A stretch of 64,000 nt of DNA, taken from Candidatus Woesearchaeota archaeon. Its GTDB lineage: Archaea; Nanobdellota; Nanobdellia; Woesearchaeales; DSVV01. The notes beneath the pieces were generated by a model. The model worked only from the letters and a program-made list of their open reading frames with translations. It was not told where the DNA came from and searched no databases. The stretch lies in contig JABJHR010000011.1 in the NCBI GenBank assembly GCA_018661705.1, forward strand, positions 1 to 64,000. The letters are read 5' to 3'. Positions 1-64,000 of this stretch are shown here, in pieces; position 1 is the first letter of the stretch; each line of letters starts with the position of its first letter. A program made the translations under genes and the position numbers.

Positions 1-435
1 CTTTTTATTATAAACTCACAAACCAGTATACTAATTACCAAACTAAATACCAAAAACTATTTAAAACAACATTAACATAGGAATTATGTTAGTTAGTGTG
101 GGGGTGAGAGGTTAGAAAACCTCAGTGGTTTGCTTGAAAAATAATAGTTTTTTGAGCACCTGTAAAAATAGATTTCATCTATTTTTATGGTTTTCTTAAC
201 CGAAATAAAAAGATGGTGGGATATAACTGTACAAATATTTTTGAATTTATGGTCATACAGAATAATGTAATGATCCATAAACAAATTGAAAAAAGAAACG
301 GCCTTACATTCTTCAGAATTAAGAAAAGAAAAGTATTATAGATTCTTTTGTCTTAATTGGGGAAGGTGGTTTATGTAATTCTGATAATTATAATTAGTTG
401 AAAGCTTTTTAAATACAAATGCGTTTCTTTGTGTT
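1..435. other. Intergenic region with two perfect hairpins
   Basis: I find no convincing gene here. Two perfect inverted repeats are visible: arms 108-113 and 118-123 (GAGGTT/AACCTC, loop AGAA), and 11-bp arms 163-173 and 177-187 with a TTC loop. A TATA-like stretch (CTTTTTAAATAC, about 405-416) lies about 25 bases before the start of the next gene, so that mRNA is probably leaderless. An open frame on the minus strand at 93-284 crosses both hairpins and looks spurious. Confidence 0.5.
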
Positions 436-1470
436 ATGGGGAATTATAATGTAGAGTTTACTGTGGATGATGTAGTAAGGAAGTTAGAAGAAGTCAAGGC
501 AATGTGCAATGGTGGAAAGGATAATTTTCTAAGAACTTTTACTCATGAAGAAGGTGGAAGATTAGGAAGTCAAAGAAATTTTTTAACAGCTTTATTAGAA
601 CCAATAATATCAAAGGAAGAAGAAAATAAGGAATTATGGAATAAAGCGCAAAAAGAATTATTAGAAAAACTAAAAGACACACTAACTTTTGAAAAAATAA
701 TAACTGAATTTCTTGATGATGGTGGAAAAAACTTTCAAAACTATCAAGTGCCTCCACGTGAGTTTGTTGCACAATATAGAGAAAAATTAGTTAAAGCATG
801 TGACTTTTTTCCAGTTTATGAGAGAATCACTTCTCTTGGTAACTCAAATGAAGAGCAAAATGAAAATCTTAAGACAATGGACTTTCATTTTCACATGTTT
901 ATCCATTATGCAAATAGAATATTCTCACCTGGTTATTCCACAGATGAATTTTATTTACATTCTGATATTGGGAACTTTACTGCTGATATCAAGAACAGCG
1001 TAGGAGATCAAGGAATCTCAGTGAGAGAAACTCAGATGGATAAAGTCAGAATGCATGTTGATTTTATTCCAGGTGTTATTTTACCGTTAGTTTCTAATGT
1101 TGTTGAACATTCACTTAATCCTGAAAATGACATATATGATAGAATTAATGATGAAAAACTAAAAGGAGTAGTTATTGATGGACACTATCCAGAAGATGAC
1201 TTGTGGTTCTACAGAGTGGCAGTAATGGATAATGGTTTTGGTATGACTGATGAAGTAGCAGCAAAAGTACTAGATGGTTACTCAACAAAACCAGAAGATG
1301 GAAGAAAGCATGGTATTGGAATTAGTGAAGCTGCTAAATTTGTTAGAAGATATGGTGGAGAAATGACATTAGAAACAGAATTAGGAAAAGGAACTCAATT
1401 TATTTTTACAATCCCAATTATAAAAGGACAATCTGAACCATATGTACAAGCACCAATGCCAGAAAATTAA
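436..1470 (+). CDS. Orphan GHKL ATPase (histidine-kinase-like)
   Basis: The C-terminal third has the Bergerat-fold ATP-binding motifs of histidine kinases: an N-box-like segment (SNVVEHS, about residues 220-226), a G1 box DNGFGM (265-270), a G2-like HGIGIS (292-297) and the final GKGTQFIFTIP strand (about 318-328). The first 200 residues are mostly helical and match no family I recognise. There is no PAS, HAMP, membrane or receiver domain and no clear H-box. It may therefore be an unusual sensor kinase or a GHKL ATPase with another role. No response regulator is adjacent. The ATG sits about 25 bases after a TATA box, so a leaderless mRNA is likely. A second orphan of similar design lies at 11663-12910. 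Confidence 0.75.
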   Translation: MGNYNVEFTVDDVVRKLEEVKAMCNGGKDNFLRTFTHEEGGRLGSQRNFLTALLEPIISKEEENKELWNKAQKELLEKLKDTLTFEKIITEFLDDGGKNFQNYQVPPREFVAQYREKLVKACDFFPVYERITSLGNSNEEQNENLKTMDFHFHMFIHYANRIFSPGYSTDEFYLHSDIGNFTADIKNSVGDQGISVRETQMDKVRMHVDFIPGVILPLVSNVVEHSLNPENDIYDRINDEKLKGVVIDGHYPEDDLWFYRVAVMDNGFGMTDEVAAKVLDGYSTKPEDGRKHGIGISEAAKFVRRYGGEMTLETELGKGTQFIFTIPIIKGQSEPYVQAPMPEN

Positions 1471-1559
1471 TTCTACATCACAAACCAAAACAGATATAAA
1501 TAACTTCTTAAGAAGAATAATTAAAGTTATATTTAATAAAAAAAGTGAGGCGTTAATAA

Positions 1560-2771
1560 ATGAAAAATAGATGGTTAGTAGTTATTGGTGCATTAATTGT
1601 TCAAATGTGTTTAGGAGCAATCTATGCTTGGAGTGTATTTGTAAATCCATTAAAGGAACAATTTGCATTTACAACAACACAAACACAAATAGTATTTTCT
1701 ATTGGTTTAGCAACTTTTGCTTTAGTCATGGTATTTGCTGGAAAATGGCAAGATAAAGTTGGACCAAGAAAAGTTGCAATTACTGGAGGAATAGTTTTAG
1801 GACTAGGCTATATTTTAGGAGGACTAACAGACGGAAGTTTTTTAGCAATTGCATTAACTGTTGGATTAATAGGAGGAGCAGGTATAGGATTAGGATATGT
1901 TTGTCCAATTGCAGCAGGTGTTAAATGGTTCCCAGATAAAAGGGGTCTTATCACAGGATTAGCAGTTGCTGGATTTGGTGGTGGAGCATGGATATTTGCA
2001 AAAATTGCATCTTCATTAATTGCTTCTGTTGGTGTTTTAGACACATTCTTATATTTAGGAATTATCTTTGGTGTTGCGGTTGTTATTGGTTCATTATTTT
2101 TAGTAAATCCACCAGAAGGTTATAAACCAAAAGGATGGGAACCTAAAAAAGTTGAAGCAACAAATAAATCAGGAGAAAAAATAATTGAAAATTATTCTTG
2201 GAAAGAAATGTTAAAAACAAAACAGTTCTGGTTCCTATGGTTAATGTTCGTATTTGGAGCTGCAGCCGGTTTAATGGTTATTGGAAACTTAAAACCATTT
2301 GGTGTTTTTAGTGGAATGACAGCAGCAATGGCTGGCTCAGCAGTTGGTATTTTAGCATTGTTTAACGCAGCAGGAAGAATTGCATGGGGATGGTCATCTG
2401 ATAAATTAGGTAGAACAAGAGCTATGTTCATTATGTTTTTGTTGCAAGGCATAATAATGCTGTTGCTAATGAAAATGGGTTCAACTGCATTGTTATTAGG
2501 AATTGCAGCTGCATTAGTAGGATTTAATTTTGGTGGAAACTTTGCATTATTTCCTTCTACAACTGCAGATTTCTTTGGAACAAAAAACATAGGAGTGAAC
2601 TATGCCTTTGTATTTACAGCGTATGGTGTTGCAGGGATTATAGGACCAATATTAGGTGGAAAAGTATTTGATGTAACAGGCAGCTATCTTTGGGCATTCA
2701 TACCAGCAGGGATTGTATGTTTAATTGCAGCAGGATTAAGCTTGTTTACAAAGAATCCACATAGTGCTTAA
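1560..2771 (+). CDS. MFS transporter, OFA (oxalate/formate antiporter) family
   Basis: This is a membrane protein of 403 residues with about 12 hydrophobic segments. It opens with the pattern typical of the OFA branch of the major facilitator superfamily (MCLGAIYAWSVF, residues 16-27). The loop after TM2 carries the MFS A-motif-like GKWQDKVGPRK (about 61-71). A hydrophilic central loop (about 185-220) separates two six-helix halves. OFA members exchange small carboxylates such as oxalate, formate, lactate or pyruvate; the substrate cannot be told from sequence. AGTGAGG lies about 8 bases before the ATG. A pseudoknot-like repeat module starts about 40 bases after the stop. Confidence 0.85.
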   Translation: MKNRWLVVIGALIVQMCLGAIYAWSVFVNPLKEQFAFTTTQTQIVFSIGLATFALVMVFAGKWQDKVGPRKVAITGGIVLGLGYILGGLTDGSFLAIALTVGLIGGAGIGLGYVCPIAAGVKWFPDKRGLITGLAVAGFGGGAWIFAKIASSLIASVGVLDTFLYLGIIFGVAVVIGSLFLVNPPEGYKPKGWEPKKVEATNKSGEKIIENYSWKEMLKTKQFWFLWLMFVFGAAAGLMVIGNLKPFGVFSGMTAAMAGSAVGILALFNAAGRIAWGWSSDKLGRTRAMFIMFLLQGIIMLLLMKMGSTALLLGIAAALVGFNFGGNFALFPSTTADFFGTKNIGVNYAFVFTAYGVAGIIGPILGGKVFDVTGSYLWAFIPAGIVCLIAAGLSLFTKNPHSA

Positions 2772-2811
2772 ATTTTTTATTTTTCTTTAATTTTTTAATC
2801 TTCTTTGGAAA

Positions 2812-2912
2812 AAATTCTTAGTGAGCTATATTGGCTCTGCCCTGGTGTTGAAGAGTATTACACTGCATGTCACTCTACAACACTAGGTCCGAAGGACATG
2901 CTTCTCATGAGT
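2812..2912 (+). repeat. Repeat module with possible H-type pseudoknot
   Basis: The first 40 bases closely match 7431-7475 (shared core ATTGGCTC-C/T-GCCCT-A/G-GTGTT). Two interleaved stems can be drawn: 2841-2850 with 2878-2887 (CCTGGTGTTG/CAACACTAGG, one G-T pair) and 2865-2871 with 2895-2901 (GCATGTC/GACATGC). Because they interleave they would form a pseudoknot. The module follows the MFS stop codon. It overlaps the upstream part of a longer open frame, which argues for starting the next gene at 2988. Confidence 0.5.
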
Positions 2913-2987
2913 TTTTTACAATTTAGAAAAAAGAAAAAAAACAGATTAAACACAAAATTAATATATACAATTATATTCCATATTCAC

Positions 2988-3755
2988 ATGAAAAATAAAA
3001 TCTTAAAACTTATTAGCGAAATTGAAGAGTTAATAGCTACTAAACCAAAAACAGATGAGATTAAAGCAACTACTAACATTAATTCTAGATCTGTTATTGA
3101 TAAATACAACTTTAAGTCACTCAAAGATTCTAATTATCAGAGAATCTTGAGTAGTAAGATTGAATTTTTGAAAGAATATGTTTACAAAGCAGGAAATGAC
3201 TATTCAAATAATAAGTCAAAAGAAAAGCATTTAGTAGAGTTGTTTGTTGCTGCCAATAACTTAAAGACAGATGAAATAAAAGTTTTGAAAGACAATCTTA
3301 GTAAGATTAAGTTTCTAGTTAGTGAATTAAGATTAACACCAATAACGCCAGAAGGAGAATTAAAGTTTAATATTCCCACAAAGATTCCTCAAGATATTAA
3401 AGAAGAAGTTATGCTTGATATTAATGAATTAAGAAATGCATTTAACTCAAACTGTTACAGAGCATCAATTATCTTATGTGCAAGGGTGCTAGAAACTTGC
3501 TTACATAGAAAATATTTTGAAGTAACAGGAAATGATCTTTTAGAAAAAGCTCCTGGCATAGGGTTAGGGAATCTTATTGGAAAGATGAGAGATAAAGGAA
3601 TAACACTAGATCCTGGATTAATGCAACAAGTACATCTATTAAATAATATTAGAATCTATTCTGTACATAAGAAAAAAGAAATGTTTTTGCCATCTAAACA
3701 ACAAACATATGCAACAATACTTTATACAACAGATATTGTTGGAAGACTATTTTAG
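2988..3755 (+). CDS. Uncharacterised helical protein with DUF4145/HEPN-like C-terminus
   Basis: The protein has 255 residues from the ATG at 2988. An upstream start at 2805 is possible but would translate a structured repeat, so the internal ATG is preferred. The N-terminal half is lysine-rich and helical. The C-terminal half (about 140-255) has two helices around the stretch FNSNCYRASIILCARVLETC, then a NNIRIYSVHKK segment. This arrangement resembles DUF4145 and other HEPN-like proteins, which often occur with nucleases or defence genes, but no RNase motif R-x4-6-H is certain. It stands alone, downstream of the MFS gene and convergent with sppA. Its function is unknown. Confidence 0.6.
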   Translation: MKNKILKLISEIEELIATKPKTDEIKATTNINSRSVIDKYNFKSLKDSNYQRILSSKIEFLKEYVYKAGNDYSNNKSKEKHLVELFVAANNLKTDEIKVLKDNLSKIKFLVSELRLTPITPEGELKFNIPTKIPQDIKEEVMLDINELRNAFNSNCYRASIILCARVLETCLHRKYFEVTGNDLLEKAPGIGLGNLIGKMRDKGITLDPGLMQQVHLLNNIRIYSVHKKKEMFLPSKQQTYATILYTTDIVGRLF

Positions 3756-3756
3756 A

Positions 3757-3880
3757 AGTTTTGAGTAATGAGTTTTGGGTTTTGAGTTGGTTTTTAGTAA
3801 GTAATTATGAGGTTGAAGAATTGCCCAGAACTAATTTTACCCATAACCAACTCATAACACATTACTCACAACCCACTACT
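3757..3880. repeat. Long imperfect palindrome between convergent genes (copy 1)
   Basis: The left arm reads as repeats of GAGT words (TTTTGAGTAATGAGTTTTGGG and on). The right arm carries the complementary words (ACTCATAACACATTACTCAC). The element fills the gap between the stop codons of the 2988 gene and sppA. It belongs to the dispersed family also seen at 5240, 14052, 40222 and 57975, and may act as a two-way terminator. Confidence 0.7.
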
Positions 3881-3883
3881 AAT

Positions 3884-4828
3884 TTAGGTTTTGATAATAC
3901 TATTAGATTCTACTTCTGTAAGTGAATTACCTAAACCTTTACCAACATTAAATCCATGATCAATGATTACACCACTAAGCATGCTTAGGAATGATGGTTG
4001 CCTTTCATATTTAATCAAATTAACTTTTATGTTAAGTTTATTTTCAATGTATTTGATTGCTTCTTTTTGCCCACCTAATTCATCTACTAATCCAAGTTCT
4101 TTTGCTCTAACTCCTAGGAAAAATGAACCATCTGCAAAGTTTTGAACTTCTTCAACTGCTAAGTCTCTATTTTTAGCAACCTCACTAATAAAAAACCCAT
4201 GAATTTGGTCTAATTGTTTTTGTAAAATTATTTCTTCTTCTTTAGATAATGGTTTAAAAGGTGTTCCCATATCTTTATGCTCTCCAGAAACTAATCTTTG
4301 ATAATTTACATCATACCGATCCATTAATCCACTAAAATCAAGATATGAACTAATAACACCAATACTTCCAGTAATACTCATTCTGTTTGCTACAATATAT
4401 TCAGATGCAGAAGCAATCCAATATCCACCAGAAGCTCCTACTTCCCTAATCCAAGCAACCGTTGTTTTGTTTGTTTTTTCTTTAAGGAGATGAATTGCTT
4501 GTGCAATCTCATCTGAAGCAACAGCTGTGCCCCCAGGAGAATTTATTTCAAATAAAACAGCCTTAACACCCGGATCTTTTTCAGCTTCTTCAATATAGTT
4601 TACTATATCAGTACTTGTTGCTGCTCCAGAACCAAACATTCCCCCTGAGTTTTCAGCCATGATTGGACCTTTAATTGCAATTACAGCAACATTGCCTGAT
4701 GGAATAAAATCCACAGGTTTAACAAATGCAAATAAAAAGCCGATTCCTGCAAAAACTGCAGCTAAAACTATAACTAATAGAACAATAAAGATAACTAATA
4801 ATACATTTTTTGATTTAATGATTACCAC
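3884..4828 (-). CDS. sppA: Signal peptide peptidase SppA (peptidase family S49)
   Basis: This membrane-anchored serine peptidase degrades cleaved signal peptides and other membrane peptides. One N-terminal membrane segment (about residues 9-36) precedes the S49 domain. The nucleophile is Ser133 in GASGG and the general base Lys185 in SGEHKDMG. The 52-residue spacing matches the Ser/Lys dyad of Bacillus and archaeal SppA. The conserved NSPGG oxyanion region is at 96-100. Its length, 314 residues, is normal for the short archaeal/Bacillus form. The start is a GTG; the next usable ATG would remove the membrane anchor. It diverges from aIF1A with only 66 bases between, and converges on the 2988 gene. 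Confidence 0.93.
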   Translation of the reverse strand: MVIIKSKNVLLVIFIVLLVIVLAAVFAGIGFLFAFVKPVDFIPSGNVAVIAIKGPIMAENSGGMFGSGAATSTDIVNYIEEAEKDPGVKAVLFEINSPGGTAVASDEIAQAIHLLKEKTNKTTVAWIREVGASGGYWIASASEYIVANRMSITGSIGVISSYLDFSGLMDRYDVNYQRLVSGEHKDMGTPFKPLSKEEEIILQKQLDQIHGFFISEVAKNRDLAVEEVQNFADGSFFLGVRAKELGLVDELGGQKEAIKYIENKLNIKVNLIKYERQPSFLSMLSGVIIDHGFNVGKGLGNSLTEVESNSIIKT

Positions 4829-4894
4829 CCCTTTTTTTGATATTATACATTATTTACAGGAACATTTATAAATCCTCTGCTTTTATTTTATAAT

Positions 4895-5236
4895 ATGGCT
4901 AAGAAGAACGATGCATTGTCTGAAGAAGAGCAAATACAGATGGAGATTAGAAGAACTCCTATGCCTAGAGAAAATCAGATTATAGGTATCTGTGAGCAAC
5001 GTTTAGGCGGAAGCAGAATGAAAGTCAAATGTATGGATGGTAAAACCAGAATCTGCAGAATTCCTGGAAGACTCAAAAGAAGATTATGGGTAAGAGAAGG
5101 TAATGCTTTGTTAATTGAACCATGGGAATTTGGTGGGGATGAAAAAGGAGACGTTGTTTTCAAATACAGACCAATTCAAATGAATTTCTTAAAGAAAAAA
5201 GGTTTATTAAAATTAGATGAGTTAGATGAATTCTGA
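4895..5236 (+). CDS. eif1A: Translation initiation factor aIF1A
   Basis: This archaeal counterpart of eIF1A/IF1 is an OB-fold protein that binds the A site of the small ribosomal subunit during initiation. The 113 residues show the expected basic/acidic N-terminal tail and the OB core MKVKCMDGKTRICRIPGR (about 42-59), followed by RLWVREGNALLIEPWEF and an acidic C-terminus. The length is typical. A TATA box (TTTATAAA, about 4864-4871) lies some 25 bases before the ATG, so the mRNA is probably leaderless. It is divergent from sppA and convergent with ribL across a long palindrome. Confidence 0.97.
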   Translation: MAKKNDALSEEEQIQMEIRRTPMPRENQIIGICEQRLGGSRMKVKCMDGKTRICRIPGRLKRRLWVREGNALLIEPWEFGGDEKGDVVFKYRPIQMNFLKKKGLLKLDELDEF

Positions 5237-5239
5237 TAA

Positions 5240-5396
5240 TAGTTATGGGTTTTGAGTTCTGAGTAATTGGTTGGTTCTGAGTAAATCAGTAATGAGATTT
5301 GGTTGTAGGTTAATTAGTATTGAGAAAATATAACTAAACTCATAACTACTGACTGATTACCCACACAGAACTCAAGACCCATTACTCATAACTTAC
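5240..5396. repeat. Long imperfect palindrome between convergent genes (copy 2)
   Basis: Arms of about 55 bases flank a loop. The left arm includes GGTTCTGAGTAAATCAGTAA, and the right arm includes ACTGACTGATTACCCACACA and CAGAACTCAAGACCC. The element is closely similar over nearly its whole length to the copy at 57975-58168, so the family is a true dispersed repeat and not just local palindromes. The right arm reaches into the last codons of ribL. Confidence 0.75.
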
Positions 5397-5781
5397 TTGA
5401 CTTATAAGTTTCTGGTTCAAATGAATCAATTGTCTTAATCTCAATCTTTAGATTGTTTTCTTTGATGTATTTTCTAATGCCTTGATCGTTTTGATCATAG
5501 CCTAAACAAATAATAGTTGGTTTATACTCTTTAATTGCTTTAAAGAAATCTTCATCATCCCCTAAAATAACTTTCTTAGCAATACCTAAAACATAAACAT
5601 TCATTAACCTAGTCATTTCATTATGAATTGGAATTTTGTTCTTGATCTTTTCTACATTCTTGTCCCTTGCTATTACAATGAATAATTCTGCATCCTTAAC
5701 TATCTCAGCAGCCTTTTCCATGAAATAAATATGGCCCTTATGTAGTTTATCGAATGTTCCAAAGATTAAGATTTTTACCAT
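5386..5781 (-). CDS. ribL: RibL-type FAD synthetase / nucleotidyltransferase
   Basis: This small cytidylyltransferase-fold protein (131 residues) matches archaeal RibL, which transfers AMP (or CMP) to FMN to make FAD. The nucleotide-binding HxGH signature is LHKGH (residues 13-17) after GTFD. The C-terminal KSSKL corresponds to the family's second nucleotide-contact motif. Close relatives such as glycerol-3-phosphate cytidylyltransferase share the fold, so substrate choice is inferred. It is transcribed towards aIF1A, with its stop inside the palindromic repeat. Confidence 0.85.
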   Translation of the reverse strand: MVKILIFGTFDKLHKGHIYFMEKAAEIVKDAELFIVIARDKNVEKIKNKIPIHNEMTRLMNVYVLGIAKKVILGDDEDFFKAIKEYKPTIICLGYDQNDQGIRKYIKENNLKIEIKTIDSFEPETYKSSKL

Positions 5782-6044
5782 GATTAGGATGTTGTTTAGT
5801 TAGGTTATTTAAAGTTTATTATATTATTTTATTTAGAAATCAAATCCATGTAAAAACCTAAGAGAAAAGTATTTGAAAATATCCTAAACAACAATAATCG
5901 TCACCGCACGCTAATAAAAATTCCCTTTTTTCTCCTCGACAACAGTAAAGTTTAAATATTAGTAATAGTTATAGGATTATTTAGTTATGCTAAAGAGTAT
6001 AATAATAGACATAATAAAAAAATAGGGAAGTGAGGTGTAGGGAC

Positions 6045-7367
6045 ATGAAAAAAAGAGTAATTTGTTTGGTATTAATTGTAATTTCTATGTTTTTAATAGC
6101 TGGTTGTGTTGAAGTTGATAATGTAGATGAACTAAAAAAAGAAGGAGAAGAATTAGTTTGTTTACCTGGAGAAGAAGACACAACAACCGATGAAGGAGTT
6201 ATAGACACAGAAGATGATGAAGAAATTCCTGAAACAGAAGAAGAAGAAACTGAAGATGGAATTACAGAAGAACTTAAAGATGAAATTGATGATGTTACTG
6301 AAGATGAAACTTTAATAGAAGAAACAGATGATGTAACAGAAGAAGTTGAAGATGTTGTGGAAGAAGCAGAAGAAGATGGTATGATTGTAAAAACATTCAC
6401 AGAAGGAGATATTGTTACACTTGTTCCAAAAGCAACTGATCAAGATAATGATGAAGTTACATTCACATTTACAAGCCCATTAGATACAAGTGGAAAATGG
6501 CAAACATCTGAAGGAGATGCTGGAACTTACATAATTACAATTACTGCATCAGATGGAAAATCTGAAGTTAGTAAAAAAGTAAAAGTTGTTGTTAAATCAA
6601 TGAATCAAGCACCAACATTAGGAATTAATCAGGAAGTAATTGTTAAAGAAGGAGACACAGTAACATTAAATCCTGCTGTTAGTGACCCTGATGGTGATGA
6701 AGTAAGTGTTGAATTCTCTGGTTGGATGACATCTGATACAAAAACAACAAACTATGATGATGAAGGATCATATGAAGTTGTAGTAACTGTAAGTGATAAT
6801 CAACTAAGTATTTCAAAAAGTGTTATTATTGAAGTACAAAATGTTAACAGACCGCCTGTATTAAACAAAGTTCAAGATGTTGAAGTAACAGAAGGTGAAT
6901 TAGTAGAAGTTATTGCAAAAGCATTAGATGCTGATAATGATGTAGTAACTTATACATACATTGGAGCGCCAATTGAAAATGGAGAATGGCAAACAGTAGA
7001 AGGTGATGCTGGTAATTACAAAATCAAAGTAATTGCAAGCGATGGTAAAAATGAAGATGAAAAGACATTTGATCTTATTGTTAACATGAAAAACCAAGCA
7101 CCTGTAATAAGCCCAATGGATGATATATTAATCACTGTTGAACCAGGTCAAACAAAAACAGTTACATTAAGCCCAGTAATTTCTGATCCAGAAGGAGATG
7201 ATTTAGTAGTAACATTCTCTGGTTGGATGACAACTGCAACAAAAGATGTAACATTTGATGATGGTGGAGCACACACAGTTACTGTTACCGCAGACGATGG
7301 TAAATTAGAAACAAGTGTTGATGTAACTGTAGATATTAACAGACCACCTGAGTTTATTGTTGAATAA
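6045..7367 (+). CDS. Secreted lipoprotein with cadherin/Ig-like repeats
   Basis: A signal peptide ends in a lipobox, LIAGC, so Cys21 or so would be lipid-modified and the protein anchored outside the cell. A strongly acidic Glu/Asp/Thr linker (about 30-105) follows. Four tandem beta-sandwich repeats of about 82 residues follow, joined by NQAP or NRPP hinges near residues 185, 266, 348 and 430. Repeats 1 and 3 share (T)GKWQT-EGDAG-Y; repeats 2 and 4 share FSGWMT. Such repeats resemble dystroglycan/cadherin-type domains and suggest adhesion or surface scaffolding. GAGGTG seven bases before 6045 favours this ATG over the GTG at 6030. The protein ends just after a fifth hinge, NRPPEF. Confidence 0.85.
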   Translation: MKKRVICLVLIVISMFLIAGCVEVDNVDELKKEGEELVCLPGEEDTTTDEGVIDTEDDEEIPETEEEETEDGITEELKDEIDDVTEDETLIEETDDVTEEVEDVVEEAEEDGMIVKTFTEGDIVTLVPKATDQDNDEVTFTFTSPLDTSGKWQTSEGDAGTYIITITASDGKSEVSKKVKVVVKSMNQAPTLGINQEVIVKEGDTVTLNPAVSDPDGDEVSVEFSGWMTSDTKTTNYDDEGSYEVVVTVSDNQLSISKSVIIEVQNVNRPPVLNKVQDVEVTEGELVEVIAKALDADNDVVTYTYIGAPIENGEWQTVEGDAGNYKIKVIASDGKNEDEKTFDLIVNMKNQAPVISPMDDILITVEPGQTKTVTLSPVISDPEGDDLVVTFSGWMTTATKDVTFDDGGAHTVTVTADDGKLETSVDVTVDINRPPEFIVE

Positions 7368-7430
7368 ACTTATTTTTTTTCTTTCTTTTTTTATAATTCT
7401 TAATGATTCTATTTTGAGATATTAATAAAA

Positions 7431-7475
7431 AAAATTCGTGAGTGACATTGGCTCCGCCCTAGTGTTACAGAGATT
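7431..7475 (+). repeat. Partial copy of the 2812 repeat module
   Basis: It shares most positions with 2812-2855, including GGCTCCGCCCTAGTGTT against GGCTCTGCCCTGGTGTT. Only the 5' half is present, so the pseudoknot partner strands seen at 2878-2901 are missing. As at 2812, it lies about 60 bases after a stop codon. Confidence 0.5.
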
Positions 7476-7502
7476 TATGATTATTAATTAAATACAAAAA
7501 AT

Positions 7503-7592
7503 AACAACAAGGCCAGGCGAGCCGAACAAAGTAAGGCGAGTAGTATTTTTTCGAATGTAATGAGAAAAAATGCGTCTGTGCCATGGTTGTTG
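7503..7592 (+). ncRNA. Three-way-junction element, copy A
   Basis: Basal stem CAACAA-GGC/GCC-TTGTTG with a 4-base ATGG bulge on the 3' side. P2 has arms GCC (7521-7523) and GGC (7535-7537). The linker GAGTA (7538-7542) leads to P3, a 10-bp stem with a loop, ending in TGC. GTCTG then returns to the basal stem. Five other copies in the window keep the same plan with different stem sequences. Whether it is transcribed is not known. Confidence 0.6.
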
Positions 7593-7733
7593 CTTAATGT
7601 TAATCAAGCTTAATAATTTCGACTTTAGTCGTAATTATTATTGTTGTTTTTTGTTAATACATTATTTTACCATTATAAAAATAGTGCCTACAATAAATAA
7701 AACTTAATAAACCATTAAACCAACCAAACTTCT

Positions 7734-8417
7734 ATGAAATTCATACATAAAGCATTTAGTGAGTTATGGCCAGAGGAGGAATTAAAGCATGAGATTACGG
7801 TTAAGTATTCTGGAAGGTTTTCTGATTATAATGCTAATGTTACTTACACTCCTTGGAAAATGAATATTAAATTAAGCAAAGCATGGAGAGGCGTTGATGA
7901 AGATATTAGAATAGGCTTAGTACAAAGTCTTTTAGTCAAAGTTTTCAAATCAAAAAAATACAAAGACTTCAATAAATCAAATAAAATGGAATTATATGAG
8001 ATGTTTCTAAAGAATATTGGATCAGTTGCACCAAGAAAAGAAAGTCATCCTGAATTAATTGAATCTTTTAACAGAATTAATGATGAATATTTTTATGGTC
8101 TAATGGATATGCCTAATTTGTTGTGGGGAAAACCAACCTTAACAAAATTAGGAAGTTATGAATATGGTACAGACACTATTGTGATGAGTTCTTCATTAAG
8201 AGAAGCTCCTTTAGAAATGCTTGATTATGTAATGTATCATGAATCTTTGCATAAGAAACATAAATTTTATCACAAGAATGGAAAAAGTTATCACCACACA
8301 CACGCATTTAGGAAAGATGAAAAGTCCTTTAAAAATTCAGAACATATAGAAAAACAACTCAAATATTTCTTAGGTAAGAAAAAGGTTAAGAAGGCATTTT
8401 TTAGTTTTTGGAAGTAA
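7734..8417 (+). CDS. SprT-like zinc metalloprotease
   Basis: The 227-residue protein has a zinc-binding HExxH motif (HESLH, 169-173) inside LDYVMYHESLHKKH, preceded by a beta-sheet region (NDEYFYGLMDMPNLLWG). This is the layout of SprT/Spartan-like and related gluzincin domains. A histidine-rich stretch with HTHAF downstream may supply the third zinc ligand. The family includes proteases that act on DNA-protein crosslinks, but the role of this small archaeal form is inferred only from the fold. It stands alone, with a likely terminator hairpin after it at about 8436-8463. Confidence 0.75.
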   Translation: MKFIHKAFSELWPEEELKHEITVKYSGRFSDYNANVTYTPWKMNIKLSKAWRGVDEDIRIGLVQSLLVKVFKSKKYKDFNKSNKMELYEMFLKNIGSVAPRKESHPELIESFNRINDEYFYGLMDMPNLLWGKPTLTKLGSYEYGTDTIVMSSSLREAPLEMLDYVMYHESLHKKHKFYHKNGKSYHHTHAFRKDEKSFKNSEHIEKQLKYFLGKKKVKKAFFSFWK

Positions 8418-8548
8418 GTGGATTTTATGCGTAGACTTTTTCAATTCTCGTCGTGAAAAAGCCTAAAAAAGAAGTGAAGTATATACTCAAACATATAAAT
8501 ATATTTAAATAAAAAACGCATGTGTATGTGATTGGGGGTGCAAAAGAG

Positions 8549-9076
8549 ATGGTGATGAAGATCACTCTTGGCAACAAAAGAATCAAAGCAATGGAAGAAG
8601 CACTAAAAAGTGCCTTTATAGTTGTGAGAGAAGAGCTGGATGAACACAGGGACTCAATTAATCAGAACACTAATGAGGTTCAGAGTAATTACGAGTACAT
8701 GTGTAAATTAGATTCTAAAATAAACAAATTATCAGAAAGAGTAGATGAATTAACTATGTTTATTCGTCAACTTAAAGGCCATGAACAAAAAACCTTTGAA
8801 GTTTCATCCCTAACAAGAAAAGAGCAAGAAGTTTTCTTAGTAATCTATATGAATGAAGAAGTTACACATAAATACATAGGAAGAAGACTAGGATTTACAG
8901 AGGATCTTGTAGTATGTTATATCGAAAACTTAATAACTAAGGGCGTTCCAGTGATTAAAAAGAGAAGTAGCAGAGGAATTAGCTATTTAGCCTTAGATCC
9001 TGAATTTAAAGCACAGCAAACAAAAAGGAACATTTTAAATATCAATGAAACAATTACAGAGTCTATCACGTATTAA
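8549..9076 (+). CDS. Coiled-coil winged-helix protein, probable transcription regulator
   Basis: From the ATG at 8549 the protein has 175 residues. GGGGGTG eight bases upstream supports this start over the GTG at 8522. The N-terminal half is predicted coiled coil (heptads around EELDEHRDSINQNTNEVQSN and LDSKINKLSERVDEL). The C-terminal half reads as a winged helix: LTRKEQEVFLVIYMNEEVTH, a recognition helix near YIGRRLGFTEDLV, then a wing with KKRSSRGISYLAL. A dimeric DNA-binding regulator is the simplest reading. The target is unknown and no partner gene is adjacent in an operon. Confidence 0.65.
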   Translation: MVMKITLGNKRIKAMEEALKSAFIVVREELDEHRDSINQNTNEVQSNYEYMCKLDSKINKLSERVDELTMFIRQLKGHEQKTFEVSSLTRKEQEVFLVIYMNEEVTHKYIGRRLGFTEDLVVCYIENLITKGVPVIKKRSSRGISYLALDPEFKAQQTKRNILNINETITESITY

Positions 9077-9248
9077 TGCTTTCTGGTTTGGAAGAGAGAG
9101 AGGTGTTTTTTTATTTTTTTTCTTTCTTCCATTTTTCTCATTTTCCTTACATATGTTGAATTTGTCGTCTTAAAGAATCAATAGTTGTTGAATAAAGCTA
9201 TAACAGTTATAAGGTTTTCTTCTAAATCTTTATAAAGGAATAAATTAA

Positions 9249-10442
9249 ATGTTCATTCCTATGCCCTATAGTTCAAATATTTGGAAAATGTATATGTATA
9301 GGCTTCTACTTAGTTTTCACTTCATAGGCGGTATTTTAGTTCCGTTTTTCATGGATTGGGGTGGTATAAGCTTTACACAGCTAATGTTACTACAATCTGT
9401 TTTTGTATTTTCAATTTTTTTACTAGAAGTGCCAACAGGAGCAATTGCAGATCACTTTGGAAGAAAAACTTCGTTGGTATTATCAGGATTGTTTACTGCA
9501 GCCTCCGCCATAGTTTATACTTTATTTCCTAGCATTTATCTTTTTATCATAGGCGAAATATTATGGGCAACAGGGTTTGCATTAATGTCTGGTGCAGATG
9601 ATGCAATTATATATGATACATTAAAGCATAGTAAATCAGAAAAAAGTTCTAAAAAAGTATTTGGTAGATATAGTAGTTTTGAGTTAATAGGAATTTCAGT
9701 TGCTGCTCCAATTGGAAGTGTGATTGCTGCCTTTTTTGGATTAAAATATGCTGTATTATTAATGGCCATTCCTTTTTTAGGTGCATCATTAGTTGCATTA
9801 TCACTTAAAGAGCCAAAAATAAAAGCAAGGAAAATAAAAGAATCAAAACGTTATTTAGACACCCTAGTAAGTGGAATGAAATATTTTAAAAATCATAAAG
9901 TCTTACAAATTCTAGCGTTTGATAGAATTTCCACAGCTGTTTTAGTTTTCTTTATTATTTGGACTTACCAACCATTGTTAAAGCTTTTAGGTGTTCCATT
10001 ATTATATTTTGGTTTTATCCATATGGCGATTGGTGGTGTCCAAGTTGGATTTATGAATAATTTTACAAGGTTAGAAAAATTATTTGGATCAAAAAAAAGA
10101 TATTTGTTATGGAGTGCATTAATCACGGGTGTTTGTTTTATTTGGTTAGGCTTTAACACCTATGTTCCTTTAACTATTGTTTTACTTACTTTAATTGGTG
10201 GCTTTGGATTGTCAAGGTATGTTTTATTTCAATCTTACTACAACAAGTATATTGAATCTCATAACAGAGCAACTGTTATTTCTACAATGTCAATGGTTGA
10301 CAGATTTATCAGAGCATTAGCTTACCCATTAATCGCATTATTAGTAGAATGGTCACTAACTTCTACATTAATAATACTTGGTGTAGCAATAATATCTGTT
10401 GCATTTATTTCTAGAGTAGAAGAAAAACATTTGTTAGATTAA
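9249..10442 (+). CDS. MFS transporter (drug-efflux-like)
   Basis: This is a 12-helix major facilitator protein of 397 residues. The conserved loop between TM2 and TM3 is present (GAIADHFGRKTSLV, about 69-82), preceded by LLEVPTG as in multidrug-efflux MFS proteins. The substrate is unknown. The TATA-like CTTTATAAA (about 9229-9237) is close to the ATG, suggesting a short or absent leader; an in-frame ATG at 9261 is an alternative start. It converges with prf1 with only 18 bases between. Confidence 0.85.
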   Translation: MFIPMPYSSNIWKMYMYRLLLSFHFIGGILVPFFMDWGGISFTQLMLLQSVFVFSIFLLEVPTGAIADHFGRKTSLVLSGLFTAASAIVYTLFPSIYLFIIGEILWATGFALMSGADDAIIYDTLKHSKSEKSSKKVFGRYSSFELIGISVAAPIGSVIAAFFGLKYAVLLMAIPFLGASLVALSLKEPKIKARKIKESKRYLDTLVSGMKYFKNHKVLQILAFDRISTAVLVFFIIWTYQPLLKLLGVPLLYFGFIHMAIGGVQVGFMNNFTRLEKLFGSKKRYLLWSALITGVCFIWLGFNTYVPLTIVLLTLIGGFGLSRYVLFQSYYNKYIESHNRATVISTMSMVDRFIRALAYPLIALLVEWSLTSTLIILGVAIISVAFISRVEEKHLLD

Positions 10443-10460
10443 ATCAGAGAAATTGAAATT

Positions 10461-11558
10461 TTAACTAATACTATATCTTAATATTGCTGCATACTTGCCC
10501 ATTTGTTCTAACTGGGCACCTTCTCTTGTTTCAGTTGAGATAATTTTAACTTCTGTGTTAAACTTTTCAGCTTCTTCTTCGAATAATTCAATTTTATCGT
10601 CACCTGCTGCTTCTGATACTAGAACAACTTCTACAACACCATTCTTAACATGTTTCATAACTTCATCTTCACCATAACTAACTTTGCCTGAATCTTTTGC
10701 TAAGATGTCAAAGAACCTCGCCATAATCTTTTTTTCAGTTGTAACATCTTCTTGTGCAAGAACATCTTCACTTCTATCTAATAATTCTTGCAAACCAAAA
10801 TCTCCTGTATAACTTAAATCTTTGATTGCAATGATTTTTTTCTTAACCTGATCTGTAATATAATTTCCTTCAACAAAATCATATTTTGTAGGGCCTGGGC
10901 CACCAACAATTATCCCTTTAATATCTGGATTGTTTAGAAATTGTTCTTTAACATATTCTGCAACTTTTTTATAATGTTGTTTTGCAGCACCATCTCTTAG
11001 TCTCTCAAATCTTTGTGCCGATTGACCCCCTGCACGGAATTTTCCTGGAACCTCTGAGTGTGTTTTAACTAATGGTACAATTGTTTTTCCTCGCAGAAAA
11101 GCAATGTTTGCGTCTCTTCTATCCATTACAATTAAACCATAACCTTCTTTATCAGTACACATGTCTCTTAATGGATCTAAAACAAAAGCTTTATCACATC
11201 TGTAAAGACGTTGGTTCATTGGCAATGGTGGTTCAATACTCCAAACTTGAACATCACTTTGACCTTCTCTTTCTGCAACATTTCCTGAGAAAACAGCAAG
11301 GCCATTTTCAGGATTTTTTAGAATAATTTTCAAATGTTGAATCATTCTTTCTAATGCATCAATAACATTCTTCCTAGTTGCACTAGATTTAATATTTGTA
11401 GCAGTTCCTTGTTCTTCTGCCAAATGCTGCATAATCTTCACAAGGTCATAACCGGCAGGAACGTATACACTAACTAATTCAGTATGACGACCCCTAAAAT
11501 TCTCTAGGCTTTTGATGAATTTCTTTAGTTTATGCCTTTGGGCAGCTGTAACTTGCAT
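10461..11558 (-). CDS. prf1: Peptide chain release factor aRF1
   Basis: This class I release factor recognises all three stop codons and triggers peptide release. The stop-codon reading domain has NIKS (55-58) and YxCxxxF (YRCDKAF, 119-125). The peptidyl-transferase-contacting GGQ is at 177-179 in RAGGQSAQRFERLR. The third domain (about 240-365) has the fold for binding aRF3/ABCE1 but is short. At 365 residues the protein is below the usual archaeal 400-420, with a shortened N-terminus and domain 3. The ATG follows a TATA box (TTTATAAA) by about 25 bases, so the mRNA is probably leaderless. It is divergent from the 11663 gene. Confidence 0.95.
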   Translation of the reverse strand: MQVTAAQRHKLKKFIKSLENFRGRHTELVSVYVPAGYDLVKIMQHLAEEQGTATNIKSSATRKNVIDALERMIQHLKIILKNPENGLAVFSGNVAEREGQSDVQVWSIEPPLPMNQRLYRCDKAFVLDPLRDMCTDKEGYGLIVMDRRDANIAFLRGKTIVPLVKTHSEVPGKFRAGGQSAQRFERLRDGAAKQHYKKVAEYVKEQFLNNPDIKGIIVGGPGPTKYDFVEGNYITDQVKKKIIAIKDLSYTGDFGLQELLDRSEDVLAQEDVTTEKKIMARFFDILAKDSGKVSYGEDEVMKHVKNGVVEVVLVSEAAGDDKIELFEEEAEKFNTEVKIISTETREGAQLEQMGKYAAILRYSIS

Positions 11559-11662
11559 GATACTGTTAGAAATAAAGAGGGTTTATAAAGGTTATTGCTA
11601 AGTGGGGTTTATATATAAATCTAGAATAACCTTTAAAAAGCCAATTGCATTCCTTTCTTGTA

Positions 11663-12910
11663 ATGGCAGTGATTACTACAAATGATAGATTATACTTATT
11701 ATCTGAGCCAATTCCTGGTTCAATTGAAGCTAAAAGAGAGCTAGACATAGTGCTGCCAATGCTTAAGAAGTTCCATAGAGATTTTCTTGGCTTTAGTAAT
11801 GGCCCACATAGCGATGAATTTAAAGAATATTATGAAAGAGAAGAAGAGATGAGAGATAGGTATATGGAAGCCTTAAATAAATGCTCTGAAGAATTAAAAA
11901 GTAATGAACATTCAGCTGATTATTATAAACCTATGTTATTATTCTTAGAAAAAGCAAATGATAGCCATACAATATTTCCATTTTTAGAATATATGATGAT
12001 GTACAGTCATACTTCACATCCTGCAACAGTAACAAGAACTTATTTAGATTTCATTGGAACAAGAATAGAAGATTCTATTCTTACTTGTAAAGCTTATATG
12101 TCATTATTATCAAGATCTACTAACTCTGAAACAGCAATGATTAATGTTCAAGCTTTAGTTGAGAAAGTATTATCAATGTCTGAACAAAGAGCAATGTATA
12201 GGGTTCTTGGACAAACACATGACAACTCAATGTTAACTAGATATACTGATAAATGGGAATTGGAAAAATTAAAGGAAAAGGGATGTAGTTTTAAGGAATT
12301 CTTAAGAACCTTTGTAGGTGTATCAAACCATCCTTATGCAAGAGAAATAATTGATTATGAAAAAGAGAAATTTGGAGAATTCAAACAAAAAATATTAAGA
12401 AGTTCTGAAAGAGATTATAAATTTGGTGGTGCAATTTATTCATATGAACCATTATCTTTCTTTTATCTTACAAATGTTTTAAGTAATCATTTTAAAGCAA
12501 GTTGGGAATCAACTTATTTTTGGAACGGACCAGAGCCAGGAGAAGAACATAAACCTAGTGTAGGAGCTTCTATAAGAAATTTTAGAAAGCCAGACGGAAA
12601 CTTTGATCATGAACATATTGTGATTGAAACTTATGATAATGGTGTTGGAATGAATGAAGAACAATTGAAAACATTGTTTGATGAAGATGCTCCAAGAATG
12701 GGATATAAATATGCCATGGTTGGAAACAGCAGAACAACAAGAACTTTTCCATTCATTGTTGATTTGTTAAGAGGAGCACTAGTTGTTGAAAGCAAAGAAA
12801 ATGTTGGAACTTCTTTTGCATTAGTTATTCCAAGAGATGCTGATGTTAAAAGCAGATTAACTTATGATGACATTCATGATAATCAATATTTAATTACAGG
12901 TGTTAAATAA
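11663..12910 (+). CDS. Second orphan GHKL-like ATPase domain protein
   Basis: The 415-residue protein starts at the ATG 11663; the TTG at 11645 is less likely. Its C-terminal 150 residues resemble a histidine-kinase ATPase domain: an N-box-like LTNVLSNHFKASWES (about 270-284), G1 DNGVGM (about 325-330) and the closing ENVGTSFALVIPRD. The G2 glycine pair is not recognisable: where GxGxG is expected there is MVGNSRTTRTFPFIVDLL. ATP binding may therefore be altered. The first 250 residues are helical and unknown. Architecture and size recall the 436-1470 protein, though sequence similarity outside the ATPase part is not obvious by eye. Confidence 0.65.
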   Translation: MAVITTNDRLYLLSEPIPGSIEAKRELDIVLPMLKKFHRDFLGFSNGPHSDEFKEYYEREEEMRDRYMEALNKCSEELKSNEHSADYYKPMLLFLEKANDSHTIFPFLEYMMMYSHTSHPATVTRTYLDFIGTRIEDSILTCKAYMSLLSRSTNSETAMINVQALVEKVLSMSEQRAMYRVLGQTHDNSMLTRYTDKWELEKLKEKGCSFKEFLRTFVGVSNHPYAREIIDYEKEKFGEFKQKILRSSERDYKFGGAIYSYEPLSFFYLTNVLSNHFKASWESTYFWNGPEPGEEHKPSVGASIRNFRKPDGNFDHEHIVIETYDNGVGMNEEQLKTLFDEDAPRMGYKYAMVGNSRTTRTFPFIVDLLRGALVVESKENVGTSFALVIPRDADVKSRLTYDDIHDNQYLITGVK

Positions 12911-13020
12911 GGAGATCTAGAATCAAAATAACTGAAAACGTTTATAAATAATTGAGGAATTCCTTAAATTAAGAAAGATTATAATAATAAAAACTAAAAT
13001 AATGATAAAGGTGTATAATA

Positions 13021-13458
13021 ATGAGTGAAGAATGGATTATGAGGGTTATTTATAACAAATTCCCATCAGGGGATAAACAAGGACATATGTTTCATACTGC
13101 AAAAGGTGTTTTAATATTTAAAGATCCTGTTGAATCAGAATATTGGGCAGCACAATATCATGAGAAGAATGGTTCTTCTGGACCAATCCCAGAAAAAACA
13201 TTAGATGCAATGTTAAAAATAAAGTTTGAAGGACACATGGCACATATCGAACTTCCAGGACATGAAGATGTTTATGTTATTAGAGACATTAGATTATCAG
13301 AAGAAGCACAAAGAGGGTTAGAAAAGGTAATGGCTTACCAAAGAAAAGATAGCACACCAGTACCATTAAGACAAGAAGACCATGCATGGGTAAGAGATAT
13401 TGCAAGCCAATTTGGAGAATATAGAGGTTCTGTTGCTAGAGAAGATTTTGCACATTAA
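13021..13458 (+). CDS. Hypothetical protein, 145 residues
   Basis: I do not recognise this family. The protein is soluble, with mixed helix and strand, and has several histidines in the centre (GHMAHIELPGHEDVYVI). AAAGGTG lies eight bases before the ATG, and a TATA box (TTTATAAA) is at about 12941, so it has its own promoter. It is followed at 38 bases by another unknown gene on the same strand, itself preceded by a TATA-like ATTTATAA. The three genes 11663-14051 may form one functional group with the GHKL-like protein, but this rests on position only. Confidence 0.6.
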   Translation: MSEEWIMRVIYNKFPSGDKQGHMFHTAKGVLIFKDPVESEYWAAQYHEKNGSSGPIPEKTLDAMLKIKFEGHMAHIELPGHEDVYVIRDIRLSEEAQRGLEKVMAYQRKDSTPVPLRQEDHAWVRDIASQFGEYRGSVAREDFAH

Positions 13459-13496
13459 TTAAAAAGATTTATAACTTATTAAAAGAATTTTAAAAA

Positions 13497-14051
13497 ATGG
13501 CAGAAGCAAAACTCAAAATTGTTGATGACAGAACAATAATTCTTGAATTACTTAGGACCTATAATGGAGAAAGTTTTGTTTATGAACATAATAATTCTTC
13601 TGAGAGAAGACAAGGTTATCATTTGAATGATAAGCCAGGATTAACAACTTTTGACATTTTAAATGGAATTAGAATTCCAATAAAAGATATTGGTGCATTA
13701 GTTATTAAATTAGGAACTATGGAAGAAAGATTAGAAATTGATTTCCGTGCTAAAGCAGATTATTTCTGGATAAATAAAAATCTTGAAGGCTTAGATGGAT
13801 TATATGTTGCTAATGCAGCCGGTGTTTACGCTAATCATCAAAGTGCAAACATATCAATTACAGATACAGAAAGATTAAGAACAGACCCTAACCCTGCAAT
13901 GAATACTTTCATTGCATATAAAAAAGGAGAATTAATTGGACAATATACTGAATTTATAATGAATGTATTAAATGATGTAATACCTTTGAACATAGGTCCT
14001 TATAGATTACATAGAGTTCCTGATAAGAAGAAAACTGAAGATAAGATATAG
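13497..14051 (+). CDS. Hypothetical protein, 184 residues
   Basis: No family is recognised. The protein has about 184 residues, mixed alpha/beta, without membrane segments or cysteines. There is a strand-rich middle (MEERLEIDFRAKADYFWINK) and a C-terminal helix (YTEFIMNVLNDVIPLNIG). The ATG lies about 29 bases after ATTTATAA, consistent with a nearly leaderless mRNA independent of the upstream gene. It converges with apt across one of the long palindromes. Confidence 0.6.
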   Translation: MAEAKLKIVDDRTIILELLRTYNGESFVYEHNNSSERRQGYHLNDKPGLTTFDILNGIRIPIKDIGALVIKLGTMEERLEIDFRAKADYFWINKNLEGLDGLYVANAAGVYANHQSANISITDTERLRTDPNPAMNTFIAYKKGELIGQYTEFIMNVLNDVIPLNIGPYRLHRVPDKKKTEDKI

Positions 14052-14255
14052 TTCTAAGTTAGTAGTGGGTTAGAAGCAAATTAGTTTTGAGTAATGGATC
14101 TTGAGTTCTGAGTTGGTTATCGGTAAGTAGTTATGGGTATTGTTGAGTCTTCTTAATACTGATTTACTCAGAACCAACCCATTACCCAGAACTCAAAACT
14201 TATTACTTATTAACATACTATTTACTAACCACTAACTTCCAACTTCGTACTACAA
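14052..14255. repeat. Long imperfect palindrome between convergent genes (copy 3)
   Basis: Left-arm words TTTTGAGTAATGGATCTTGA and GAGTTCTGAGTTGGTT oppose right-arm words ACTCAGAACCAACCCATTAC and CAGAACTCAAAACT. The right arm is the reverse complement of the left arm of the 57975 copy, so elements occur in both orientations. It fills the gap between the stops of the 13497 gene and apt. Confidence 0.7.
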
Positions 14256-14262
14256 ACTAAAT

Positions 14263-14790
14263 TCAGTCTCCTTCAAATTCTGTTAGCCAATAAAGATTAT
14301 AGCCTGCATCTTGTAGTTTCTTTCTTCCACCGACATCTGGAAGGTCAATGATGAAAGCAGCTTCCATTATTTTGCCACCCATTTTCTCTACTAATTTAAT
14401 AGCAGCCATTGCTGTTCCGCCAGTAGCTAAAAGATCGTCGACAATTAAAACATTGTCTCCTTCAGAAATTGCATCCTTATGAATCTCAATCTTATCTGTG
14501 CCATACTCTAATTCATATTCTTGTGATTCACATTCTGCCGGTAGTTTACCTGCTTTTCTTGCTAACACAAGACCAATACCTAAAACATAACTAAGTGCGC
14601 CACCAATTACAAATCCTCTTGCATCTAAGCCCACAATCTTATCGATTTTTTTATCTCTATAACGCTTTGTAAGGTCATCAATTATTAATTGCATTCCAAC
14701 TGGATCTTTTAATAAAGTTGTAACATCTCTAAACATAATTCCTTCTTTAGGAAAATTAGGAACTGTTCTTATTTTTGATTTTATTGGCAT
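14263..14790 (-). CDS. apt: Adenine phosphoribosyltransferase
   Basis: This enzyme salvages adenine to AMP using PRPP. The 175-residue protein has the PRPP-binding loop VLIVDDLLATGGTA and the family N-terminal FPKEGIMFRDVTTLLKDP. These are clear marks of the bacterial/eukaryal-type APRT rather than the archaeal Hpt-like forms. CCGGAGGTAAAAAAT precedes the ATG with a good ribosome site. It lies downstream of mtnP on the same strand. MTAP releases adenine and APRT recaptures it, so the pair makes a short salvage unit. A palindrome with AAAGGTT repeats (14812-14895) separates them. Confidence 0.95.
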   Translation of the reverse strand: MPIKSKIRTVPNFPKEGIMFRDVTTLLKDPVGMQLIIDDLTKRYRDKKIDKIVGLDARGFVIGGALSYVLGIGLVLARKAGKLPAECESQEYELEYGTDKIEIHKDAISEGDNVLIVDDLLATGGTAMAAIKLVEKMGGKIMEAAFIIDLPDVGGRKKLQDAGYNLYWLTEFEGD

Positions 14791-14811
14791 ATTTTTTACC
14801 TCCGGTAAAAT

Positions 14812-14895
14812 GTAATAAAGGTTCTAATGGTATGAAAGGTTTTAAAGGTTGTAATAAACCTTTCAAACCCTTATTACCTTTCTAACCTTTATTAC
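14812..14895. repeat. Palindrome with AAAGGTT repeats between mtnP and apt
   Basis: Perfect 12-bp outer arms (GTAATAAAGGTT/AACCTTTATTAC) enclose further AAAGGTT and AACCTTT words that can pair in several registers. It lies between two same-strand genes and could end transcription after mtnP or be processed in a joint mRNA. Confidence 0.6.
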
Positions 14896-14897
14896 TT

Positions 14898-15707
14898 TTA
14901 TTCTACTTCTCCCATTAATGAAGTCTTAATCATTTCTCTACATGAACAAGGCTCATCTTTGATCTTTGGAATTATTGCTAAAAGTAATTTTGTTACATTT
15001 GCTGCATTTCCTTTCATTGTTTCCATTACTTTTCCAATATCAACAACTTCATTTTCTTTCCAGCAATCATAATCTGTACTCATTGCAACACTTGCATAAC
15101 ACAATCCAGCTTCTCTAGCTAAAACAACTTCTGGAACAGTGCTCATGTTAATAACATCTGCATTCCATGTTCTAAACATATGTGATTCTGCCCTTGTTGA
15201 GAATCTTGGACCTTCAATTGTAACCATTGTTCCTTTTGGATGAGATGCTAAACCTAATTCTTGTGCTGTTTCTGAAAATAATCTTCTAATTTTCTCACAA
15301 AATGGATCTGACATAGGAATATGACAAACGGTGTTTGACATATATTGATTGTCCCCATAGAAACTTTGATGTCTTTTAGTTGTTCGATCAATAAACTGAT
15401 CAATAAACACAAAATCACCTGGTTTAATTTCTTCTCTTAAACTACCGCAAGCAGTTGTTGCTAAGATGTGTGTGCAACCTTCTTCTTTCAAAGCCCAAAT
15501 GTTTGCTCTGAAATTAACTCTGGTTGGCATAACTGTATGTCTTTTACCATGCCTTGAGATTAATACAACATCAACACCACCAATCTTTCCACAAACTAAT
15601 TTACTAGAAGGTTTTCCAAATTGAGTCTCAACTTCTTTTTCAACTGCATCTTGCATAATCTCTGGATTTTCTAATCCAGTTCCACCAATAATTCCTATTT
15701 TCACCAT
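14898..15707 (-). CDS. mtnP: S-methyl-5'-thioadenosine phosphorylase (MTAP)
   Basis: This enzyme cleaves 5'-methylthioadenosine with phosphate to adenine and methylthioribose-1-phosphate. The 269 residues show the PNP/MTAP family features: N-terminal [13 protein letters not shown], phosphate-binding [37 protein letters not shown], and the active-site segment [20 protein letters not shown]. The NMS...DYDCW pattern favours MTAP over purine nucleoside phosphorylase. An inosine-phosphorylase side activity, known in some archaeal MTAPs, cannot be excluded. AGGTGAAATAATG gives the start. The three-way-junction element E lies about 140 bases upstream on the same strand. Confidence 0.93.
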
Positions 15708-15849
15708 TATTTCACCTTTTTGAATGTTATAATTGTTATTTTAGATTGAGAATTAGTTTTTATTTATATTTTTAGTGTAATTAAATGATTTTATTTTCTA
15801 TCCTTTATATAGAAACCATCAACAATAATAATTTATTTTTCTAATAAAG

Positions 15850-15955
15850 AAAAAATCCAGCCATTCACGGCAGGGCTTACGGACATTTTCCTTTAGAAAA
15901 TATCCTATTCACCTCATTTCATTCGGTTCATTAGCCCGCCATGACTGGATTTTTA
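15850..15955 (-). ncRNA. Three-way-junction element, copy E
   Basis: Read on the minus strand: basal stem AAAAATCCAG/CTGGATTTTT, a 3'-side ATGG bulge, inner stem GGGCT/AGCCC, P2 ACC/GGT with a GAATGAAATGA loop, linker GAATA, P3 GGATATTTTC/GAAAATGTCC, then GT. P2 and the basal stems differ in sequence from the other copies but keep pairing. Strong A/T flanks would also make it a terminator-like hairpin. Confidence 0.6.
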
Positions 15956-15962
15956 GAAAACA

Positions 15963-16063
15963 CAATCATCAATTGCGCAGATGGGGGGAGGGTCGTTCCT
16001 TCGGAAGCCCCCATAGGACAAATTGTTTACAATTTGGCCGTCTGCCGCCATTGTTGATGATGG
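15963..16063 (+). ncRNA. Three-way-junction element, divergent copy F
   Basis: Basal stem ATCATCAA/TTGATGAT and GCAGA/TCTGC. P2 is GC-rich (GGGGG/CCCCC around TTCCTTCGGAA). Linker ATA leads to P3, a CAAATTG/CAATTTG stem closed by GG/CC, then GTCTG. The GG...CCGTCTG 3' part matches copies A-C, but the 5' junction is shorter. It ends about 74 bases before the nitroreductase start. Confidence 0.5.
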
Positions 16064-16136
16064 TGTTTTCTTTTCAATTATTAAACAACAATCACCAAAA
16101 ACTATTTATACAACTTCTCACAGGAATGATATTGCG

Positions 16137-16826
16137 ATGGACACATTAGAAAGTATTTATACAAGGAGATCTATTAGGAAATACAAAGATCTTCCAGTTG
16201 AATGGGAGCTCATAGGTAGAATTGTTGAGGCTGGTTCTTTTGCACCAAGTGCAGGAAATACTCAAAGTTATAGATTTATTGTTGTGCAAGACGATGAAAA
16301 AAGAAAACAACTTGCTAGTGCATGTGTGCAACAATATTGGATGGAACAAGCACCTATTCATATAGTAGTGTGTTGTGAAATAAGAATTGGTATTCAAATG
16401 TATGGGACAAGAGGAGAAAGATTATATAATGTCCAAAACACAGCAGCAGCTGTTGAGAATATATTATTAGCAGCTAATAATTTTGGATTAGGATCTTGCT
16501 GGGTTGGAGCATTTGATGAAGCAATGGTAAAAAGGATTTGTGGAATTCCAGACTTTGCAAGACCACATGCAATTATTACTCTTGGTTATGCAGATGAACA
16601 ACCACCTGCACCACAAAAATATAAACTAGAAATTCTAACTTATTTTGAAAAATATCATAATAGAATTAAAGATATTAATGTAGTTCTTGGTGAATACAGC
16701 CCAGTTGTAGCAAAACACGCAAGAGAAGCAAAAGAAGCATTAGACAAAGGAACTTCTAAATTATTTCATAAAATTAGTAAGAAACTTAAAGACGTACATA
16801 GAAAAGTAACTAGGAAAAATCCATAA
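16137..16826 (+). CDS. Nitroreductase-family flavoprotein
   Basis: The protein has 229 residues from the ATG at 16137. The frame is open upstream to 16023, but that part runs through the structured element. The FMN-binding start (IYTRRSIRKYKDLPV), the SFAPSAGNTQSYRFIVV segment and NILLAANNFGLGSCWVGAF are typical of nitroreductase-like oxidoreductases that move hydride from NAD(P)H through FMN. The last 50 residues (from about 180) are a lysine-rich helical tail not usual in the family. The substrate is unknown. It is transcribed away from mtnP and followed by the long ftsZ upstream region. Confidence 0.85.
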   Translation: MDTLESIYTRRSIRKYKDLPVEWELIGRIVEAGSFAPSAGNTQSYRFIVVQDDEKRKQLASACVQQYWMEQAPIHIVVCCEIRIGIQMYGTRGERLYNVQNTAAAVENILLAANNFGLGSCWVGAFDEAMVKRICGIPDFARPHAIITLGYADEQPPAPQKYKLEILTYFEKYHNRIKDINVVLGEYSPVVAKHAREAKEALDKGTSKLFHKISKKLKDVHRKVTRKNP

Positions 16827-17332
16827 TTGTTTTTTATTAAATTAAATTCTAAAATCAAGATTATTTTTAACCATTAATAAATTATAAAACCTCATGAAAA
16901 GAGATGATTTTTAGTTTTTAATCATTAATTAGTAGAAAAATTTCTTTTAACAAGGTTTACCGTCGGTAAACGCACCCCCTAAATTATACAAAATAGACAC
17001 AAAACTCCTTAATTTTATCCAAGTATAGGCAAACCTATATTCTCTAACATATAAATTAGAGTTTAGAAGTCTTTAAATAGTTGTTATAAGCATAAATAGA
17101 AGTATAATTGAGTTTTTTGGCGAAAACTCATCAATTTATTGGCGATTTCAAATTTCGGCGATACTTGTTGGCGCAAGTAACTTATTCTAAAGAGAGTATG
17201 GTATAAACTCATATATAAAGTTTTCGATAGTGAGAACTATATACTCAAGAACATATTTCATGAGAGATGGGCAATACTAGAACTAGATTACCACAAAAAA
17301 AAAAAAAACATAAAAAAGGGGAGGGGTTCAAC
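16827..17332 (+). promoter_or_regulatory. Long ftsZ upstream region with hairpin leader
   Basis: This region of 506 bases has no gene. A 7-bp inverted repeat, GTTTACC/GGTAAAC, lies at 16955-16971. TATA-like boxes are at about 17071-17080 (CTTTAAATAG) and 17210-17219 (CATATATAAA). Between them sit two exact hairpins with the same loop TTGGCG: 17110-17129 and 17163-17178. A third TTGGCG (17139-17144) can be held in a loop by AATTT/AAATT, and a fourth GGCG follows at 17157. If transcription starts near 17100 these form a structured 230-base leader of ftsZ. Confidence 0.55.
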
Positions 17333-18409
17333 ATGGACTTTATCGTAAAAAACGCAATGGAAAACGCAAACACATATAGTGGACAATTTGAGGTAGGCCA
17401 CGCAAATATCAAAGTAATTGGCTGCGGTGGCGCAGGCAATAATATGGTAAATTGGTTGTACAAGAAAGGTGTTAAAGGAGCAGAAATTATCGCTTGTAAC
17501 ACAGACAAACAACATTTAGATGTAACAGAAGCAGACAAAAAATTCTTAATTGGAACAGAAGTTACAAGAGGCTTAGGATGTGGTGGATTTCCACAAAAAG
17601 GTGCTGAAGCTGCTCAAGAATCTATAATGGAAATCAAAGATTCAATTAAAGGATCAGACATGATTTTTGTTTGTGCTGGTATGGGTGGTGGTACAGGTAC
17701 TGGATCCGCACCAATTGTAGCATCTGCAGCAAGAGACACTGGAGCAATTGTTATTGGAACAGTAACAATGCCTTTCAAAATTGAAAGAGCAAGAGTGGAT
17801 AAAGCTGAATTTGGTCTTGCACAACTAAGAGAAGTTTCTGACACAGTAATTGTAATTGACAATAATAGATTAGTACAAATTGCAGGTAACTTACCTATAC
17901 AACAAGCATTTGCTGTAGCTAACGAATTAATTGCAACAATGATTAAAGGCATTGTAGAAACAATTGCAGTTCCTTCATTAGTAAACCTAGACTTTGCAGA
18001 CGTCAAAACAATCATGACAAATGGCGGAGTAGCAGCAATTGGTGTAGGCGCATCTGATACAAACAACAGAGTAGATGAAGCTGTTAATGGAGCATTAAGT
18101 AATCCATTATTAGACATCAACTACGAAGGTGCAACAGGAGCATTAATCCATGTACACGGTGGACCAGACCTAACTTTGGAAGAAATTAACAAAGTTGGAG
18201 AACTAGTTACTGAAACAATGGATGATGATGCAAACTGCATTTGGGGAGCAAGAGTCAGCGATGATATGAAAGGCAGATTAACTGTTATGACAATCATCAC
18301 AGGTGTTCAATCTCCCTGGATCCTAGGAAAGTGCGCAGACAGAAATAAAGAATATGAAAGTGAAATGGAAGCTGTGAACAACGAACTAGGAATTGAAATA
18401 ATCAGGTAA
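17333..18409 (+). CDS. ftsZ: Cell division GTPase FtsZ
   Basis: This tubulin homologue polymerises into the division ring. The protein has 358 residues. The N-terminal GTPase domain has CGGAGNNMVNWL, the tubulin signature GMGGGTGTGSA (116-126) and the T7 catalytic loop LVNLDFADVKTIM (about 217-229). The C-terminus lacks a long tail. The start at 17333 is supported by GGGGAGGGG just upstream. The longer frame from 17267 runs through a run of 14 A and is unlikely. SepF, its usual archaeal membrane anchor, is encoded at 53184-53588. Structured sequences flank the gene on both sides. Confidence 0.97.
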   Translation: MDFIVKNAMENANTYSGQFEVGHANIKVIGCGGAGNNMVNWLYKKGVKGAEIIACNTDKQHLDVTEADKKFLIGTEVTRGLGCGGFPQKGAEAAQESIMEIKDSIKGSDMIFVCAGMGGGTGTGSAPIVASAARDTGAIVIGTVTMPFKIERARVDKAEFGLAQLREVSDTVIVIDNNRLVQIAGNLPIQQAFAVANELIATMIKGIVETIAVPSLVNLDFADVKTIMTNGGVAAIGVGASDTNNRVDEAVNGALSNPLLDINYEGATGALIHVHGGPDLTLEEINKVGELVTETMDDDANCIWGARVSDDMKGRLTVMTIITGVQSPWILGKCADRNKEYESEMEAVNNELGIEIIR

Positions 18410-18735
18410 ATTTATTTTACCTTTTTTTTATCCACATGAAAGCACAATACTTGATTCATTAAATTTGGGATGTAGTGCTACGCTACATTGTACTTTCATG
18501 GGATCCTAAAAATTGGCATTTGTGGCCAATTTTTATGATTTATTTTATTATTATCACATTCACAAAATCACCGGTGAGATCACACTCATTACCCCAAGTC
18601 TTTGTGTGGTATAAGAACTTCTTGCCTTCAGGTTTTTCACCCCCAACACACTCGAACTCCTGAAGGCATTTTTATTCTCTAGATATTACCAGATTTTTAT
18701 TAAACTTTATAAACCAAACACCATTATTTCCACAT
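18410..18735 (+). other. Structured region downstream of ftsZ
   Basis: The 326 bases between ftsZ and dphB hold three strong hairpins. 18435-18500: stem CATGAAAG-ACAA/TTGT-CTTTCATG stacked on TGTAG/CTACA, with a 23-base one-sided loop. 18507-18535: an 11-bp perfect stem, TAAAAATTGGC. 18623-18668: a 10-bp perfect stem TGCCTTCAGG/CCTGAAGGCA, 26-base loop, followed by TTTTTATTC. The last looks like a terminator; the first could be part of a small RNA. A TATA box (CTTTATAAA) near 18703-18711 serves dphB. Confidence 0.5.
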
Positions 18736-19518
18736 ATGTTATACCTAATTGGCCTTGGCCTTGGAAATGAAAAAGATATCACAGTTAATGGTTTAAAAGC
18801 CGTTAAAGAATGTGATGTTGTGTATTTAGAGAATTATACTTCAAAATTGCAGTGTGATCTTAGTAAGTTAGAAGAATTGTATGGAAAAAAGATTATATTA
18901 GCAGAAAGAGGAGATGTTGAAGGGGATGAATCCAAAGGTATGAACCCAATATTAGAAGATGCTAAGACTAAAAAAGTTGCTCTACTTGTAATTGGAGATC
19001 CTATGGGAGCTACAACTCATACTGATATGTTATTGAGATGTAAAGAATTAGGAATTGAATTCAAAGTTATACATAATACTTCAATACTAAATGCAATTGG
19101 AATTGTTGGACTAGAACTATATAAATTTGGAAAAACAACTTCAATTCCATTTCCAGAACCAAGTTTTCAACCAGAAACTGCATATGATGTTCTTAAATTA
19201 AATAAAAGAAATGGAATGCACACATTATGTCTTCTTGATTTAAGACCAAGTGAAGAAAGATTTATGACAGTGAATGATGGAATTAAGATCCTATTAGATA
19301 TTGGTAAGAAAAAAGTTAAAGACAAGAAAGAGAAAAAAGCATTATTTAAAGAAGATACATTCTGCATAGGATGTGCAAGAATCGGTAATGATAATTTTAT
19401 AAAAGCTGGAAAAGCTAAAGATTTATTAGAAATTGATTTTGGCGGATATCCACATTGTTTAATTATTCCTGGCAAATTACATTTTGTTGAGGAAGAAGCA
19501 ATGGGATTGTGGAAATGA
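18736..19518 (+). CDS. dphB: Diphthine synthase (DphB)
   Basis: This SAM-dependent methyltransferase methylates the modified histidine of elongation factor 2 on the way to diphthamide. The 260-residue protein opens with MLYLIGLGLGNEKDITVNGLKAV and has VALLVIGDPMGATTHTDML (about 88-106), both characteristic of the DphB/cobalamin-methyltransferase fold. The target, aEF2, is encoded in this window with the acceptor histidine present. The ATG follows TTTATAAACC by about 25 bases, suggesting a leaderless mRNA. It is convergent with corA; a three-way-junction element lies between. Confidence 0.95.
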   Translation: MLYLIGLGLGNEKDITVNGLKAVKECDVVYLENYTSKLQCDLSKLEELYGKKIILAERGDVEGDESKGMNPILEDAKTKKVALLVIGDPMGATTHTDMLLRCKELGIEFKVIHNTSILNAIGIVGLELYKFGKTTSIPFPEPSFQPETAYDVLKLNKRNGMHTLCLLDLRPSEERFMTVNDGIKILLDIGKKKVKDKKEKKALFKEDTFCIGCARIGNDNFIKAGKAKDLLEIDFGGYPHCLIIPGKLHFVEEEAMGLWK

Positions 19519-19576
19519 TTGTTTTAATATAGAGAATTCTTAGTAGATAATTAAAAAAAGATAATAATAAAAGAAA

Positions 19577-19612
19577 AGTCCTAGTGAGAAAAGAGCATCC
19601 GCAATTGTTAAA
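19577..19612 (+). repeat. Short repeat module preceding three-way-junction copy B
   Basis: GTGAGAAAAGAGCATCCGC and the following AATTGTT match the sequence at 53691-53725. In both places it lies downstream of a stop codon and about 25-40 bases before a three-way-junction element, so the two parts appear to travel or function together. Confidence 0.45.
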
Positions 19613-19637
19613 GAGTTTATTGCTCTAAGATTATGAT

Positions 19638-19738
19638 ACAAAAAACAACAGCAAGGCCAGGCGAGGTGAAACCGAGTAGTATTTTTTCGACAAGATGGAG
19701 AAAAAATGCGTCTGTGCCATTGTTGTTGTTGTTTTTTG
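19638..19738 (+). ncRNA. Three-way-junction element, copy B
   Basis: Basal stem AAAAAACAACAGCAA-GGC with GCC-TTGTTGTTG and T-run. P2 is GGT/ACC (19665-19667, 19671-19673), linker GAGTA (19674-19678). P3 is GTATTTTTTC/GAAAAAATGC (19679-19688, 19700-19709), then GTCTG. It lies between the convergent dphB and corA genes and its T-run could end dphB transcription. Confidence 0.6.
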
Positions 19739-19766
19739 CCCAGACAGAATTAAATAAGATAACAAA

Positions 19767-20687
19767 TTATAACCATTTCTTTTTCTTAAAGAATAATAAC
19801 ATAATCATTATTGATACCAACATTAAACCTAATGCGAAAATATAACCATATTGCCATTGAAGTTCTGGCATGAATTGGAAGTTCATACCATACAAACCAG
19901 TAATTAAAGTAGGCAACATGATAAGAGTAGCCATTATTGTAAAAGATTTCATAACTTTGTTAAGCTCATTTGACATTGCGTTAAGATGTGTATTAACAAT
20001 CTCTGTTAATCTTTCTCTAGAAATTGCTTCTTCATCAATAAGTTGTCTTGCATCCTGATAAAGATCCTCAAATAAACTATCCCTTAATCTGAATAATTCA
20101 CCATGCCTTAAACATTTTAAAACCTCTACATTATATTTAAGAGCTTTTCTAAAGTAAATTAATGTTCTTTTTAGAGGGAAAACTGCATCTGCATAGTCTT
20201 TATCTGCCCTTTTCAAGACCTCTGTCTCAATTGCATCAATAAAATCTTCTATTTTATCTAACTCTGCTTCAAAATTATTAATAACTCTTTCTAAAATGAA
20301 ATGCAAAAATCCATAGATGTCTCTGACATTAGTCTTATATATGTTTTCATGCAATTCAGTAACTGACTTAAGTTCATTTCGATGAATTGTAATAATATAA
20401 TTTTTTTTAACGTAAATTCCTAAGGTTCCCGTGTAAACATGGCCTTTATCAAGTGGAGCATTAAAAATAACATAAGAGTAATTTTTGCTTTTCTCAACCC
20501 TAGGCCTTTCTAATGGATCAAGTGATACAATCAAATCACCATAAGCAATACCTAATTTAGAAGATAATGCTTTTAATTCATCTCTTGTTGGATCAAGAAG
20601 ATCTAACCAAATTAACTTTTTAGAATGATCTATGTAAGGATTTACTAACTTCTCGAACCTCTTTTTTTTAATGTAAGCTTCAACCAT
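19767..20687 (-). CDS. corA: CorA-type magnesium/cobalt transporter
   Basis: This pentameric cation channel has two C-terminal membrane helices. The selectivity signature GMN is present (YGMNFQFMPE) between TM1 (FTIMATLIMLPTLITGL) and TM2 (YIFALGLMLVSIMIMLLFF), ending in the usual lysine-rich tail. The cytoplasmic domain (about 1-240) is of normal size. From the ATG at 20687 the protein has 306 residues. The frame extends to 20783, but that would run into the upstream palindrome, so 20687 is preferred. It is divergent from the MATCAP-like gene. Confidence 0.93.
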   Translation of the reverse strand: MVEAYIKKKRFEKLVNPYIDHSKKLIWLDLLDPTRDELKALSSKLGIAYGDLIVSLDPLERPRVEKSKNYSYVIFNAPLDKGHVYTGTLGIYVKKNYIITIHRNELKSVTELHENIYKTNVRDIYGFLHFILERVINNFEAELDKIEDFIDAIETEVLKRADKDYADAVFPLKRTLIYFRKALKYNVEVLKCLRHGELFRLRDSLFEDLYQDARQLIDEEAISRERLTEIVNTHLNAMSNELNKVMKSFTIMATLIMLPTLITGLYGMNFQFMPELQWQYGYIFALGLMLVSIMIMLLFFKKKKWL

Positions 20688-20730
20688 TAAGTGTTTAATT
20701 GATGTAATTATATTTAAAGCTTTGGGAAAA

Positions 20731-20815
20731 GGGTGAAAAGGGATTTGGGGTTGTGGGCTAGGGATTAGTGAGTAACAACACAAGTATCCCTAACCCCTCT
20801 TTCACATGTTATCAA
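20731..20815. repeat. Palindrome in the corA/20879 divergent region
   Basis: Inner perfect arms TAGGGAT/ATCCCTA are flanked by GGGGTT/AACCCC and GTGAAA/TTTCAC. It lies between two divergent starts, so termination is less likely than regulation or a repeat remnant. AGATTTAAATA just after it could be the TATA box of the 20879 gene. Confidence 0.5.
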
Positions 20816-20878
20816 AAGATTTAAATACCCCCACACAAACAAAAATAATGAAGTTCTCAAAAAAAAACAGGAATTAAA

Positions 20879-22075
20879 ATGCCAACAAACAAAGAAATTG
20901 ATAAAAGTCTTGATAAAATCAGTAAAAAGATCTCTTTTTTTGCAATTAATCCTGTGAATGAAGAAGCTGAAAAAAAGAAATTCTTCAAAGATAAAAAATA
21001 TCAACCAGTATTTGAATATGAACCTTACACACATGACATTGACAAACTACAAACACAATTAAGAGATGTTTCCCCTGATAATTCTGAACTAGGAAAAATT
21101 CTAAAGCAAGCAAGGAATATTTATTATGCAAACCTTAACATGATAAAAAGTAGAGGTAAAGATAATTTTACAAAATATTCTATTTTATGTTATGGTGCAC
21201 CTGATAAAGACCTTGTAAAAGAAGCAAGAAAAATACTTAAGTCAAAAAGACCAATAAAAGAAAAAAAAGATTTAACAACTGCCCAAGTTATTAGTAGAAT
21301 GAAATACGCTTTTATTAAATATGGGTTTAGTTGGAAGATTGTAGAAAAAGAAATGGCTGCATGTGCAGCTGTCAACGGCAAAAAAAAGGAATTAATAATT
21401 AAAAAAGGCCAAAGGTTTTCGAAAAAGTTCTTGAAAAGATTAATTGTACATGAAATTGGAACACATATTCTAAGAACTGAAAATGGTGCACATCAACCTT
21501 ACAAAATATTTGAGAGAGGTCTTCCAAATTATTTAATGACAGAAGAAGGATTAGCAGTTACAAACGAAGAAATTAATCATTGCCTAGATATTGCGATCCT
21601 AAGAAGGTATGCAGCAAGAGTTATAGCAGTAGACACTGCCCTAAAAAAAGGATTTAGAAAAGTCTATGAAGAATTAACAAAATATCTTGATAAAGACTTA
21701 GCATGGAGAACAACTGTAAGAGTAAAAAGAGGTTTAGGTGATACATCTAAACCAGGCGGCTGTACAAAAGATTTTGCTTATCTTAGAGGATATTTTGCTG
21801 TGAAAAGATATACTGAAGCAGGTAATGATTTACAAAAACTGTATTATGGAAAAGTTGGAATACAACATGTTGAAATGCTAGATAAAATTCCGGGGTTGGT
21901 AGAACCAGAATTATTACCAACATTCAGATATTTAAGATATTTTATTGAACACTTTGAAGGCTTACTAAAAAGCGTTATTTTACTAGATATTCCCCCATTT
22001 AATCTTACATTCAGACTGATAAAGAACAATATCAAAGGACTTTCTTTAAGGAAGATGTTCAATGGGAAAAAATAG
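20879..22075 (+). CDS. MATCAP/DUF1704-like metallopeptidase
   Basis: The 398-residue protein has the unusual zinc motif HExxxH (HEIGTH, 191-196) and a downstream EEGLA (222-226). This pair defines the DUF1704 (QEGLA) family, which includes the eukaryotic tyrosine carboxypeptidases MATCAP/TMCP. The zinc-site helix and the segment RTENGAHQPYKIF are well kept, so an active peptidase is likely. Known eukaryotic members trim the tubulin C-terminal tyrosine; the archaeal substrate is unknown. The sequence starts with lysine-rich helices. Element D follows on the opposite strand about 35 bases after the stop. Confidence 0.85.
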   Translation: MPTNKEIDKSLDKISKKISFFAINPVNEEAEKKKFFKDKKYQPVFEYEPYTHDIDKLQTQLRDVSPDNSELGKILKQARNIYYANLNMIKSRGKDNFTKYSILCYGAPDKDLVKEARKILKSKRPIKEKKDLTTAQVISRMKYAFIKYGFSWKIVEKEMAACAAVNGKKKELIIKKGQRFSKKFLKRLIVHEIGTHILRTENGAHQPYKIFERGLPNYLMTEEGLAVTNEEINHCLDIAILRRYAARVIAVDTALKKGFRKVYEELTKYLDKDLAWRTTVRVKRGLGDTSKPGGCTKDFAYLRGYFAVKRYTEAGNDLQKLYYGKVGIQHVEMLDKIPGLVEPELLPTFRYLRYFIEHFEGLLKSVILLDIPPFNLTFRLIKNNIKGLSLRKMFNGKK

Positions 22076-22110
22076 TTGTTTTATTTCTAAAAAGTTAATT
22101 TTGTTAATAA

Positions 22111-22213
22111 CAAAAACCCAGCCATCCATGGCAGCACATACGGACTTTTCTTCGTTTCACTCAAAAAAATCCTATTCGTCTTCGACTCACATGTGCGCCA
22201 TGGCTGGGTTTTT
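22111..22213 (-). ncRNA. Three-way-junction element, copy D
   Basis: Read on the minus strand: AAAAACCCAGCCATGGC pairs with GCCATGG-ATGG-CTGGGTTTTT, leaving the same ATGG bulge as other copies. GCACAT/ATGTGC continues the stem. P2 is GTC/GAC with a GAA loop, linker GAATA, P3 GGATTTTTTT/GAAAAGTCC, then GT. This is the most stable copy by eye. It is antisense to both neighbouring genes. Confidence 0.65.
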
Positions 22214-22251
22214 AGAAAAACCATTTAAATCACAAAAGTATTTCTACAGAT

Positions 22252-23760
22252 ATGACCAAAATAATCTTAGATTGTTACACTGATGAACCAGCAGGATTAG
22301 GTGTTCCTCCATATATTGGAACCTATCCAAGATATTTGTTTGGTAAATTAATGAGTGAAAAGAGAAAGAACGAAGAAGTGTATTATTTTACAATTGATGA
22401 TTTAAGATTATTCCTAAAACATAAAAATAAAAAGCCTGAAACTAAGACACATGAAAAAACAAATATTACAATCCATAATTTAACTAAGAATTCTCAGAAT
22501 TTTAAAGAAATCTTTGAAAGTGCAAAGGAAATATATGTTGTTTTAGGTGTGCATGTGCCTGGAAAATATTTAACAGCTGTTCCTGCCACAATACATGAAA
22601 TAAATACCTTGTTTAAAGAACTATTAAAAAGACATTGTATTACTGCAAAAAGAATCTTAACTGGGCCAGCAGCAACTGAATTTGGAACAAGGTTAGAAGG
22701 GGGAAAGTTTGCAGAGAAACAAGACTTAAGTTTATTTAATACAGTTACTCCCGAAATTGTTTCTGATTATGGAGAAATTGCAAAATATGCTGTTCTTGGA
22801 GTGGAAATTGTTGATCAAATTGTAAATAAAGAAGGATGGAATTATGTAATTGCTGAAATTGAAACTGCAAGAGGGTGTGGCAAAGGTGTTGCATGTAGTT
22901 TTTGTACAGAGCCATTAAAAAATAAACTTGAATTTAGAAAAGTTAAAGATATTGTAGATGAAGTTAAAGCACTTAACAAACAAGGTGTGAAATATTTTAG
23001 ATTAGGAAAACAAAGTGATTTCTTTGCATGGGATGCTTCTGATATTAAGAAACTTTTAAGCGGCATAAGGAAGGAATGTAATATAGATGTATTACATATT
23101 GATAATATTGACCCTGTTCGTGCTGATGAAGAAAAAGTAAAATTAGTTGTTGAACATTGCACCAGTGGAAATATAGCAGCAATGGGTGTTGAAAGCTTTG
23201 ATGCAGAAGTTGTAAAGAAAAACAATCTCAATTCTAATCCTGAAGTTACAATGAGGGCAATAAAATTAATCAATAAAATTGGGGCAGAAAGAGGAGAGAA
23301 TGGAATGCCTAAATTTGTGCCAGGATTAAACATTATTTTTGGTTTAATTGGAGAAGGTAAAAAAACACAAGAAGCAAATATGAAATATTTACAAGAGATT
23401 CTTGATTCTGAACTGTTGTTAAGAAGAATTAATATTAGACAAGTTGCTGTTTTTCCAGGAACGCAACTAGAAAAAGAAGCAGGGAATAAATATCTTAGAA
23501 AAAATAAGAAATATTATTGGAAATGGAGAAATGAAATTAGACAGAAAATAGATAATGTAATGCTAAAGAAGCTTGTTCCTAAAGATTTAGTGTTGAAAGA
23601 TTGCATTGCAGAGATTTATGATGGAAAAACTACGTTTTTAAGACAAATTGGAACATATCCATTGATAATTGGAGTTAAAGAAAGGCTAGAATTAGGTAAA
23701 TTCTATAATATTAAGGTTACAGGGCATATGTTAAGGAGTATTGTAGGAGAAGTAGTGTGA
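22252..23760 (+). CDS. Archaeal radical SAM protein with TRAM domain (COG1031-like)
   Basis: The 502-residue protein starts with LDCYTDEPAGLGVPPYIGTYPRY, the signature opening of an archaeal radical SAM family of unknown function (COG1031). The iron-sulphur cysteines are Cys209, Cys215 and Cys218 (ARGCGKGVACSFC), a wider spacing than the standard C-x3-C-x2-C. The TIM-barrel part extends to about 420. The C-terminal 70 residues end in a TRAM-like small beta barrel (GKFYNIKVTGHMLRSIVGEVV), as in methylthiotransferases and RNA methylases that bind RNA. An RNA-modifying role is an inference. Confidence 0.85.
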   Translation: MTKIILDCYTDEPAGLGVPPYIGTYPRYLFGKLMSEKRKNEEVYYFTIDDLRLFLKHKNKKPETKTHEKTNITIHNLTKNSQNFKEIFESAKEIYVVLGVHVPGKYLTAVPATIHEINTLFKELLKRHCITAKRILTGPAATEFGTRLEGGKFAEKQDLSLFNTVTPEIVSDYGEIAKYAVLGVEIVDQIVNKEGWNYVIAEIETARGCGKGVACSFCTEPLKNKLEFRKVKDIVDEVKALNKQGVKYFRLGKQSDFFAWDASDIKKLLSGIRKECNIDVLHIDNIDPVRADEEKVKLVVEHCTSGNIAAMGVESFDAEVVKKNNLNSNPEVTMRAIKLINKIGAERGENGMPKFVPGLNIIFGLIGEGKKTQEANMKYLQEILDSELLLRRINIRQVAVFPGTQLEKEAGNKYLRKNKKYYWKWRNEIRQKIDNVMLKKLVPKDLVLKDCIAEIYDGKTTFLRQIGTYPLIIGVKERLELGKFYNIKVTGHMLRSIVGEVV

Positions 23761-24052
23761 ATTCTCGGAAATTTATCAGTGGACATTCGAAAATTTAGTT
23801 GTCTAATGGATATTAAGGCTTCCTATTGTTAAATTCATATATCTTAGCCATTATTGCCCTAACCACTAGACATGTTGGTGTGAGATATATAAAGAATAAA
23901 ATTTTATTAATTATAGAAAAAGACACGCAGAAGTTCTAAATAATTATTTTAGGTCTTTTGATACAAAAATAAATTATGAACTTACGCTAAACTTCTTTTT
24001 CTTAAAAGTTCCAAACTTAGTAGATAAAATAAAAAGTTTGGAGGTAAAAAAT
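23761..24052. other. Intergenic region with tRNA-D-arm-like inverted repeat and SD-masking hairpin
   Basis: The part 23800-23875 is an imperfect inverted repeat whose two arms, each read 5' to 3' on its own strand, resemble tRNA D-arms (GTCTAATGGATATTAAGGC on plus; GTCTAGTGGTTAGGGC on minus). No matching acceptor or T-arm is found. Closer to the next gene, CCAAACTT (24011-24018) and AAGTTTGG (24034-24041) pair and would cover part of the GGAGGT ribosome site of the nuclease gene. Confidence 0.4.
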
Positions 24053-24820
24053 ATGTATGTAAAACTAAAAAAAGGTGAACAAAAAAAGTTAGTAATAACA
24101 GCCATAGCAAAAGCAGGAAGTGAAAGAAAATTGTGTGTTAAGATTGAAGTACCAAAAGGCTCATTATACAAATATAAAAATGAAATAACAAATATCCCTT
24201 GTGATAGGTTTAATAAGATTCTACAATATTTGGGAGATAGAAATAATAAGTCTAAGAGTTATATAATTGAAATCTTACCAAAAAATTGGGGAAGACAAAA
24301 AGGAGGTATTAATTGTATTTTGAAAAAGAAAAGTAGAGGAATATTTGAAGAAACAATAAGACGATTGAATGAAAATAGTTCAAAATGGCACAAAAAAATG
24401 AAATTGATTGATCCAATCAAATATCACAGGTCACAATTTGAAAAATTCATGAAAGTAGGTAGAGGTTACAATTATGCATTAAATAATGGAATTAAAGTAA
24501 GAAATAAGTTGGAGCAATATATTGGCAATTACCTCATTAAATTAGGATTAGAATTTGAATATGAACCATTATTAAAAATAAAGGAAAAGGTGTATTTTCC
24601 TGATTTTAGGATTAAAGACAAGATAATTGAAGTTACTGGATGGCAACACCCATCTAAAGAAAGATTATTATATCTCTCTTCTAAGATTCATAATTATAAT
24701 GCAAATAGGTGTAAAATCATATTATTTGTACCTTTAAAAATCCGTAAATTTTATAAAGCAATGGATTGTCCACTAATATCAACCTTACCTAAGCTTAAAG
24801 AACATATAATGCCTCCATAG
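24053..24820 (+). CDS. Putative PD-(D/E)XK-like nuclease with HTH, abutting tRNA-Asn
   Basis: The 255-residue protein starts at ATG 24053, set by GGAGGT seven bases before; the TTG at 24038 is not preferred. The N-terminus (about 15-70) reads as a helix-turn-helix (IEVPKGSLYKYKNEITNIPCDRFNKILQYLG). The C-terminus has a nuclease-like core: VRNKLEQYIGNYLIKLGLEFEYE, then YFPDFRIKDKIIEVTGW. The order E, PD, ExT resembles PD-(D/E)XK or Vsr-like homing enzymes, though the usual ExK lysine is replaced. The stop codon TAG is bases 8-10 of the following tRNA-Asn gene. A homing or intron-associated role is plausible but unproven. Confidence 0.6.
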   Translation: MYVKLKKGEQKKLVITAIAKAGSERKLCVKIEVPKGSLYKYKNEITNIPCDRFNKILQYLGDRNNKSKSYIIEILPKNWGRQKGGINCILKKKSRGIFEETIRRLNENSSKWHKKMKLIDPIKYHRSQFEKFMKVGRGYNYALNNGIKVRNKLEQYIGNYLIKLGLEFEYEPLLKIKEKVYFPDFRIKDKIIEVTGWQHPSKERLLYLSSKIHNYNANRCKIILFVPLKIRKFYKAMDCPLISTLPKLKEHIMPP

Positions 24821-24932
24821 CTTAGACACATGCCCTTTTGGGATGTGGAGCAACGGTTCGAGCGTGCGCATTCGTAATTGAATCACGAAACTGTTAATCG
24901 CAAGGTCCCCAGTTCAAATCTGGGTGGAGGCG
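24811..24932 (+). tRNA. tRNA-Asn(GUU) with two predicted introns
   Basis: Acceptor GCCTCCA (24811-24817) pairs with TGGAGGC (24925-24931), discriminator G at 24932, no encoded CCA. T-arm CCCAG-TTCAAAT-CTGGG. The anticodon loop CTGTTAA (24891-24897) has GTT at 24893-24895. A standard 73-base tRNA is obtained only if two inserts are removed: about 24826-24853 in the D-loop (containing hairpin CACAT/ATGTG) and about 24869-24889 in the 5' anticodon stem (hairpin TTCGT/ACGAA). Exact splice points can shift by a base or two. Both positions are non-canonical. The first ten bases also encode the end of the upstream nuclease gene. Confidence 0.9.
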
Positions 24933-24944
24933 TTTATTTTCATT

Positions 24945-25113
24945 GGCCCCGTAGCTCAGTCTGGTGGGAGCTTGATTTATCAGGTTTACTGGACAATTGG
25001 AGTGCTCGACTGATAAGATCTATCTCAGAGATCGAGTGGTCCCGTGTTCAAAATTAAAACTGGGTTTTAATCCTTATAAAAACGCAGTTTTTATGAATGT
25101 CACGGCGGGGCCA
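24945..25113 (+). tRNA. tRNA-Ile(GAU) with three predicted introns
   Basis: Acceptor GGCCCCG (24945-24951) pairs with CGGGGCC (25106-25112), discriminator A. D-arm GCTC-GAGC. The anticodon stem-loop CTCGA-CTGATAA-TCGAG has GAT at 25012-25014. T-stem CCGTG/CACGG. Three inserts must be removed to give a normal 75-base tRNA: about 24972-25003 after the D-stem (32 bases), 25016-25030 at the canonical 37/38 site (15 bases), and 25053-25099 inside the T-loop (47 bases). The T-loop insert consists of two perfect 8-bp hairpins (ATTAAAAC/GTTTTAAT and ATAAAAAC/GTTTTTAT). It starts 12 bases after tRNA-Asn, so the two may be co-transcribed. Confidence 0.9.
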
Positions 25114-25195
25114 TTTATTATCTATTTTCTACACAAATATTTATTAATAACAAGCAAATACTATTAAAATACTATTCTTATAGGGGGTTATAATA

Positions 25196-26314
25196 ATGAC
25201 AGATGAAGTATCAACAAAAACAGGACCTTTAATAGAGGCTGCATTAAATCGAGAAAGAAGAATTCCAGATGGAAGTTCTACATTACCTTATGCAAATGCT
25301 GTTAACAGCGATGATATTCAATTCTTAGATGGATTACTTTCAGATATGCAATCAAAAGGTAATCTAAAAGATGGAGTTAACTTTTGCACTGAATTTACAC
25401 CTACAACAAAAAGTGGTAATGCAGAATATCTTGACAGAAGTCATATTGCTTTTGCTTATGATGATCATAGTTTTAGATTTGACATGGCAATGGGAAATGC
25501 TGCACCTGCAGAAGAAAGAATATCTAGATTAGTAAAACTAGTTAATACATGGACTGGAATTACTTCTGATTGGAGCAAAGAGTTAGAAGCAGGTATTGCA
25601 GAGAAATTTTCAGAAGTAGAAAGTAAAGTTCAAGGATATAATGCAAAGGTAAGAGCAGCTGAAAAAGCTAAAGAAGATAATATCACACTCAATGTTAAAA
25701 AAGCAATGGAAGCATTAAAACCAACAGTGGGTGTAATAATACCAAATGAAGAAGATATGGAAGCATCTTTTAGAGAAATTTATACTAAACATTTTGATAG
25801 TGAAAAATTTGAAAAGATTCAAGATATACAAAAAGTTTATCCAAGAACAATGACAATTCCCGTTGAAATTAGTACTGACAAAGGTTCCTTAACAATTGAA
25901 TTAACATATAAGGTAAGTGAACATATAAGTACTTCGCTACATAACTATGAATTATATAATCCTGGTGCTTATGATGCACATATTGTTGTTGAAGGACAAT
26001 TACCATATGATGAAGGTCTTAATTTTTCTCTAGAAGCAGTACACGAAGCTGGATTTGAAGGAATGAGAGAGTTGTATTGGAGAGTTGCAAAAGAAGGAGA
26101 TAGAAGTTTAGAAAAAGAAGATTCCCTAAAGGACAAAAGATTGTCACCATTCACAGAATATCCTAGGCTTACATTAAGTTGGGGTAATGGAACAATTAAT
26201 GCTCTTGATACTTTTCAAAAAGAACTTCCTAATGAAGAAAAATTTGATGAACCTTTTTACAAATCAATCAGAAATCAATTTCATATTACTTTTGAAGGAT
26301 TTACTGATCTTTAA
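25196..26314 (+). CDS. Hypothetical protein, 372 residues
   Basis: I recognise no family. The protein is soluble and acidic, with a helical middle (about 115-185; KELEAGIAEKFSEVESKVQG and ENITLNVKKAMEAL-like stretches) between two strand-rich parts. It has a single cysteine. TAGGGGG lies about 10 bases before the ATG, and an AT-rich promoter precedes it, so it does not depend on the tRNA cluster. It converges with the TrmB-like gene with only 13 bases between. Its style of sequence (mid-size, acidic, orphan) is shared with 13021, 13497 and 36413. Confidence 0.6.
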   Translation: MTDEVSTKTGPLIEAALNRERRIPDGSSTLPYANAVNSDDIQFLDGLLSDMQSKGNLKDGVNFCTEFTPTTKSGNAEYLDRSHIAFAYDDHSFRFDMAMGNAAPAEERISRLVKLVNTWTGITSDWSKELEAGIAEKFSEVESKVQGYNAKVRAAEKAKEDNITLNVKKAMEALKPTVGVIIPNEEDMEASFREIYTKHFDSEKFEKIQDIQKVYPRTMTIPVEISTDKGSLTIELTYKVSEHISTSLHNYELYNPGAYDAHIVVEGQLPYDEGLNFSLEAVHEAGFEGMRELYWRVAKEGDRSLEKEDSLKDKRLSPFTEYPRLTLSWGNGTINALDTFQKELPNEEKFDEPFYKSIRNQFHITFEGFTDL

Positions 26315-26327
26315 TTTTTTTCTTTCT

Positions 26328-27230
26328 TTATATCTTTTTTAAATAACTATCAACACCCTTACTTCTTTTAACCATATCTTTGATCATGCTATTGTATAGG
26401 GTAACTGTTTCTTTATTCTGAATTTCAATACCTGAACCAACACCTAAATGAATATGAAACAAAACAACAGTGTTATGAGTGATAAAAATCTGCATTGGTA
26501 GATATTCTTTTATGATGTAGAATTTGATATCATATTTTTTACATCGTTCTTTGAAATCCTTAATTAATTGCACGAGAAATTCTTTGCCTAGATGTTTCTT
26601 GATTAAGTTCATGTGCCATAAAAAAGTTTCCTCATTACATATTGCATCAAAATATTTCCCACTTTCTAAGGCTTCTTGATATGCATTGTATACCATAATA
26701 GCTTTTGTATCCGTTGTATGTGCAATTGTTGTTCTTTTTGTATTTATTAAATCTCGAACTTTCAAAAAATCTTGTTTATTAGATAAATAAAATATAAATG
26801 GTAAACTTCCGTGTCTTGCAACTGTTTCTAATCCTTTTTTACAAGAAGAAATTGCTTTTATGAGATAAAAAGTAAAATCTTCTTTTGTTTTGAGTAATTC
26901 AATCTTAGGTGGTGTTTTCTCATCTAACATATCAATAATTGCGTTTTCATCATGTATGAATGTATCAAACTTTTTCTTCATAAATGAAATAATTCTTTGT
27001 TGTGGTTCTTCAAAAGTATAAAGACAAGGTTTTTTCCCTTTTTTACTAATTAAATTTTGAGAAATAAGTAAATTTAATGGCTCATAAATTCTGCCAAGAG
27101 GTATTTTTGTTTTTTTAGATAATTCTTTTGCAGAAATTTCACTATGAACAAGCTCATCTAAGATAAGAACCTGCTTTTGGTTAAGATAACCCCTATGCTT
27201 TAATTCCTTAATTATAGATTTGGTTTGCAT
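26328..27230 (-). CDS. TrmB-family transcription regulator
   Basis: The 300-residue protein has an N-terminal winged helix typical of TrmB (LNQKQVLILDELVHSEISAKELSKKTKIPLGRIYEPLNLLISQNLI, residues 16-61), then a linker helix and a larger C-terminal domain that in relatives binds sugars or other effectors. TrmB proteins in archaea commonly control sugar transport and glycolysis/gluconeogenesis. It is divergent from a small RHH gene, and the GAPDH gene follows, so control of gap is a natural hypothesis. An 18-bp palindrome upstream of gap (27628-27645) is a candidate site. Confidence 0.8.
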   Translation of the reverse strand: MQTKSIIKELKHRGYLNQKQVLILDELVHSEISAKELSKKTKIPLGRIYEPLNLLISQNLISKKGKKPCLYTFEEPQQRIISFMKKKFDTFIHDENAIIDMLDEKTPPKIELLKTKEDFTFYLIKAISSCKKGLETVARHGSLPFIFYLSNKQDFLKVRDLINTKRTTIAHTTDTKAIMVYNAYQEALESGKYFDAICNEETFLWHMNLIKKHLGKEFLVQLIKDFKERCKKYDIKFYIIKEYLPMQIFITHNTVVLFHIHLGVGSGIEIQNKETVTLYNSMIKDMVKRSKGVDSYLKKI

Positions 27231-27350
27231 ATATAATAGATATTTGAATTTATATATAAATATTATGTTTTTAACACAAAAAAACGTTTTTTCGTAGGTA
27301 ATATTTATATGTAGATCTATCTTAATATAGTTTTATTGGGGTAAAACAGA

Positions 27351-27560
27351 ATGCCAGGAATAAAAACACCAAATGTACGTCTTCAAAAAGACACATATAA
27401 TGAATTAATGTTTTTTGTAAAGATATTAGTAGAAAAAGATTCATCCATACCTTACAAAGGTTCATCTATACAAGAAGTTGTTAATGATTTTGTTAGAAAA
27501 GGTTTACAAGATTATAGAGTAAAACAAAGACAAGAAAGATTTTTGAGTTTAGAATTCTAA
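27351..27560 (+). CDS. Small ribbon-helix-helix-like protein
   Basis: The 69-residue protein has a short strand (TPNVRLQKDTYNELMFFV) followed by two helices (SIQEVVNDFVRKGLQDYRVKQRQERF), the pattern of MetJ/Arc-type DNA-binding proteins. TTGGGG lies about 10 bases before the ATG, with a TATA-like ATATTTATATG about 50 bases up. It sits between the TrmB-like gene and gap and may regulate itself, either neighbour, or both. Confidence 0.65.
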   Translation: MPGIKTPNVRLQKDTYNELMFFVKILVEKDSSIPYKGSSIQEVVNDFVRKGLQDYRVKQRQERFLSLEF

Positions 27561-27627
27561 AATTTTATTAATTGACATAAGATAAATTATGACATTAGAT
27601 TATTAAATTCAATGAGCTCGAAAATAC

Positions 27628-27645
27628 TTGTATGCAAGCATACAA
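27628..27645. promoter_or_regulatory. Palindromic operator candidate upstream of gap
   Basis: The perfect 8-bp inverted repeat TTGTATGCAAGCATACAA (AA spacer) lies about 40 bases upstream of the TATA-like GCATATAAG (about 27669-27677) of the GAPDH gene. The design, two 8-bp arms around AA at this distance, is the same as in the palindrome shared by the DUF655 and L7Ae genes, but the arm sequence differs. The TrmB-like or RHH protein next door may bind it. Confidence 0.55.
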
Positions 27646-27695
27646 TTATTTCTTAATATTTCTTGAGAGCATATAAGTTCTAAATTGTTTCCTTC

Positions 27696-27718
27696 AATTG
27701 TTATGAAATATAACAATT
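27696..27718 (+). promoter_or_regulatory. Inverted repeat at the likely 5' end of gap mRNA
   Basis: Perfect 9-bp arms AATTGTTAT/ATAACAATT around GAAAT. With the TATA box near 27670 the transcript should start at about 27697, so this would be a 5'-terminal hairpin or an operator over the start site. The ribosome site CGGAGGAGA follows at 27726-27734. Confidence 0.5.
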
Positions 27719-27739
27719 TACAATTCGGAGGAGATATAT

Positions 27740-29140
27740 ATGGATAAAAAACACAGAACATTACAAATTGGAATTAATGGCATGGGAACTATTGGAAGAT
27801 TAGTTTACAGAATGTTAAGACCAATGTCAGGAGTAAAAGTCGTTAAAGTAAATGATTTAGCACCTAAGGCAACATTAGAGTATTTATTGAAACACGATAC
27901 AGTACATGGGAAATGGCATGGACAAATTAAAGATTTGGAGTATAGTGATGAGCAAAATCCAAAAAATGTTTTTTGGAATGGAATAGATATTGTTGTTGAT
28001 TCAACACCATCATTAAACTCATATGAAAGACTAGCAGGACATTTAGAAAATGGTGCAGGATTTGTTATTAGAACATCTCCATTAAAAGATGATACAACCG
28101 AAACACAAACTGTTATTTTAGGAATTAATGACCAAGAATTAGATCTAGAAAAATACAAAGTAATTAGTTTAGCATCCTGCACAACAAATTGTTTAGCACC
28201 AATTGTAAAAGTTGTTAAGGGATATTGTAGAGCAACAGGAAATGAAATGAAAAAAATAAATTTTGTAACTGTGCATGCAAAAACAAATGATCAAGCAACA
28301 AAAGATTCCTACCATAAAGATGCAAGACGAGGCAGGGATGATTACAACATTATTGAAACTAGCACAGGAGCAAGTTCTCAAATTGGTTTAATATTTCCAG
28401 AATTAGTTGGAAAAATACATGGGACAGCTTATAGAGTTCCTGTTAGCGATGGGTCTGTTTTAGAAGTAAGAATAGAAGCAAGAAAACCAATTGATGTTGA
28501 AAAGTTGAATGCAGCATTTAGAGAAGCCTCCAAGGTTAGAACTTTTGAAGATATCTTAAGCTATGAAACCCTCTCCTTAGTATCATCTGATGCAATAGGA
28601 GATCAGCACACATGCATTTACTTAGAAGCATCAGCAATGCAGTTAGATGACTGCAGTGTTAAGTTAGGAGCTTTATATGATAATGAGTTAGCTTATGCTG
28701 CAAGAGTTGTTGATTTGATAAAAAGAATTGAAACAGATGTGTATAAAGCTGAGAGAAAATTATTTAGCGGATATGAAAATCAAATGAGCATTGAAACATG
28801 GTGTTTTGATCCATCACCAGGAGCTTGTGATGATATTTCTGAATTAAGCAAAAAAGGTAAAGAAAGTTCATTAAAACATCTTGCTCAAGAAGAAGAAAAT
28901 TGGAATTTAGAGGAATATGAAAATGGAGGTTATTTATTACATGCACCAAATTTCACATATTTTGTAGAGCTAACTGGAAATGAAATGTCAATGTATGATA
29001 GAAATGGAAGTACTATTGATCTTAGCAAAGATAAAGATATGCATATGGCAAATAAAGCGGTGCTTAGTAAATATGTTGGGAGAAATTTAGCGCAAGAAGC
29101 AGAAGATGAAGAATGGGAAAGAAGTTTAGATGATGATTGA
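27740..29140 (+). CDS. gap: Class I glyceraldehyde-3-phosphate dehydrogenase with C-terminal extension
   Basis: This enzyme phosphorylates and oxidises glyceraldehyde-3-phosphate with NAD(P). Residues 1-336 are a complete GAPDH: Rossmann start INGMGTIGRLVYRML, active-site SCTTNCLAP with Cys147, and His179 in VTVHAKTND. This is the bacterial/eukaryal class I type, not the archaeal class II type, and so suggests past transfer. About 129 extra residues follow the expected end. They are acidic, include a strand-rich part (GGYLLHAPNFTYFVELTGNEMSMYDRNG), and match nothing I know. CGGAGGAGA precedes the ATG. A radical SAM gene starts eight bases after the stop. Confidence 0.92.
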   Translation: MDKKHRTLQIGINGMGTIGRLVYRMLRPMSGVKVVKVNDLAPKATLEYLLKHDTVHGKWHGQIKDLEYSDEQNPKNVFWNGIDIVVDSTPSLNSYERLAGHLENGAGFVIRTSPLKDDTTETQTVILGINDQELDLEKYKVISLASCTTNCLAPIVKVVKGYCRATGNEMKKINFVTVHAKTNDQATKDSYHKDARRGRDDYNIIETSTGASSQIGLIFPELVGKIHGTAYRVPVSDGSVLEVRIEARKPIDVEKLNAAFREASKVRTFEDILSYETLSLVSSDAIGDQHTCIYLEASAMQLDDCSVKLGALYDNELAYAARVVDLIKRIETDVYKAERKLFSGYENQMSIETWCFDPSPGACDDISELSKKGKESSLKHLAQEEENWNLEEYENGGYLLHAPNFTYFVELTGNEMSMYDRNGSTIDLSKDKDMHMANKAVLSKYVGRNLAQEAEDEEWERSLDDD

Positions 29141-29148
29141 AAAATAAA

Positions 29149-30030
29149 ATGAAATTGGAAGCTAGAATGTTGTTTTATGACCAAGTACATATGGATGTTT
29201 ATAGAACTCATGATCAACACATAGTTGAAACTGTTGTATTTGCAGGAACAAATTATTCCAAAACATTAATCTCTGTAACTAATCAAATTGGTTGTCCAGT
29301 AAGATGTGATTTTTGTTATGGACATAATTTTCCGTATGCAAGAAATATTACTGCAGATGAATTTGTACAACAAGTTTCCGGTGCATTGGAAGAAAATCCA
29401 TTAGTACCTTGGTATGATCCTGAAAGACCTGTAAAAGTTGGCTTTCAAAGAGCTGGTGAAGCTTTGTTGAATAAACATTTTTATGATGGCTTTGAAAAGA
29501 TCGCAGAAACATACAGATCTAGCTTTCAATTAACTACTGTAATGCCCAATTCCGATGTTTCTGTTAAAACAATGGAAAAAATGAGAGAATATTTATCAAA
29601 GTATCACGACACTTTCCAAATAAATGTTTCAATGCACACCACCGATGAACTTAAAAGAAAAGAAATGATGCGTGGCTTTAACCATCTAATGGATTTTAAA
29701 GAAATAGCAGAGTTTGGAGAGCAATGGGTAAGAGAGATTAGAAAAAGAAGAATAGATTTATCATTTGTACTAATGGAAGATAATGAAGTTGATTTTGGGA
29801 AAATAAAAGAAATGTTTGATTCTAAATATTTCTCAATAAGATTTGCATTTTACCTTCCAAGTTCTGAAGAAACAGCAAGGTTGCATGTTCCTTCTGATCA
29901 TGAAAGAATGTATCAGAAATCAAGAGAAGCTAGAGAGCTTGGATATCACTGTGTTCAATCCCATGCAGGACCTGTTGAGGGGAAATGGGATACAAGACCC
30001 TTTAGTGCATTAAAATTTCTTAGAGGATAG
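29149..30030 (+). CDS. Radical SAM protein (RlmN-like layout)
   Basis: The 293-residue protein has the radical SAM cluster C-x3-C-x2-C at Cys49, Cys53 and Cys56 (GCPVRCDFC), followed by the barrel strands (VKVGFQRAGEALLN, MPNSDVSV, INVSMHTTDELKR, LSFVLMEDNEVDF). The succession, including SMHTTDELKRKEMM and a late LSFVLM strand, is like RlmN/Cfr-type enzymes, but it lacks their N-terminal domain and I do not see their second catalytic cysteine. It may modify RNA or protein. The start is taken as ATG 29149; a TTG at 29137 overlapping the gap stop is an alternative. It is probably co-transcribed with gap. Confidence 0.75.
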   Translation: MKLEARMLFYDQVHMDVYRTHDQHIVETVVFAGTNYSKTLISVTNQIGCPVRCDFCYGHNFPYARNITADEFVQQVSGALEENPLVPWYDPERPVKVGFQRAGEALLNKHFYDGFEKIAETYRSSFQLTTVMPNSDVSVKTMEKMREYLSKYHDTFQINVSMHTTDELKRKEMMRGFNHLMDFKEIAEFGEQWVREIRKRRIDLSFVLMEDNEVDFGKIKEMFDSKYFSIRFAFYLPSSEETARLHVPSDHERMYQKSREARELGYHCVQSHAGPVEGKWDTRPFSALKFLRG

Positions 30031-30074
30031 TTGAAAATAAAATAAGACAAAAAAAAGAAAAAAATGAAATCAAA

Positions 30075-31397
30075 TTAATTAGCTAAAAAACCATCTAATA
30101 CATCTTTAAGCATGATACTGCCTTCTCTTTCCTTAAGTTCGTATCTTACAACCACTGTTGGTTTATTTATTGTTATTAGTTTTGTTAAATCAATAGGAGT
30201 TCCAATAACAACAGCATCAACATCTGGAGTATTATTAATTGTTTCTTCCATGTCTTTAATTTGTTGAGAGGAATATCCCATTGCAGGCAATAAAACACCA
30301 ATGTTAGGATATTTTTCAAATGTTGCTTTTATTTCACCAGTAGCATGAGCTCTTGGATCAATTAATTTTCCAACATTATGATTTTGAGCTGCAACTGTAC
30401 CAGCACCAATTTTCATCTCACCATGCGTAAGAGTCGGACCATCCTCAATAACTAGAATATTCTTTCCAGGAATTAATTCTGGTTTATCAATTATCAAATC
30501 AGAATTTGCTTCAATTAATTTTGCATTTGGATTGGACGCTAATATATTCTCCTTTAGAGCAAGAATATTTTCAGTAGATGCAGAGTCCATTTTGTTTATA
30601 ACAATAACGTCAGCCATCCTTAAATTAACTTCACCAGGATAATAGTTAAGCTCATCTCCTGGACGGTGAGGATCTACCACTACAATATTTAAATCTGGTT
30701 TGTAAAATGAAAAATCATTATTACCACCATCCCATAAAATAACATCTGCTTCTTGTTCTGCTTGCCTTAAGATCTTTTCATAATCAACTCCTGCATAGAT
30801 AACAAAACCATCTCTAACAACAGGTTCATATTCTTCTCTTTCTTCAATTGTACATTTATGCTTTTCAAAATCTTCGTATGTTGCAAATCTTTGAACAGCT
30901 TGTTCTGCTAAATCACCATAAGGCATTGGATGCCTAATTGCAACTGCACTAACTCCTTTTTCCTTTAGATGTTTTAGAACAGCCCTTGCTGTTTGTGATT
31001 TACCACAACCAGTTCTTACAGCTGTAACAGAAATTACTGGTTTTGTAGATTTAACCATTGTATCATTTGGACCAACTAACATAAAGTTAGCACCAGCTGC
31101 TTCTACTTCTGCAGATTTATTCATGATATATTTATAGCTAACATCACTATAACCAAAAACAACTGTTTCTACATTTAATGTTTTGATTAATTCTGTTAAT
31201 TTTTCCTCAGGGAAAATTTTAATTCCGTTTGGATATAAATTTCCAGATAATTGTGTAGGATATAAACGCTCATCAATGTAAGGAATTTGTGTAGCAGTAA
31301 AAGCAACAACTTCATATTTCTCATTATCCCTAAACTTTGTATTGAATATGTGGAAATCTCTTCCTGCGGCACCCATTATTAGAATTCTTTCTTTCAT
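30075..31397 (-). CDS. Cyclic 2,3-diphosphoglycerate synthetase-like P-loop protein
   Basis: The 440-residue protein resembles archaeal cPGS and related P-loop proteins (COG2403). It has an N-terminal Rossmann part (ILIMGAAGRDFHIFN, residues 5-19), a Walker A TGCGKSQT (129-136), the D-G segment VILWDGGNNDFSFYKPDLNIVVVD, and VIVINKMD like a G4 box. True cPGS makes the compatible solute cyclic 2,3-bisphosphoglycerate; many mesophilic archaea and bacteria have homologues of unknown role. Substrate is therefore uncertain. AGGTGATAAA precedes the ATG. It may share a transcript with the phosphoesterase behind which it lies. Confidence 0.82.
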   Translation of the reverse strand: MKERILIMGAAGRDFHIFNTKFRDNEKYEVVAFTATQIPYIDERLYPTQLSGNLYPNGIKIFPEEKLTELIKTLNVETVVFGYSDVSYKYIMNKSAEVEAAGANFMLVGPNDTMVKSTKPVISVTAVRTGCGKSQTARAVLKHLKEKGVSAVAIRHPMPYGDLAEQAVQRFATYEDFEKHKCTIEEREEYEPVVRDGFVIYAGVDYEKILRQAEQEADVILWDGGNNDFSFYKPDLNIVVVDPHRPGDELNYYPGEVNLRMADVIVINKMDSASTENILALKENILASNPNAKLIEANSDLIIDKPELIPGKNILVIEDGPTLTHGEMKIGAGTVAAQNHNVGKLIDPRAHATGEIKATFEKYPNIGVLLPAMGYSSQQIKDMEETINNTPDVDAVVIGTPIDLTKLITINKPTVVVRYELKEREGSIMLKDVLDGFLAN

Positions 31398-31493
31398 TTT
31401 ATCACCTGTTTTTTATTAAATTGTTATTTTAAATAAGATAAAGAGCTCAAAAGTAATGAGTCTTATATACATTTCTATGCTTTGGTATATATG

Positions 31494-32384
31494 TTACTCA
31501 ACCCTAACAATTTCATACCTTGCTTTCTTTTCTACCATATCTATTTCTAGAATAGCTGCACTTCCTTTACTTAACTCCCCAGAATTCATTTGCCAAGAAG
31601 TTGCAGGTCCTGGGTTAAGGAATAATGAAGAGGACCAAGTGTTTTCTGGAACAAGTTCATCACTTCTATTGACTGCCTTCATTCCAGCTTCATGGATATG
31701 CCCAAAAACACCAAATTGAATAAGATTATCATAAATTGTACGTGTTAAGTTTCTATTGCCAACATTTTCTCCATTTGAAGCAACATCAATGCTATTAAGA
31801 GAACCAAACCTTGGAGGACCATGAGAAAGTATAATTTTAATCGTGTATATGAAAGAACATCCTTTTCCAGTAGCTTTCATTCCATAAGGAGTATTACGAA
31901 GACAATCTTCAATAGAAATATTAAATGGCATCTCAACATTATCTAGGAAAAAACCATTAGGATTTGTATATTCAGACAAATGATATCCAGAGATAGGAAT
32001 AATATATACATCTCCAAATGGTATATATGTCCAATTAAGAATATTTGATACTTTCCTATATTGAAATTTGTCAATTGCATTAAAGTAATCTTCTTTTGAT
32101 TCATGATTTCCTGGCATTACAAAGATTCTGCCGTCAAAATTTGTTGACATCACATCAAGTACAGAGTATATTTCGTCATAATCTGGCACTTCATTATTCA
32201 TATCATTTAAATCCCCAAGAACAAATAGGTGTTCAATATTATTATCATTAAATTCTTCCATAAGATATGGTAAGTTAATTGTATCACCTTGAATATCGGT
32301 TATGAAACCTAATCTTAAAACATCATCAGAACAACTACTACAGAATATAATCAAAAACAACAATATTATGGTTAGTTTTCTCAT
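31494..32384 (-). CDS. Calcineurin-like metallophosphoesterase, lipoprotein
   Basis: The 296-residue protein has a short hydrophobic signal ending in FCSSC (Cys18 probable lipid anchor), so it should act outside the membrane. The phosphoesterase motifs are in order: GFITDIQGD (26-34, His replaced by Gln in the first motif), VLGDLND (55-61), PGNHES, ILSHGPPR and FGHIHEAG. The D-x-Q first motif occurs in some family members. The substrate is unknown. It starts back to back with the Hel308-like gene: only seven bases separate the ATG from the first possible codon of that gene. Confidence 0.85.
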   Translation of the reverse strand: MRKLTIILLFLIIFCSSCSDDVLRLGFITDIQGDTINLPYLMEEFNDNNIEHLFVLGDLNDMNNEVPDYDEIYSVLDVMSTNFDGRIFVMPGNHESKEDYFNAIDKFQYRKVSNILNWTYIPFGDVYIIPISGYHLSEYTNPNGFFLDNVEMPFNISIEDCLRNTPYGMKATGKGCSFIYTIKIILSHGPPRFGSLNSIDVASNGENVGNRNLTRTIYDNLIQFGVFGHIHEAGMKAVNRSDELVPENTWSSSLFLNPGPATSWQMNSGELSKGSAAILEIDMVEKKARYEIVRVE

Positions 32385-32391
32385 TATTTGA

Positions 32392-34140
32392 TTGAAACCA
32401 CAAAACTATTTAAAGTTTATTGAATTCACTGAAAACGTGCCTAAAACAATACAGATAAAAGAACAATACAAAGATACAACAATTAACATAGTTCTTGATA
32501 CATTAGAAAAACAAAAACAGGCATTAGTGTTTTGCAATTCTAAAAGATCAGCAGAGAAAACTGCAGAAGATATTAGTTATAAAGTCAAAAAGATAACTGA
32601 TGCTGAGAAAAGAAAATTAATTGAGTTGAGTGAGAAAGTTCTAAAATCTTTACCAAAATCAACTAAACAATGTGAAAGATTAGCAAGATGTGTTAAACAA
32701 GGTATTGCATTTCATCATGCTGGCTTAACTATGGATCAGAAAACATTAATAGAAGATGGTTTTAGAGAAGATGTTATTAAAATCATATCATGTACGCCAA
32801 CATTGGCATTTGGTCTAGACTTACCAGCATTTAGAGTTGTTATTAAAAATCTTGGAAGGTTTGGACCAAGAGGAATGCAACCAATTCCCGTATTAGAATA
32901 CCACCAGATGTGTGGAAGAGCCGGAAGACCTGGAAAAGCTGCATGGGGAGAAGCAATCACAATAGCAACAACTGAAGCAGGAAAAGAAAAAATAACTGAA
33001 GATTTTATTAAAGCAGATGCCGAAGACATATTTTCTAAATTAGCAGTTGAACCAGTTCTAAGATTTTATTTATTAAGTTTAATTTCAACAGATTTTGTTA
33101 GAACAAGAAAACAAATAATGGATTTTTTTAATAAAACATTTTGGGCATTTCAATTTAGTGATATGCATGAGTTAATGCAAAAAATCAATAAGATGCTAAT
33201 ATTATTGGAAAAGTTTGAATTTATTGAAACAGCAAAAGGAAAAGCAGAAGCATTAAAACAAAATAAGAATAAAAAAGATAAAGAAAATGATGTTTATGAT
33301 GATTTTATGACTGCAGACGAGATTTATAATGAAGCAAATAAATCTAAAACAGATATGGGATTTGAGGATGTAGAAGAAAAATTTAATGCAACTGCACTCG
33401 GAAAAAGAGTGGCAGAACTTTACATTGATCCTTTAACGGCCTATGAAATAATTTGTGCAATGAAAAGAAGTAAAATAAAACAAGTATTGCCAATTTCTAT
33501 TCTTCAAATGTTATGCGTAACATTAGAATTAAGACCAAAACTAAGAGTAAAAGCAAAAGAACAAGATGAAGTAATTGGTAGATTAGTTGAATTTGAAAGT
33601 AACATGATTGTTCCTGAGCCATCACAATTTGACCCAGAATATGATGATTATGTTAATAGCTTTAAGACAGCATTATTTTTTAATGACTGGATTGAAGAGA
33701 ATGATGAAGAATTTTTATTAGAAAAATATGATGTTAGACCAGGAGAGATTAAAGCAAAAATTGAGAAAGCAGATTGGTTATTGTATGCAGGTATTGAATT
33801 AGGGAAAATTTTAGGGCTAAAAAAAATTGGTGATGAAAAAAAAAATATGGTTGCTGAGCTCAGTAAAATGAGACTAAGAATGAAGTATGGAGTAAAAGAA
33901 GAGTTACTTGCATTATTGAAACTGAAAAAAGTAGGAAGAGTTAGAGCAAGAAAATTATATGGGCATGGAATAAAAGATTTAGGAGATATAAAAAAAGCAA
34001 ACATAATTTCATTAGCACAACTTATTGGTAAAAAGACTGCAATTGACATTAAAGACCAAGTTGGAGAGAAAGTTCTAGAGAAGGATATTAAAATAAAAGA
34101 AAATAAAAGGAAAGGACAGATTAGTTTGATGGATTTCTGA
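32392..34140 (+). CDS. hel308: Hel308-type helicase lacking the first RecA domain
   Basis: The reading frame of up to 582 residues begins in the second motor domain of a Ski2-like Hel308 helicase: QALVFCNSKRSAEKTAE, IAFHHAGLTMDQK, motif V TPTLAFGLDLPAFRVVI and motif VI QMCGRAGRPG. The winged-helix, ratchet and HhH domains follow (KLKKVGRVRARKLYGHGI, near the end). Motifs I (GKT) and II (DExH) are absent. A TGA at 32389-32391 closes the frame upstream, directly before the divergent phosphoesterase. A TATA-like ACTATTTAAAG (about 32404-32414) points to a GTG start at 32437. It is either a pseudogene or the C-terminal half of a split helicase. Confidence 0.85.
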   Translation: MKPQNYLKFIEFTENVPKTIQIKEQYKDTTINIVLDTLEKQKQALVFCNSKRSAEKTAEDISYKVKKITDAEKRKLIELSEKVLKSLPKSTKQCERLARCVKQGIAFHHAGLTMDQKTLIEDGFREDVIKIISCTPTLAFGLDLPAFRVVIKNLGRFGPRGMQPIPVLEYHQMCGRAGRPGKAAWGEAITIATTEAGKEKITEDFIKADAEDIFSKLAVEPVLRFYLLSLISTDFVRTRKQIMDFFNKTFWAFQFSDMHELMQKINKMLILLEKFEFIETAKGKAEALKQNKNKKDKENDVYDDFMTADEIYNEANKSKTDMGFEDVEEKFNATALGKRVAELYIDPLTAYEIICAMKRSKIKQVLPISILQMLCVTLELRPKLRVKAKEQDEVIGRLVEFESNMIVPEPSQFDPEYDDYVNSFKTALFFNDWIEENDEEFLLEKYDVRPGEIKAKIEKADWLLYAGIELGKILGLKKIGDEKKNMVAELSKMRLRMKYGVKEELLALLKLKKVGRVRARKLYGHGIKDLGDIKKANIISLAQLIGKKTAIDIKDQVGEKVLEKDIKIKENKRKGQISLMDF

Positions 34141-34160
34141 GTATAACTTAATTATTCAAA

Positions 34161-35294
34161 TTATCTTTTCATATAAGGTTCAATCTGTTCCAATATTGTT
34201 TGTGGCTTAAATAAATCACTAACAGAACCATCGACATGAAGTCTTTGAATTGCTTTTGAAAAAGTGCATGAAACTGGGACCATATGATAAATATTTTTAT
34301 TTTTATCAAAATAATCACTATGATAAACACCATCAGTAACCATAACACCTTTTAAGAAACCATCAGCAAAAAGCTTTTCTATTCTTTGTTTTGCAGGTCC
34401 AACCAATAATGGCAAACTGGTTATAAAATAACAATCTTTTGCTCCAGCTTCTTTCATTCCTTTTACAATCTCTTCAATACTACCACCACGAGCAATCATA
34501 TCATCTACAATAAAAACAGTTTTGTCTTCTACATCTCCTAAAATTTTAATTTCGTCAACACCACCTGCACCTGAGTAATCTTTTCTTTTATAAGCAAGAG
34601 CAACATCTATACCGAGTATATCTGCGTAGAACATACATCTTGGACCAGAGCCAGCATCAGGACCACCAATTGCAGCATTACTTAAATCAAAGTTTTCAGC
34701 AATGTAAGGTATAAAATCACTTGCAGCATAAACATTAATCATTTCTGTCCTATCAAAAAAACCTTCAATTGCTTCATTATGAATATCTAAAGTGATTACT
34801 TTATTTGCACCATCTCTTTCAAGATCACGTGCAACTTTTTTTGCCATTATTGCTTCTCTTAATTTGCCTTTTTGTTTGTGATTTGTTCTTTTTTCCTGTC
34901 TTGAAGAAGGAAAATAAGGAATAACAACAGTAACAAGTTCAGCAGCAGATTCTCTTGCAGCCCTAATAGCTGATCTTAATGATTCATACCTATCAGATTG
35001 ACTTAAATTAGTTTCAACCCCATCACCATCAACATAATTAGTAAAATAATTTGCTGTATCCTGAACTACAACTGCATGCATACCTCTAATATTATCATCA
35101 ATAACTGTTTTAACCTCACCAAGCCCCCTTCCATCATCACCAGGGAACCAAATTTCTTCAGAAGGCATAATAAAACCATCATTTCCTCTTGGTGTTCTTC
35201 CCATAAGACTCCTTAATCCGTGATCAAGAGAATTTGCAAAATTTCTTCCTGATAAACACGATATAATTGCCAAATCATCTATAGACCTATTCAT
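34161..35294 (-). CDS. prs: Ribose-phosphate pyrophosphokinase (PRPP synthetase)
   Basis: This enzyme makes PRPP from ribose-5-phosphate and ATP for nucleotide synthesis and for salvage by enzymes such as the APRT encoded here. The ATP/Mg-binding loop VVIPYFPSSRQEKRTNHK, the VITLDIHNEAIEGFF segment and the PRPP signature VFIVDDMIARGGSIEEI are clear. At 377 residues it is longer than the usual 290-320. Extra sequence lies in the N-terminus (ISCLSGRNFANSLDHGL) and around YFTNYVDGDGVETNLSQSD. GGGGGTTATTTACT before the ATG gives a strong start. It is divergent from DUF655. Confidence 0.93.
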   Translation of the reverse strand: MNRSIDDLAIISCLSGRNFANSLDHGLRSLMGRTPRGNDGFIMPSEEIWFPGDDGRGLGEVKTVIDDNIRGMHAVVVQDTANYFTNYVDGDGVETNLSQSDRYESLRSAIRAARESAAELVTVVIPYFPSSRQEKRTNHKQKGKLREAIMAKKVARDLERDGANKVITLDIHNEAIEGFFDRTEMINVYAASDFIPYIAENFDLSNAAIGGPDAGSGPRCMFYADILGIDVALAYKRKDYSGAGGVDEIKILGDVEDKTVFIVDDMIARGGSIEEIVKGMKEAGAKDCYFITSLPLLVGPAKQRIEKLFADGFLKGVMVTDGVYHSDYFDKNKNIYHMVPVSCTFSKAIQRLHVDGSVSDLFKPQTILEQIEPYMKR

Positions 35295-35633
35295 AGTAAA
35301 TAACCCCCATAATTTAATTTATTTCTAAAACATTCATTTAACATAGAATTCCCCAAAGAAGTTTTGTTTGCTTCCTTTGGTTTCATTATGGCTACTTAAA
35401 ATAAGAGGTTATTTATAATGATTATTCACTTAGAGAATATATTTCAAAATAGCTAGATTAATATTTCTTTATATATATCATCCAAAACATTTTGAAGTAA
35501 ACTTCAAATCTTTTCTCATTTACTATGTGAATTCAAAAAGTTTATAAATAACCTTAACCCTAACATTGATTTAGATAGTTAAGAGTGTATTTGATAAGGG
35601 GTTAAAAGCATTAATATTAAAGGTATTAATAAA
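35295..35633. promoter_or_regulatory. Divergent prs/DUF655 promoter region with shared palindrome
   Basis: The region has no gene. The palindrome TTTGAAGTAAACTTCAAA is at 35491-35508. Its sequence, plus flanking ACAT and CTTT, recurs at 58181-58206 upstream of the L7Ae gene. The TATA box TTTATAAA (35541-35548) lies 50 bases after the palindrome start, against 45 at L7Ae. A long mRNA leader (about 65 bases) would precede DUF655. Confidence 0.6.
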
Positions 35634-36206
35634 ATGGAATCGCAAGAATATAAGAAATCAAAGGAAGAACATGCTATTGTACTAGATCATCTTCCGCATG
35701 GTTATCATTTTGATAAAAGACCTATTCATAAAAAAACTCCAATAACGCAAGCTATAGGCAAAGAAAAGTTTACTTTGTTAGAATTAGTTCCAAAAAAAGA
35801 TGTTGTTTTACAATTACATGATGAAATTTACATTGGAGAAGGTAAAAGAGAGAAAATCCACCATATTTCAGGTAAATTAGGATTGGAAAAACTAACAGGA
35901 ACAGCAAGAAAAGAAGTAGAGTTTGTAATAAAAGATATTATCAAGAATAATCAACAAAGGTTTGTGGATTTTTTTAATAATGCACAACCATTAACTACAA
36001 GAATGCATCAATTAGAATTATTGCCAGGCTTAGGTAAAAAACATATGTGGCAAATTATTGATGAAAGAAAAGATAAAGAATTTGAAAATTTTGAGGATTT
36101 GAAAAAAAGAGTAAAATTAATGCCAGATCCTGAAAAAGTTATTTTCAAGAGAATTATTTCTGAACTTGGCGGAAAAGAGAAATATAGGATTTTTGTTGAA
36201 AACTAA
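35634..36206 (+). CDS. DUF655 nucleic-acid-binding protein
   Basis: The 190-residue protein matches the archaeal DUF655 (COG1491) family. It has an OB-like N-terminal half (HAIVLDHLPHGYHFD and LLELVPKKDVVLQLHDEIYIGEG) and a C-terminal helix-hairpin-helix segment (LELLPGLGKKHMWQIIDERK, about 127-146). The family is predicted to bind RNA or DNA and often lies near translation or RNA-processing genes; no activity is established. Here it is preceded by a promoter that shares an 18-bp palindrome with the L7Ae operon, which supports a link to ribosome-related functions. Confidence 0.88.
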   Translation: MESQEYKKSKEEHAIVLDHLPHGYHFDKRPIHKKTPITQAIGKEKFTLLELVPKKDVVLQLHDEIYIGEGKREKIHHISGKLGLEKLTGTARKEVEFVIKDIIKNNQQRFVDFFNNAQPLTTRMHQLELLPGLGKKHMWQIIDERKDKEFENFEDLKKRVKLMPDPEKVIFKRIISELGGKEKYRIFVEN

Positions 36207-36339
36207 AATCTTACTGAAAACCTCTAATTTATGCATTAAATAGAGACATAAAAGTCATAATTTTAATTAGATTATATATGTTAATAAGACTTTCATTACA
36301 GCTAAAATCTCCATAAAATTTAAAAACGTTATACACATT

Positions 36340-36359
36340 CCCTTATATATCTATAAGGG
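36340..36359. promoter_or_regulatory. Inverted repeat over the promoter of the coiled-coil gene
   Basis: Perfect 8-bp arms CCCTTATA/TATAAGGG around TATC. The left arm and spacer include the likely TATA box (CTTATATA), so a protein bound here would block transcription start. The ATG is 54 bases further on, with a purine-rich leader (GAAAGAGAGAGTAGAGATGAGG). Confidence 0.55.
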
Positions 36360-36412
36360 GAACATTCTAGTGGGTGAAAGAGAGAGTAGAGATGAGGATA
36401 AAGACATAGAAA

Positions 36413-38959
36413 ATGGCAACACCTAATGAAGTAGCAAGAAAGATTATCACATTGGAAGATAGAATTCCCTATGATACAGCTATTATACTTCTTCAACCAA
36501 ATTTATTAGGAGAAACACCATTAATAAAAAATCTTTATGATGCCCAAGCAGCAGAAGGTAAAACCTGGGATATTGATGAAACAACACCAGGGGATGAATT
36601 AGATATTATTGATTTAATTGATCTAAAGGGTGCAGATGTTCTTCAAAGTAGAGATGATTTTTTAGGAATGCTTCATCATAATAGTTTATTTCGAAAATGG
36701 TTTGATGAATGCTACAATCACAAAATTGCTGGGCAGATGTTAGGAATGGGACCTGCAATTATGAGTGTTTTCAAAGAATTTATTTATCATACAGAAAGAA
36801 ATGGAATCACAGGACAAAATGAAGAAGCACTATTAGAGGCGGCAATAATTGAAGCAAGTAGAAATGTCATGCCAAAAATAAAAACAGAAATTTTTGAATA
36901 TATTGTTCATCATGATGCATTGTTTGCAAAGATTTACCAACTAACTAAAGAAAAAGCAGATGGAATACTAAATCCAAAAACAACCACACCTGAATTTTCT
37001 TTTACAAAAGATGAAATGCAACAGTTAGCTGATCCCATTTTAAGATTAGGTTTTTCTGAAGATATTTACAGACAGATTTTTAATAATTTAATTTCTACAA
37101 TTAGGCATGTTTATAGTGCAAAGGCTCATTACTCTAAAAAAGACATAGAAGAAATTGGAAAACAAACAAAAGTAAATGAAGGAGATAGAATAAGATATAC
37201 GGTTGAAGTTTATGACTTAATGATAAGCACTTTACGAGAATCAAGTGTTATTCATTTTAGACAAAATGGAATTTTTGATGATAGTGCATTATCTGTTGAA
37301 AGATATGAAGCAAAAGGTCTTGAGGTTTTAGCAGCTGAAACTAATCTTGAACTTGAGAGAAGAAAAATAAGTGTATTTGAAGAAAGTCTTAGAACATTAG
37401 AAAAAGAATATGGAGATTTAAGAGCTGAAAATTTTGGGCTCAGAGAAAGATTAGAAAAAAATCCTAATGATTATGAAGAATTAGAAAGAGAACTAAGAAG
37501 CATAAAAAGAAAATATAATGCAATAAAAATATTCAGAAAACAAGAAGGTTATTTTACACCAGAGGAAGTTGAGGAATATAGAAAAGAAGACTTAACTAGA
37601 ATTGCAGAACTTGAAAAAAGAGTTACCTATATGGGTGATGCAGTTGCAAGATTAAAAGAAGATAGTGGAGAAAAAGGTGCTTTGCTAGTTGATACTGAAG
37701 GAAAGCATAGTGATATAACTGGAGCTTCTGAATCAAAAGAGTTAGAAAAAGAAGTTCAAAAAAAACCAGGAGACCCAAGAGCAATAGGAGAGTTATTAGA
37801 TAAACTTGCAGCAGCTGAAGCAAATGCAGCAGATTATGAAGAAAGATGTGGCATTGAAAATGCCAGAGCAATTGCTCTAGCAAGAGAAAGAGATGATTAC
37901 AAAAGAAAATTAGCATACGAAATTGTTAAAATAGAAGAGCTTGTTGGTGAGAGAGATGAATATAAAGGACAAGCAGAAGCAGAAAAAGTAAGAGCAGATG
38001 GTTTAGCAGATAAGAATACAAAATTAGAAGCAAGAGTTGTTGAATTATCTAGTGCTCCAAAAGAACAAGAAACAAAGACAACAGATGTTAAAAAAGTTAA
38101 TTCAGATATTGCAGTATATGTAGAAAGAATTGCAAATCTTGAAAGTGCATTAGCAACAAAAGAAGCAGAAGCAAAAGAATATTCTGGATTATATGAGGAA
38201 GCTAGAGAAGAACTTGGTGCAAGAGGACAAGAACTTAAAAGTTTGAATGATGAATTAATCCTGTATAAAGAAAAAGAAGATTTACTTGCAGAAAGACAAT
38301 CACAATTAGATAGACAAGAAGGAGAATTAAGAGCATTAGAAACAAGTTTACAAAAAGTAGATGGTGATGCTGGAAAAGGTCAAACAAATTATGAAGAATT
38401 AAGTAAACAAGTTACTGGATTAATTGATACATTAAAACAAGAAAGAGAAGATATTGCAGAAGAAAGAAGAACAATTGCAAATGAAAGAGAGACAATTGCA
38501 ACAGAAAGAACAGAGTTAAAAGAACAAGCTACCCTTTATGAAGGATTAATTGAAGAAGCAGAAAGAGAAAAAGCAGCTTATGCCACACAAGTAACTGTTA
38601 CAGGTGAAACTATAGAAGATGCAGTAATTATTGAAGAAATGACTGGAGAATTCGTTGCAGCAGAATTAAAACCAGAACAAATTGCATTCAGAATTAATCT
38701 ACCAAAAGATAAAGGAACTGCATTTAATAAGGTTTTCTTAGAAAGATATTTTGGAAAAGATTCTGCATTACTACCAGAGGGAGAATTACCACAAGTCACA
38801 CTTAAAGCCCATTACAATACAGAGGCAGGTAAACAATTCGCAGTTTATTCTATATTTGATAAAGTCTATGAAATGAAAAGTGGCAAAGCAGTTGGTAAAG
38901 GAATGAATGTTGAAATGCTTTATCTTGTACCAATAAATACTCAAACAGAAAATAAATAG
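36413..38959 (+). CDS. Large coiled-coil protein of unknown function
   Basis: The 848-residue protein has three parts. Residues 1-300 are a helical globular domain of unknown type. About 300-740 are dense Glu/Lys/Ala/Leu heptads, a long coiled coil with a break rich in Gly/Ser near 415-440. The last 100 residues are a compact alpha/beta domain (FRINLPKDKGTAFNKVFLERYF, VTLKAHYNTEAGKQFAVYSIFDKVYEM). There is no Walker motif, so it is not an SMC or Rad50 ATPase, and no membrane segment. A scaffolding or cytoskeletal role is possible. It has its own promoter with an operator-like inverted repeat and is the longest gene in the window. Confidence 0.7.
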   Translation: MATPNEVARKIITLEDRIPYDTAIILLQPNLLGETPLIKNLYDAQAAEGKTWDIDETTPGDELDIIDLIDLKGADVLQSRDDFLGMLHHNSLFRKWFDECYNHKIAGQMLGMGPAIMSVFKEFIYHTERNGITGQNEEALLEAAIIEASRNVMPKIKTEIFEYIVHHDALFAKIYQLTKEKADGILNPKTTTPEFSFTKDEMQQLADPILRLGFSEDIYRQIFNNLISTIRHVYSAKAHYSKKDIEEIGKQTKVNEGDRIRYTVEVYDLMISTLRESSVIHFRQNGIFDDSALSVERYEAKGLEVLAAETNLELERRKISVFEESLRTLEKEYGDLRAENFGLRERLEKNPNDYEELERELRSIKRKYNAIKIFRKQEGYFTPEEVEEYRKEDLTRIAELEKRVTYMGDAVARLKEDSGEKGALLVDTEGKHSDITGASESKELEKEVQKKPGDPRAIGELLDKLAAAEANAADYEERCGIENARAIALARERDDYKRKLAYEIVKIEELVGERDEYKGQAEAEKVRADGLADKNTKLEARVVELSSAPKEQETKTTDVKKVNSDIAVYVERIANLESALATKEAEAKEYSGLYEEAREELGARGQELKSLNDELILYKEKEDLLAERQSQLDRQEGELRALETSLQKVDGDAGKGQTNYEELSKQVTGLIDTLKQEREDIAEERRTIANERETIATERTELKEQATLYEGLIEEAEREKAAYATQVTVTGETIEDAVIIEEMTGEFVAAELKPEQIAFRINLPKDKGTAFNKVFLERYFGKDSALLPEGELPQVTLKAHYNTEAGKQFAVYSIFDKVYEMKSGKAVGKGMNVEMLYLVPINTQTENK

Positions 38960-38986
38960 ATAGTTAAAAGAAAACTTCTAGAGAAA

Positions 38987-39583
38987 CTATTCAGTTTCTT
39001 GTTTTAATTTTTTAAAATAATTTAATGTATACTCATAACTAGATTCAGCTACTTCTTTAGTTTTATCAAGTTCTAATTGACTAAATCTTAATGGTAAGTC
39101 TTCTAAAGCATAATCTATTGTTTCTTTTAGGGTTTTATCTCGCAAAGCATTGAAGATTAAATATCTAGAAACACCAATTGCCCCAAACACATCTAGTTTA
39201 TCTGCATCATATACAATTTTTGATTCCATGGTTGTTCTTTTTTCAGGGGGAAATGTTGCATCATGAAAACTAATTGAGATTAATACGTTCTCTCTTTTAT
39301 CTTCTGGAAAATTAATTCTTTCTAAAACTTTCTTTGCATGAACAGCACTTAATGGTCCATGTTCCCTAACACCTTCTGGATAGTGCCTTCCAATATCATG
39401 TAGATAAGTTGCTGCTATCAATACTTCCCAATCAACATTAGTATCAGAAATTTGTTTAACATATTTCCAAACACGAATAATATGACCAAAGTCATGAGAA
39501 GATACAACAGAAGGAGCCTTGTCCATCTCTTTCTTTAATTCTTCTTCTAATATTTTTAACCATTTAGCTTCTGCTTGTTTCAT
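38987..39583 (-). CDS. HD-domain phosphohydrolase
   Basis: The 198-residue protein has the metal-binding HD pattern: an early His (SSHDFGHIIRVWKYV), HD in LIAATYLHDIGRH, and a late Asp in YDADKLDVFGAIGVSRYL. The last phrase is typical of the YedJ/MJ-type HD hydrolases, which act on nucleotides or other phosphate esters. The start is placed at the ATG 39583; a TTG nine bases upstream is in frame but less likely. TGATATATAAAATC upstream serves as TATA box. It converges with the coiled-coil gene. Confidence 0.85.
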   Translation of the reverse strand: MKQAEAKWLKILEEELKKEMDKAPSVVSSHDFGHIIRVWKYVKQISDTNVDWEVLIAATYLHDIGRHYPEGVREHGPLSAVHAKKVLERINFPEDKRENVLISISFHDATFPPEKRTTMESKIVYDADKLDVFGAIGVSRYLIFNALRDKTLKETIDYALEDLPLRFSQLELDKTKEVAESSYEYTLNYFKKLKQETE

Positions 39584-39665
39584 AGTTATCAAGTACAGAT
39601 ATTTGATATATAAAATCTTTGAAATTGCATTAATTTTATAAATTAACAGTGCTTATTCTTAAAAA

Positions 39666-40223
39666 ATGATGCTTGAATTAGGAGAAATAAAGGAAATACG
39701 AAAGAAGTATAATATGACTCAGATAGAGTTTGCTAAACTTGCTGGTGTTTCTCAATCATTGATTGCTAAAATTGAAAGTAATAGAATAGATCCTACTTAT
39801 ACTAAAATTAAAAAGATATATGATGCAATTAATAAACTAAATAAAAAAAAAGAAATTAAAGCTAGTGAATTATTGAATACAAAAATCATTTCAATTAAAG
39901 AAAATAATTCATTAAAAGATGCAACAAAATTAATGAAGAAACATGGGATTTCCCAGTTATTGGTGTTTGATGGTAAGCCAACTGGAATGCCCTCTGGGCT
40001 TATATCTGAAGCAGCAATATTAGATGCAATTATGAATAAAGCTAGCCCAGATGCAAAAGTAAAAGCCTTTATGATGGATTGTCCACCAATTGTTAACAAA
40101 GATGCACCAAGTTCAATGATTGGATTTTTATTAAAACATTATCAACTAATTTTGGTTGGTAAAGATAATAAAATAATTGGGATAATTACTAAAGCTGATT
40201 TCTTAGATAAAGTTTACAAGTGA
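39666..40223 (+). CDS. XRE-type HTH regulator with two CBS domains
   Basis: The 185-residue protein has an N-terminal Cro/XRE helix-turn-helix (IRKKYNMTQIEFAKLAGVSQSLIAKIES, about 11-38), then a pair of CBS domains (about 60-120 and 125-183; KAFMMDCPPIVN and KIIGIITKADFLDKVYK). CBS pairs bind adenine nucleotides or SAM, so this is likely a transcription regulator that senses cell energy or cofactor state. This HTH-CBS pairing is widespread in archaea. Start at 39666 (next Met is codon 2). A palindromic repeat follows the stop. Confidence 0.88.
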   Translation: MMLELGEIKEIRKKYNMTQIEFAKLAGVSQSLIAKIESNRIDPTYTKIKKIYDAINKLNKKKEIKASELLNTKIISIKENNSLKDATKLMKKHGISQLLVFDGKPTGMPSGLISEAAILDAIMNKASPDAKVKAFMMDCPPIVNKDAPSSMIGFLLKHYQLILVGKDNKIIGIITKADFLDKVYK

Positions 40224-40350
40224 TTAAGTTTTGAGTAATGAGTTCTGAGTCTTGAGTTGGTTAGTAGTAATAGGTTATGAGTATTGTTTCATTACTCACA
40301 ACTAATTTACTCAGAACCAACCCATTACCCATAACTCCAAACTGATAACT
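40222..40350. repeat. Long imperfect palindrome (copy 4)
   Basis: The left arm has TTTTGAGTAATGAGTTCTGA and GAGTTGGTTAGTAG. The right arm has TTACTCAGAACCAACCCATT and ACCCATAACTCCAAACT. The right arm is nearly the reverse complement of the left arm of the 57975 copy. It follows the HTH-CBS stop codon. Confidence 0.7.
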
Positions 40351-40454
40351 CTTATTTTTTAGTAAATTATATAAACAAGTGTCGCAATTAGTATACTGTT
40401 ATAGACAAAGGAAATGACATAATAAAAGAACATAAAAAAGTAAAAGAGGTTAAA

Positions 40455-40631
40455 ATGAAAAAAACAGATGTTACAGTTGGGGGCGCAGAAGCTAATTTTC
40501 TTAAAGCAATGTTAAAGAGTGCAGAAGAGAAATATACTGATCCATTACCTAATATGGCTGGCGAAGATCCTGACGAGATAGAAAAACTAACAAAAGAACT
40601 TCAATCCAAATGGGCAGTTAAAAAGAAGTAA
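40455..40631 (+). CDS. Small unknown protein, 58 residues
   Basis: The frame runs from ATG 40455 to TAA 40631, with GAGGT eight bases before the start. The product begins MKKTDVTVGGAEANFLKAML and is mostly helical, with a Pro/Asp-rich centre (YTDPLPNMAGEDPDEIEKL). I do not recognise it. The good ribosome site and lack of overlap with other genes support it as real. It converges with the DUF6485 gene. Confidence 0.5.
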   Translation: MKKTDVTVGGAEANFLKAMLKSAEEKYTDPLPNMAGEDPDEIEKLTKELQSKWAVKKK

Positions 40632-40694
40632 AATTATTTACTTGTCTAAAATTATCTTTTTCTTTAATTTTTTTAAACTTATTCTAAAACCTAT

Positions 40695-40895
40695 TTACTT
40701 ATTCAATTCCCATGCTTCTGCAAACTTCTCAAAGCTCCTATCAAAAGTAGCTTCAGCATCTGCTGGAAAACAACAAGCAGGTAATTGTTTATTCTTAAGA
40801 TGATACTGCAAACATTCACAACAAATTCCTTTTCTAGGACATCCTGAATAAGTACAATTACATATTTCTAAGTTTTTTTGTTTTTGACATTCCAT
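40695..40895 (-). CDS. DUF6485-like cysteine-rich small protein
   Basis: The 66-residue protein has eight or more cysteines in the order C-x9-CxC-x4-C-x4-CC-x2-C, later CC (MECQKQKNLEICNCTYSGCP, then KGICCECLQYH and PACCFP). This matches the DUF6485 family as I remember it; such proteins probably bind metal. The C-terminal helix DRSFEKFAEAWELNK is typical too. Its function is unknown. It is divergent from the S15 gene. Confidence 0.75.
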   Translation of the reverse strand: MECQKQKNLEICNCTYSGCPRKGICCECLQYHLKNKQLPACCFPADAEATFDRSFEKFAEAWELNK

Positions 40896-41056
40896 ATAAC
40901 CTTGTATTGTTTAATTGTTATTATATGTTTCGATCTTCGTAGTTCGTTATTCATCAAAACAGTTGTTACGAAAACTAAACAACAAAAAACTACAAACTAA
41001 TTTACTACCTACACACTACTTACTTACTACTTAAAACTGCCTACTTTCCATAGAAA

Positions 41057-41199
41057 CATTTATAAACACCTAATCAATCCTAAGCTATATCGAGAGATGA
41101 CATTGTTCAATCGAAAGATGGGCTTTGTTAAGCTGGAGATGAGAAGATATTTCTTATTTCCTAATGAATTAAATGAAATTGTAATGGAGGTTAATTACA
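41057..41199 (+). promoter_or_regulatory. rps15 promoter and structured leader
   Basis: TTTATAAA at 41059-41066 is a strong TATA box, placing the mRNA start near 41087. The leader of about 115 bases can be closed by ATATC (41087-41091) with GATAT (41146-41150) and contains a GCTT/AAGC hairpin (41122-41133) and two GAGATGA words. A fold that S15 or L7Ae could bind is possible, but I cannot prove a kink-turn. GGAGGT lies ten bases before the ATG. Confidence 0.45.
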
Positions 41200-41655
41200 A
41201 TGGCAAGAATGCATTCAAGAGCAAAAGGAAAGTCTGGTTCAACTAGACCAATAAAAACAACAATTCCTTCATGGGTAAGATATAAACCAAAAGAAGTAGA
41301 ATTGTTAGTTGCAAAATTAAGAAAAGAAAAACATGAACCATCACAAATTGGGATAGTTCTAAGAGATATTTATGGAATTCCAAGTGTAAAGCTTATTACA
41401 AAAAAATCCATTAATAATATCCTTAAGGAAAAAGAATTACTAACAGAGATTCCAGAAGATCTTATGAATTTAATGAAGAAAAACATTGAACTTAGAAGAC
41501 ATATGGAAGAAAATAAAAAAGATATGGTTGGTAAGCGAGGAATTCAATTAACAGAGTCTAAGATTAAAAGATTAATTAAGTATTATAAAAAATCTAAAAG
41601 ATTATCTGAAGATTGGAGCTATGATCCTGAAAAGGTTAGGTTACTAATTGATTAA
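41200..41655 (+). CDS. rps15: Ribosomal protein S15 (archaeal S15P)
   Basis: This small-subunit protein binds the central domain of 16S rRNA. The 151 residues match the archaeal/eukaryal S15P (S13e) type: N-terminal MARMHSRAKGKSGSTRP, SWVRYKPKEVELLVAKLRKE, PSQIGIVLRDIYGIPSVKL and the C-terminal RLIKYYKKSKRLSEDWSYDPE. The length is normal. GGAGGTTAATTACA gives the start. A DHH nuclease gene follows at 100 bases, an order often seen in archaea. Confidence 0.97.
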   Translation: MARMHSRAKGKSGSTRPIKTTIPSWVRYKPKEVELLVAKLRKEKHEPSQIGIVLRDIYGIPSVKLITKKSINNILKEKELLTEIPEDLMNLMKKNIELRRHMEENKKDMVGKRGIQLTESKIKRLIKYYKKSKRLSEDWSYDPEKVRLLID

Positions 41656-41755
41656 ATTTATATACTTCTTCTTTTTTTATTTATTTGTTTTTTAATATTA
41701 AAACTTAGTATATTAACTAAAAACAGAATTATTTTTCATTAAAAAGGGGGACAGG

Positions 41756-43171
41756 GTGGAATTTAAACAGTATATTGAAAATAGTGCTAAAGCATTTAAT
41801 ACTATTGACAAAAAGCAAACCATTAGAATTATCAGCCATATAGATACAGATGGAATTTGTTCTGCAGGAATATTAACAAAAGCATTGATAAGAGATAAAA
41901 AAAAGTTTTCTGTTACATTTGTAAATTATATAACTCAAGATTTTATTGTAAAGTTATCCCAGGAAAGTCATAAAAATTTTGTTTTCTTAGATTTAGGAAC
42001 AAGCCAACTAAAAAACATTAAAACATATTTAAAGGACAAAAAAGTATTTGTGTTAGATCATCATGTAACAAGAGCAAAAAGATCAGAAAATGAAGAAGAA
42101 CAAATTTATCATGCAAACCCATCATTATTTAACATCAATAGTTCAAGAGAAATTAGTGCAGCAGGTATTACTTATCTTTTTGCAAAAGAACTAAATAAAA
42201 AAAATATGGATCTTGCTTATTTAGGAGTAGTAGGAGCAATTTCTGATCTTCAAGAAGAAAATGGATTCAAAGGACTTAATGAAGAAATATTAAATGAGGC
42301 AGTTGCTTCAAAAAAAATAATTGTTGAGAAAGGACTTAAATTTTTTACATCTGGAACAAAGCCTTTATACAAGCTATTTATGAAAAGTCTAAGCCTATAT
42401 ATACCAGGGTTAAGTGGAAATGAAGATAAAATCTTTGATTTTCTTAATTCAGTTGGAATTGAACAAAGAACAAATAATCGATGGACAAGAATATCAGATT
42501 TAGAAAGAGAACAAACTGAGAGATTAGTTAAAGAAGTTTCCAGAATAAAAGTAGGAGAAAAAGAAATCAAAGAAAGTAAAGATATTTATGCAAACACCTA
42601 TAGATGCCTTAGTATTAATGAAGAAATTAAAAATTTGAAACAACTTTCTACACTTCTTAATGCATGTGGTTGTTTAGACAGAGCATCTTTAGGCCTAGGA
42701 TTGTTATTAGGAGATAAAAAGAGTTTTATCAGAGCAACTTATACATTAAAAGAATATAATAGAGAAATCATAAGTACTTTAAATTGGTTAGAAAGTAATA
42801 AAAAAACGCGAAGAACTATTGAACAAAACGGCCATATAATTCTAAATGCAGAAACAAGCACTAATCCTAAAATATTAGGGACAGCAACAAGTATGTTAGC
42901 TCAAAATCTAAATGTTGCAGAAGGAATTTATTTAGTTACATTGTCTAGAGATAGAAATAAAAAAACAAAAATTTCAATGCGAATGACAGGCAATAAACAA
43001 AACAAAGGTCTAGTAAAACTTCTTAGAAAGGTTATTGAACCATTTGAAGGAGAATGTGGCGGACACAGTAATTCTGCAGGTGGCGTTATTGATGTGAAAT
43101 ATGAACAACAGTTTATTGAAAATGCTAAGAATGAATTGTCAAAGAAAGCAATTGAAGAAGTTATAGAGTAA
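41756..43171 (+). CDS. DHH-family RecJ-like exonuclease
   Basis: The 471-residue protein has the DHH phosphoesterase motifs: IISHIDTDGICSAGIL (about 24-39), FLDLGTSQ, VLDHHVT (about 100-106) and GAISDLQEE. The C-terminal DHHA1 part ends in the substrate-binding GECGGHSNSAGGVID (about 438-452). Archaeal proteins of this type (RecJ-like, GAN) are single-strand DNA or RNA exonucleases tied to replication or RNA decay; which applies here is uncertain. The start is a GTG preceded by GGGGG. It lies behind rps15 and converges with a wHTH gene across a long hairpin. Confidence 0.88.
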   Translation: MEFKQYIENSAKAFNTIDKKQTIRIISHIDTDGICSAGILTKALIRDKKKFSVTFVNYITQDFIVKLSQESHKNFVFLDLGTSQLKNIKTYLKDKKVFVLDHHVTRAKRSENEEEQIYHANPSLFNINSSREISAAGITYLFAKELNKKNMDLAYLGVVGAISDLQEENGFKGLNEEILNEAVASKKIIVEKGLKFFTSGTKPLYKLFMKSLSLYIPGLSGNEDKIFDFLNSVGIEQRTNNRWTRISDLEREQTERLVKEVSRIKVGEKEIKESKDIYANTYRCLSINEEIKNLKQLSTLLNACGCLDRASLGLGLLLGDKKSFIRATYTLKEYNREIISTLNWLESNKKTRRTIEQNGHIILNAETSTNPKILGTATSMLAQNLNVAEGIYLVTLSRDRNKKTKISMRMTGNKQNKGLVKLLRKVIEPFEGECGGHSNSAGGVIDVKYEQQFIENAKNELSKKAIEEVIE

Positions 43172-43330
43172 GTAATTCTAAGTAAGTAGTTCTAAGTTAA
43201 AAGTAAGAAGTTGGTTGGTAGTAAAAAAGCTTAAAAGTTGAAAAGCTAAAAAACTTGAAAGTAATATACTTTTAAGCTTTTAGACCTTAAGCCTTTAAAC
43301 TTTTTAGTCCCATTACAAACTTAGAACAGA
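43172..43330. repeat. Long hairpin between convergent genes (diverged copy)
   Basis: A perfect 14-bp inverted repeat AAAAGCTTAAAAGT/ACTTTTAAGCTTTT forms the core. Outer parts carry TTCTAAGT words opposing ACTTAGAA words, as in the copy at 51164. It fills the gap between the DHH gene and the wHTH gene. Confidence 0.6.
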
Positions 43331-43355
43331 ATACTTAAAACAAGAAAAAATAAAA

Positions 43356-43628
43356 CTAAAGACTGTTTCTGATTTTATCTATGTTTTCAACAACATCTTG
43401 GCCTTTCTTTGTTAAACTTAACAATTTAAGTCTGCCTTGTTTATTAAAGTTAATTAGACCTGAAAGATGCATTTGTTGTAAAATCTTAACCACATGACTA
43501 TAGGTGCAATCAATTTGTTTTGCTAAAGAACTTGCATAAACCTCACTCTTTGCATTATACAAACCTACTAACATCATTGCTGGTTTTTCTCTAAAAATTA
43601 CATTAAAAATTTCTTTGTTTTTAATCAA
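43356..43628 (-). CDS. Small winged-helix (MarR-like) regulator
   Basis: The 90-residue protein is a single winged helix: MLVGLYNAKSEVYASSLAKQ, the recognition helix YSHVVKILQQMHLSGLI and wing FNKQGRLKLLSLTKKGQDVV. The start is a TTG, supported by GGGGTG seven bases upstream. No effector domain is present. It diverges from the XPD-helicase gene over 360 bases and may control it or itself. Confidence 0.78.
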   Translation of the reverse strand: MIKNKEIFNVIFREKPAMMLVGLYNAKSEVYASSLAKQIDCTYSHVVKILQQMHLSGLINFNKQGRLKLLSLTKKGQDVVENIDKIRNSL

Positions 43629-43991
43629 TTTAACACCCCAAAGGTTTTGTTAAGATTCACACACTCTTTTTCAATTATTTTATTTTAAATTGAAATGCGT
43701 TATTATATTTAAAGCTATTGGAAATATATGATAAAACATAAGTTAAGAATCCTAGATATACCCATTTATAGTAACCAAGATATATGTTTTAGTATACTGG
43801 TTTAATTTAAAGGTTTGGAAGGTTAGGGGTTTAGAATATTTGGAAAGTAAAAATTTTGATAATGAAAGGGCGCTTATGTTCCTTTCACTGTTCACCTAAC
43901 ACCTTTTACCTGTTATTCGACACTCCAAACCTTTCACACCATCCTAACCTTCAGAACTTTTTCAAATAACTTTATTAATAACCCCTCGATC
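43629..43991. other. Divergent region with AAAGGTTTGG palindrome
   Basis: No gene is seen. A perfect 11-bp inverted repeat, AAAGGTTTGGA (about 43809-43819) with TCCAAACCTTT (about 43925-43935), encloses CCTTTCA/TGAAAGG and GGTTAGG/CCTAAC words. It resembles the 14812 element in word content. An AT-rich stretch TAACTTTATTAATAA before 43992 probably holds the helicase promoter. Confidence 0.5.
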
Positions 43992-46013
43992 ATGTTTTTA
44001 ATGGTTCAATCTGAAGAAATTCTATTTCCATATGAAAAAATAAGAGATGAGCAAACAGAATTAATTAAAGATATTCTTGAAGCCATAAAATCAAGGAAAA
44101 GCATTATTGCGCATGCTCCAACCGGATTAGGAAAAACAGCTGCTGCCCTTAGCCCAGTTTTAAAATATGCTATTGATAATGACTTACATATTTTCTTTTT
44201 AACATCTCGGCATACACAACATAAGATTGCAATTGAAACGCTTAGAGAGATCAAAAAATTGCATGGAACTAAATTTGATGTGGCAGACATTATTGGAAAG
44301 AAATGGATGTGTGCTGTTCCAAATATTACTACTTTATTCCAAAATGAATTTCAAGAATATTGCAAAAATATGAAAGAAACAAAAAAATGTGCTTATTTTA
44401 TTAATACAAGAGGCAGTGACCAAGGAAATAAAATAACTGTGCCTGCAAAAAAAACAATTGAAGATCTTAAACTAGGAATCAGAAGTTCAGAAGAAATTAT
44501 TGATTTTTGTGAAAAAAGTGAACTTTGCCCTTATGAAATCTCAATTGAACTCGCAAAAAAATCAAAGATTATTATTGCAGATTATTTTTATGTATTTGGA
44601 CCGCATGTGAGTGATGTGTTTCTAAAGAAGATTGAAGCTGATCTTAGTAAATCAATTATTATTGTTGATGAAGCACATAATCTACCAGATAGAATTAGAA
44701 ATTTAGCAACAAACAGATTAACAAGCTTAATGTTAAAACGAGCAATTAAAGAAGCAAAGAAATATGGGTATTCAGAAACATTAGGATATTTAGTTCATGT
44801 ACAAGATGTATTAAATGAACTTTCAAGAAAATTAGAAGAAAACCAAGGATCAGGAGGGTTTTCAAAAGGTGGAAGATTCTCAAAGGAAATAAAAATTACA
44901 AAAGAAGATTTTGTAGATGCAATAAACAAAGAAATTAATTATGATGATTTAGTTGCAGATATTGAATTTATTGCGGAATCTGTTAGAGAAACACAAAAAA
45001 GAAGTTATATTGGAGGGGTTGCAAGATTTTTTGAACATTGGAGAGGAGAAACTGATTCAATGAAAAAAGGAAAGAAAGACAAAGAAAATAATAAAGTAAA
45101 AATTGAAAAAACAGATGATGAAGAAGGGTTTGCAAGAATTTTAAAATTAGAAGAAACAAAAGAAGGGCCATTAGTTACATTAAGCTATACTTGTTTAGAC
45201 CCATCAGTTATTACAGGGCCTGTAATTGCTAATTCCCATTCCTGCATTTTTATGTCAGGAACATTAACACCTACTTTTATGTATCGAGATTTATTAGGTG
45301 CAGATAATTGCATTGAAAAAGAATACAAATCACCCTTCCCACACAAAAATAAATTAAATTTAATTGTTCCAAGAACAACAACAAAGTATGAAAAAAGAAA
45401 TATTAAACAATATGAAGAAATTGGTAAAATATGTGCAGATCTTGCAAATAAAATAAAAGGAAATGTATTTTTATTTTTCCCTAGCTATAAAATGAGAGAT
45501 AGTATTTATTTATATTTTATGAACTTGTGTAGAAAAACAATTTTTCTTGAAGATCCTAAAATGAAAAAAGAAGAAAAATTAGAGTTACTAGAAAATTTTA
45601 AGAAATATAAAAAAGCAGGTGCTGTTTTATTAGGAGTAACCTCTGGGAGCTTTGGAGAAGGAATTGATATGCCAGGCGATTTATTACAGGGTGTAATTGT
45701 TATTGGGCTACCTTTAGGTGTTCCAGATTTAGAAACAAGAGAATTAATTGATTATTTCGATAGAAAATACAAAAAAGGTTGGGAATATGGTTATTTATAT
45801 CCTGCATTTCAAAAAACATTGCAAAATGCTGGAAGATGTATTAGAAGTGAAACAGACAGAGGAGTGATTGTATTTTTAGATGAAAGATATGTGTGGCCCA
45901 GATATAAAAATTGTTTTCCAGATGATCATAAGATGATAATTGCTAAGGATTATGATAAAATAATTAGTGATTTTTTTGAAGAAGAAAAAAAGGAAGAAGA
46001 AAAGGCAGAATGA
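43992..46013 (+). CDS. XPD/Rad3-type DNA helicase
   Basis: This superfamily 2 helicase with 5'-3' polarity takes part in DNA repair. The 673-residue protein has Walker A HAPTGLGKTAA (about 36-46), an iron-sulphur domain with cysteines in WMCAVPN, EYCKNM, KKCAYF and SELCPYE, motif II IIVDEAHNLPDRIR, and C-terminal VLLGVTSGSFGEGIDMPGD and ALQNAGRCIRSETDRG-like motif VI. All functional motifs appear intact. The ATG at 43992 is used; ATG 44004 is an alternative. The C-terminal tail is Glu/Lys-rich. SpoIIM follows 120 bases on with its own ribosome site. Confidence 0.93.
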   Translation: MFLMVQSEEILFPYEKIRDEQTELIKDILEAIKSRKSIIAHAPTGLGKTAAALSPVLKYAIDNDLHIFFLTSRHTQHKIAIETLREIKKLHGTKFDVADIIGKKWMCAVPNITTLFQNEFQEYCKNMKETKKCAYFINTRGSDQGNKITVPAKKTIEDLKLGIRSSEEIIDFCEKSELCPYEISIELAKKSKIIIADYFYVFGPHVSDVFLKKIEADLSKSIIIVDEAHNLPDRIRNLATNRLTSLMLKRAIKEAKKYGYSETLGYLVHVQDVLNELSRKLEENQGSGGFSKGGRFSKEIKITKEDFVDAINKEINYDDLVADIEFIAESVRETQKRSYIGGVARFFEHWRGETDSMKKGKKDKENNKVKIEKTDDEEGFARILKLEETKEGPLVTLSYTCLDPSVITGPVIANSHSCIFMSGTLTPTFMYRDLLGADNCIEKEYKSPFPHKNKLNLIVPRTTTKYEKRNIKQYEEIGKICADLANKIKGNVFLFFPSYKMRDSIYLYFMNLCRKTIFLEDPKMKKEEKLELLENFKKYKKAGAVLLGVTSGSFGEGIDMPGDLLQGVIVIGLPLGVPDLETRELIDYFDRKYKKGWEYGYLYPAFQKTLQNAGRCIRSETDRGVIVFLDERYVWPRYKNCFPDDHKMIIAKDYDKIISDFFEEEKKEEEKAE

Positions 46014-46135
46014 AAAGACCAGATTACATATGATTTCTACAAAAAATATATAAACTCATCAATCAATAAAATACAACATTACTAATTATTACAATTTATT
46101 GCAATTATATTATTAAAAAAAAAGAGGTTGATATC

Positions 46136-47041
46136 ATGGTATTAGAACAAGCGTTTAAAGCGCAATGGTTAGAAAAAAGACCAATTTCTGCATTTTTCTT
46201 AGGATTATTATATGCACTTGTTGGAATATTAAGTGCAAAACTTATTTTTCCAGCAAGTACAAGTATGATGGCTGTTGCATTTACATCTATTTTGCTAATA
46301 CCATCTGTTAACAAATTACTTTCAGATGAAGAAAATGTTGAAATAAGAGAAACTAAATTTTCTTTAAGAATGTTGATTAAAGACCATAGAGATATTTTTG
46401 AGATATACTTCTTTATGTTTATCGGTGTACTAACTATGTTTGCGTTATTTGCATTGTTCATGCCAAAAGCAACAACACTTAAGATGTTTTCTTCACAACT
46501 AAAAGTTGCAGGTTTTACAGGACAAGCATTTGCTAGCCAAATCTTTAATAGAGAAACCATGGATATTTTGATAAATAATCTAATTGTAATGATTGCTTGT
46601 TTGTTATTATCTATTGCTTATGGTGCTGGTTCAATCTTATTCCTAGTATGGAACGCAAGTGTATGGGGAACAGTATTTGGTTATGTTGCACATACGTCAG
46701 CAGGCCAAGTTCATCCATTGATTGCATTTGGTACTATAATGGCTCCAGTTTTAGCACATATGATTACAGAAGCACTTAGTTATTTCTCGGCAGCAGTTGT
46801 GGGAGGAGTAGTAAGCAAAGCTGTGTTAAGAGAAGATCTCTTTAGTGAGAAATTTCATCATATACTAAGTGATTCAATGATATTATTACTGTTAGGATTT
46901 ATTATTGTGGTGATTGCTGCATTGATAGAAGTACATGTTTATCCTTATGCGGGTGTAGTGTTATTAGGAGTTGTATTGTTATTAATCCTAATAATAGGTG
47001 CATTAGAACCCACAGGAATGTTAGAAGGTAGAGATCGCTAG
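46136..47041 (+). CDS. SpoIIM/DUF95-family membrane protein
   Basis: The 301-residue integral membrane protein has about six hydrophobic helices. It has the family's conserved central stretch (NNLIVMIACLLLSIAYGAGSILFLVWNASVWGTVFGY) and PLIAFGTIMAPVLAHMITEALSYFSAA. Members of the SpoIIM (stage II sporulation M) family are common in archaea, where there is no sporulation; a role in membrane organisation is only a guess. A cytoplasmic loop (EENVEIRETKFSLRMLIKDH, about 66-85) follows the second helix. GAGGTTGATATC precedes the ATG. Confidence 0.85.
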   Translation: MVLEQAFKAQWLEKRPISAFFLGLLYALVGILSAKLIFPASTSMMAVAFTSILLIPSVNKLLSDEENVEIRETKFSLRMLIKDHRDIFEIYFFMFIGVLTMFALFALFMPKATTLKMFSSQLKVAGFTGQAFASQIFNRETMDILINNLIVMIACLLLSIAYGAGSILFLVWNASVWGTVFGYVAHTSAGQVHPLIAFGTIMAPVLAHMITEALSYFSAAVVGGVVSKAVLREDLFSEKFHHILSDSMILLLLGFIIVVIAALIEVHVYPYAGVVLLGVVLLLILIIGALEPTGMLEGRDR

Positions 47042-47224
47042 TAGATTGGTGATTTTTTATTATTTTCTTTTTTATCCCCTCAATAGGTTAACTACTAATG
47101 AGTGGCAATCAAACCGAAATATTTATATATGAGTTCTTGGTTTATAGGTGTAATTAGTGCACATCAGAAGCATGTTTGAAGTCAGTATGTACTTAATAAA
47201 AAGGTGACAGATAGGTGAAGTTTC

Positions 47225-47761
47225 ATGGAATTTAATGAGCAAAAAGCACTGGAATTAATGGAAAAATATGCTCCTGATAAAGACACATATGAAAAAGTAA
47301 TGGCACATACAATGGCTGTGCAAGAAATTGCATTAGAGATTTCTGAAAAAATTGAAGTGATAGATATTGAATTCATTAAAACAGCTGTAATTCTACATGA
47401 TATTGGAAGATTTAAATTACCACCGTGGTCAAAAGATCAAATAAAACATGGTGTTGAAGGAGCTAATATATTAAAAGCAGAAGGATGGCCAGAGAAATTC
47501 CAAAGAGTATGTGAAAATCATATTGGCGTTGGCATTTTAAAGAAAGATATTGAAAAAGATAATTTGCCATTACCAGCAAAAGATTATATTCCAGAAACAA
47601 AAGAAGAAATCATTATCACATATGCAGATAATCTTACAATAAACGATCAAAGAACAAATGAAGAAGAAATTGAAGAAAGATATAGAAAAAAACTTGGTGA
47701 AGAACACGCAAAAAGAGTTGGAAAGTTTCATGAAAAAGTTCATGAGATGATTCATGAGTGA
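47225..47761 (+). CDS. HD-domain protein (TIGR00295-like)
   Basis: The 178-residue protein has the HD metal site: HTMAVQEIALEI, VILHDIGRFKLPPWSKDQIKHGVEGA and the late IITYADNLTIN. The order and the phrase EGWPEKFQRVCENHIGVGI match the archaeal TIGR00295 group. It is probably a phosphohydrolase on a nucleotide-like substrate. A TATA box (ATTTATATATG) lies near 47120. The EndoV-like gene starts 19 bases after the stop, so the two form an operon. Confidence 0.85.
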   Translation: MEFNEQKALELMEKYAPDKDTYEKVMAHTMAVQEIALEISEKIEVIDIEFIKTAVILHDIGRFKLPPWSKDQIKHGVEGANILKAEGWPEKFQRVCENHIGVGILKKDIEKDNLPLPAKDYIPETKEEIIITYADNLTINDQRTNEEEIEERYRKKLGEEHAKRVGKFHEKVHEMIHE

Positions 47762-47779
47762 AAAGGTAGGGAAAGAAGA

Positions 47780-48463
47780 ATGCTTAACATAGAAAAATTA
47801 AAAGAGGAACAGTTAAAATTAGCAAAAAAGCTTTCACTTAGTGATCAATTTGATAAAATTAAGACCATCGCAGGTGTTGATTATCTTTATACAGATGATG
47901 AAATAATTTGTACAATAGTTGTAATTAATTATAAGACATTAGAAGTTGTTGAAAAAATATATGCAGTTGAAAAAGCAACATTTCCTTATATTTCTGGATT
48001 TATTAGTTATAGAATAACACCCGTAACAGTAAAAGCTTATGAAAAACTTGAAAATAAACCTGATTTAATGATGATTTCAGCAAATGGAATAATGCACCCA
48101 AGAATGTTTGGAGCTGCAAGTGCTTTAGGATTATATTTAGACATACCAACAATTGGTGTTGCTAAGAAAAGGCTATGTGGAGAAGAAAAAGATAATTGTG
48201 TTTATTTAGATAAAGATGTGATAGGGAAAAAAATAGGAACAAAAGACAAGGCAAAAGCAGTATATGTTAGCCAAGGACACAAAGTAGGTATAAAAACAAC
48301 TATGGAAATTGTGCAAAATATGCTAAAAGGTCATAAATTACCAGAACCTTTATATTTAGCGCATAAGTACGGGAATAAGGTAAAGAGTAAGCTTAAAGAA
48401 GACAACACAAACATCGAAAGTAAAAGTGATGAAAACGAAGACACTTTAAGTGAAGAAGATTAA
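47780..48463 (+). CDS. nfi: Endonuclease V-like protein, probably catalytically altered
   Basis: Endonuclease V nicks DNA or RNA near inosine. The fold is well kept over about 190 residues: IAGVDYLYTDD, ATFPYISGFISYRITP, HPRMFGAASALGLYLDIPTIGVAKKRLCG. Aligned by eye to bacterial EndoV, the first catalytic Asp is present (Asp34), but the Glu of FRExP is Ile79 and the Asp of VDGxG is Ser100 (ISANG). Two of three metal-binding acids are thus missing, so it may bind inosine without cutting. The last 35 residues are an added charged tail. It follows the HD gene by 19 bases and precedes a NYN-domain gene. Confidence 0.85.
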   Translation: MLNIEKLKEEQLKLAKKLSLSDQFDKIKTIAGVDYLYTDDEIICTIVVINYKTLEVVEKIYAVEKATFPYISGFISYRITPVTVKAYEKLENKPDLMMISANGIMHPRMFGAASALGLYLDIPTIGVAKKRLCGEEKDNCVYLDKDVIGKKIGTKDKAKAVYVSQGHKVGIKTTMEIVQNMLKGHKLPEPLYLAHKYGNKVKSKLKEDNTNIESKSDENEDTLSEED

Positions 48464-48566
48464 ATAATTAAAGAATATCGTTTAGGAAAAACGAATAAAA
48501 CAGAATATAAGATCAGGACCAAAAATTATGTGTCCTAATCCTAAAGGAAACAATGAGGTATTAAAA

Positions 48567-49448
48567 ATGAAACATAAGGAACAAAGAGTATTAGTACTAT
48601 TTGATGTACAAAACATGTATTACAGTGCAAAACAATTATATCATAAGAAAGTAAATTTTACAAGCATATTGAATCAAGCTGTTTCTAACAGAAAATTAAC
48701 AAGAGCAATTGCTTATGTTATTAAAACAGATATTAAAGAAGAAGTTAACTTTCATGATGCACTGAATAAGATAGGCATTGAAGTAAAAGCAAAAGACCTA
48801 CAAATCTTCTTAGGTGGAGCTAAAAAAGGCGATTGGGATATTGGAATAGCAATGGATGCTGTTAGATTAAGTCCAAAAGTAGATGTTGTTGTTTTAGTTA
48901 GTGGAGATGGTGATTTTAAAGATCTACTCCAATACTTACAAAGTCATGGATGTAGAGGGGAAGTAATTGCATTTGGAAGAACTGCTTCTAAACATCTAAA
49001 AGAAACAGCAGATGACTACCATGACATGGATAAGAATCCAAGCAAATATTTAATTGGACAAAAACCATATCTTAATAATAATAACAGTAATTACCACAAA
49101 AAAGATTTCAATAAAAACCAAAATAAACATCATGTAAGAAATGAAGCTTCAAAACCATTTGTTAAAGAAACAGGGCCTTCTTCTCAAAGTCTTCCTGTTA
49201 TTAATAAATCAAATAAGCCAGTTTCAAATGTAGTTAAAAAAGTTGAAACTAAAGCAAAAGAAACAGTAAAACCAAGTGTAAAAACAGAAACAACAAAAGA
49301 AGCAGAGAGAAAACCAGTAAAAAAAGAAACTAAGGCTAAAAAAGAAGAAACAAAGACTACAGAAACAAAGAAAAGCACAGACAAAAAAGAAAAACCAAAG
49401 AAACAAGGCTTTGTTAAAAAATTAGCTTCAAGGTTAAAGAAGAAGTAA
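48567..49448 (+). CDS. NYN-domain protein (LabA/DUF88-like) with basic tail
   Basis: The protein has 293 residues from ATG 48567, where GAGGT lies seven bases upstream; an ATG at 48528 is less favoured. The N-terminal 160 residues are a PIN-like NYN domain: VLFDVQNMYYSA (Asp near residue 12), KKGDWDIGIAMDAVRL and VVLVSGDGDFKDLLQYL. The acidic residues expected for a metal-dependent RNase are present. The remaining 130 residues are low-complexity, rich in Lys, Thr, Glu and Asn, ending in KKLASRLKKK, probably disordered and RNA-binding. A role in RNA turnover is inferred. Confidence 0.85.
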   Translation: MKHKEQRVLVLFDVQNMYYSAKQLYHKKVNFTSILNQAVSNRKLTRAIAYVIKTDIKEEVNFHDALNKIGIEVKAKDLQIFLGGAKKGDWDIGIAMDAVRLSPKVDVVVLVSGDGDFKDLLQYLQSHGCRGEVIAFGRTASKHLKETADDYHDMDKNPSKYLIGQKPYLNNNNSNYHKKDFNKNQNKHHVRNEASKPFVKETGPSSQSLPVINKSNKPVSNVVKKVETKAKETVKPSVKTETTKEAERKPVKKETKAKKEETKTTETKKSTDKKEKPKKQGFVKKLASRLKKK

Positions 49449-49487
49449 TAACACTAAAAAAATTAAATTATTCTTTTTATTTTTTTA

Positions 49488-49958
49488 TTAATCTTTTTTT
49501 TGAGTTCTATCTTTCATTTCATTAAAAGGATCAATTAATTTCTGATAATCACCAAAGTATCCTGCTTCAATAGGTACAACACGACTTGCACCACCTAAGC
49601 AAGGAATATCACCCATAACTCTTGGTCTTTCTAACAAATAAACATCCTTCAAATAACCACCAGAAAGAATTCCAGATGTCATTCCAAAAATACGAGGCAC
49701 ACCATCTTTAATTATGCAATCCATCATCAAATGTGCTTGAAAATTAAACCAACCATCTTCATCCATCTCTTTTTTCGGTTTATAAAGATTATAACCAAAT
49801 AGTATAAAATAACCATTTCGTTCTTTATCTTCATCATTTACAACTTCATTTCCAGTATTTATTAAAATAATTGGTCTTGTTTCTTCAAATAAATCATCTA
49901 TTGTGGCTAAAACAGCCCCCATTTTTACCAAATGCTCTCTTAATTCAGATTTCTTCAT
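49488..49958 (-). CDS. Hypothetical protein, 156 residues
   Basis: No family is recognised. The protein is soluble with a strand-rich centre (RPIILINTGNEVV, NGYFILFGYNLYKP, WFNFQAHLMMDCIIKDG) and a glycine-rich segment (MTSGILSGGYLKDVYLLERP). GGGGAAAGTTTAA precedes the ATG, giving a solid start. It lies downstream of nth on the same strand, 75 bases after its stop, and converges with the NYN gene. Confidence 0.6.
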   Translation of the reverse strand: MKKSELREHLVKMGAVLATIDDLFEETRPIILINTGNEVVNDEDKERNGYFILFGYNLYKPKKEMDEDGWFNFQAHLMMDCIIKDGVPRIFGMTSGILSGGYLKDVYLLERPRVMGDIPCLGGASRVVPIEAGYFGDYQKLIDPFNEMKDRTQKKD

Positions 49959-50033
49959 TTAAACTTTCCCCTGATTAGAAAGAAATGTATTTGATTATAA
50001 AAAGTTTATCCAAGTAATGCCTATAAAAAATAA

Positions 50034-50717
50034 TCATTTCTTTAGTTTTGTTTTTTTAGGAAACTTGCAATACTTATCTAATTTACAGAGATAACACTTA
50101 GGAGAAACAGGTCTGCAGATGTTTTGACCATATGCAACTAAATAATCATTAAATTCTTTCCAATGTTTCTGAGGAAGCCATCCTCTAAGTTCCATTTCGG
50201 TTTCAAATGGATCTTTAGTTTTAATCCAACCCCACCTGTTAGGAATACGATGGCAATGTGTATCAATACATAATCCTGGCTTGCCATAACCTAAAGAAAG
50301 AACTAAATTAGCTGTTTTTCTACCTACGCCTTTTAACTTCAAAAGTTCATCAAGATCATCTGGAACAATATTACTATATTTCTCAATTAGCACTTGACAG
50401 ATTTCTTTTATTCTCAATGCTTTTGTTTTGTAGAAACCCACCGGATATATCAACTTTTCAATCTGTGATATTGAAAGTTTTAAGATCTTCTGCGAAGTAT
50501 CTGCAACTTTAAACAACCTATAACTAGCTTTTGCAGTTGTCTCATCCTTTGTTCTTAAACTTAAAATTGTAGAAATTAAAACTTTGAATGGATTACCACC
50601 CATTTCACTAATTTCAGTAACAATTGGTTTAGTAAAATTATTATATTCTTTACTAAGAATTTTCATTACTTGATTAATTTCTTTATTTGATGGAATCTTT
50701 CTTTTGATTAATGACAT
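50034..50717 (-). CDS. nth: Endonuclease III (DNA glycosylase/AP lyase)
   Basis: This enzyme removes oxidised pyrimidines and cuts at abasic sites. The 227-residue protein has the helix-hairpin-helix LLKLKGVGRKTANLVLS with the catalytic Lys, the catalytic Asp in CIDTHCHR, and the C-terminal [4Fe-4S] cysteines CRPVSPKCYLCKLDKYC (C-x6/7-C-x2-C-x5-C). All are intact. The length is typical. A leaderless start is likely. It is one of several base-damage repair genes in the region. Confidence 0.96.
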   Translation of the reverse strand: MSLIKRKIPSNKEINQVMKILSKEYNNFTKPIVTEISEMGGNPFKVLISTILSLRTKDETTAKASYRLFKVADTSQKILKLSISQIEKLIYPVGFYKTKALRIKEICQVLIEKYSNIVPDDLDELLKLKGVGRKTANLVLSLGYGKPGLCIDTHCHRIPNRWGWIKTKDPFETEMELRGWLPQKHWKEFNDYLVAYGQNICRPVSPKCYLCKLDKYCKFPKKTKLKK

Positions 50718-50801
50718 ATAATAGATTCTTTTTTAGTTATTAATAAGTTTTTGGAAAAATGATAAGTATACTCAGAATAATTCATTAAAAAATAAAAAAC
50801 A

Positions 50802-51032
50802 TTAAAGGGTGCTACTCCCACAAGTGCCACAACTTGTTTCTTTTGTTAAAAACTCTTCTTCATCTTCAATTCCTTCAAATGCAACACCACAAGAATGACA
50901 GAAACTATCTTCTTTATGAACTTCTGCACCACATTCACATAAAAAAGAATCAGACTGGAGAACATCAACGCCACAATTACGACAAAAACGATCTCCTTTT
51001 TTGGGAATATCATTACAAGCACATTTTAACAC
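50802..51032 (-). CDS. Small double zinc-ribbon protein
   Basis: The 76-residue protein has paired CxxC-type knuckles: CAC...CRNCG, then CECG...CHSCG, and a final CGTCG. The layout is a tandem zinc ribbon without other domains, as in many archaeal adaptors. The start is a GTG with GAGGTGG eight bases before. It lies upstream of nth on the same strand. Its function is unknown. Confidence 0.75.
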   Translation of the reverse strand: MLKCACNDIPKKGDRFCRNCGVDVLQSDSFLCECGAEVHKEDSFCHSCGVAFEGIEDEEEFLTKETSCGTCGSSTL

Positions 51033-51163
51033 TCTTCCACCTCAGTTTTTTGTACGAAAAAATATAATAAACAAATAACAAATTTGTGATATCTATGTTG
51101 TTTAAATAGTTTTTTAATTTCCGATTCTATTCTCGAGGGACAAAAAAGGTATTGAAAAAAAAG

Positions 51164-51322
51164 TAATAAGTTTTAAGTTTGAAGTGGGTGATAAGTAATT
51201 TCGTTATTGATTGTTAGTTCTTGGTTATTGGTGTAGCAACAAACTAATAACTAAAGACCAAAAACTAAGAACTAATTAACTACAAACCCACTTCTTACTT
51301 CCAACTTAGAACTACTTATTAA
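51164..51322. repeat. Long imperfect palindrome (copy 6, diverged)
   Basis: Outer arms TAATAAGTTTTAAGTTTGAA and GAAGTGGGT oppose ACCCACTTC and TTCCAACTTAGAACTACTTA. Inner words TTAGTTCTTGGTTATTGG oppose AACTAATAACTAAAGACC. It lies just after the stop of the small basic gene 51342-51554 and could terminate it. Confidence 0.6.
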
Positions 51323-51341
51323 AATAATTAAAAAAAAGAAA

Positions 51342-51554
51342 TTAATTTTCAACTTTAATTCTGATCTTCTGTGCTTTTGATTCTGGACTTTTTAAATTTT
51401 CAAGAGTATAATTCTTTAAACCATGTTTTTTTGCATATACATCAGCTGCTGTTTTTGATACAAATGTTTTTGGTCTAATTTCTCTCTTTCTTCCTGAATT
51501 AAAAGTTTTTTTCTTTAATGGTTTATAATGTCCTTTTGCGCATCTTGCTGGCAT
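51342..51554 (-). CDS. Small basic protein, 70 residues
   Basis: From ATG 51554 the product is MPARCAKGHYKPLKKKTFNS and on, ending in LKSPESKAQKIRIKVEN. AAAGGTGATATTT before this ATG favours it over the frame opening at 51584. It is strongly basic, which would suit a nucleic-acid or ribosome binder, but I know no family. It is divergent from the EndoQ gene. Confidence 0.6.
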   Translation of the reverse strand: MPARCAKGHYKPLKKKTFNSGRKREIRPKTFVSKTAADVYAKKHGLKNYTLENLKSPESKAQKIRIKVEN

Positions 51555-51716
51555 AAATATCACCTTTGAAATTTGTTTAATCAAGAAGATTCTGTTGTGG
51601 TTTATAAAGGTTTTTGAAAATAGAGCTATTTGAATATATTAATTTAAAAATTCATTGATGAAAAATAGATCTCAATAACAACTTTTTAATATTAATTTGA
51701 ATCCTAAAAAGGTAAT

Positions 51717-53009
51717 ATGAAAATAATTTCAGACCTACACATGCATTCTAGATACAGCAGAGCTTGTTCTAAAGATTTGTCTATAAAAACATTAGAAAAG
51801 TATGCAAAGATTAAAGGTGTTAATCTTTTAGGAACATCTGATTTTGCACACCCCGAATGGATTAAGGAATTGAAAAGTGAATTAATAGAAGATTCAAGTG
51901 GAGTACTGAAAACTAAGAATGGATTTCCATTTATCTTATCAAATGAGCTTTCTTTAATGTATACTGATCTTGGTAAAGGAAGAAAAGTTCATAATGTAAT
52001 TTTAGCACCTAATTTTGAGGTTGTTGATCAAATAACTGATGAATTAAAAAAAAGAGGAAGAATTGATTATGATGGCAGACCTATTTTTAAGATTCCCTGC
52101 CCAGAATTTGTAGAAATGTTACATTCTATTAGCAAAGATATTGAAATCATACCTGCACATATTTGGACACCTTGGTTTGGAATGTTTGGAATGAGCTCTG
52201 GATTTAACAGCCTAAAAGATGCATTTCAAGAGAAAGTTAAATCAATACACGCAATTGAAACTGGTTTATCTTCAGACCCTGTAATGAACTGGCGAATAAA
52301 AGAATTAGATAAGATTTCTCTTCTTTCGTTCTCAGACAGTCATAGTTATTGGCCTTGGAGATTAGGTAGAGAAGCAACTGTTTTTGATTTTAAACATGTA
52401 AAAGAACAACCAGATCTTGCAAAATTAAAGTATAAGGATATTCTCAAAGCAATCAGAACTAGAAAGGGTTTACATGGAACAATTGAAGTTGATCCAAATT
52501 ATGGAAAATATCATGTTGATGGACACAGAAATTGTGGAATAATGATGGAACCAAAAGACACTGCAAAACATAAAGGAATTTGTCCAAAATGTGGAAAGCC
52601 TTTAACAATTGGTGTTCTTTATCGTGTTGAAGAATTAGCAGATCCTAAAAGACCAGAAAATTATTCACCTCAGCCAGGAAAACAAGAAAATGTCAAGGAT
52701 TTCAAAACATTAATCCCGTTATCAGAAATATTATCAGCGGTTTTAAAAAGAGGAGTTGCAACTAAAACCGTATTTGAAGAATTTTATAGAATAATTAAAG
52801 ATAGGAATGAATATGATATCCTACTTAAAGTTCCAAAAAGAGAATTACTTAAACTAACTTCTGAGAAAATTGCTAATGCCATCATAAAAAATAGAGAAGC
52901 AAAACTAAAAGTAATGCCTGGATACGATGGAGTATATGGCAAACTAATTTTAGATGAACAAGAATATATTAAGCAAAAAAAAGAATTAGCTAATTCTGCA
53001 AGACCATAA
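51717..53009 (+). CDS. Endonuclease Q (PHP-domain DNA repair nuclease)
   Basis: EndoQ, first described in Pyrococcus and Thermococcus, cuts 5' of deaminated bases (uracil, hypoxanthine) and abasic sites. The 430-residue protein has the PHP metal sites ISDLHMHSRYSRACSKD (4-20), LGTSDFAHPEW, IIPAHIWTPWFGMFG and SFSDSHSYWPWRLGREATVFD. These are the hallmarks of the TIGR00375/EndoQ family. A zinc-finger region (HRNCGIMME and ICPKCGKP, about 260-296) and a C-terminal HhH-like part follow. The deaminated-base repair role fits with the EndoV-like and endonuclease III genes nearby. Confidence 0.88.
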   Translation: MKIISDLHMHSRYSRACSKDLSIKTLEKYAKIKGVNLLGTSDFAHPEWIKELKSELIEDSSGVLKTKNGFPFILSNELSLMYTDLGKGRKVHNVILAPNFEVVDQITDELKKRGRIDYDGRPIFKIPCPEFVEMLHSISKDIEIIPAHIWTPWFGMFGMSSGFNSLKDAFQEKVKSIHAIETGLSSDPVMNWRIKELDKISLLSFSDSHSYWPWRLGREATVFDFKHVKEQPDLAKLKYKDILKAIRTRKGLHGTIEVDPNYGKYHVDGHRNCGIMMEPKDTAKHKGICPKCGKPLTIGVLYRVEELADPKRPENYSPQPGKQENVKDFKTLIPLSEILSAVLKRGVATKTVFEEFYRIIKDRNEYDILLKVPKRELLKLTSEKIANAIIKNREAKLKVMPGYDGVYGKLILDEQEYIKQKKELANSARP

Positions 53010-53183
53010 CAAAAAAGTTAGGGAGAGTTTTAAAACCCAATATAACCTTTTAGTTCTCACTCCGCAATCCTTAAAAGCAAAAGATTTATATATATCAAGA
53101 ATTTGCCTATTAGTAATAATTAAGTATAAAATTGATAAATGTCGAATGTAATTACTTGATAGTTATGGTGGGAGGCGTAAAAA

Positions 53184-53588
53184 ATGGTGAAGCGAATTTT
53201 TGAAAAGTTTAAAAGATCCTTTGGAACAGATGAACCTGACATTGATGAAGTTGAAGATGAATATGTGGAATTAGATGTTCTTGGTGGTAGTGAAGATAAA
53301 AAAGGCACAGCAAAAGTAATTGTTAGACCGTTTGTAATTAATGATTTTTCAGATATAAAATTAGTTCTTGACTCATTAAGAATTGGAAATACAGTGGGTT
53401 TGATTAATATTAAACCACTAAAAAACAAAGACTTAGTTGAGCTAAAAAGAGCAATTAACAAACTAAAAAAGACATGTGATGCAGTTGGTGGAGATATTGC
53501 TGGATTCGGCGATGATTATTTAGTTGTAACACCAAGTTTTGCAAGTATCTATAGAACAAAAGATACTGAAAACATTGATGCAGAATAA
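53184..53588 (+). CDS. sepF: SepF-like cell division protein
   Basis: Archaeal SepF (DUF552) anchors FtsZ to the membrane. The 134-residue protein has the amphipathic N-terminal helix (MVKRIFEKFKRSF) that inserts in membrane, an acidic linker (DEPDIDEVEDEYVELD), and the SepF core (AKVIVRPFVINDFSDIKLVLDSLRIGNTVGLINIKPL and FGDDYLVVTPSFASIY). GGGAGGCGTAAAAA precedes the ATG; the TATA box ATTTATATATA is near 53085. FtsZ is encoded 35 kb away in the same window. Confidence 0.93.
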   Translation: MVKRIFEKFKRSFGTDEPDIDEVEDEYVELDVLGGSEDKKGTAKVIVRPFVINDFSDIKLVLDSLRIGNTVGLINIKPLKNKDLVELKRAINKLKKTCDAVGGDIAGFGDDYLVVTPSFASIYRTKDTENIDAE

Positions 53589-53690
53589 GTTTTTTTATTT
53601 CTTTACTATTTCTTTTTGATTATTATTTTGTTTAGAAAAAATAAGTCTTAGTGAAAAATAACAAAATTATAACTTAAATGGGATGGAAAT

Positions 53691-53725
53691 CATAGTGAAA
53701 AAAGAAGCATCCGCAATTGTTTATG
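53691..53725 (+). repeat. Short repeat module preceding three-way-junction copy C
   Basis: It shares AGTGA-AAAAGA-GCATCCGC and AATTGTT with 19577-19612 and lies 27 bases before element C. A shorter start of the same kind, CTTAGTGAAAAATAA, occurs at about 53647. Confidence 0.45.
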
Positions 53726-53751
53726 AAAAACAATATACTTTCTTTTAATAC

Positions 53752-53840
53752 AAAAAACAATCATGGCCAGGCGAAGTGAAACCGAGTAGGACTTTTGAAT
53801 GAAATGAAAAAGTCCGTCTGTGCCAAGGTTGTTGTTTTTT
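53752..53840 (+). ncRNA. Three-way-junction element, copy C
   Basis: Basal stem AAAAAACAA/TTGTTTTTT with GGC/GCC, AAGG bulge. P2 is short (GT/AC around GAA), linker GAGTA. P3 is GGACTTTT (53789-53796) with AAAAGTCC (53808-53815), loop GAATGAAATGA, then GTCTG. From GAAACCGAGTAG to GTCTGTGCC it is nearly the same as copy B except for P3, which differs but still pairs. Confidence 0.65.
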
Positions 53841-53985
53841 GCTTCTTCATAAACGTCATATAAATACTACCACTGCCACCAAAATATTTATATATCAAGA
53901 CTGCATTATACCTATTAAACAAATCAATATAGGCTAAATCTATACATTGGTTTAATAGTTGTATTATTGAACAAAGGTGAAATAA

Positions 53986-55902
53986 ATGATTGAAATAACA
54001 TTTCCTGATGGAACTAAAAAAAAGTATGAGAAAGGAATTAAAATAAGTGAAATTCTAAAAGGATTACCAGAATTTGTACAACAAGAAGCATTAGCTGCTA
54101 AAGTAGATGATAAATTAGTTGATTTAACAGCAGAAATAGATAGAAATGCAACTTTGCAAATTTTAACATTTAGAGATCCAGAAGGTGTTGAGATATTTAG
54201 ACATAGTTCTGCACATTTAATGGCAGAAGCTGTCACAGAACTTTATCCTTATGCTAAACTTACAATTGGCCCAGTTGTTGATGAAGGATTTTATTATGAT
54301 ATTGATCATGAACCTTTTACTCCTGAAAATATTATTGAAATAGAAAAAAAAATGAAGGAGATTATTAATAGAAAAACTCCAATAATCAGAAAAGAAATCA
54401 CAAAGAAAGAAGCATTAGAATTATTCAAAGACAATGAATACAAATTAGAAATGATTAATGAATTAGGAGATACAGAAGAAGTAATTTCTGTTTATGAACA
54501 AGGTAAATTTGCCGATCTCTGTAGAGGACCACATGTCCCACACACAGGAAAAATTAAATCTTTCAAATTAACAAAAATTGCAGGAGCTTATTGGAGAGCA
54601 GATGCAAAAAATAAACAACTTCAAAGAATTTATGGAATTAGTTTTAGAGATAAAAAAGATCTAAAACAATATTTGCATGTGTTAGAAGAAGCTAAAAAAC
54701 GAGATCATAGAGAACTAGGGAAGAAATTAGAGTTATTTAGTTTTCATGATCATGGAAAAGGTTTGCCATTCTTTCATCCAAAAGGCATGATAATTTGGAA
54801 TGAATTATTAGATTTTTGGAGAGAAGAACATAAAAAGGGAGGATATGTTGAAATAAAAACACCATTAATTCTTAACAAAAGCTTATGGGAAAAATCAGGA
54901 CATTGGGCACATTACAAAGACGATATGTATACATTAAAAGTTGATGAAGATGATTATGCAATAAAACCAATGAATTGCCCTGGAGGAATGTTAATTTACA
55001 AAGAAAAACTCCATAGTTATAGAGAGCTCCCATTAAGAGCAGGTGAAATTGGTTTAGTGCACAGACACGAATTAAGTGGTGTCCTAACAGGATTATTTAG
55101 AGTAAGAGCATTTCATCAAGATGATGCACATATTTTTATGACAAAATCTCAAATTAAAGATGAGGTTTTAGGAGTATTGAGTTTAGCAGAAAGATTTTAC
55201 AAAACTTTTGGACTTGATTTTAATCTTGAATTAAGTACAAGGCCAGAAGGATCCATTGGAACAGATGAACAATGGGAATTTGCAACAAATGGATTAAAAA
55301 ATGCATTAGATGGCACAGGAAAAGAATATAAAATTAATGAAGGAGACGGTGCATTTTACGGACCAAAAATTGATCTACATATTAAAGATGCCTTAGGAAG
55401 AACATGGCAATGTGGAACAATACAATTAGACATGTCTTTGCCAGAAAGATTTGATCTTACATATGAAGGCCAAGACGGACAAAAACATAGAGTTGTAATG
55501 ATTCATAGAGTTATCTACGGTAGCTTAGAAAGATTTTTGGGAGTAATTGTTGAACATTTTGCAGGAAAATTTCCATTATGGTTAGCACCAACACAAGTTA
55601 GAATCTTAACCGTATCTGAAAAGTTTAACGAATATGGTGCAAAAGTAGAAAAAATGTTTGAAGAAGCCGGAATAAGAGCAGAGATTGATAATAGAACAGA
55701 ATCAATTCCTAAAAAAGTTAGGGATGCACAGATTCAATACATTCCTTTAATCTTAACAGTAGGAGAAAAAGAAGAAACAAATAATACAGTTGCTGTACGA
55801 ACATTGAAGGGAGAAGTTAAGTTTGGCGTTAATACAGAAGAGTTTATTCAAAAAGTTAAAGAAAATATTAAGAAAAGAGAACTTGAGTTTAAACTTGAAT
55901 AA
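53986..55902 (+). CDS. thrS: Threonyl-tRNA synthetase, bacterial/eukaryal type
   Basis: The 638-residue enzyme charges tRNA-Thr. Its domain order is the bacterial one: TGS (1-60), the N2 editing domain with HxxxH (H73SSAH77), the class II catalytic core with zinc ligands in NCPGGMLIY and HRHELSG, YGSLERFLGVIVEHFAGKFPLW, and the anticodon-binding domain ending at 630. Many archaea instead have a ThrRS with a D-aminoacyl-deacylase-like editing domain, so this is the bacterial form and suggests transfer in this lineage. AGGTGAAATAA sets the start. It converges with the small membrane protein gene at 5 bases. Confidence 0.96.
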   Translation: MIEITFPDGTKKKYEKGIKISEILKGLPEFVQQEALAAKVDDKLVDLTAEIDRNATLQILTFRDPEGVEIFRHSSAHLMAEAVTELYPYAKLTIGPVVDEGFYYDIDHEPFTPENIIEIEKKMKEIINRKTPIIRKEITKKEALELFKDNEYKLEMINELGDTEEVISVYEQGKFADLCRGPHVPHTGKIKSFKLTKIAGAYWRADAKNKQLQRIYGISFRDKKDLKQYLHVLEEAKKRDHRELGKKLELFSFHDHGKGLPFFHPKGMIIWNELLDFWREEHKKGGYVEIKTPLILNKSLWEKSGHWAHYKDDMYTLKVDEDDYAIKPMNCPGGMLIYKEKLHSYRELPLRAGEIGLVHRHELSGVLTGLFRVRAFHQDDAHIFMTKSQIKDEVLGVLSLAERFYKTFGLDFNLELSTRPEGSIGTDEQWEFATNGLKNALDGTGKEYKINEGDGAFYGPKIDLHIKDALGRTWQCGTIQLDMSLPERFDLTYEGQDGQKHRVVMIHRVIYGSLERFLGVIVEHFAGKFPLWLAPTQVRILTVSEKFNEYGAKVEKMFEEAGIRAEIDNRTESIPKKVRDAQIQYIPLILTVGEKEETNNTVAVRTLKGEVKFGVNTEEFIQKVKENIKKRELEFKLE

Positions 55903-55907
55903 TTTTT

Positions 55908-56504
55908 TTATTCTTCTTCTTTTTTTGCTTCTCCAAAAATAAGTATTTTAATACCATAAGCAATTCGAAGAACAAATTCTAAAGCAATGATAAAAGCAAG
56001 ATAATAAACTAATAGATTTATGTTTGCAGGTAATTGTTTTAACACATCTAATGAACTTGTAATAGTAAAAAAAGAAACATCTACTAAAAATATACCTAAT
56101 AATGCAAATGGTAACATCTTAGCAAGATCTTTTGATAAATCTTCTTTATAGTATGCAGTAGCTCTTACAACAGCAACAACTGCAACTGAAACTAACAATA
56201 TCTCTTGGATTGATGAGTTCTTTGATAAGAAAGACAATAATCCTGTTAATATTGCAAACCAAAAGAATGCAAAAAGAGGAAATAATAATATATATTCTAC
56301 TAGATAAAAGAAAATACCAAATGTTTTTCTAATAATTGGATGAGAAGATTTATTATATTGTTTTAAATTTAATTCAAAAACATCCTTCTTTGCAATAAAA
56401 CGATAAAACTTGAAGATAAAAATAGAATACACTACCATCCCTAAAACAAATATAACTAATGGTTTTAATATTAAATATGCTTGGGTAGGATCAATTTCAA
56501 ACAT
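55908..56504 (-). CDS. Membrane protein of unknown function
   Basis: The 198-residue protein has about five hydrophobic helices (for example YLILKPLVIFVLGMVVYSIFIF, VEYILLFPLFAFFWFAILTGLLSFL and LLVYYLAFIIALEFVLRIAYGI) and a lysine/glutamate C-terminal tail. No family is recognised. The N-terminus is probably outside, with few charged loops. It follows the radical SAM gene on the same strand, 55 bases after that gene's stop, and is convergent with thrS. Confidence 0.7.
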   Translation of the reverse strand: MFEIDPTQAYLILKPLVIFVLGMVVYSIFIFKFYRFIAKKDVFELNLKQYNKSSHPIIRKTFGIFFYLVEYILLFPLFAFFWFAILTGLLSFLSKNSSIQEILLVSVAVVAVVRATAYYKEDLSKDLAKMLPFALLGIFLVDVSFFTITSSLDVLKQLPANINLLVYYLAFIIALEFVLRIAYGIKILIFGEAKKEEE

Positions 56505-56559
56505 CTTACTAATTTTCTTGTTTGTTATATTTATATATTTTTCTACAACAGTTGAAGAA

Positions 56560-57909
56560 TTAGGCTGCCTTGATCCTTATTCTTCCTTCTAAAGCAACTT
56601 CATAATCAGCTTCAACATCAATAAGTGCACATCTCATCTCTGATTCGAGATATCTAACCTGTTCTTCTAATTCTAATCCATCTTCAAATGGAAGTACCAT
56701 TTTAGCTTCATCATGTAATTGTTTTAATTCTGTATTTTTAATTGGAACATATCTTGAAATAATAACTTTATCTTTAGGCCTTAATGACCCCTTATCTTTT
56801 CTCATTACATTAACTAAAAAGTCCCTTGTTTCTTTTAACGCATCCCAACTTGAATGAAATTTCCCTTGTTCACTATAAAATCCTTTTCCTGTTGAACCAA
56901 CCTGAACAATTGCTTTAACTTTAGGAAACCCTGCCTGTTGTAATTTAATAATTGCATTAACTTTTTTTTCAGTCAGAATTGGTTTTCCTATGAACCTAGA
57001 AGTCTCATTATGAGCCGTCTCAATACCAATCAAAATTCTGTTTAAACCAGACAAATATAATTCTCTTAAATATTTTTGATCAGCTGCATTTACAGTTTGT
57101 GTTCCCACAAAACCATACATTTTTATAATTTCTGGAAAATGTTGATAAAATAATTTAATAATTTGAATTGGGTCTGGAATATGTAATCTGTTTTTTCTAA
57201 AATGGTAATTGTATAATAAATCAGATGCATTTGCAAATGCTTCAGACATTTTATCTAAATGATTGCCATGATATTTTTCAACAATTTTTCTTGCTCTTTT
57301 TAATTTTTCATCTATTTGGTCTAAACTAAAAAAATTTACACCCTTGCCTGGTTCAGGACAATAACGACACTTTCCAAAACAACCTTCAGAAACTGTAACG
57401 GCAGTCATTGTATCATTGTATTCAGGAATTATTTGTGTTTCATTAAAGAATCTACCAAATTCACCAAATCTTGCAAGAACTTGATCTGCCCTCCAATCAA
57501 ATAAGTCTTTAGTATCACCATAATAAAAATCTAAATCTGAAATAATATTGTATGTTTGATCAAGTTCAGATTTTAGTAATTCATTTCCTAGTTGAGGCTC
57601 TTCATCTAAAGAGATATCTTTAGAAGGCCCTTTAAAATTCCCATAACCATTATTTCTTTCTAATACTATTGTTAATTCTTCATCTTTTCTCTCTTCAATT
57701 GACTTAACTAATCCAGTTAAACCTAGAATAACTTTCTTTCCTGTCCCAGTCATTAACCAATAATCCGGATCACGATCTCTTTCCCACCCATGAACTAAAC
57801 AAAGCTCTGCAAGCTTTCCTTGATATTTTCCAACAGCAACAATTTCATGAGGGGGAGTATAACCTCTAAATCCTGTGATTAATTTACTAAAATGATAATT
57901 TTCTAACAT
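56560..57909 (-). CDS. Radical SAM protein of unknown function
   Basis: The 449-residue protein has the radical SAM cluster VSEGCFGKCRYCPEPGKG (about 173-190), C-x3-C-x2-C. It has an unusual 170-residue N-terminal domain and the barrel strands FVGTQTVNAAD, LNRILIGIETAHNETSRFIGKP and KAIVQVGSTGKGFYSEQG. The IGIETAHNETSRFIGK strand resembles B12-type or MiaB-like radical SAM proteins, but no cobalamin or TRAM domain is evident. The reaction is unknown. A TATA-like CTTATATAAACC lies about 25 bases before the ATG, so a short leader is likely. Confidence 0.8.
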   Translation of the reverse strand: MLENYHFSKLITGFRGYTPPHEIVAVGKYQGKLAELCLVHGWERDRDPDYWLMTGTGKKVILGLTGLVKSIEERKDEELTIVLERNNGYGNFKGPSKDISLDEEPQLGNELLKSELDQTYNIISDLDFYYGDTKDLFDWRADQVLARFGEFGRFFNETQIIPEYNDTMTAVTVSEGCFGKCRYCPEPGKGVNFFSLDQIDEKLKRARKIVEKYHGNHLDKMSEAFANASDLLYNYHFRKNRLHIPDPIQIIKLFYQHFPEIIKMYGFVGTQTVNAADQKYLRELYLSGLNRILIGIETAHNETSRFIGKPILTEKKVNAIIKLQQAGFPKVKAIVQVGSTGKGFYSEQGKFHSSWDALKETRDFLVNVMRKDKGSLRPKDKVIISRYVPIKNTELKQLHDEAKMVLPFEDGLELEEQVRYLESEMRCALIDVEADYEVALEGRIRIKAA

Positions 57910-57974
57910 CCTCGTTATTCTTAAATCCTGGTTTATATAAGTTCGTGAAACAAATATTCTGATGGGAATAATTG

Positions 57975-58168
57975 TTTAGTTAGTAGTTTTAAGTTGGAAG
58001 CAAGAAGTAAAAGGTTCTGCGTTTTGAGTTTTGGGTAATGGGTTGGTTCTGAGTAAATCAGTAATGAGATTTAGTTATGGGTTAATTAGTATTGAGAAAA
58101 CACAGCTAAACTCATAACTACTTACAAATAACCCACTCAAAACTCAAGACTCATTACTCAAAACTAAT
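57975..58168. repeat. Long imperfect palindrome (copy 7) in a divergent region
   Basis: This copy is nearly the same as 5240-5396 across the loop and both arms (shared GGTTCTGAGTAAATCAGTAA, then TTAATTAGTATTGAGAAAA and CTAAACTCATAACTACT). Unlike most others it lies between two divergent promoters, so it cannot be only a terminator. It ends 17 bases before the palindromic operator of the L7Ae operon. Confidence 0.75.
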
Positions 58169-58184
58169 AATATGATAAGAACAT

Positions 58185-58202
58185 TTTGAAGTAAACTTCA
58201 AA
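58185..58202. promoter_or_regulatory. Palindromic operator candidate of the L7Ae operon
   Basis: TTTGAAGTAAACTTCAAA, identical to 35491-35508, with shared flanks. It starts 45 bases before the TATA box TTTATAAA (58230-58237). The same distance class upstream of two different TATA boxes suggests an activator or regulator that works at a fixed place. Confidence 0.6.
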
Positions 58203-58260
58203 CCTTTACTACATTAAAAGGTAGTAAAGTTTATAAACCACCTACTCATCCAGTACATTA

Positions 58261-58308
58261 ACCTATGATTGATGAAGGTATTATGCAAAGCATATGCCTG
58301 AGTGAGGT
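58261..58308 (+). promoter_or_regulatory. Kink-turn-like motif at the 5' end of the L7Ae mRNA
   Basis: A C-box-like TGATGA (58270-58275) and a D-box-like CTGA (58298-58301) face each other at the base of a hairpin (AGGTA-TATGC-AAA-GCATA-TGCCT). ACCT/AGGT (58261-58264, 58305-58308) closes the outer stem. This is the layout that L7Ae binds in archaeal box C/D RNAs and in its own mRNA leader. With the TATA box at 58230 the transcript should start at about 58257, placing the motif at its very 5' end. Confidence 0.65.
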
Positions 58309-58372
58309 TAAAAGTGATTTCTTTTAATCTCATAATTGATAGAAGTTAAAAAACCATTTGGAGGTTGAATTT

Positions 58373-58705
58373 ATGGCAGAAGAATTAAGCAAGGAAATGG
58401 CTGACAGAGTAATGGAAGCTATTGAAGTAGCTAGATCTACTGGAAAAATTAAGAAAGGAACAAATGAAGCAACAAAAGCAATTGAAAGAGGTACTGCAAA
58501 GCTTGTAGCTTATGCAACCGATATTAACCCACCTGAAATTGCAATGCACTTACCTTTACTTTGTAAAGAAAAAGGAGTGAAATGCTTCAAAGCAGGAACA
58601 AAAGAAGAATTAGGAGCTGCAGCAGGCTTACAAGTAGGTACAGGCGCAGTGGCAATTACAGTTGAAGGCGATGCAAAAAACATCCTAAAAGAATTACTAA
58701 AATAG
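58373..58705 (+). CDS. rpl7ae: Ribosomal protein L7Ae
   Basis: This kink-turn-binding protein is part of the ribosome, box C/D and H/ACA RNPs and RNase P. From ATG 58373 (GGAGGTTG seven bases before) it has 110 residues, with the family stretch GKIKKGTNEATKAIERGTAKLVAYATDINPPEIAMHLPLLCKEK and the LGAAAGLQVGTGAVAITVEGDA C-terminal part. Length is normal for archaeal L7Ae. A kink-turn in its leader suggests self-regulation. It heads the operon L7Ae-S28e-L24e-NDK, a classic archaeal order, with S28e 12 bases after the stop. Confidence 0.97.
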   Translation: MAEELSKEMADRVMEAIEVARSTGKIKKGTNEATKAIERGTAKLVAYATDINPPEIAMHLPLLCKEKGVKCFKAGTKEELGAAAGLQVGTGAVAITVEGDAKNILKELLK

Positions 58706-58717
58706 GGATGTGAAAAA

Positions 58718-59002
58718 ATGGCTGGAAAAAAACTGGGAAAAAAGGAAAAAGAAGAAGAAATTAAAAAAGGCACTGTTAACTTTTCTCAAGCATATCCTGC
58801 AAGTGTTGAAGAAGTTATGGGAAGAACTGGTACAAGAGGAGAAGCAACACAAGTAAGATGTAAAATCCTTGAAGGAAGAGACGCTAACAAAATCATTAGA
58901 CGAAATGTTAAAGGTCCTGTTCAAAAAGGAGATGTTTTAATGCTGAGAGAAACTGAAATTGAAGCTAAACAGCTAACAAAAGCTGGAAGAGGCTCAAAAT
59001 AA
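58718..59002 (+). CDS. rps28e: Ribosomal protein S28e
   Basis: This is a small-subunit protein with an OB-like fold. The core VMGRTGTRGEATQVRCKILEGRDANKIIRRNVKGPVQKGDVLMLRETEIEA (about 33-83) is clear. At 94 residues it is longer than the usual 70 or so: it has an extra N-terminal stretch of Lys/Glu-rich sequence (MAGKKLGKKEKEEEIKKG) before the core. GGGATGTG precedes the ATG. It is in operon with L7Ae. Confidence 0.95.
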   Translation: MAGKKLGKKEKEEEIKKGTVNFSQAYPASVEEVMGRTGTRGEATQVRCKILEGRDANKIIRRNVKGPVQKGDVLMLRETEIEAKQLTKAGRGSK

Positions 59003-59086
59003 AAGTGATATTATTAAGATACAAGTCACAAATAAAAATTAACGAAAATAATTTTTGTGTTGTATCTATTATTGGAGGTAATTATA

Positions 59087-59272
59087 ATGGCAAAGTGTAG
59101 TTTTTGTGGTGAACAAATCTCAAAAGGTACAGGCAAACTGTTTGTTAAAAACGATGGGCGGCAATTAAATTTCTGTTCAATGAAATGTGAGAAAAATACA
59201 TTTAAATTGAAAAGAAAGCCGCATACCACTAGATGGACAAAGACTTTTCACAAGCTAAAAAATAAACAATAA
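59087..59272 (+). CDS. rpl24e: Ribosomal protein L24e
   Basis: This 61-residue zinc-ribbon ribosomal protein has CSFCGEQISKGTGKLFVKNDG with the first CxxC, and FCSMKCEKN with the second CxxxC. The C-terminus is PHTTRWTKTFHKL. The start at 59087 is fixed by GGAGGTAATTATA; the frame opening at 59057 is not used. It is third in the L7Ae operon. Confidence 0.96.
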   Translation: MAKCSFCGEQISKGTGKLFVKNDGRQLNFCSMKCEKNTFKLKRKPHTTRWTKTFHKLKNKQ

Positions 59273-59363
59273 AGCTTAGAAAAGTTCAGAAACATAATTG
59301 AAAAACTAATTAATTAGTAATAAAAAATCAACGATTAAAAAGAAAATCTGTTGAGGTGAAAAA

Positions 59364-59843
59364 ATGATTCAAAGCACATTAATTTTATTAAAACCCGATG
59401 CAGTTGAAAGAGGGCTAATGGGTGAAGTAGTTCATAGAATTGAGAGAGCAGGACTTAAAATCATTGGAATGAAAATGGTTTGGATAGATAAAGAGTTTGC
59501 TGCTAAACATTATAGCGCTCACATAAAAAAAGAATTTTACAAAAGTTTAGAAGAATACATCACATCAGGACCTGTTCTTGCAGCAGTCATTGAAGGTGTT
59601 AGTGCAGTTGCAGTTATCAGAAAAATGAGTGGTGATACAGAACCTAAAAAATCTGCACCAGGAACAATCAGAGGAGACTTTGCTGTTCATTCATATGAAT
59701 ATGCAGACAAAAATGGTATCTCAATCAAAAATCTGATTCACTCTTCTGGAACACCAGAAGAAGCTAAAGCAGAAATAAAATTGTGGTTTGAAGATCGTGA
59801 ATTACATAGTTATAAAATTGTCCACGAAAAACACACAAGATAA
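59364..59843 (+). CDS. ndk: Nucleoside diphosphate kinase
   Basis: This enzyme transfers the terminal phosphate between nucleoside triphosphates and diphosphates by way of a phospho-histidine. The 159 residues include LILLKPDAVERGLMGEVVHRIERAGLKIIGMKMVW, the nucleotide-binding TIRGDFAVHS and the catalytic His in NLIHSSGTPEEAKAEIKLWF. A short insertion (EYADKNGISIKN) before the catalytic segment makes it a little longer than most. TTGAGGTGAAAAA precedes the ATG. It follows L24e, as in many archaea. Confidence 0.96.
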   Translation: MIQSTLILLKPDAVERGLMGEVVHRIERAGLKIIGMKMVWIDKEFAAKHYSAHIKKEFYKSLEEYITSGPVLAAVIEGVSAVAVIRKMSGDTEPKKSAPGTIRGDFAVHSYEYADKNGISIKNLIHSSGTPEEAKAEIKLWFEDRELHSYKIVHEKHTR

Positions 59844-59921
59844 TTAAATCACAATAAAACAAAAGTGAAAAATCACTGATAGATAAAAAGTTAATAAAAA
59901 CAATTTGAGGAGGTAATAATT

Positions 59922-62096
59922 ATGGCCGAAAAGATGGTTGAAAAAGTAACACGATTAATGACAAAACGTGAAAGAATTAGAAATATTGCTATTGCAGCTC
60001 ACATTGATCACGGAAAAACAACATTTTCAGATAATTTGTTGTCTGGATGTGGAATGATGTCAGAAGATTTAGCTGGAAAAGCATGTCAATTAGATTTCCA
60101 TGGTGATGAACAAGAGAGAGGAATTACAATTGATACTGCAGCAGTTAATATGGTGCATGATTTTGAAGGAGACGAATACCTAATTAATTTATTAGATACT
60201 CCTGGACACGTTGATTTTGGTGGAGACGTTACAAGAGCAATGCGTGCAGTAGATGGGGCAATTGTTTTATGTTGTGCTGTTGAAGGAATAATGCCACAAA
60301 CAGAAACAGTATTAAGACAAGCTTTAAGAGAAAGAGTTAAACCAATTCTTTTCATTAACAAAGTTGATAGACTAATTAAAGAATTACAATTAACACCAGA
60401 AGCAATGCAAGAAAGATTTGTTAAAACAATTACTAGTGTTAACAAATTAATTAGAGAAATTGCAGAAGAAGAATACGGTGAAAAATGGCAAACAAGTGTT
60501 CAAGACGGAAGTGTTTGTTTTGGTAGTGCGTTTCATAATTGGGCATTATCATTAAATCACATGAAAAAGAAAGGTATAACCTTTAAGGAAGTTATTGATG
60601 CATACAGTTCAAATGATGAAGAACAAATCAAAGAACTTAGAAAAAAAGCACCAATTCACGAAGTTATTTTAGATTCCGTTATTCAACATTTACCTGACCC
60701 AGCAGCTGCTCAAAAGTATAGAATTCCAAAGATTTGGAGAGGAGATCAGGAAAGTGAAGATGGAAAATCTTTAATCAATTGTGATGAAAAAGGACCATTG
60801 TATTTTATAATTACAAAAATAGTTGTAGATCCACAAGCAGGTGAAATCTCAGCTGGAAGACTTTTCTCAGGAACAATGGATAAAGGAACACAAGTTTACT
60901 TAAACAAAGCTAAACAACATCTTAGAGTTCAACAGGTTTTTATTTACAATGGTGCAAAAAGAGAAATTGTAGATCACGTACCATGTGGAAACATTGTTGG
61001 AGTTGCTGGCCTTAAAGGAATGCCAGGAGATACAATTACTCTAGAGGAAGTTGAAACTCCATTTGAGGAGATCACACATATTTTTGAACCAGTAGTTACA
61101 ATAGCTGTAGAAGCTACAAAACCAAGTGACTTACCAAAATTAATTGAAGTCTTAAGGGTTGTACAAAAAGAAGATCCTTGTATTAAGATTGAAATTAATG
61201 AAGAAACTGGTGAACATTTAATGTCTGGTATGGGAGAACTTCACTTAGAAGTTATTGAAAACAGAATTAAAACAGAAAAAGGCATTGAAATTAAAACTTC
61301 ACCGCCAATTGTTGTTTACAGAGAAGCAATTACAAAACCAAGTGAAGAAGCAATGGGAAAATCACCAAACAAACACAACCATTTGTTCTTTAAAGTAATG
61401 CCAATCCCAGACAACATTACAAAGGCAATTAAAGATGGAGATATTCCAACTGGAAGAGTTAAGAAAAAAGATTTAGTGCTAAGAGATAAATTAATTGAAC
61501 TTGGCATTGATTCAAAGTTAGCTCCAAAGATTAAAGATATTTATGAAGGAAACATGTTTTTTGAAGCAACAAGAGGTCAAGTACATATGGGTGAAATAAT
61601 TGAGATGGTGTTAGACATGTTTGAAGATGTTATGAGGTCTGGACCATTAGCAAGAGAACCATGTACAAAAGTAATGGTTACAATGACTGATTGTAAACTT
61701 CACGAAGACGCAATCCATAGAGGACCAGCACAGGTATATCCTGCAGTAAGAGATGGAATTAGAGAAGCAATGAGAATTGCAAAACCATTGTTATTTGAGC
61801 CAGTTCAAACACTATTGTTTGATTCTCCAGATGAATACATGGGAGAAATCTCAAAACTTATTGGAAATAAACGTGGACAATTGCTTGATATGAAACAAGA
61901 AGGAAGTAGTGTTGAAATCAAAGCAAAAATGCCTGTTGGTGAAATGTTTGGATTAAGTAATGATTTAAGAAGTGCAACTGGTGGAAGAGGAAGTAGTTCT
62001 GTTGTTGATCAGACCTTTGAAAGACTACCGGATGAGCTACAAAATAAAATTGTTACTCAAATCAGAAGCAGAAAAGGATTAACAGATAACCAATAA
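59922..62096 (+). CDS. fusA: Elongation factor 2 (aEF2)
   Basis: This GTPase drives ribosomal translocation. The 724-residue protein has G1 AHIDHGKTT (about 27-35), RGITIDTAAV, G3 DTPGHVDFGG and G4 NKVDR. The diphthamide loop near the C-terminus reads LHEDAIHRGPAQVYPAVRDG, with the acceptor histidine in IHRG; DphB encoded in this window helps modify it. Domains III-V (LMSGMGELHLEVI, MGEISKLIGNKRGQLLDM and MFGLSNDLRSATGGRGS) are complete. GGAGGTAATAATT precedes the ATG. It follows ndk closely and probably shares the operon. Confidence 0.98.
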   Translation: MAEKMVEKVTRLMTKRERIRNIAIAAHIDHGKTTFSDNLLSGCGMMSEDLAGKACQLDFHGDEQERGITIDTAAVNMVHDFEGDEYLINLLDTPGHVDFGGDVTRAMRAVDGAIVLCCAVEGIMPQTETVLRQALRERVKPILFINKVDRLIKELQLTPEAMQERFVKTITSVNKLIREIAEEEYGEKWQTSVQDGSVCFGSAFHNWALSLNHMKKKGITFKEVIDAYSSNDEEQIKELRKKAPIHEVILDSVIQHLPDPAAAQKYRIPKIWRGDQESEDGKSLINCDEKGPLYFIITKIVVDPQAGEISAGRLFSGTMDKGTQVYLNKAKQHLRVQQVFIYNGAKREIVDHVPCGNIVGVAGLKGMPGDTITLEEVETPFEEITHIFEPVVTIAVEATKPSDLPKLIEVLRVVQKEDPCIKIEINEETGEHLMSGMGELHLEVIENRIKTEKGIEIKTSPPIVVYREAITKPSEEAMGKSPNKHNHLFFKVMPIPDNITKAIKDGDIPTGRVKKKDLVLRDKLIELGIDSKLAPKIKDIYEGNMFFEATRGQVHMGEIIEMVLDMFEDVMRSGPLAREPCTKVMVTMTDCKLHEDAIHRGPAQVYPAVRDGIREAMRIAKPLLFEPVQTLLFDSPDEYMGEISKLIGNKRGQLLDMKQEGSSVEIKAKMPVGEMFGLSNDLRSATGGRGSSSVVDQTFERLPDELQNKIVTQIRSRKGLTDNQ

Positions 62097-62173
62097 GATC
62101 TTTAATTAGATTTTTTTATTATTTTTTATTTTCATATTTTAAAAAAAAGGTGAGTTCTAAAAGAGAGACAATA

Positions 62174-62242
62174 ATGTACATGTTAAGACGACACAATTTA
62201 TCAAAAACAGGAATATTAAATAAGATTCGTGAAGAAATTTAA
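62174..62242 (+). CDS. Possible 22-residue leader or small peptide
   Basis: ATG 62174 to TAA 62242 encodes MYMLRRHNLSKTGILNKIRE and two more residues. It is a basic short helix. GAGAG lies nearby, but the ribosome site is weak. It ends 20 bases before the sensor kinase start. It may be a leader peptide, a remnant or chance. Confidence 0.2.
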   Translation: MYMLRRHNLSKTGILNKIREEI

Positions 62243-62262
62243 AAATTCATAAAGGGAAAAAC

Positions 62263-63831
62263 ATGACAGAAGAAATTGGAGATTTGGAAGAAATATTAAA
62301 ATATGGTCGATACTTTACAGACCGTTCAGCTTGGCCGACATATATTACAAATGTTGCCGGAGATTTTCTACATGTTAATCAAAAATTAGTTGATTTATTA
62401 GGATATTCTAGAGAAGAACTTAGTGAAATGAATGTAAATGATCTTTATGCAAGTGATGCAAAAAGAGATCTCTTACTTAAAGAATTAAAAACATTTGGAG
62501 AAGTAGAAGATTTTGAAGAGGATCTTAAAACAAAAAAAGGAGAAAAATTTGCTTGTAAAATTAGGGCACAAAAAATTGCAGAAGATAAAGAAGAAATATT
62601 TTATTGGGGTTCTGTGAGAGATGTCAAAGAAAAACGAATTTTAAGAGAAATATTAATTCAATCAGAAAAACAAGCTTCTATTGGAACATTAGCAGCAGGA
62701 ATGGCTCATGATTTTAATAATCTTTTAACAATCATTAGTGGATATGCACAAGTTGCACAAAATTCATCAGATGATTCTGCAGAAACAAAAAAGAACTTAA
62801 GTAGAATAAATGAAGCTGCTGGAAGAGCTAGTGATTTAACACAAAGATTACTTGCTTATGCAAGAAAAGGAAAATATGAAAAAAAACCAGTTGAAATTGG
62901 TGAAGTCATTAATGAAGCAATAGAACTATTAAGCAGAGGATATACATCCCTTGCAAATTGTGAAATAAAAACTAATCTAAACTCAATATCATATATTGTT
63001 GCAGATAAAACACAAATGCATCAAATGATTCATAATTTAATATTTAATTCAGTAGATGCAATGCCAGAAGGTGGTGAAATATTAGTTGAAACAGAAGACG
63101 TAAGAATTGAAGATTTAGGTGTTGGTCATCAATCCAATGGAGATTTAGTTGAATTAAAAAAAATTCCTCCTGGAAGATATGTTAAAATTTCATTTACTGA
63201 TTATGGAGAAGGCATAGACCCAGATATTATTACTAAGATATATGATCCCTTTGTCACAACAAAACCAGAAGGTGTTGGCACAGGATTAGGATTATCAGGA
63301 GTATATGGGACAGTAAGAGGACATCATGGTTATATCCATGTAAACAGTGAAAAAAATGTTGGAACAACATTTGATATTTATATTCCTGCTTCAAAATTAC
63401 AAGGAAGGTTTGATGAAGAGAGTACTGATGAAATTTTATTAGAAAGAGGAAAAGGAAAAATATTAATTGTAGATGATGAGTTATTTATATTAGAATTATT
63501 AGAAGGTCACTTTGCAAAACAAGGATATAAAATTATAACTGCAGAAAATGGAGATGAAGGCTTCAAGCTTTATATGGAAGAAAGACCAGATATTGTAATA
63601 AGTGATTTAATAATGCCAGGTGGGATGAACGGTGATGAATTATATCATAGCATTATAAAAGAAGATCCAAGAGTAATATTTTATGTTATGAGTGGATATT
63701 CTCCAGAATCTAGGGTACAAAAGCTCAGGGAAGAAGGAATACGTGATTTTATACATAAACCATTTAATATGGATAAATTAAGTGAATTAGTTGTTTCTGG
63801 CATTAAAAGATACCGAACAACACCACCTTAA
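62263..63831 (+). CDS. Hybrid sensor protein: PAS, histidine kinase, receiver
   Basis: The 522-residue protein has a PAS domain (about 20-125), the phospho-acceptor His149 in GTLAAGMAHDFNNLL, an ATPase domain with N-box NLIFNSVDAMPEGG, G1 DYGEGID and G2 GTGLGLSGVYG, and a C-terminal receiver with Asp404/405, the phosphorylated Asp448 (VISDLIMPGG) and Lys499 (HKPF). All catalytic residues are present, and there is no membrane segment, so it is a soluble hybrid kinase. The order and H-box are of bacterial type and point to transfer. No output gene is near. AAAGGGAAAA precedes the ATG. Confidence 0.92.
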   Translation: MTEEIGDLEEILKYGRYFTDRSAWPTYITNVAGDFLHVNQKLVDLLGYSREELSEMNVNDLYASDAKRDLLLKELKTFGEVEDFEEDLKTKKGEKFACKIRAQKIAEDKEEIFYWGSVRDVKEKRILREILIQSEKQASIGTLAAGMAHDFNNLLTIISGYAQVAQNSSDDSAETKKNLSRINEAAGRASDLTQRLLAYARKGKYEKKPVEIGEVINEAIELLSRGYTSLANCEIKTNLNSISYIVADKTQMHQMIHNLIFNSVDAMPEGGEILVETEDVRIEDLGVGHQSNGDLVELKKIPPGRYVKISFTDYGEGIDPDIITKIYDPFVTTKPEGVGTGLGLSGVYGTVRGHHGYIHVNSEKNVGTTFDIYIPASKLQGRFDEESTDEILLERGKGKILIVDDELFILELLEGHFAKQGYKIITAENGDEGFKLYMEERPDIVISDLIMPGGMNGDELYHSIIKEDPRVIFYVMSGYSPESRVQKLREEGIRDFIHKPFNMDKLSELVVSGIKRYRTTPP

Positions 63832-64000
63832 AAAATAAAAATTTTCCAGGCTAATTAACTGTTTTTTAATCAAATTAAGAGCTTTCTAAAAAAGATTAAT
63901 TCATAGTATTATTTGAGTATTTATTTCATATTTATGATATATAATAGAATAATAAGTAGAATAAGCTTAATTTTCCAATAAATTTATAAAGCACTGCTTT

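Follow-up and report, generated by a model that had tools for sequence, protein, structure and literature searches.

The six intergenic repeats found in the window (the whole 64-kb stretch of DNA that was analysed) belong, on the reading that we tentatively favour, to a family of short intergenic palindromic repeats of one Woesearchaeota order, which would behave as mobile DNA and be recognised as folded single-stranded DNA in the manner of REPs and REPINs. As judged from the sequences, one strand of the element can fold into a three-way junction, and this fold has been preserved while both sides of every pair have changed, either by selection or by copying. Comparison of related genomes shows copies gained and lost between them, some lying in head-to-head pairs. 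A REP-like mobile element is favoured because the copies are randomly oriented, turn over, form pairs, are nested within other repeats and have a hairpin with RTAG at its foot.

The repeats in the window

Six copies had been picked out in the sequence-only reading, and all were confirmed at the coordinates and on the strands claimed for them. Copy 1 (7494..7604, core 7503-7592, + strand) lies between ORF 6030-7367(+) and ORF 7734-8417(+). Copies 2 (15847..15958, - strand) and 3 (15955..16071, + strand) form the left and right halves of a head-to-head pair, the former upstream of an MTAP-like gene, 14898-15707(-), and the latter upstream of ORF 16137-16826(+). Copy 4 (19637..19740, + strand), used as the type copy and with the top score among the window copies, is located between a dph5-like gene, 18736-19518(+), and ORF 19767-20783(-). 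Copy 5 (22108..22217, - strand) is antisense to both of the ORFs that it lies between, 20879-22075(+) and 22252-23760(+), and copy 6 (53746..53846, + strand) is found between ORFs 53184-53588(+) and 53986-55902(+).

A covariance model had been proposed as a check on these copies. The model used, R2, was made from 45 copies from other genomes and other contigs, with the window sequences excluded so that circularity was avoided. It recovers just the six window copies, each on the claimed strand, with E-values of about 7.8e-16 to 3.4e-11, and the next-best match in the window (E 0.1) is merely a true copy read on its reverse strand.

Anatomy of the element

The element is a non-coding stretch of ~100 bases (about 85-160 nt), one strand of which can fold as a three-way junction. 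Its plan agrees with the description given from the sequence, with a basal stem, P2, the linker GARTA and P3, followed by CGTC and the closing strand. The basal stem, P1, is 12-20 bp long, and in the window's own genome (G000) its 5' strand is A-rich and its 3' strand T-rich. Inward from P1, the 3' strand has a bulge; next are GGC/GCC, a single 3'-side base left unpaired, a helix of about 5 bp (CAGRC/GTCTG), P2, RTA and P3. P3 is stacked directly, and its 3' strand passes straight into the closing strand. In copy 4, where all parts are on the + strand, the 5' strand of P1a (GGC) and P1b (CAGGC) occupies 19655..19662 and pairs with 19710-19718, as judged by sequence and helix covariation; GA-[P2 GGT GAA ACC]-GA spans 19663..19675, as assigned by sequence and covariation analysis; the RTA linker, here GTA (19676..19678), reads GTAG together with the first P3 base; the P3 hairpin (19679..19709) is stacked directly on P1b; and the 4-nt bulge, ATTG, lies on the 3' side of the basal stem at 19719..19722.

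The recurrence of a 4-base bulge on the 3' side held up, as the bulge is 4 nt long in 92/93 copies of G000 and the nearest of the relatives compared (G001) and in 38/45 cross-genome copies, but its letters, given earlier as usually ATGG, vary genome-wide (ATTG, TATG, AATG, TTTG, ATGG and others). In the common small-P2 class, P2 consists of three pairs with a GNA-type loop and has GA on either side. The GARTA linker stands as a motif, but in this class its GA is matched by the GA 5' of P2 and the real linker is RTA. A long P2 is found in other genomes and in copy 3 of the window (GGGGG/CCCCC), and the long-P2 class carries UNCG-type loops. One long-P2 class (e.g. CAGAC-GCGAC...GTCGC-GTAGG) has G-C and C-G pairs in place of the two GA steps, an indication that the steps flanking P2 in the small class are paired as well. 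A complementarity between loop and linker (CCTAC/GTAGG) was rejected, being accounted for by UNCG tetraloops.

The most constant letters of the element are the RTAG at the P3 foot and the CGT that follows P3. Either GTAG or ATAG is present at the P3 foot in 88/93 G000/G001 copies and in 37/45 cross-genome copies. The motif is internal, and pairing in P3 begins with its last G.

Covariation and strand asymmetry

The compensating changes that had been noticed in the stems are real, and go beyond shuffled controls in both alignments and beyond slid controls in the cross-genome one. The following figures lean toward structure, since the copies are related and were aligned by fitting to the model: in 93 copies of two genomes (G000/G001), two-sided changes were seen at 30/35 pairs (19.3 in shuffles), with 93.6% of cells paired (79.4% shuffled) and a covariation score of 0.41 (0.16 shuffled); in 45 copies from about 39 genomes they were seen at 35/35 pairs (27.5 in shuffles), with 92.5% of cells paired (64.4% shuffled, 40-56% with partners slid) and a covariation score of 0.69 (0.20 shuffled, 0.10-0.17 with partners slid). 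With an effect this large, and with slid controls so much lower, covariation as an artefact appears unlikely.

Wobble pairs in the core are overwhelmingly G·T rather than A·C (182 vs 6 in the 93 G000/G001 copies, and 48 vs 0 in the cross-genome set), and one particular strand is therefore the structured one. In P1 the wobble cells number 46 G·T and 17 A·C. This stem is looser and alters chiefly through whole-pair swaps, with few G·T intermediates, and its covariation is for that reason the weaker argument. It may be asked whether the covariation results merely from the correction of inverted repeats, through template switching or through conversion from arm to arm, the fold then being without function. 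The many two-sided swaps in P1, where only 46 of 1390 cells are G·T, are in keeping with this, as is the finding that P3 can differ wholly between copies that are otherwise alike in sequence and flanks. However, such correction should have removed the RTA linker, the core G·T pairs and the bulges of constant length (4 nt and 1 nt), all of which persist across >30 genera, and we regard it as a most improbable explanation.

The main rival to the mobile single-stranded DNA reading, and a serious one, is a structured RNA, in which transcription of the + strand yields parts of UTRs or small RNAs, the junction binds a protein or protects, processes or regulates RNA, and spread is secondary. Covariation in every helix across genera, the frequent wobble pairs confined to one strand, and the conservation of the single-stranded RTA and of the bulge length all speak for it, as does the retention of the fold at four loci shared by G000 and G001 though the letters of P2 or P3 changed at some. 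The frequent G·T pairs, like the UNCG-type loops of the long-P2 class, would fit RNA too and so count against the mobile DNA reading. We consider the structured RNA possible but doubtful, on grounds of distribution and orientation that are given below.

No RNA family with this junction had been known to the sequence-only reading. Like the structured RNAs of Rfam, the element has a conserved secondary structure with compensatory changes; unlike them, it matches no Rfam 15 family, either at the gathering score or, for the element copies, at E<=1. No description of the element was found in the open-access literature. In one relative, a weak glutamine-riboswitch match (L050 2797-2859; 27.7 bits) was observed under the gathering score of 35. 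That the dozens of dispersed mobile loci make up an undescribed RNA class, with a junction that is itself functional and kept across an archaeal order, seems rather improbable; the junction would then be a candidate for protein or ligand binding, or for a role within an RNA-guided or RNA-mobilised system.

Size and spread of the family

A nucleotide search with a single copy detected about 40 places in the own genome, and a covariance model built from 40 copies (R1) detected 83 at E<=1, of which 81 were below 0.001, giving about 80 copies in this genome (92.8% complete). The nearest of the relatives compared, G001, which belongs to the same genus, carries at least 69. Elsewhere in the same family, two genomes of one genus have 12 copies each and one genome has 32. 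Relatives had been suggested as a place to look for further copies, and R2 matched 46/371 sampled genomes of the phylum, all of them in the window's own order. The element was not found in most genomes of the order, and copy number differs greatly among genomes. The wide variation in copy number and the absence from most of the order are not what would be expected of the structured RNA.

When the core pattern was searched for, the named carriers were Candidatus Woesearchaeota, along with a few scattered bacterial records that look like chance matches. There was no match to the element in viral contigs or phage records, and a virus or phage origin was rejected on this basis.

Genomic setting and turnover

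Across eight contigs, ORFs of 110 aa or more cover 84% of the bases, and 73/75 copy centres fall outside them. The orientation of copies relative to flanking genes is near random, with (+,+) 20, (-,+) 13, (-,-) 10 and (+,-) 9 in G000, and (-,-) 13, (+,+) 11, (-,+) 8 and (+,-) 5 in other genomes. A UTR role inferred from orientation was rejected, as there is no strong bias. For the structured RNA, this orientation would place many copies antisense in UTRs, and no common promoter-like sequence was seen by eye upstream of copies outside those in Rep-B (a second repeat, described below). A mobile element folded as single-stranded DNA accounts for the orientation, turnover, pairs and RTAG at least as well as RNA does. 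A GC-skew test for replication or lagging-strand bias found none, a point against the mobile DNA reading.

Turnover was assessed between G000 and G001, for which the median amino-acid identity is 64% at conserved gene neighbours. By a strict test of 95 conserved gene junctions, 9 + 2 were occupied in one genome only and 2 in both, and one of the two shared junctions has its copies in opposite orientations. On relaxed inspection there are four orthologous shared loci. The fold is retained at all four, and P2 (e.g. GCC/GGC vs GGC/GCC) and P3 differ at some of them, which could reflect compensation in situ or replacement by conversion, both being possible. Nearest-neighbour identity among G000 copies is at most 0.88, and as no pair exceeds 88% identity, no recent burst is visible, which likewise tells against the mobile DNA reading.

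Two further observations concern differences between copies. L009 (G000 C15:97333) and L022 (G000 C1:152240) have similar flanks and identical P1b/P2 and wholly different P3 hairpins, suggesting a cassette-like replacement of P3. In G001, full copies at C14, C27, C33, C54 and C59 have truncated 5' element halves (e.g. AAATCCAACAACATGGCTGG) directly upstream of them, as though insertion took place into older copies or was aborted beside them.

A protein-binding cruciform tied to the chromosome, selected at many sites for DNA architecture and not for mobility, would be intergenic with long palindromes, as observed, and would explain the shared loci with a preserved fold. It is held to be decidedly unlikely in view of the one-strand asymmetry, the patchy presence and the differing of most sites between related species.

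Another possibility is a classical MITE, a non-autonomous DNA transposon in which a DDE transposase would use the ends of the basal stem as terminal inverted repeats. The element resembles prokaryotic MITEs in being short, non-coding and intergenic, in having inverted-repeat ends and in being gained and lost. Unlike them, its ends lack sequence conservation even inside one genome (ACAAAAAATAAC, TTTAAATCCAAC, AAAAACCCAGCC and others) while pairing is kept, and it has a strand-specific internal fold, the conserved junction of which would be unexpected. Comparison of target sites gave no alignable empty site and defined no target duplication, the flanks in G000 being confounded by Rep-B. Direct repeats (TTATAC...TTATAC) near some G000 copies were rejected as target duplications because they lie inside the shared Rep-B flank. 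A MITE is thus thought very unlikely.

Pairs and nesting

Head-to-head pairs with gaps of 0-40 nt are present in seven genomes (G000, G001, G057, G069, G075, G154 and G331), and most copies are single. Tail-to-tail pairs are rare, with one in G001 and a second spotted by eye, and no tandem pairs were noticed among the copies examined. The adjacent pair in the window and that at G001 C33 were considered as one shared locus, and this was rejected as the loci are different.

Rep-B, a second dispersed palindromic repeat, was observed in the window at 2810-2917 (+) and also at 7436-7466, upstream of copy 1, which sits within one of its arms. It has an outer stem GTGAGTGACAT/ATGTCACTCAC, small hairpins TGGCTCCGCC and GTCCGTTAGGAC, and a central arm CTAGTGTTGAAGAG..., and among 60 genomes searched it has 18 matches in the own genome and zero in 59 relatives. 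Many of the G000 three-way-junction copies are nested within the Rep-B central arm. A third repeat, GCTTAATGTTAATCAAGCTTAATAATTTCGACTTTAGTCGTAATTATT, is located at about 7593-7665 of the window, directly 3' of copy 1, and also adjoins other elements at C14:131039, C3:122627, C3:124977 and C1:13093.

A candidate mechanism and the search for a mobilising enzyme

In the mobile DNA reading, the element would be exposed as single-stranded DNA, and its folded strand would be recognised in trans, either by an HUH-type (Y1) transposase or by some similar enzyme that acts on single strands, on the model of bacterial REPs/REPINs. RTAG and the P3 hairpin would together be the recognition unit, and the shape may be set by the remaining arms along with the long palindromic P1.

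A Y1 transposase was found in 13/18 element-bearing and 12/42 element-free relatives (p 0.0035), in 12/16 and 4/17, respectively, of genomes of at least 1.3 Mb (p 0.005), and in association with the element outside the own family at p 0.03, an association that is confounded by kinship. No Y1 match was obtained in the own genome with its many copies, none of 20 Y1 loci inspected had strong element copies on both sides, and no Y1 subfamily clearly tracks the element, all of which counts against the mobile DNA reading. The subfamily seen in G001 was considered as a partner, as five more element-bearing genomes have it at 53-58% identity. It was not found convincing: several copies are broken, and two element-free genomes have it too, G301 at 56% and G210 as a broken copy at 49%. 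Two other candidates were rejected: a reverse transcriptase, as there is none in G000 or G001, where most copies reside, and TnpB (PF07282), which is carried by 3/32 element-bearing genomes vs 83/371 overall.

Comparison with known repeats

ERIC-type repeats are dispersed, intergenic, imperfect palindromes of about 100+ bp. The element is like them in size, intergenic position, imperfect palindrome and dispersal, and unlike them in having a branched fold that covaries across many genera. No sequence relation between the two is known.

GTAG REPs are hairpins of 20-40 bp with a terminal GTAG at the foot, more generally GT[AG]G or a degenerate form of it 0-2 nt 5' of the hairpin, and are often found as head-to-head dimers and linked to RAYT/TnpA-REP genes (PMC3733652, PMC6006769, PMC3116915); some bacterial REPs are set within other palindromes (PMC3733652). 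The element is similarly dispersed, intergenic, structured on one strand and patchy between genomes, with RTAG at a hairpin foot, some copies in head-to-head pairs and occasional nesting in other palindromes. It differs in being an 85-160 nt three-way junction with a long basal stem and not a simple 20-40 nt hairpin, in having RTAG at an internal junction and not at an end, and in belonging to an archaeal order. It is not filed here as a REP, because none of the Y1 loci inspected is flanked by it on both sides and it is not a simple hairpin. A recent survey describes REP-like palindromes in archaea generally and does not mention Woesearchaeota (PMC12306157). What is new relative to REPs is the three-way-junction plan, and the family is little-known.

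With this family, an archaeal order of DPANN type gains a large, strongly covarying set of branched repeats that is lacking from RNA libraries, and of which both the mobility and the fold can be traced by comparative genomics. If the element is recognised as RNA, it would represent a new RNA class in organisms whose RNA biology is scarcely known; if it is recognised as single-stranded DNA, REP-type mobile repeats would extend to archaea, with a new architecture.
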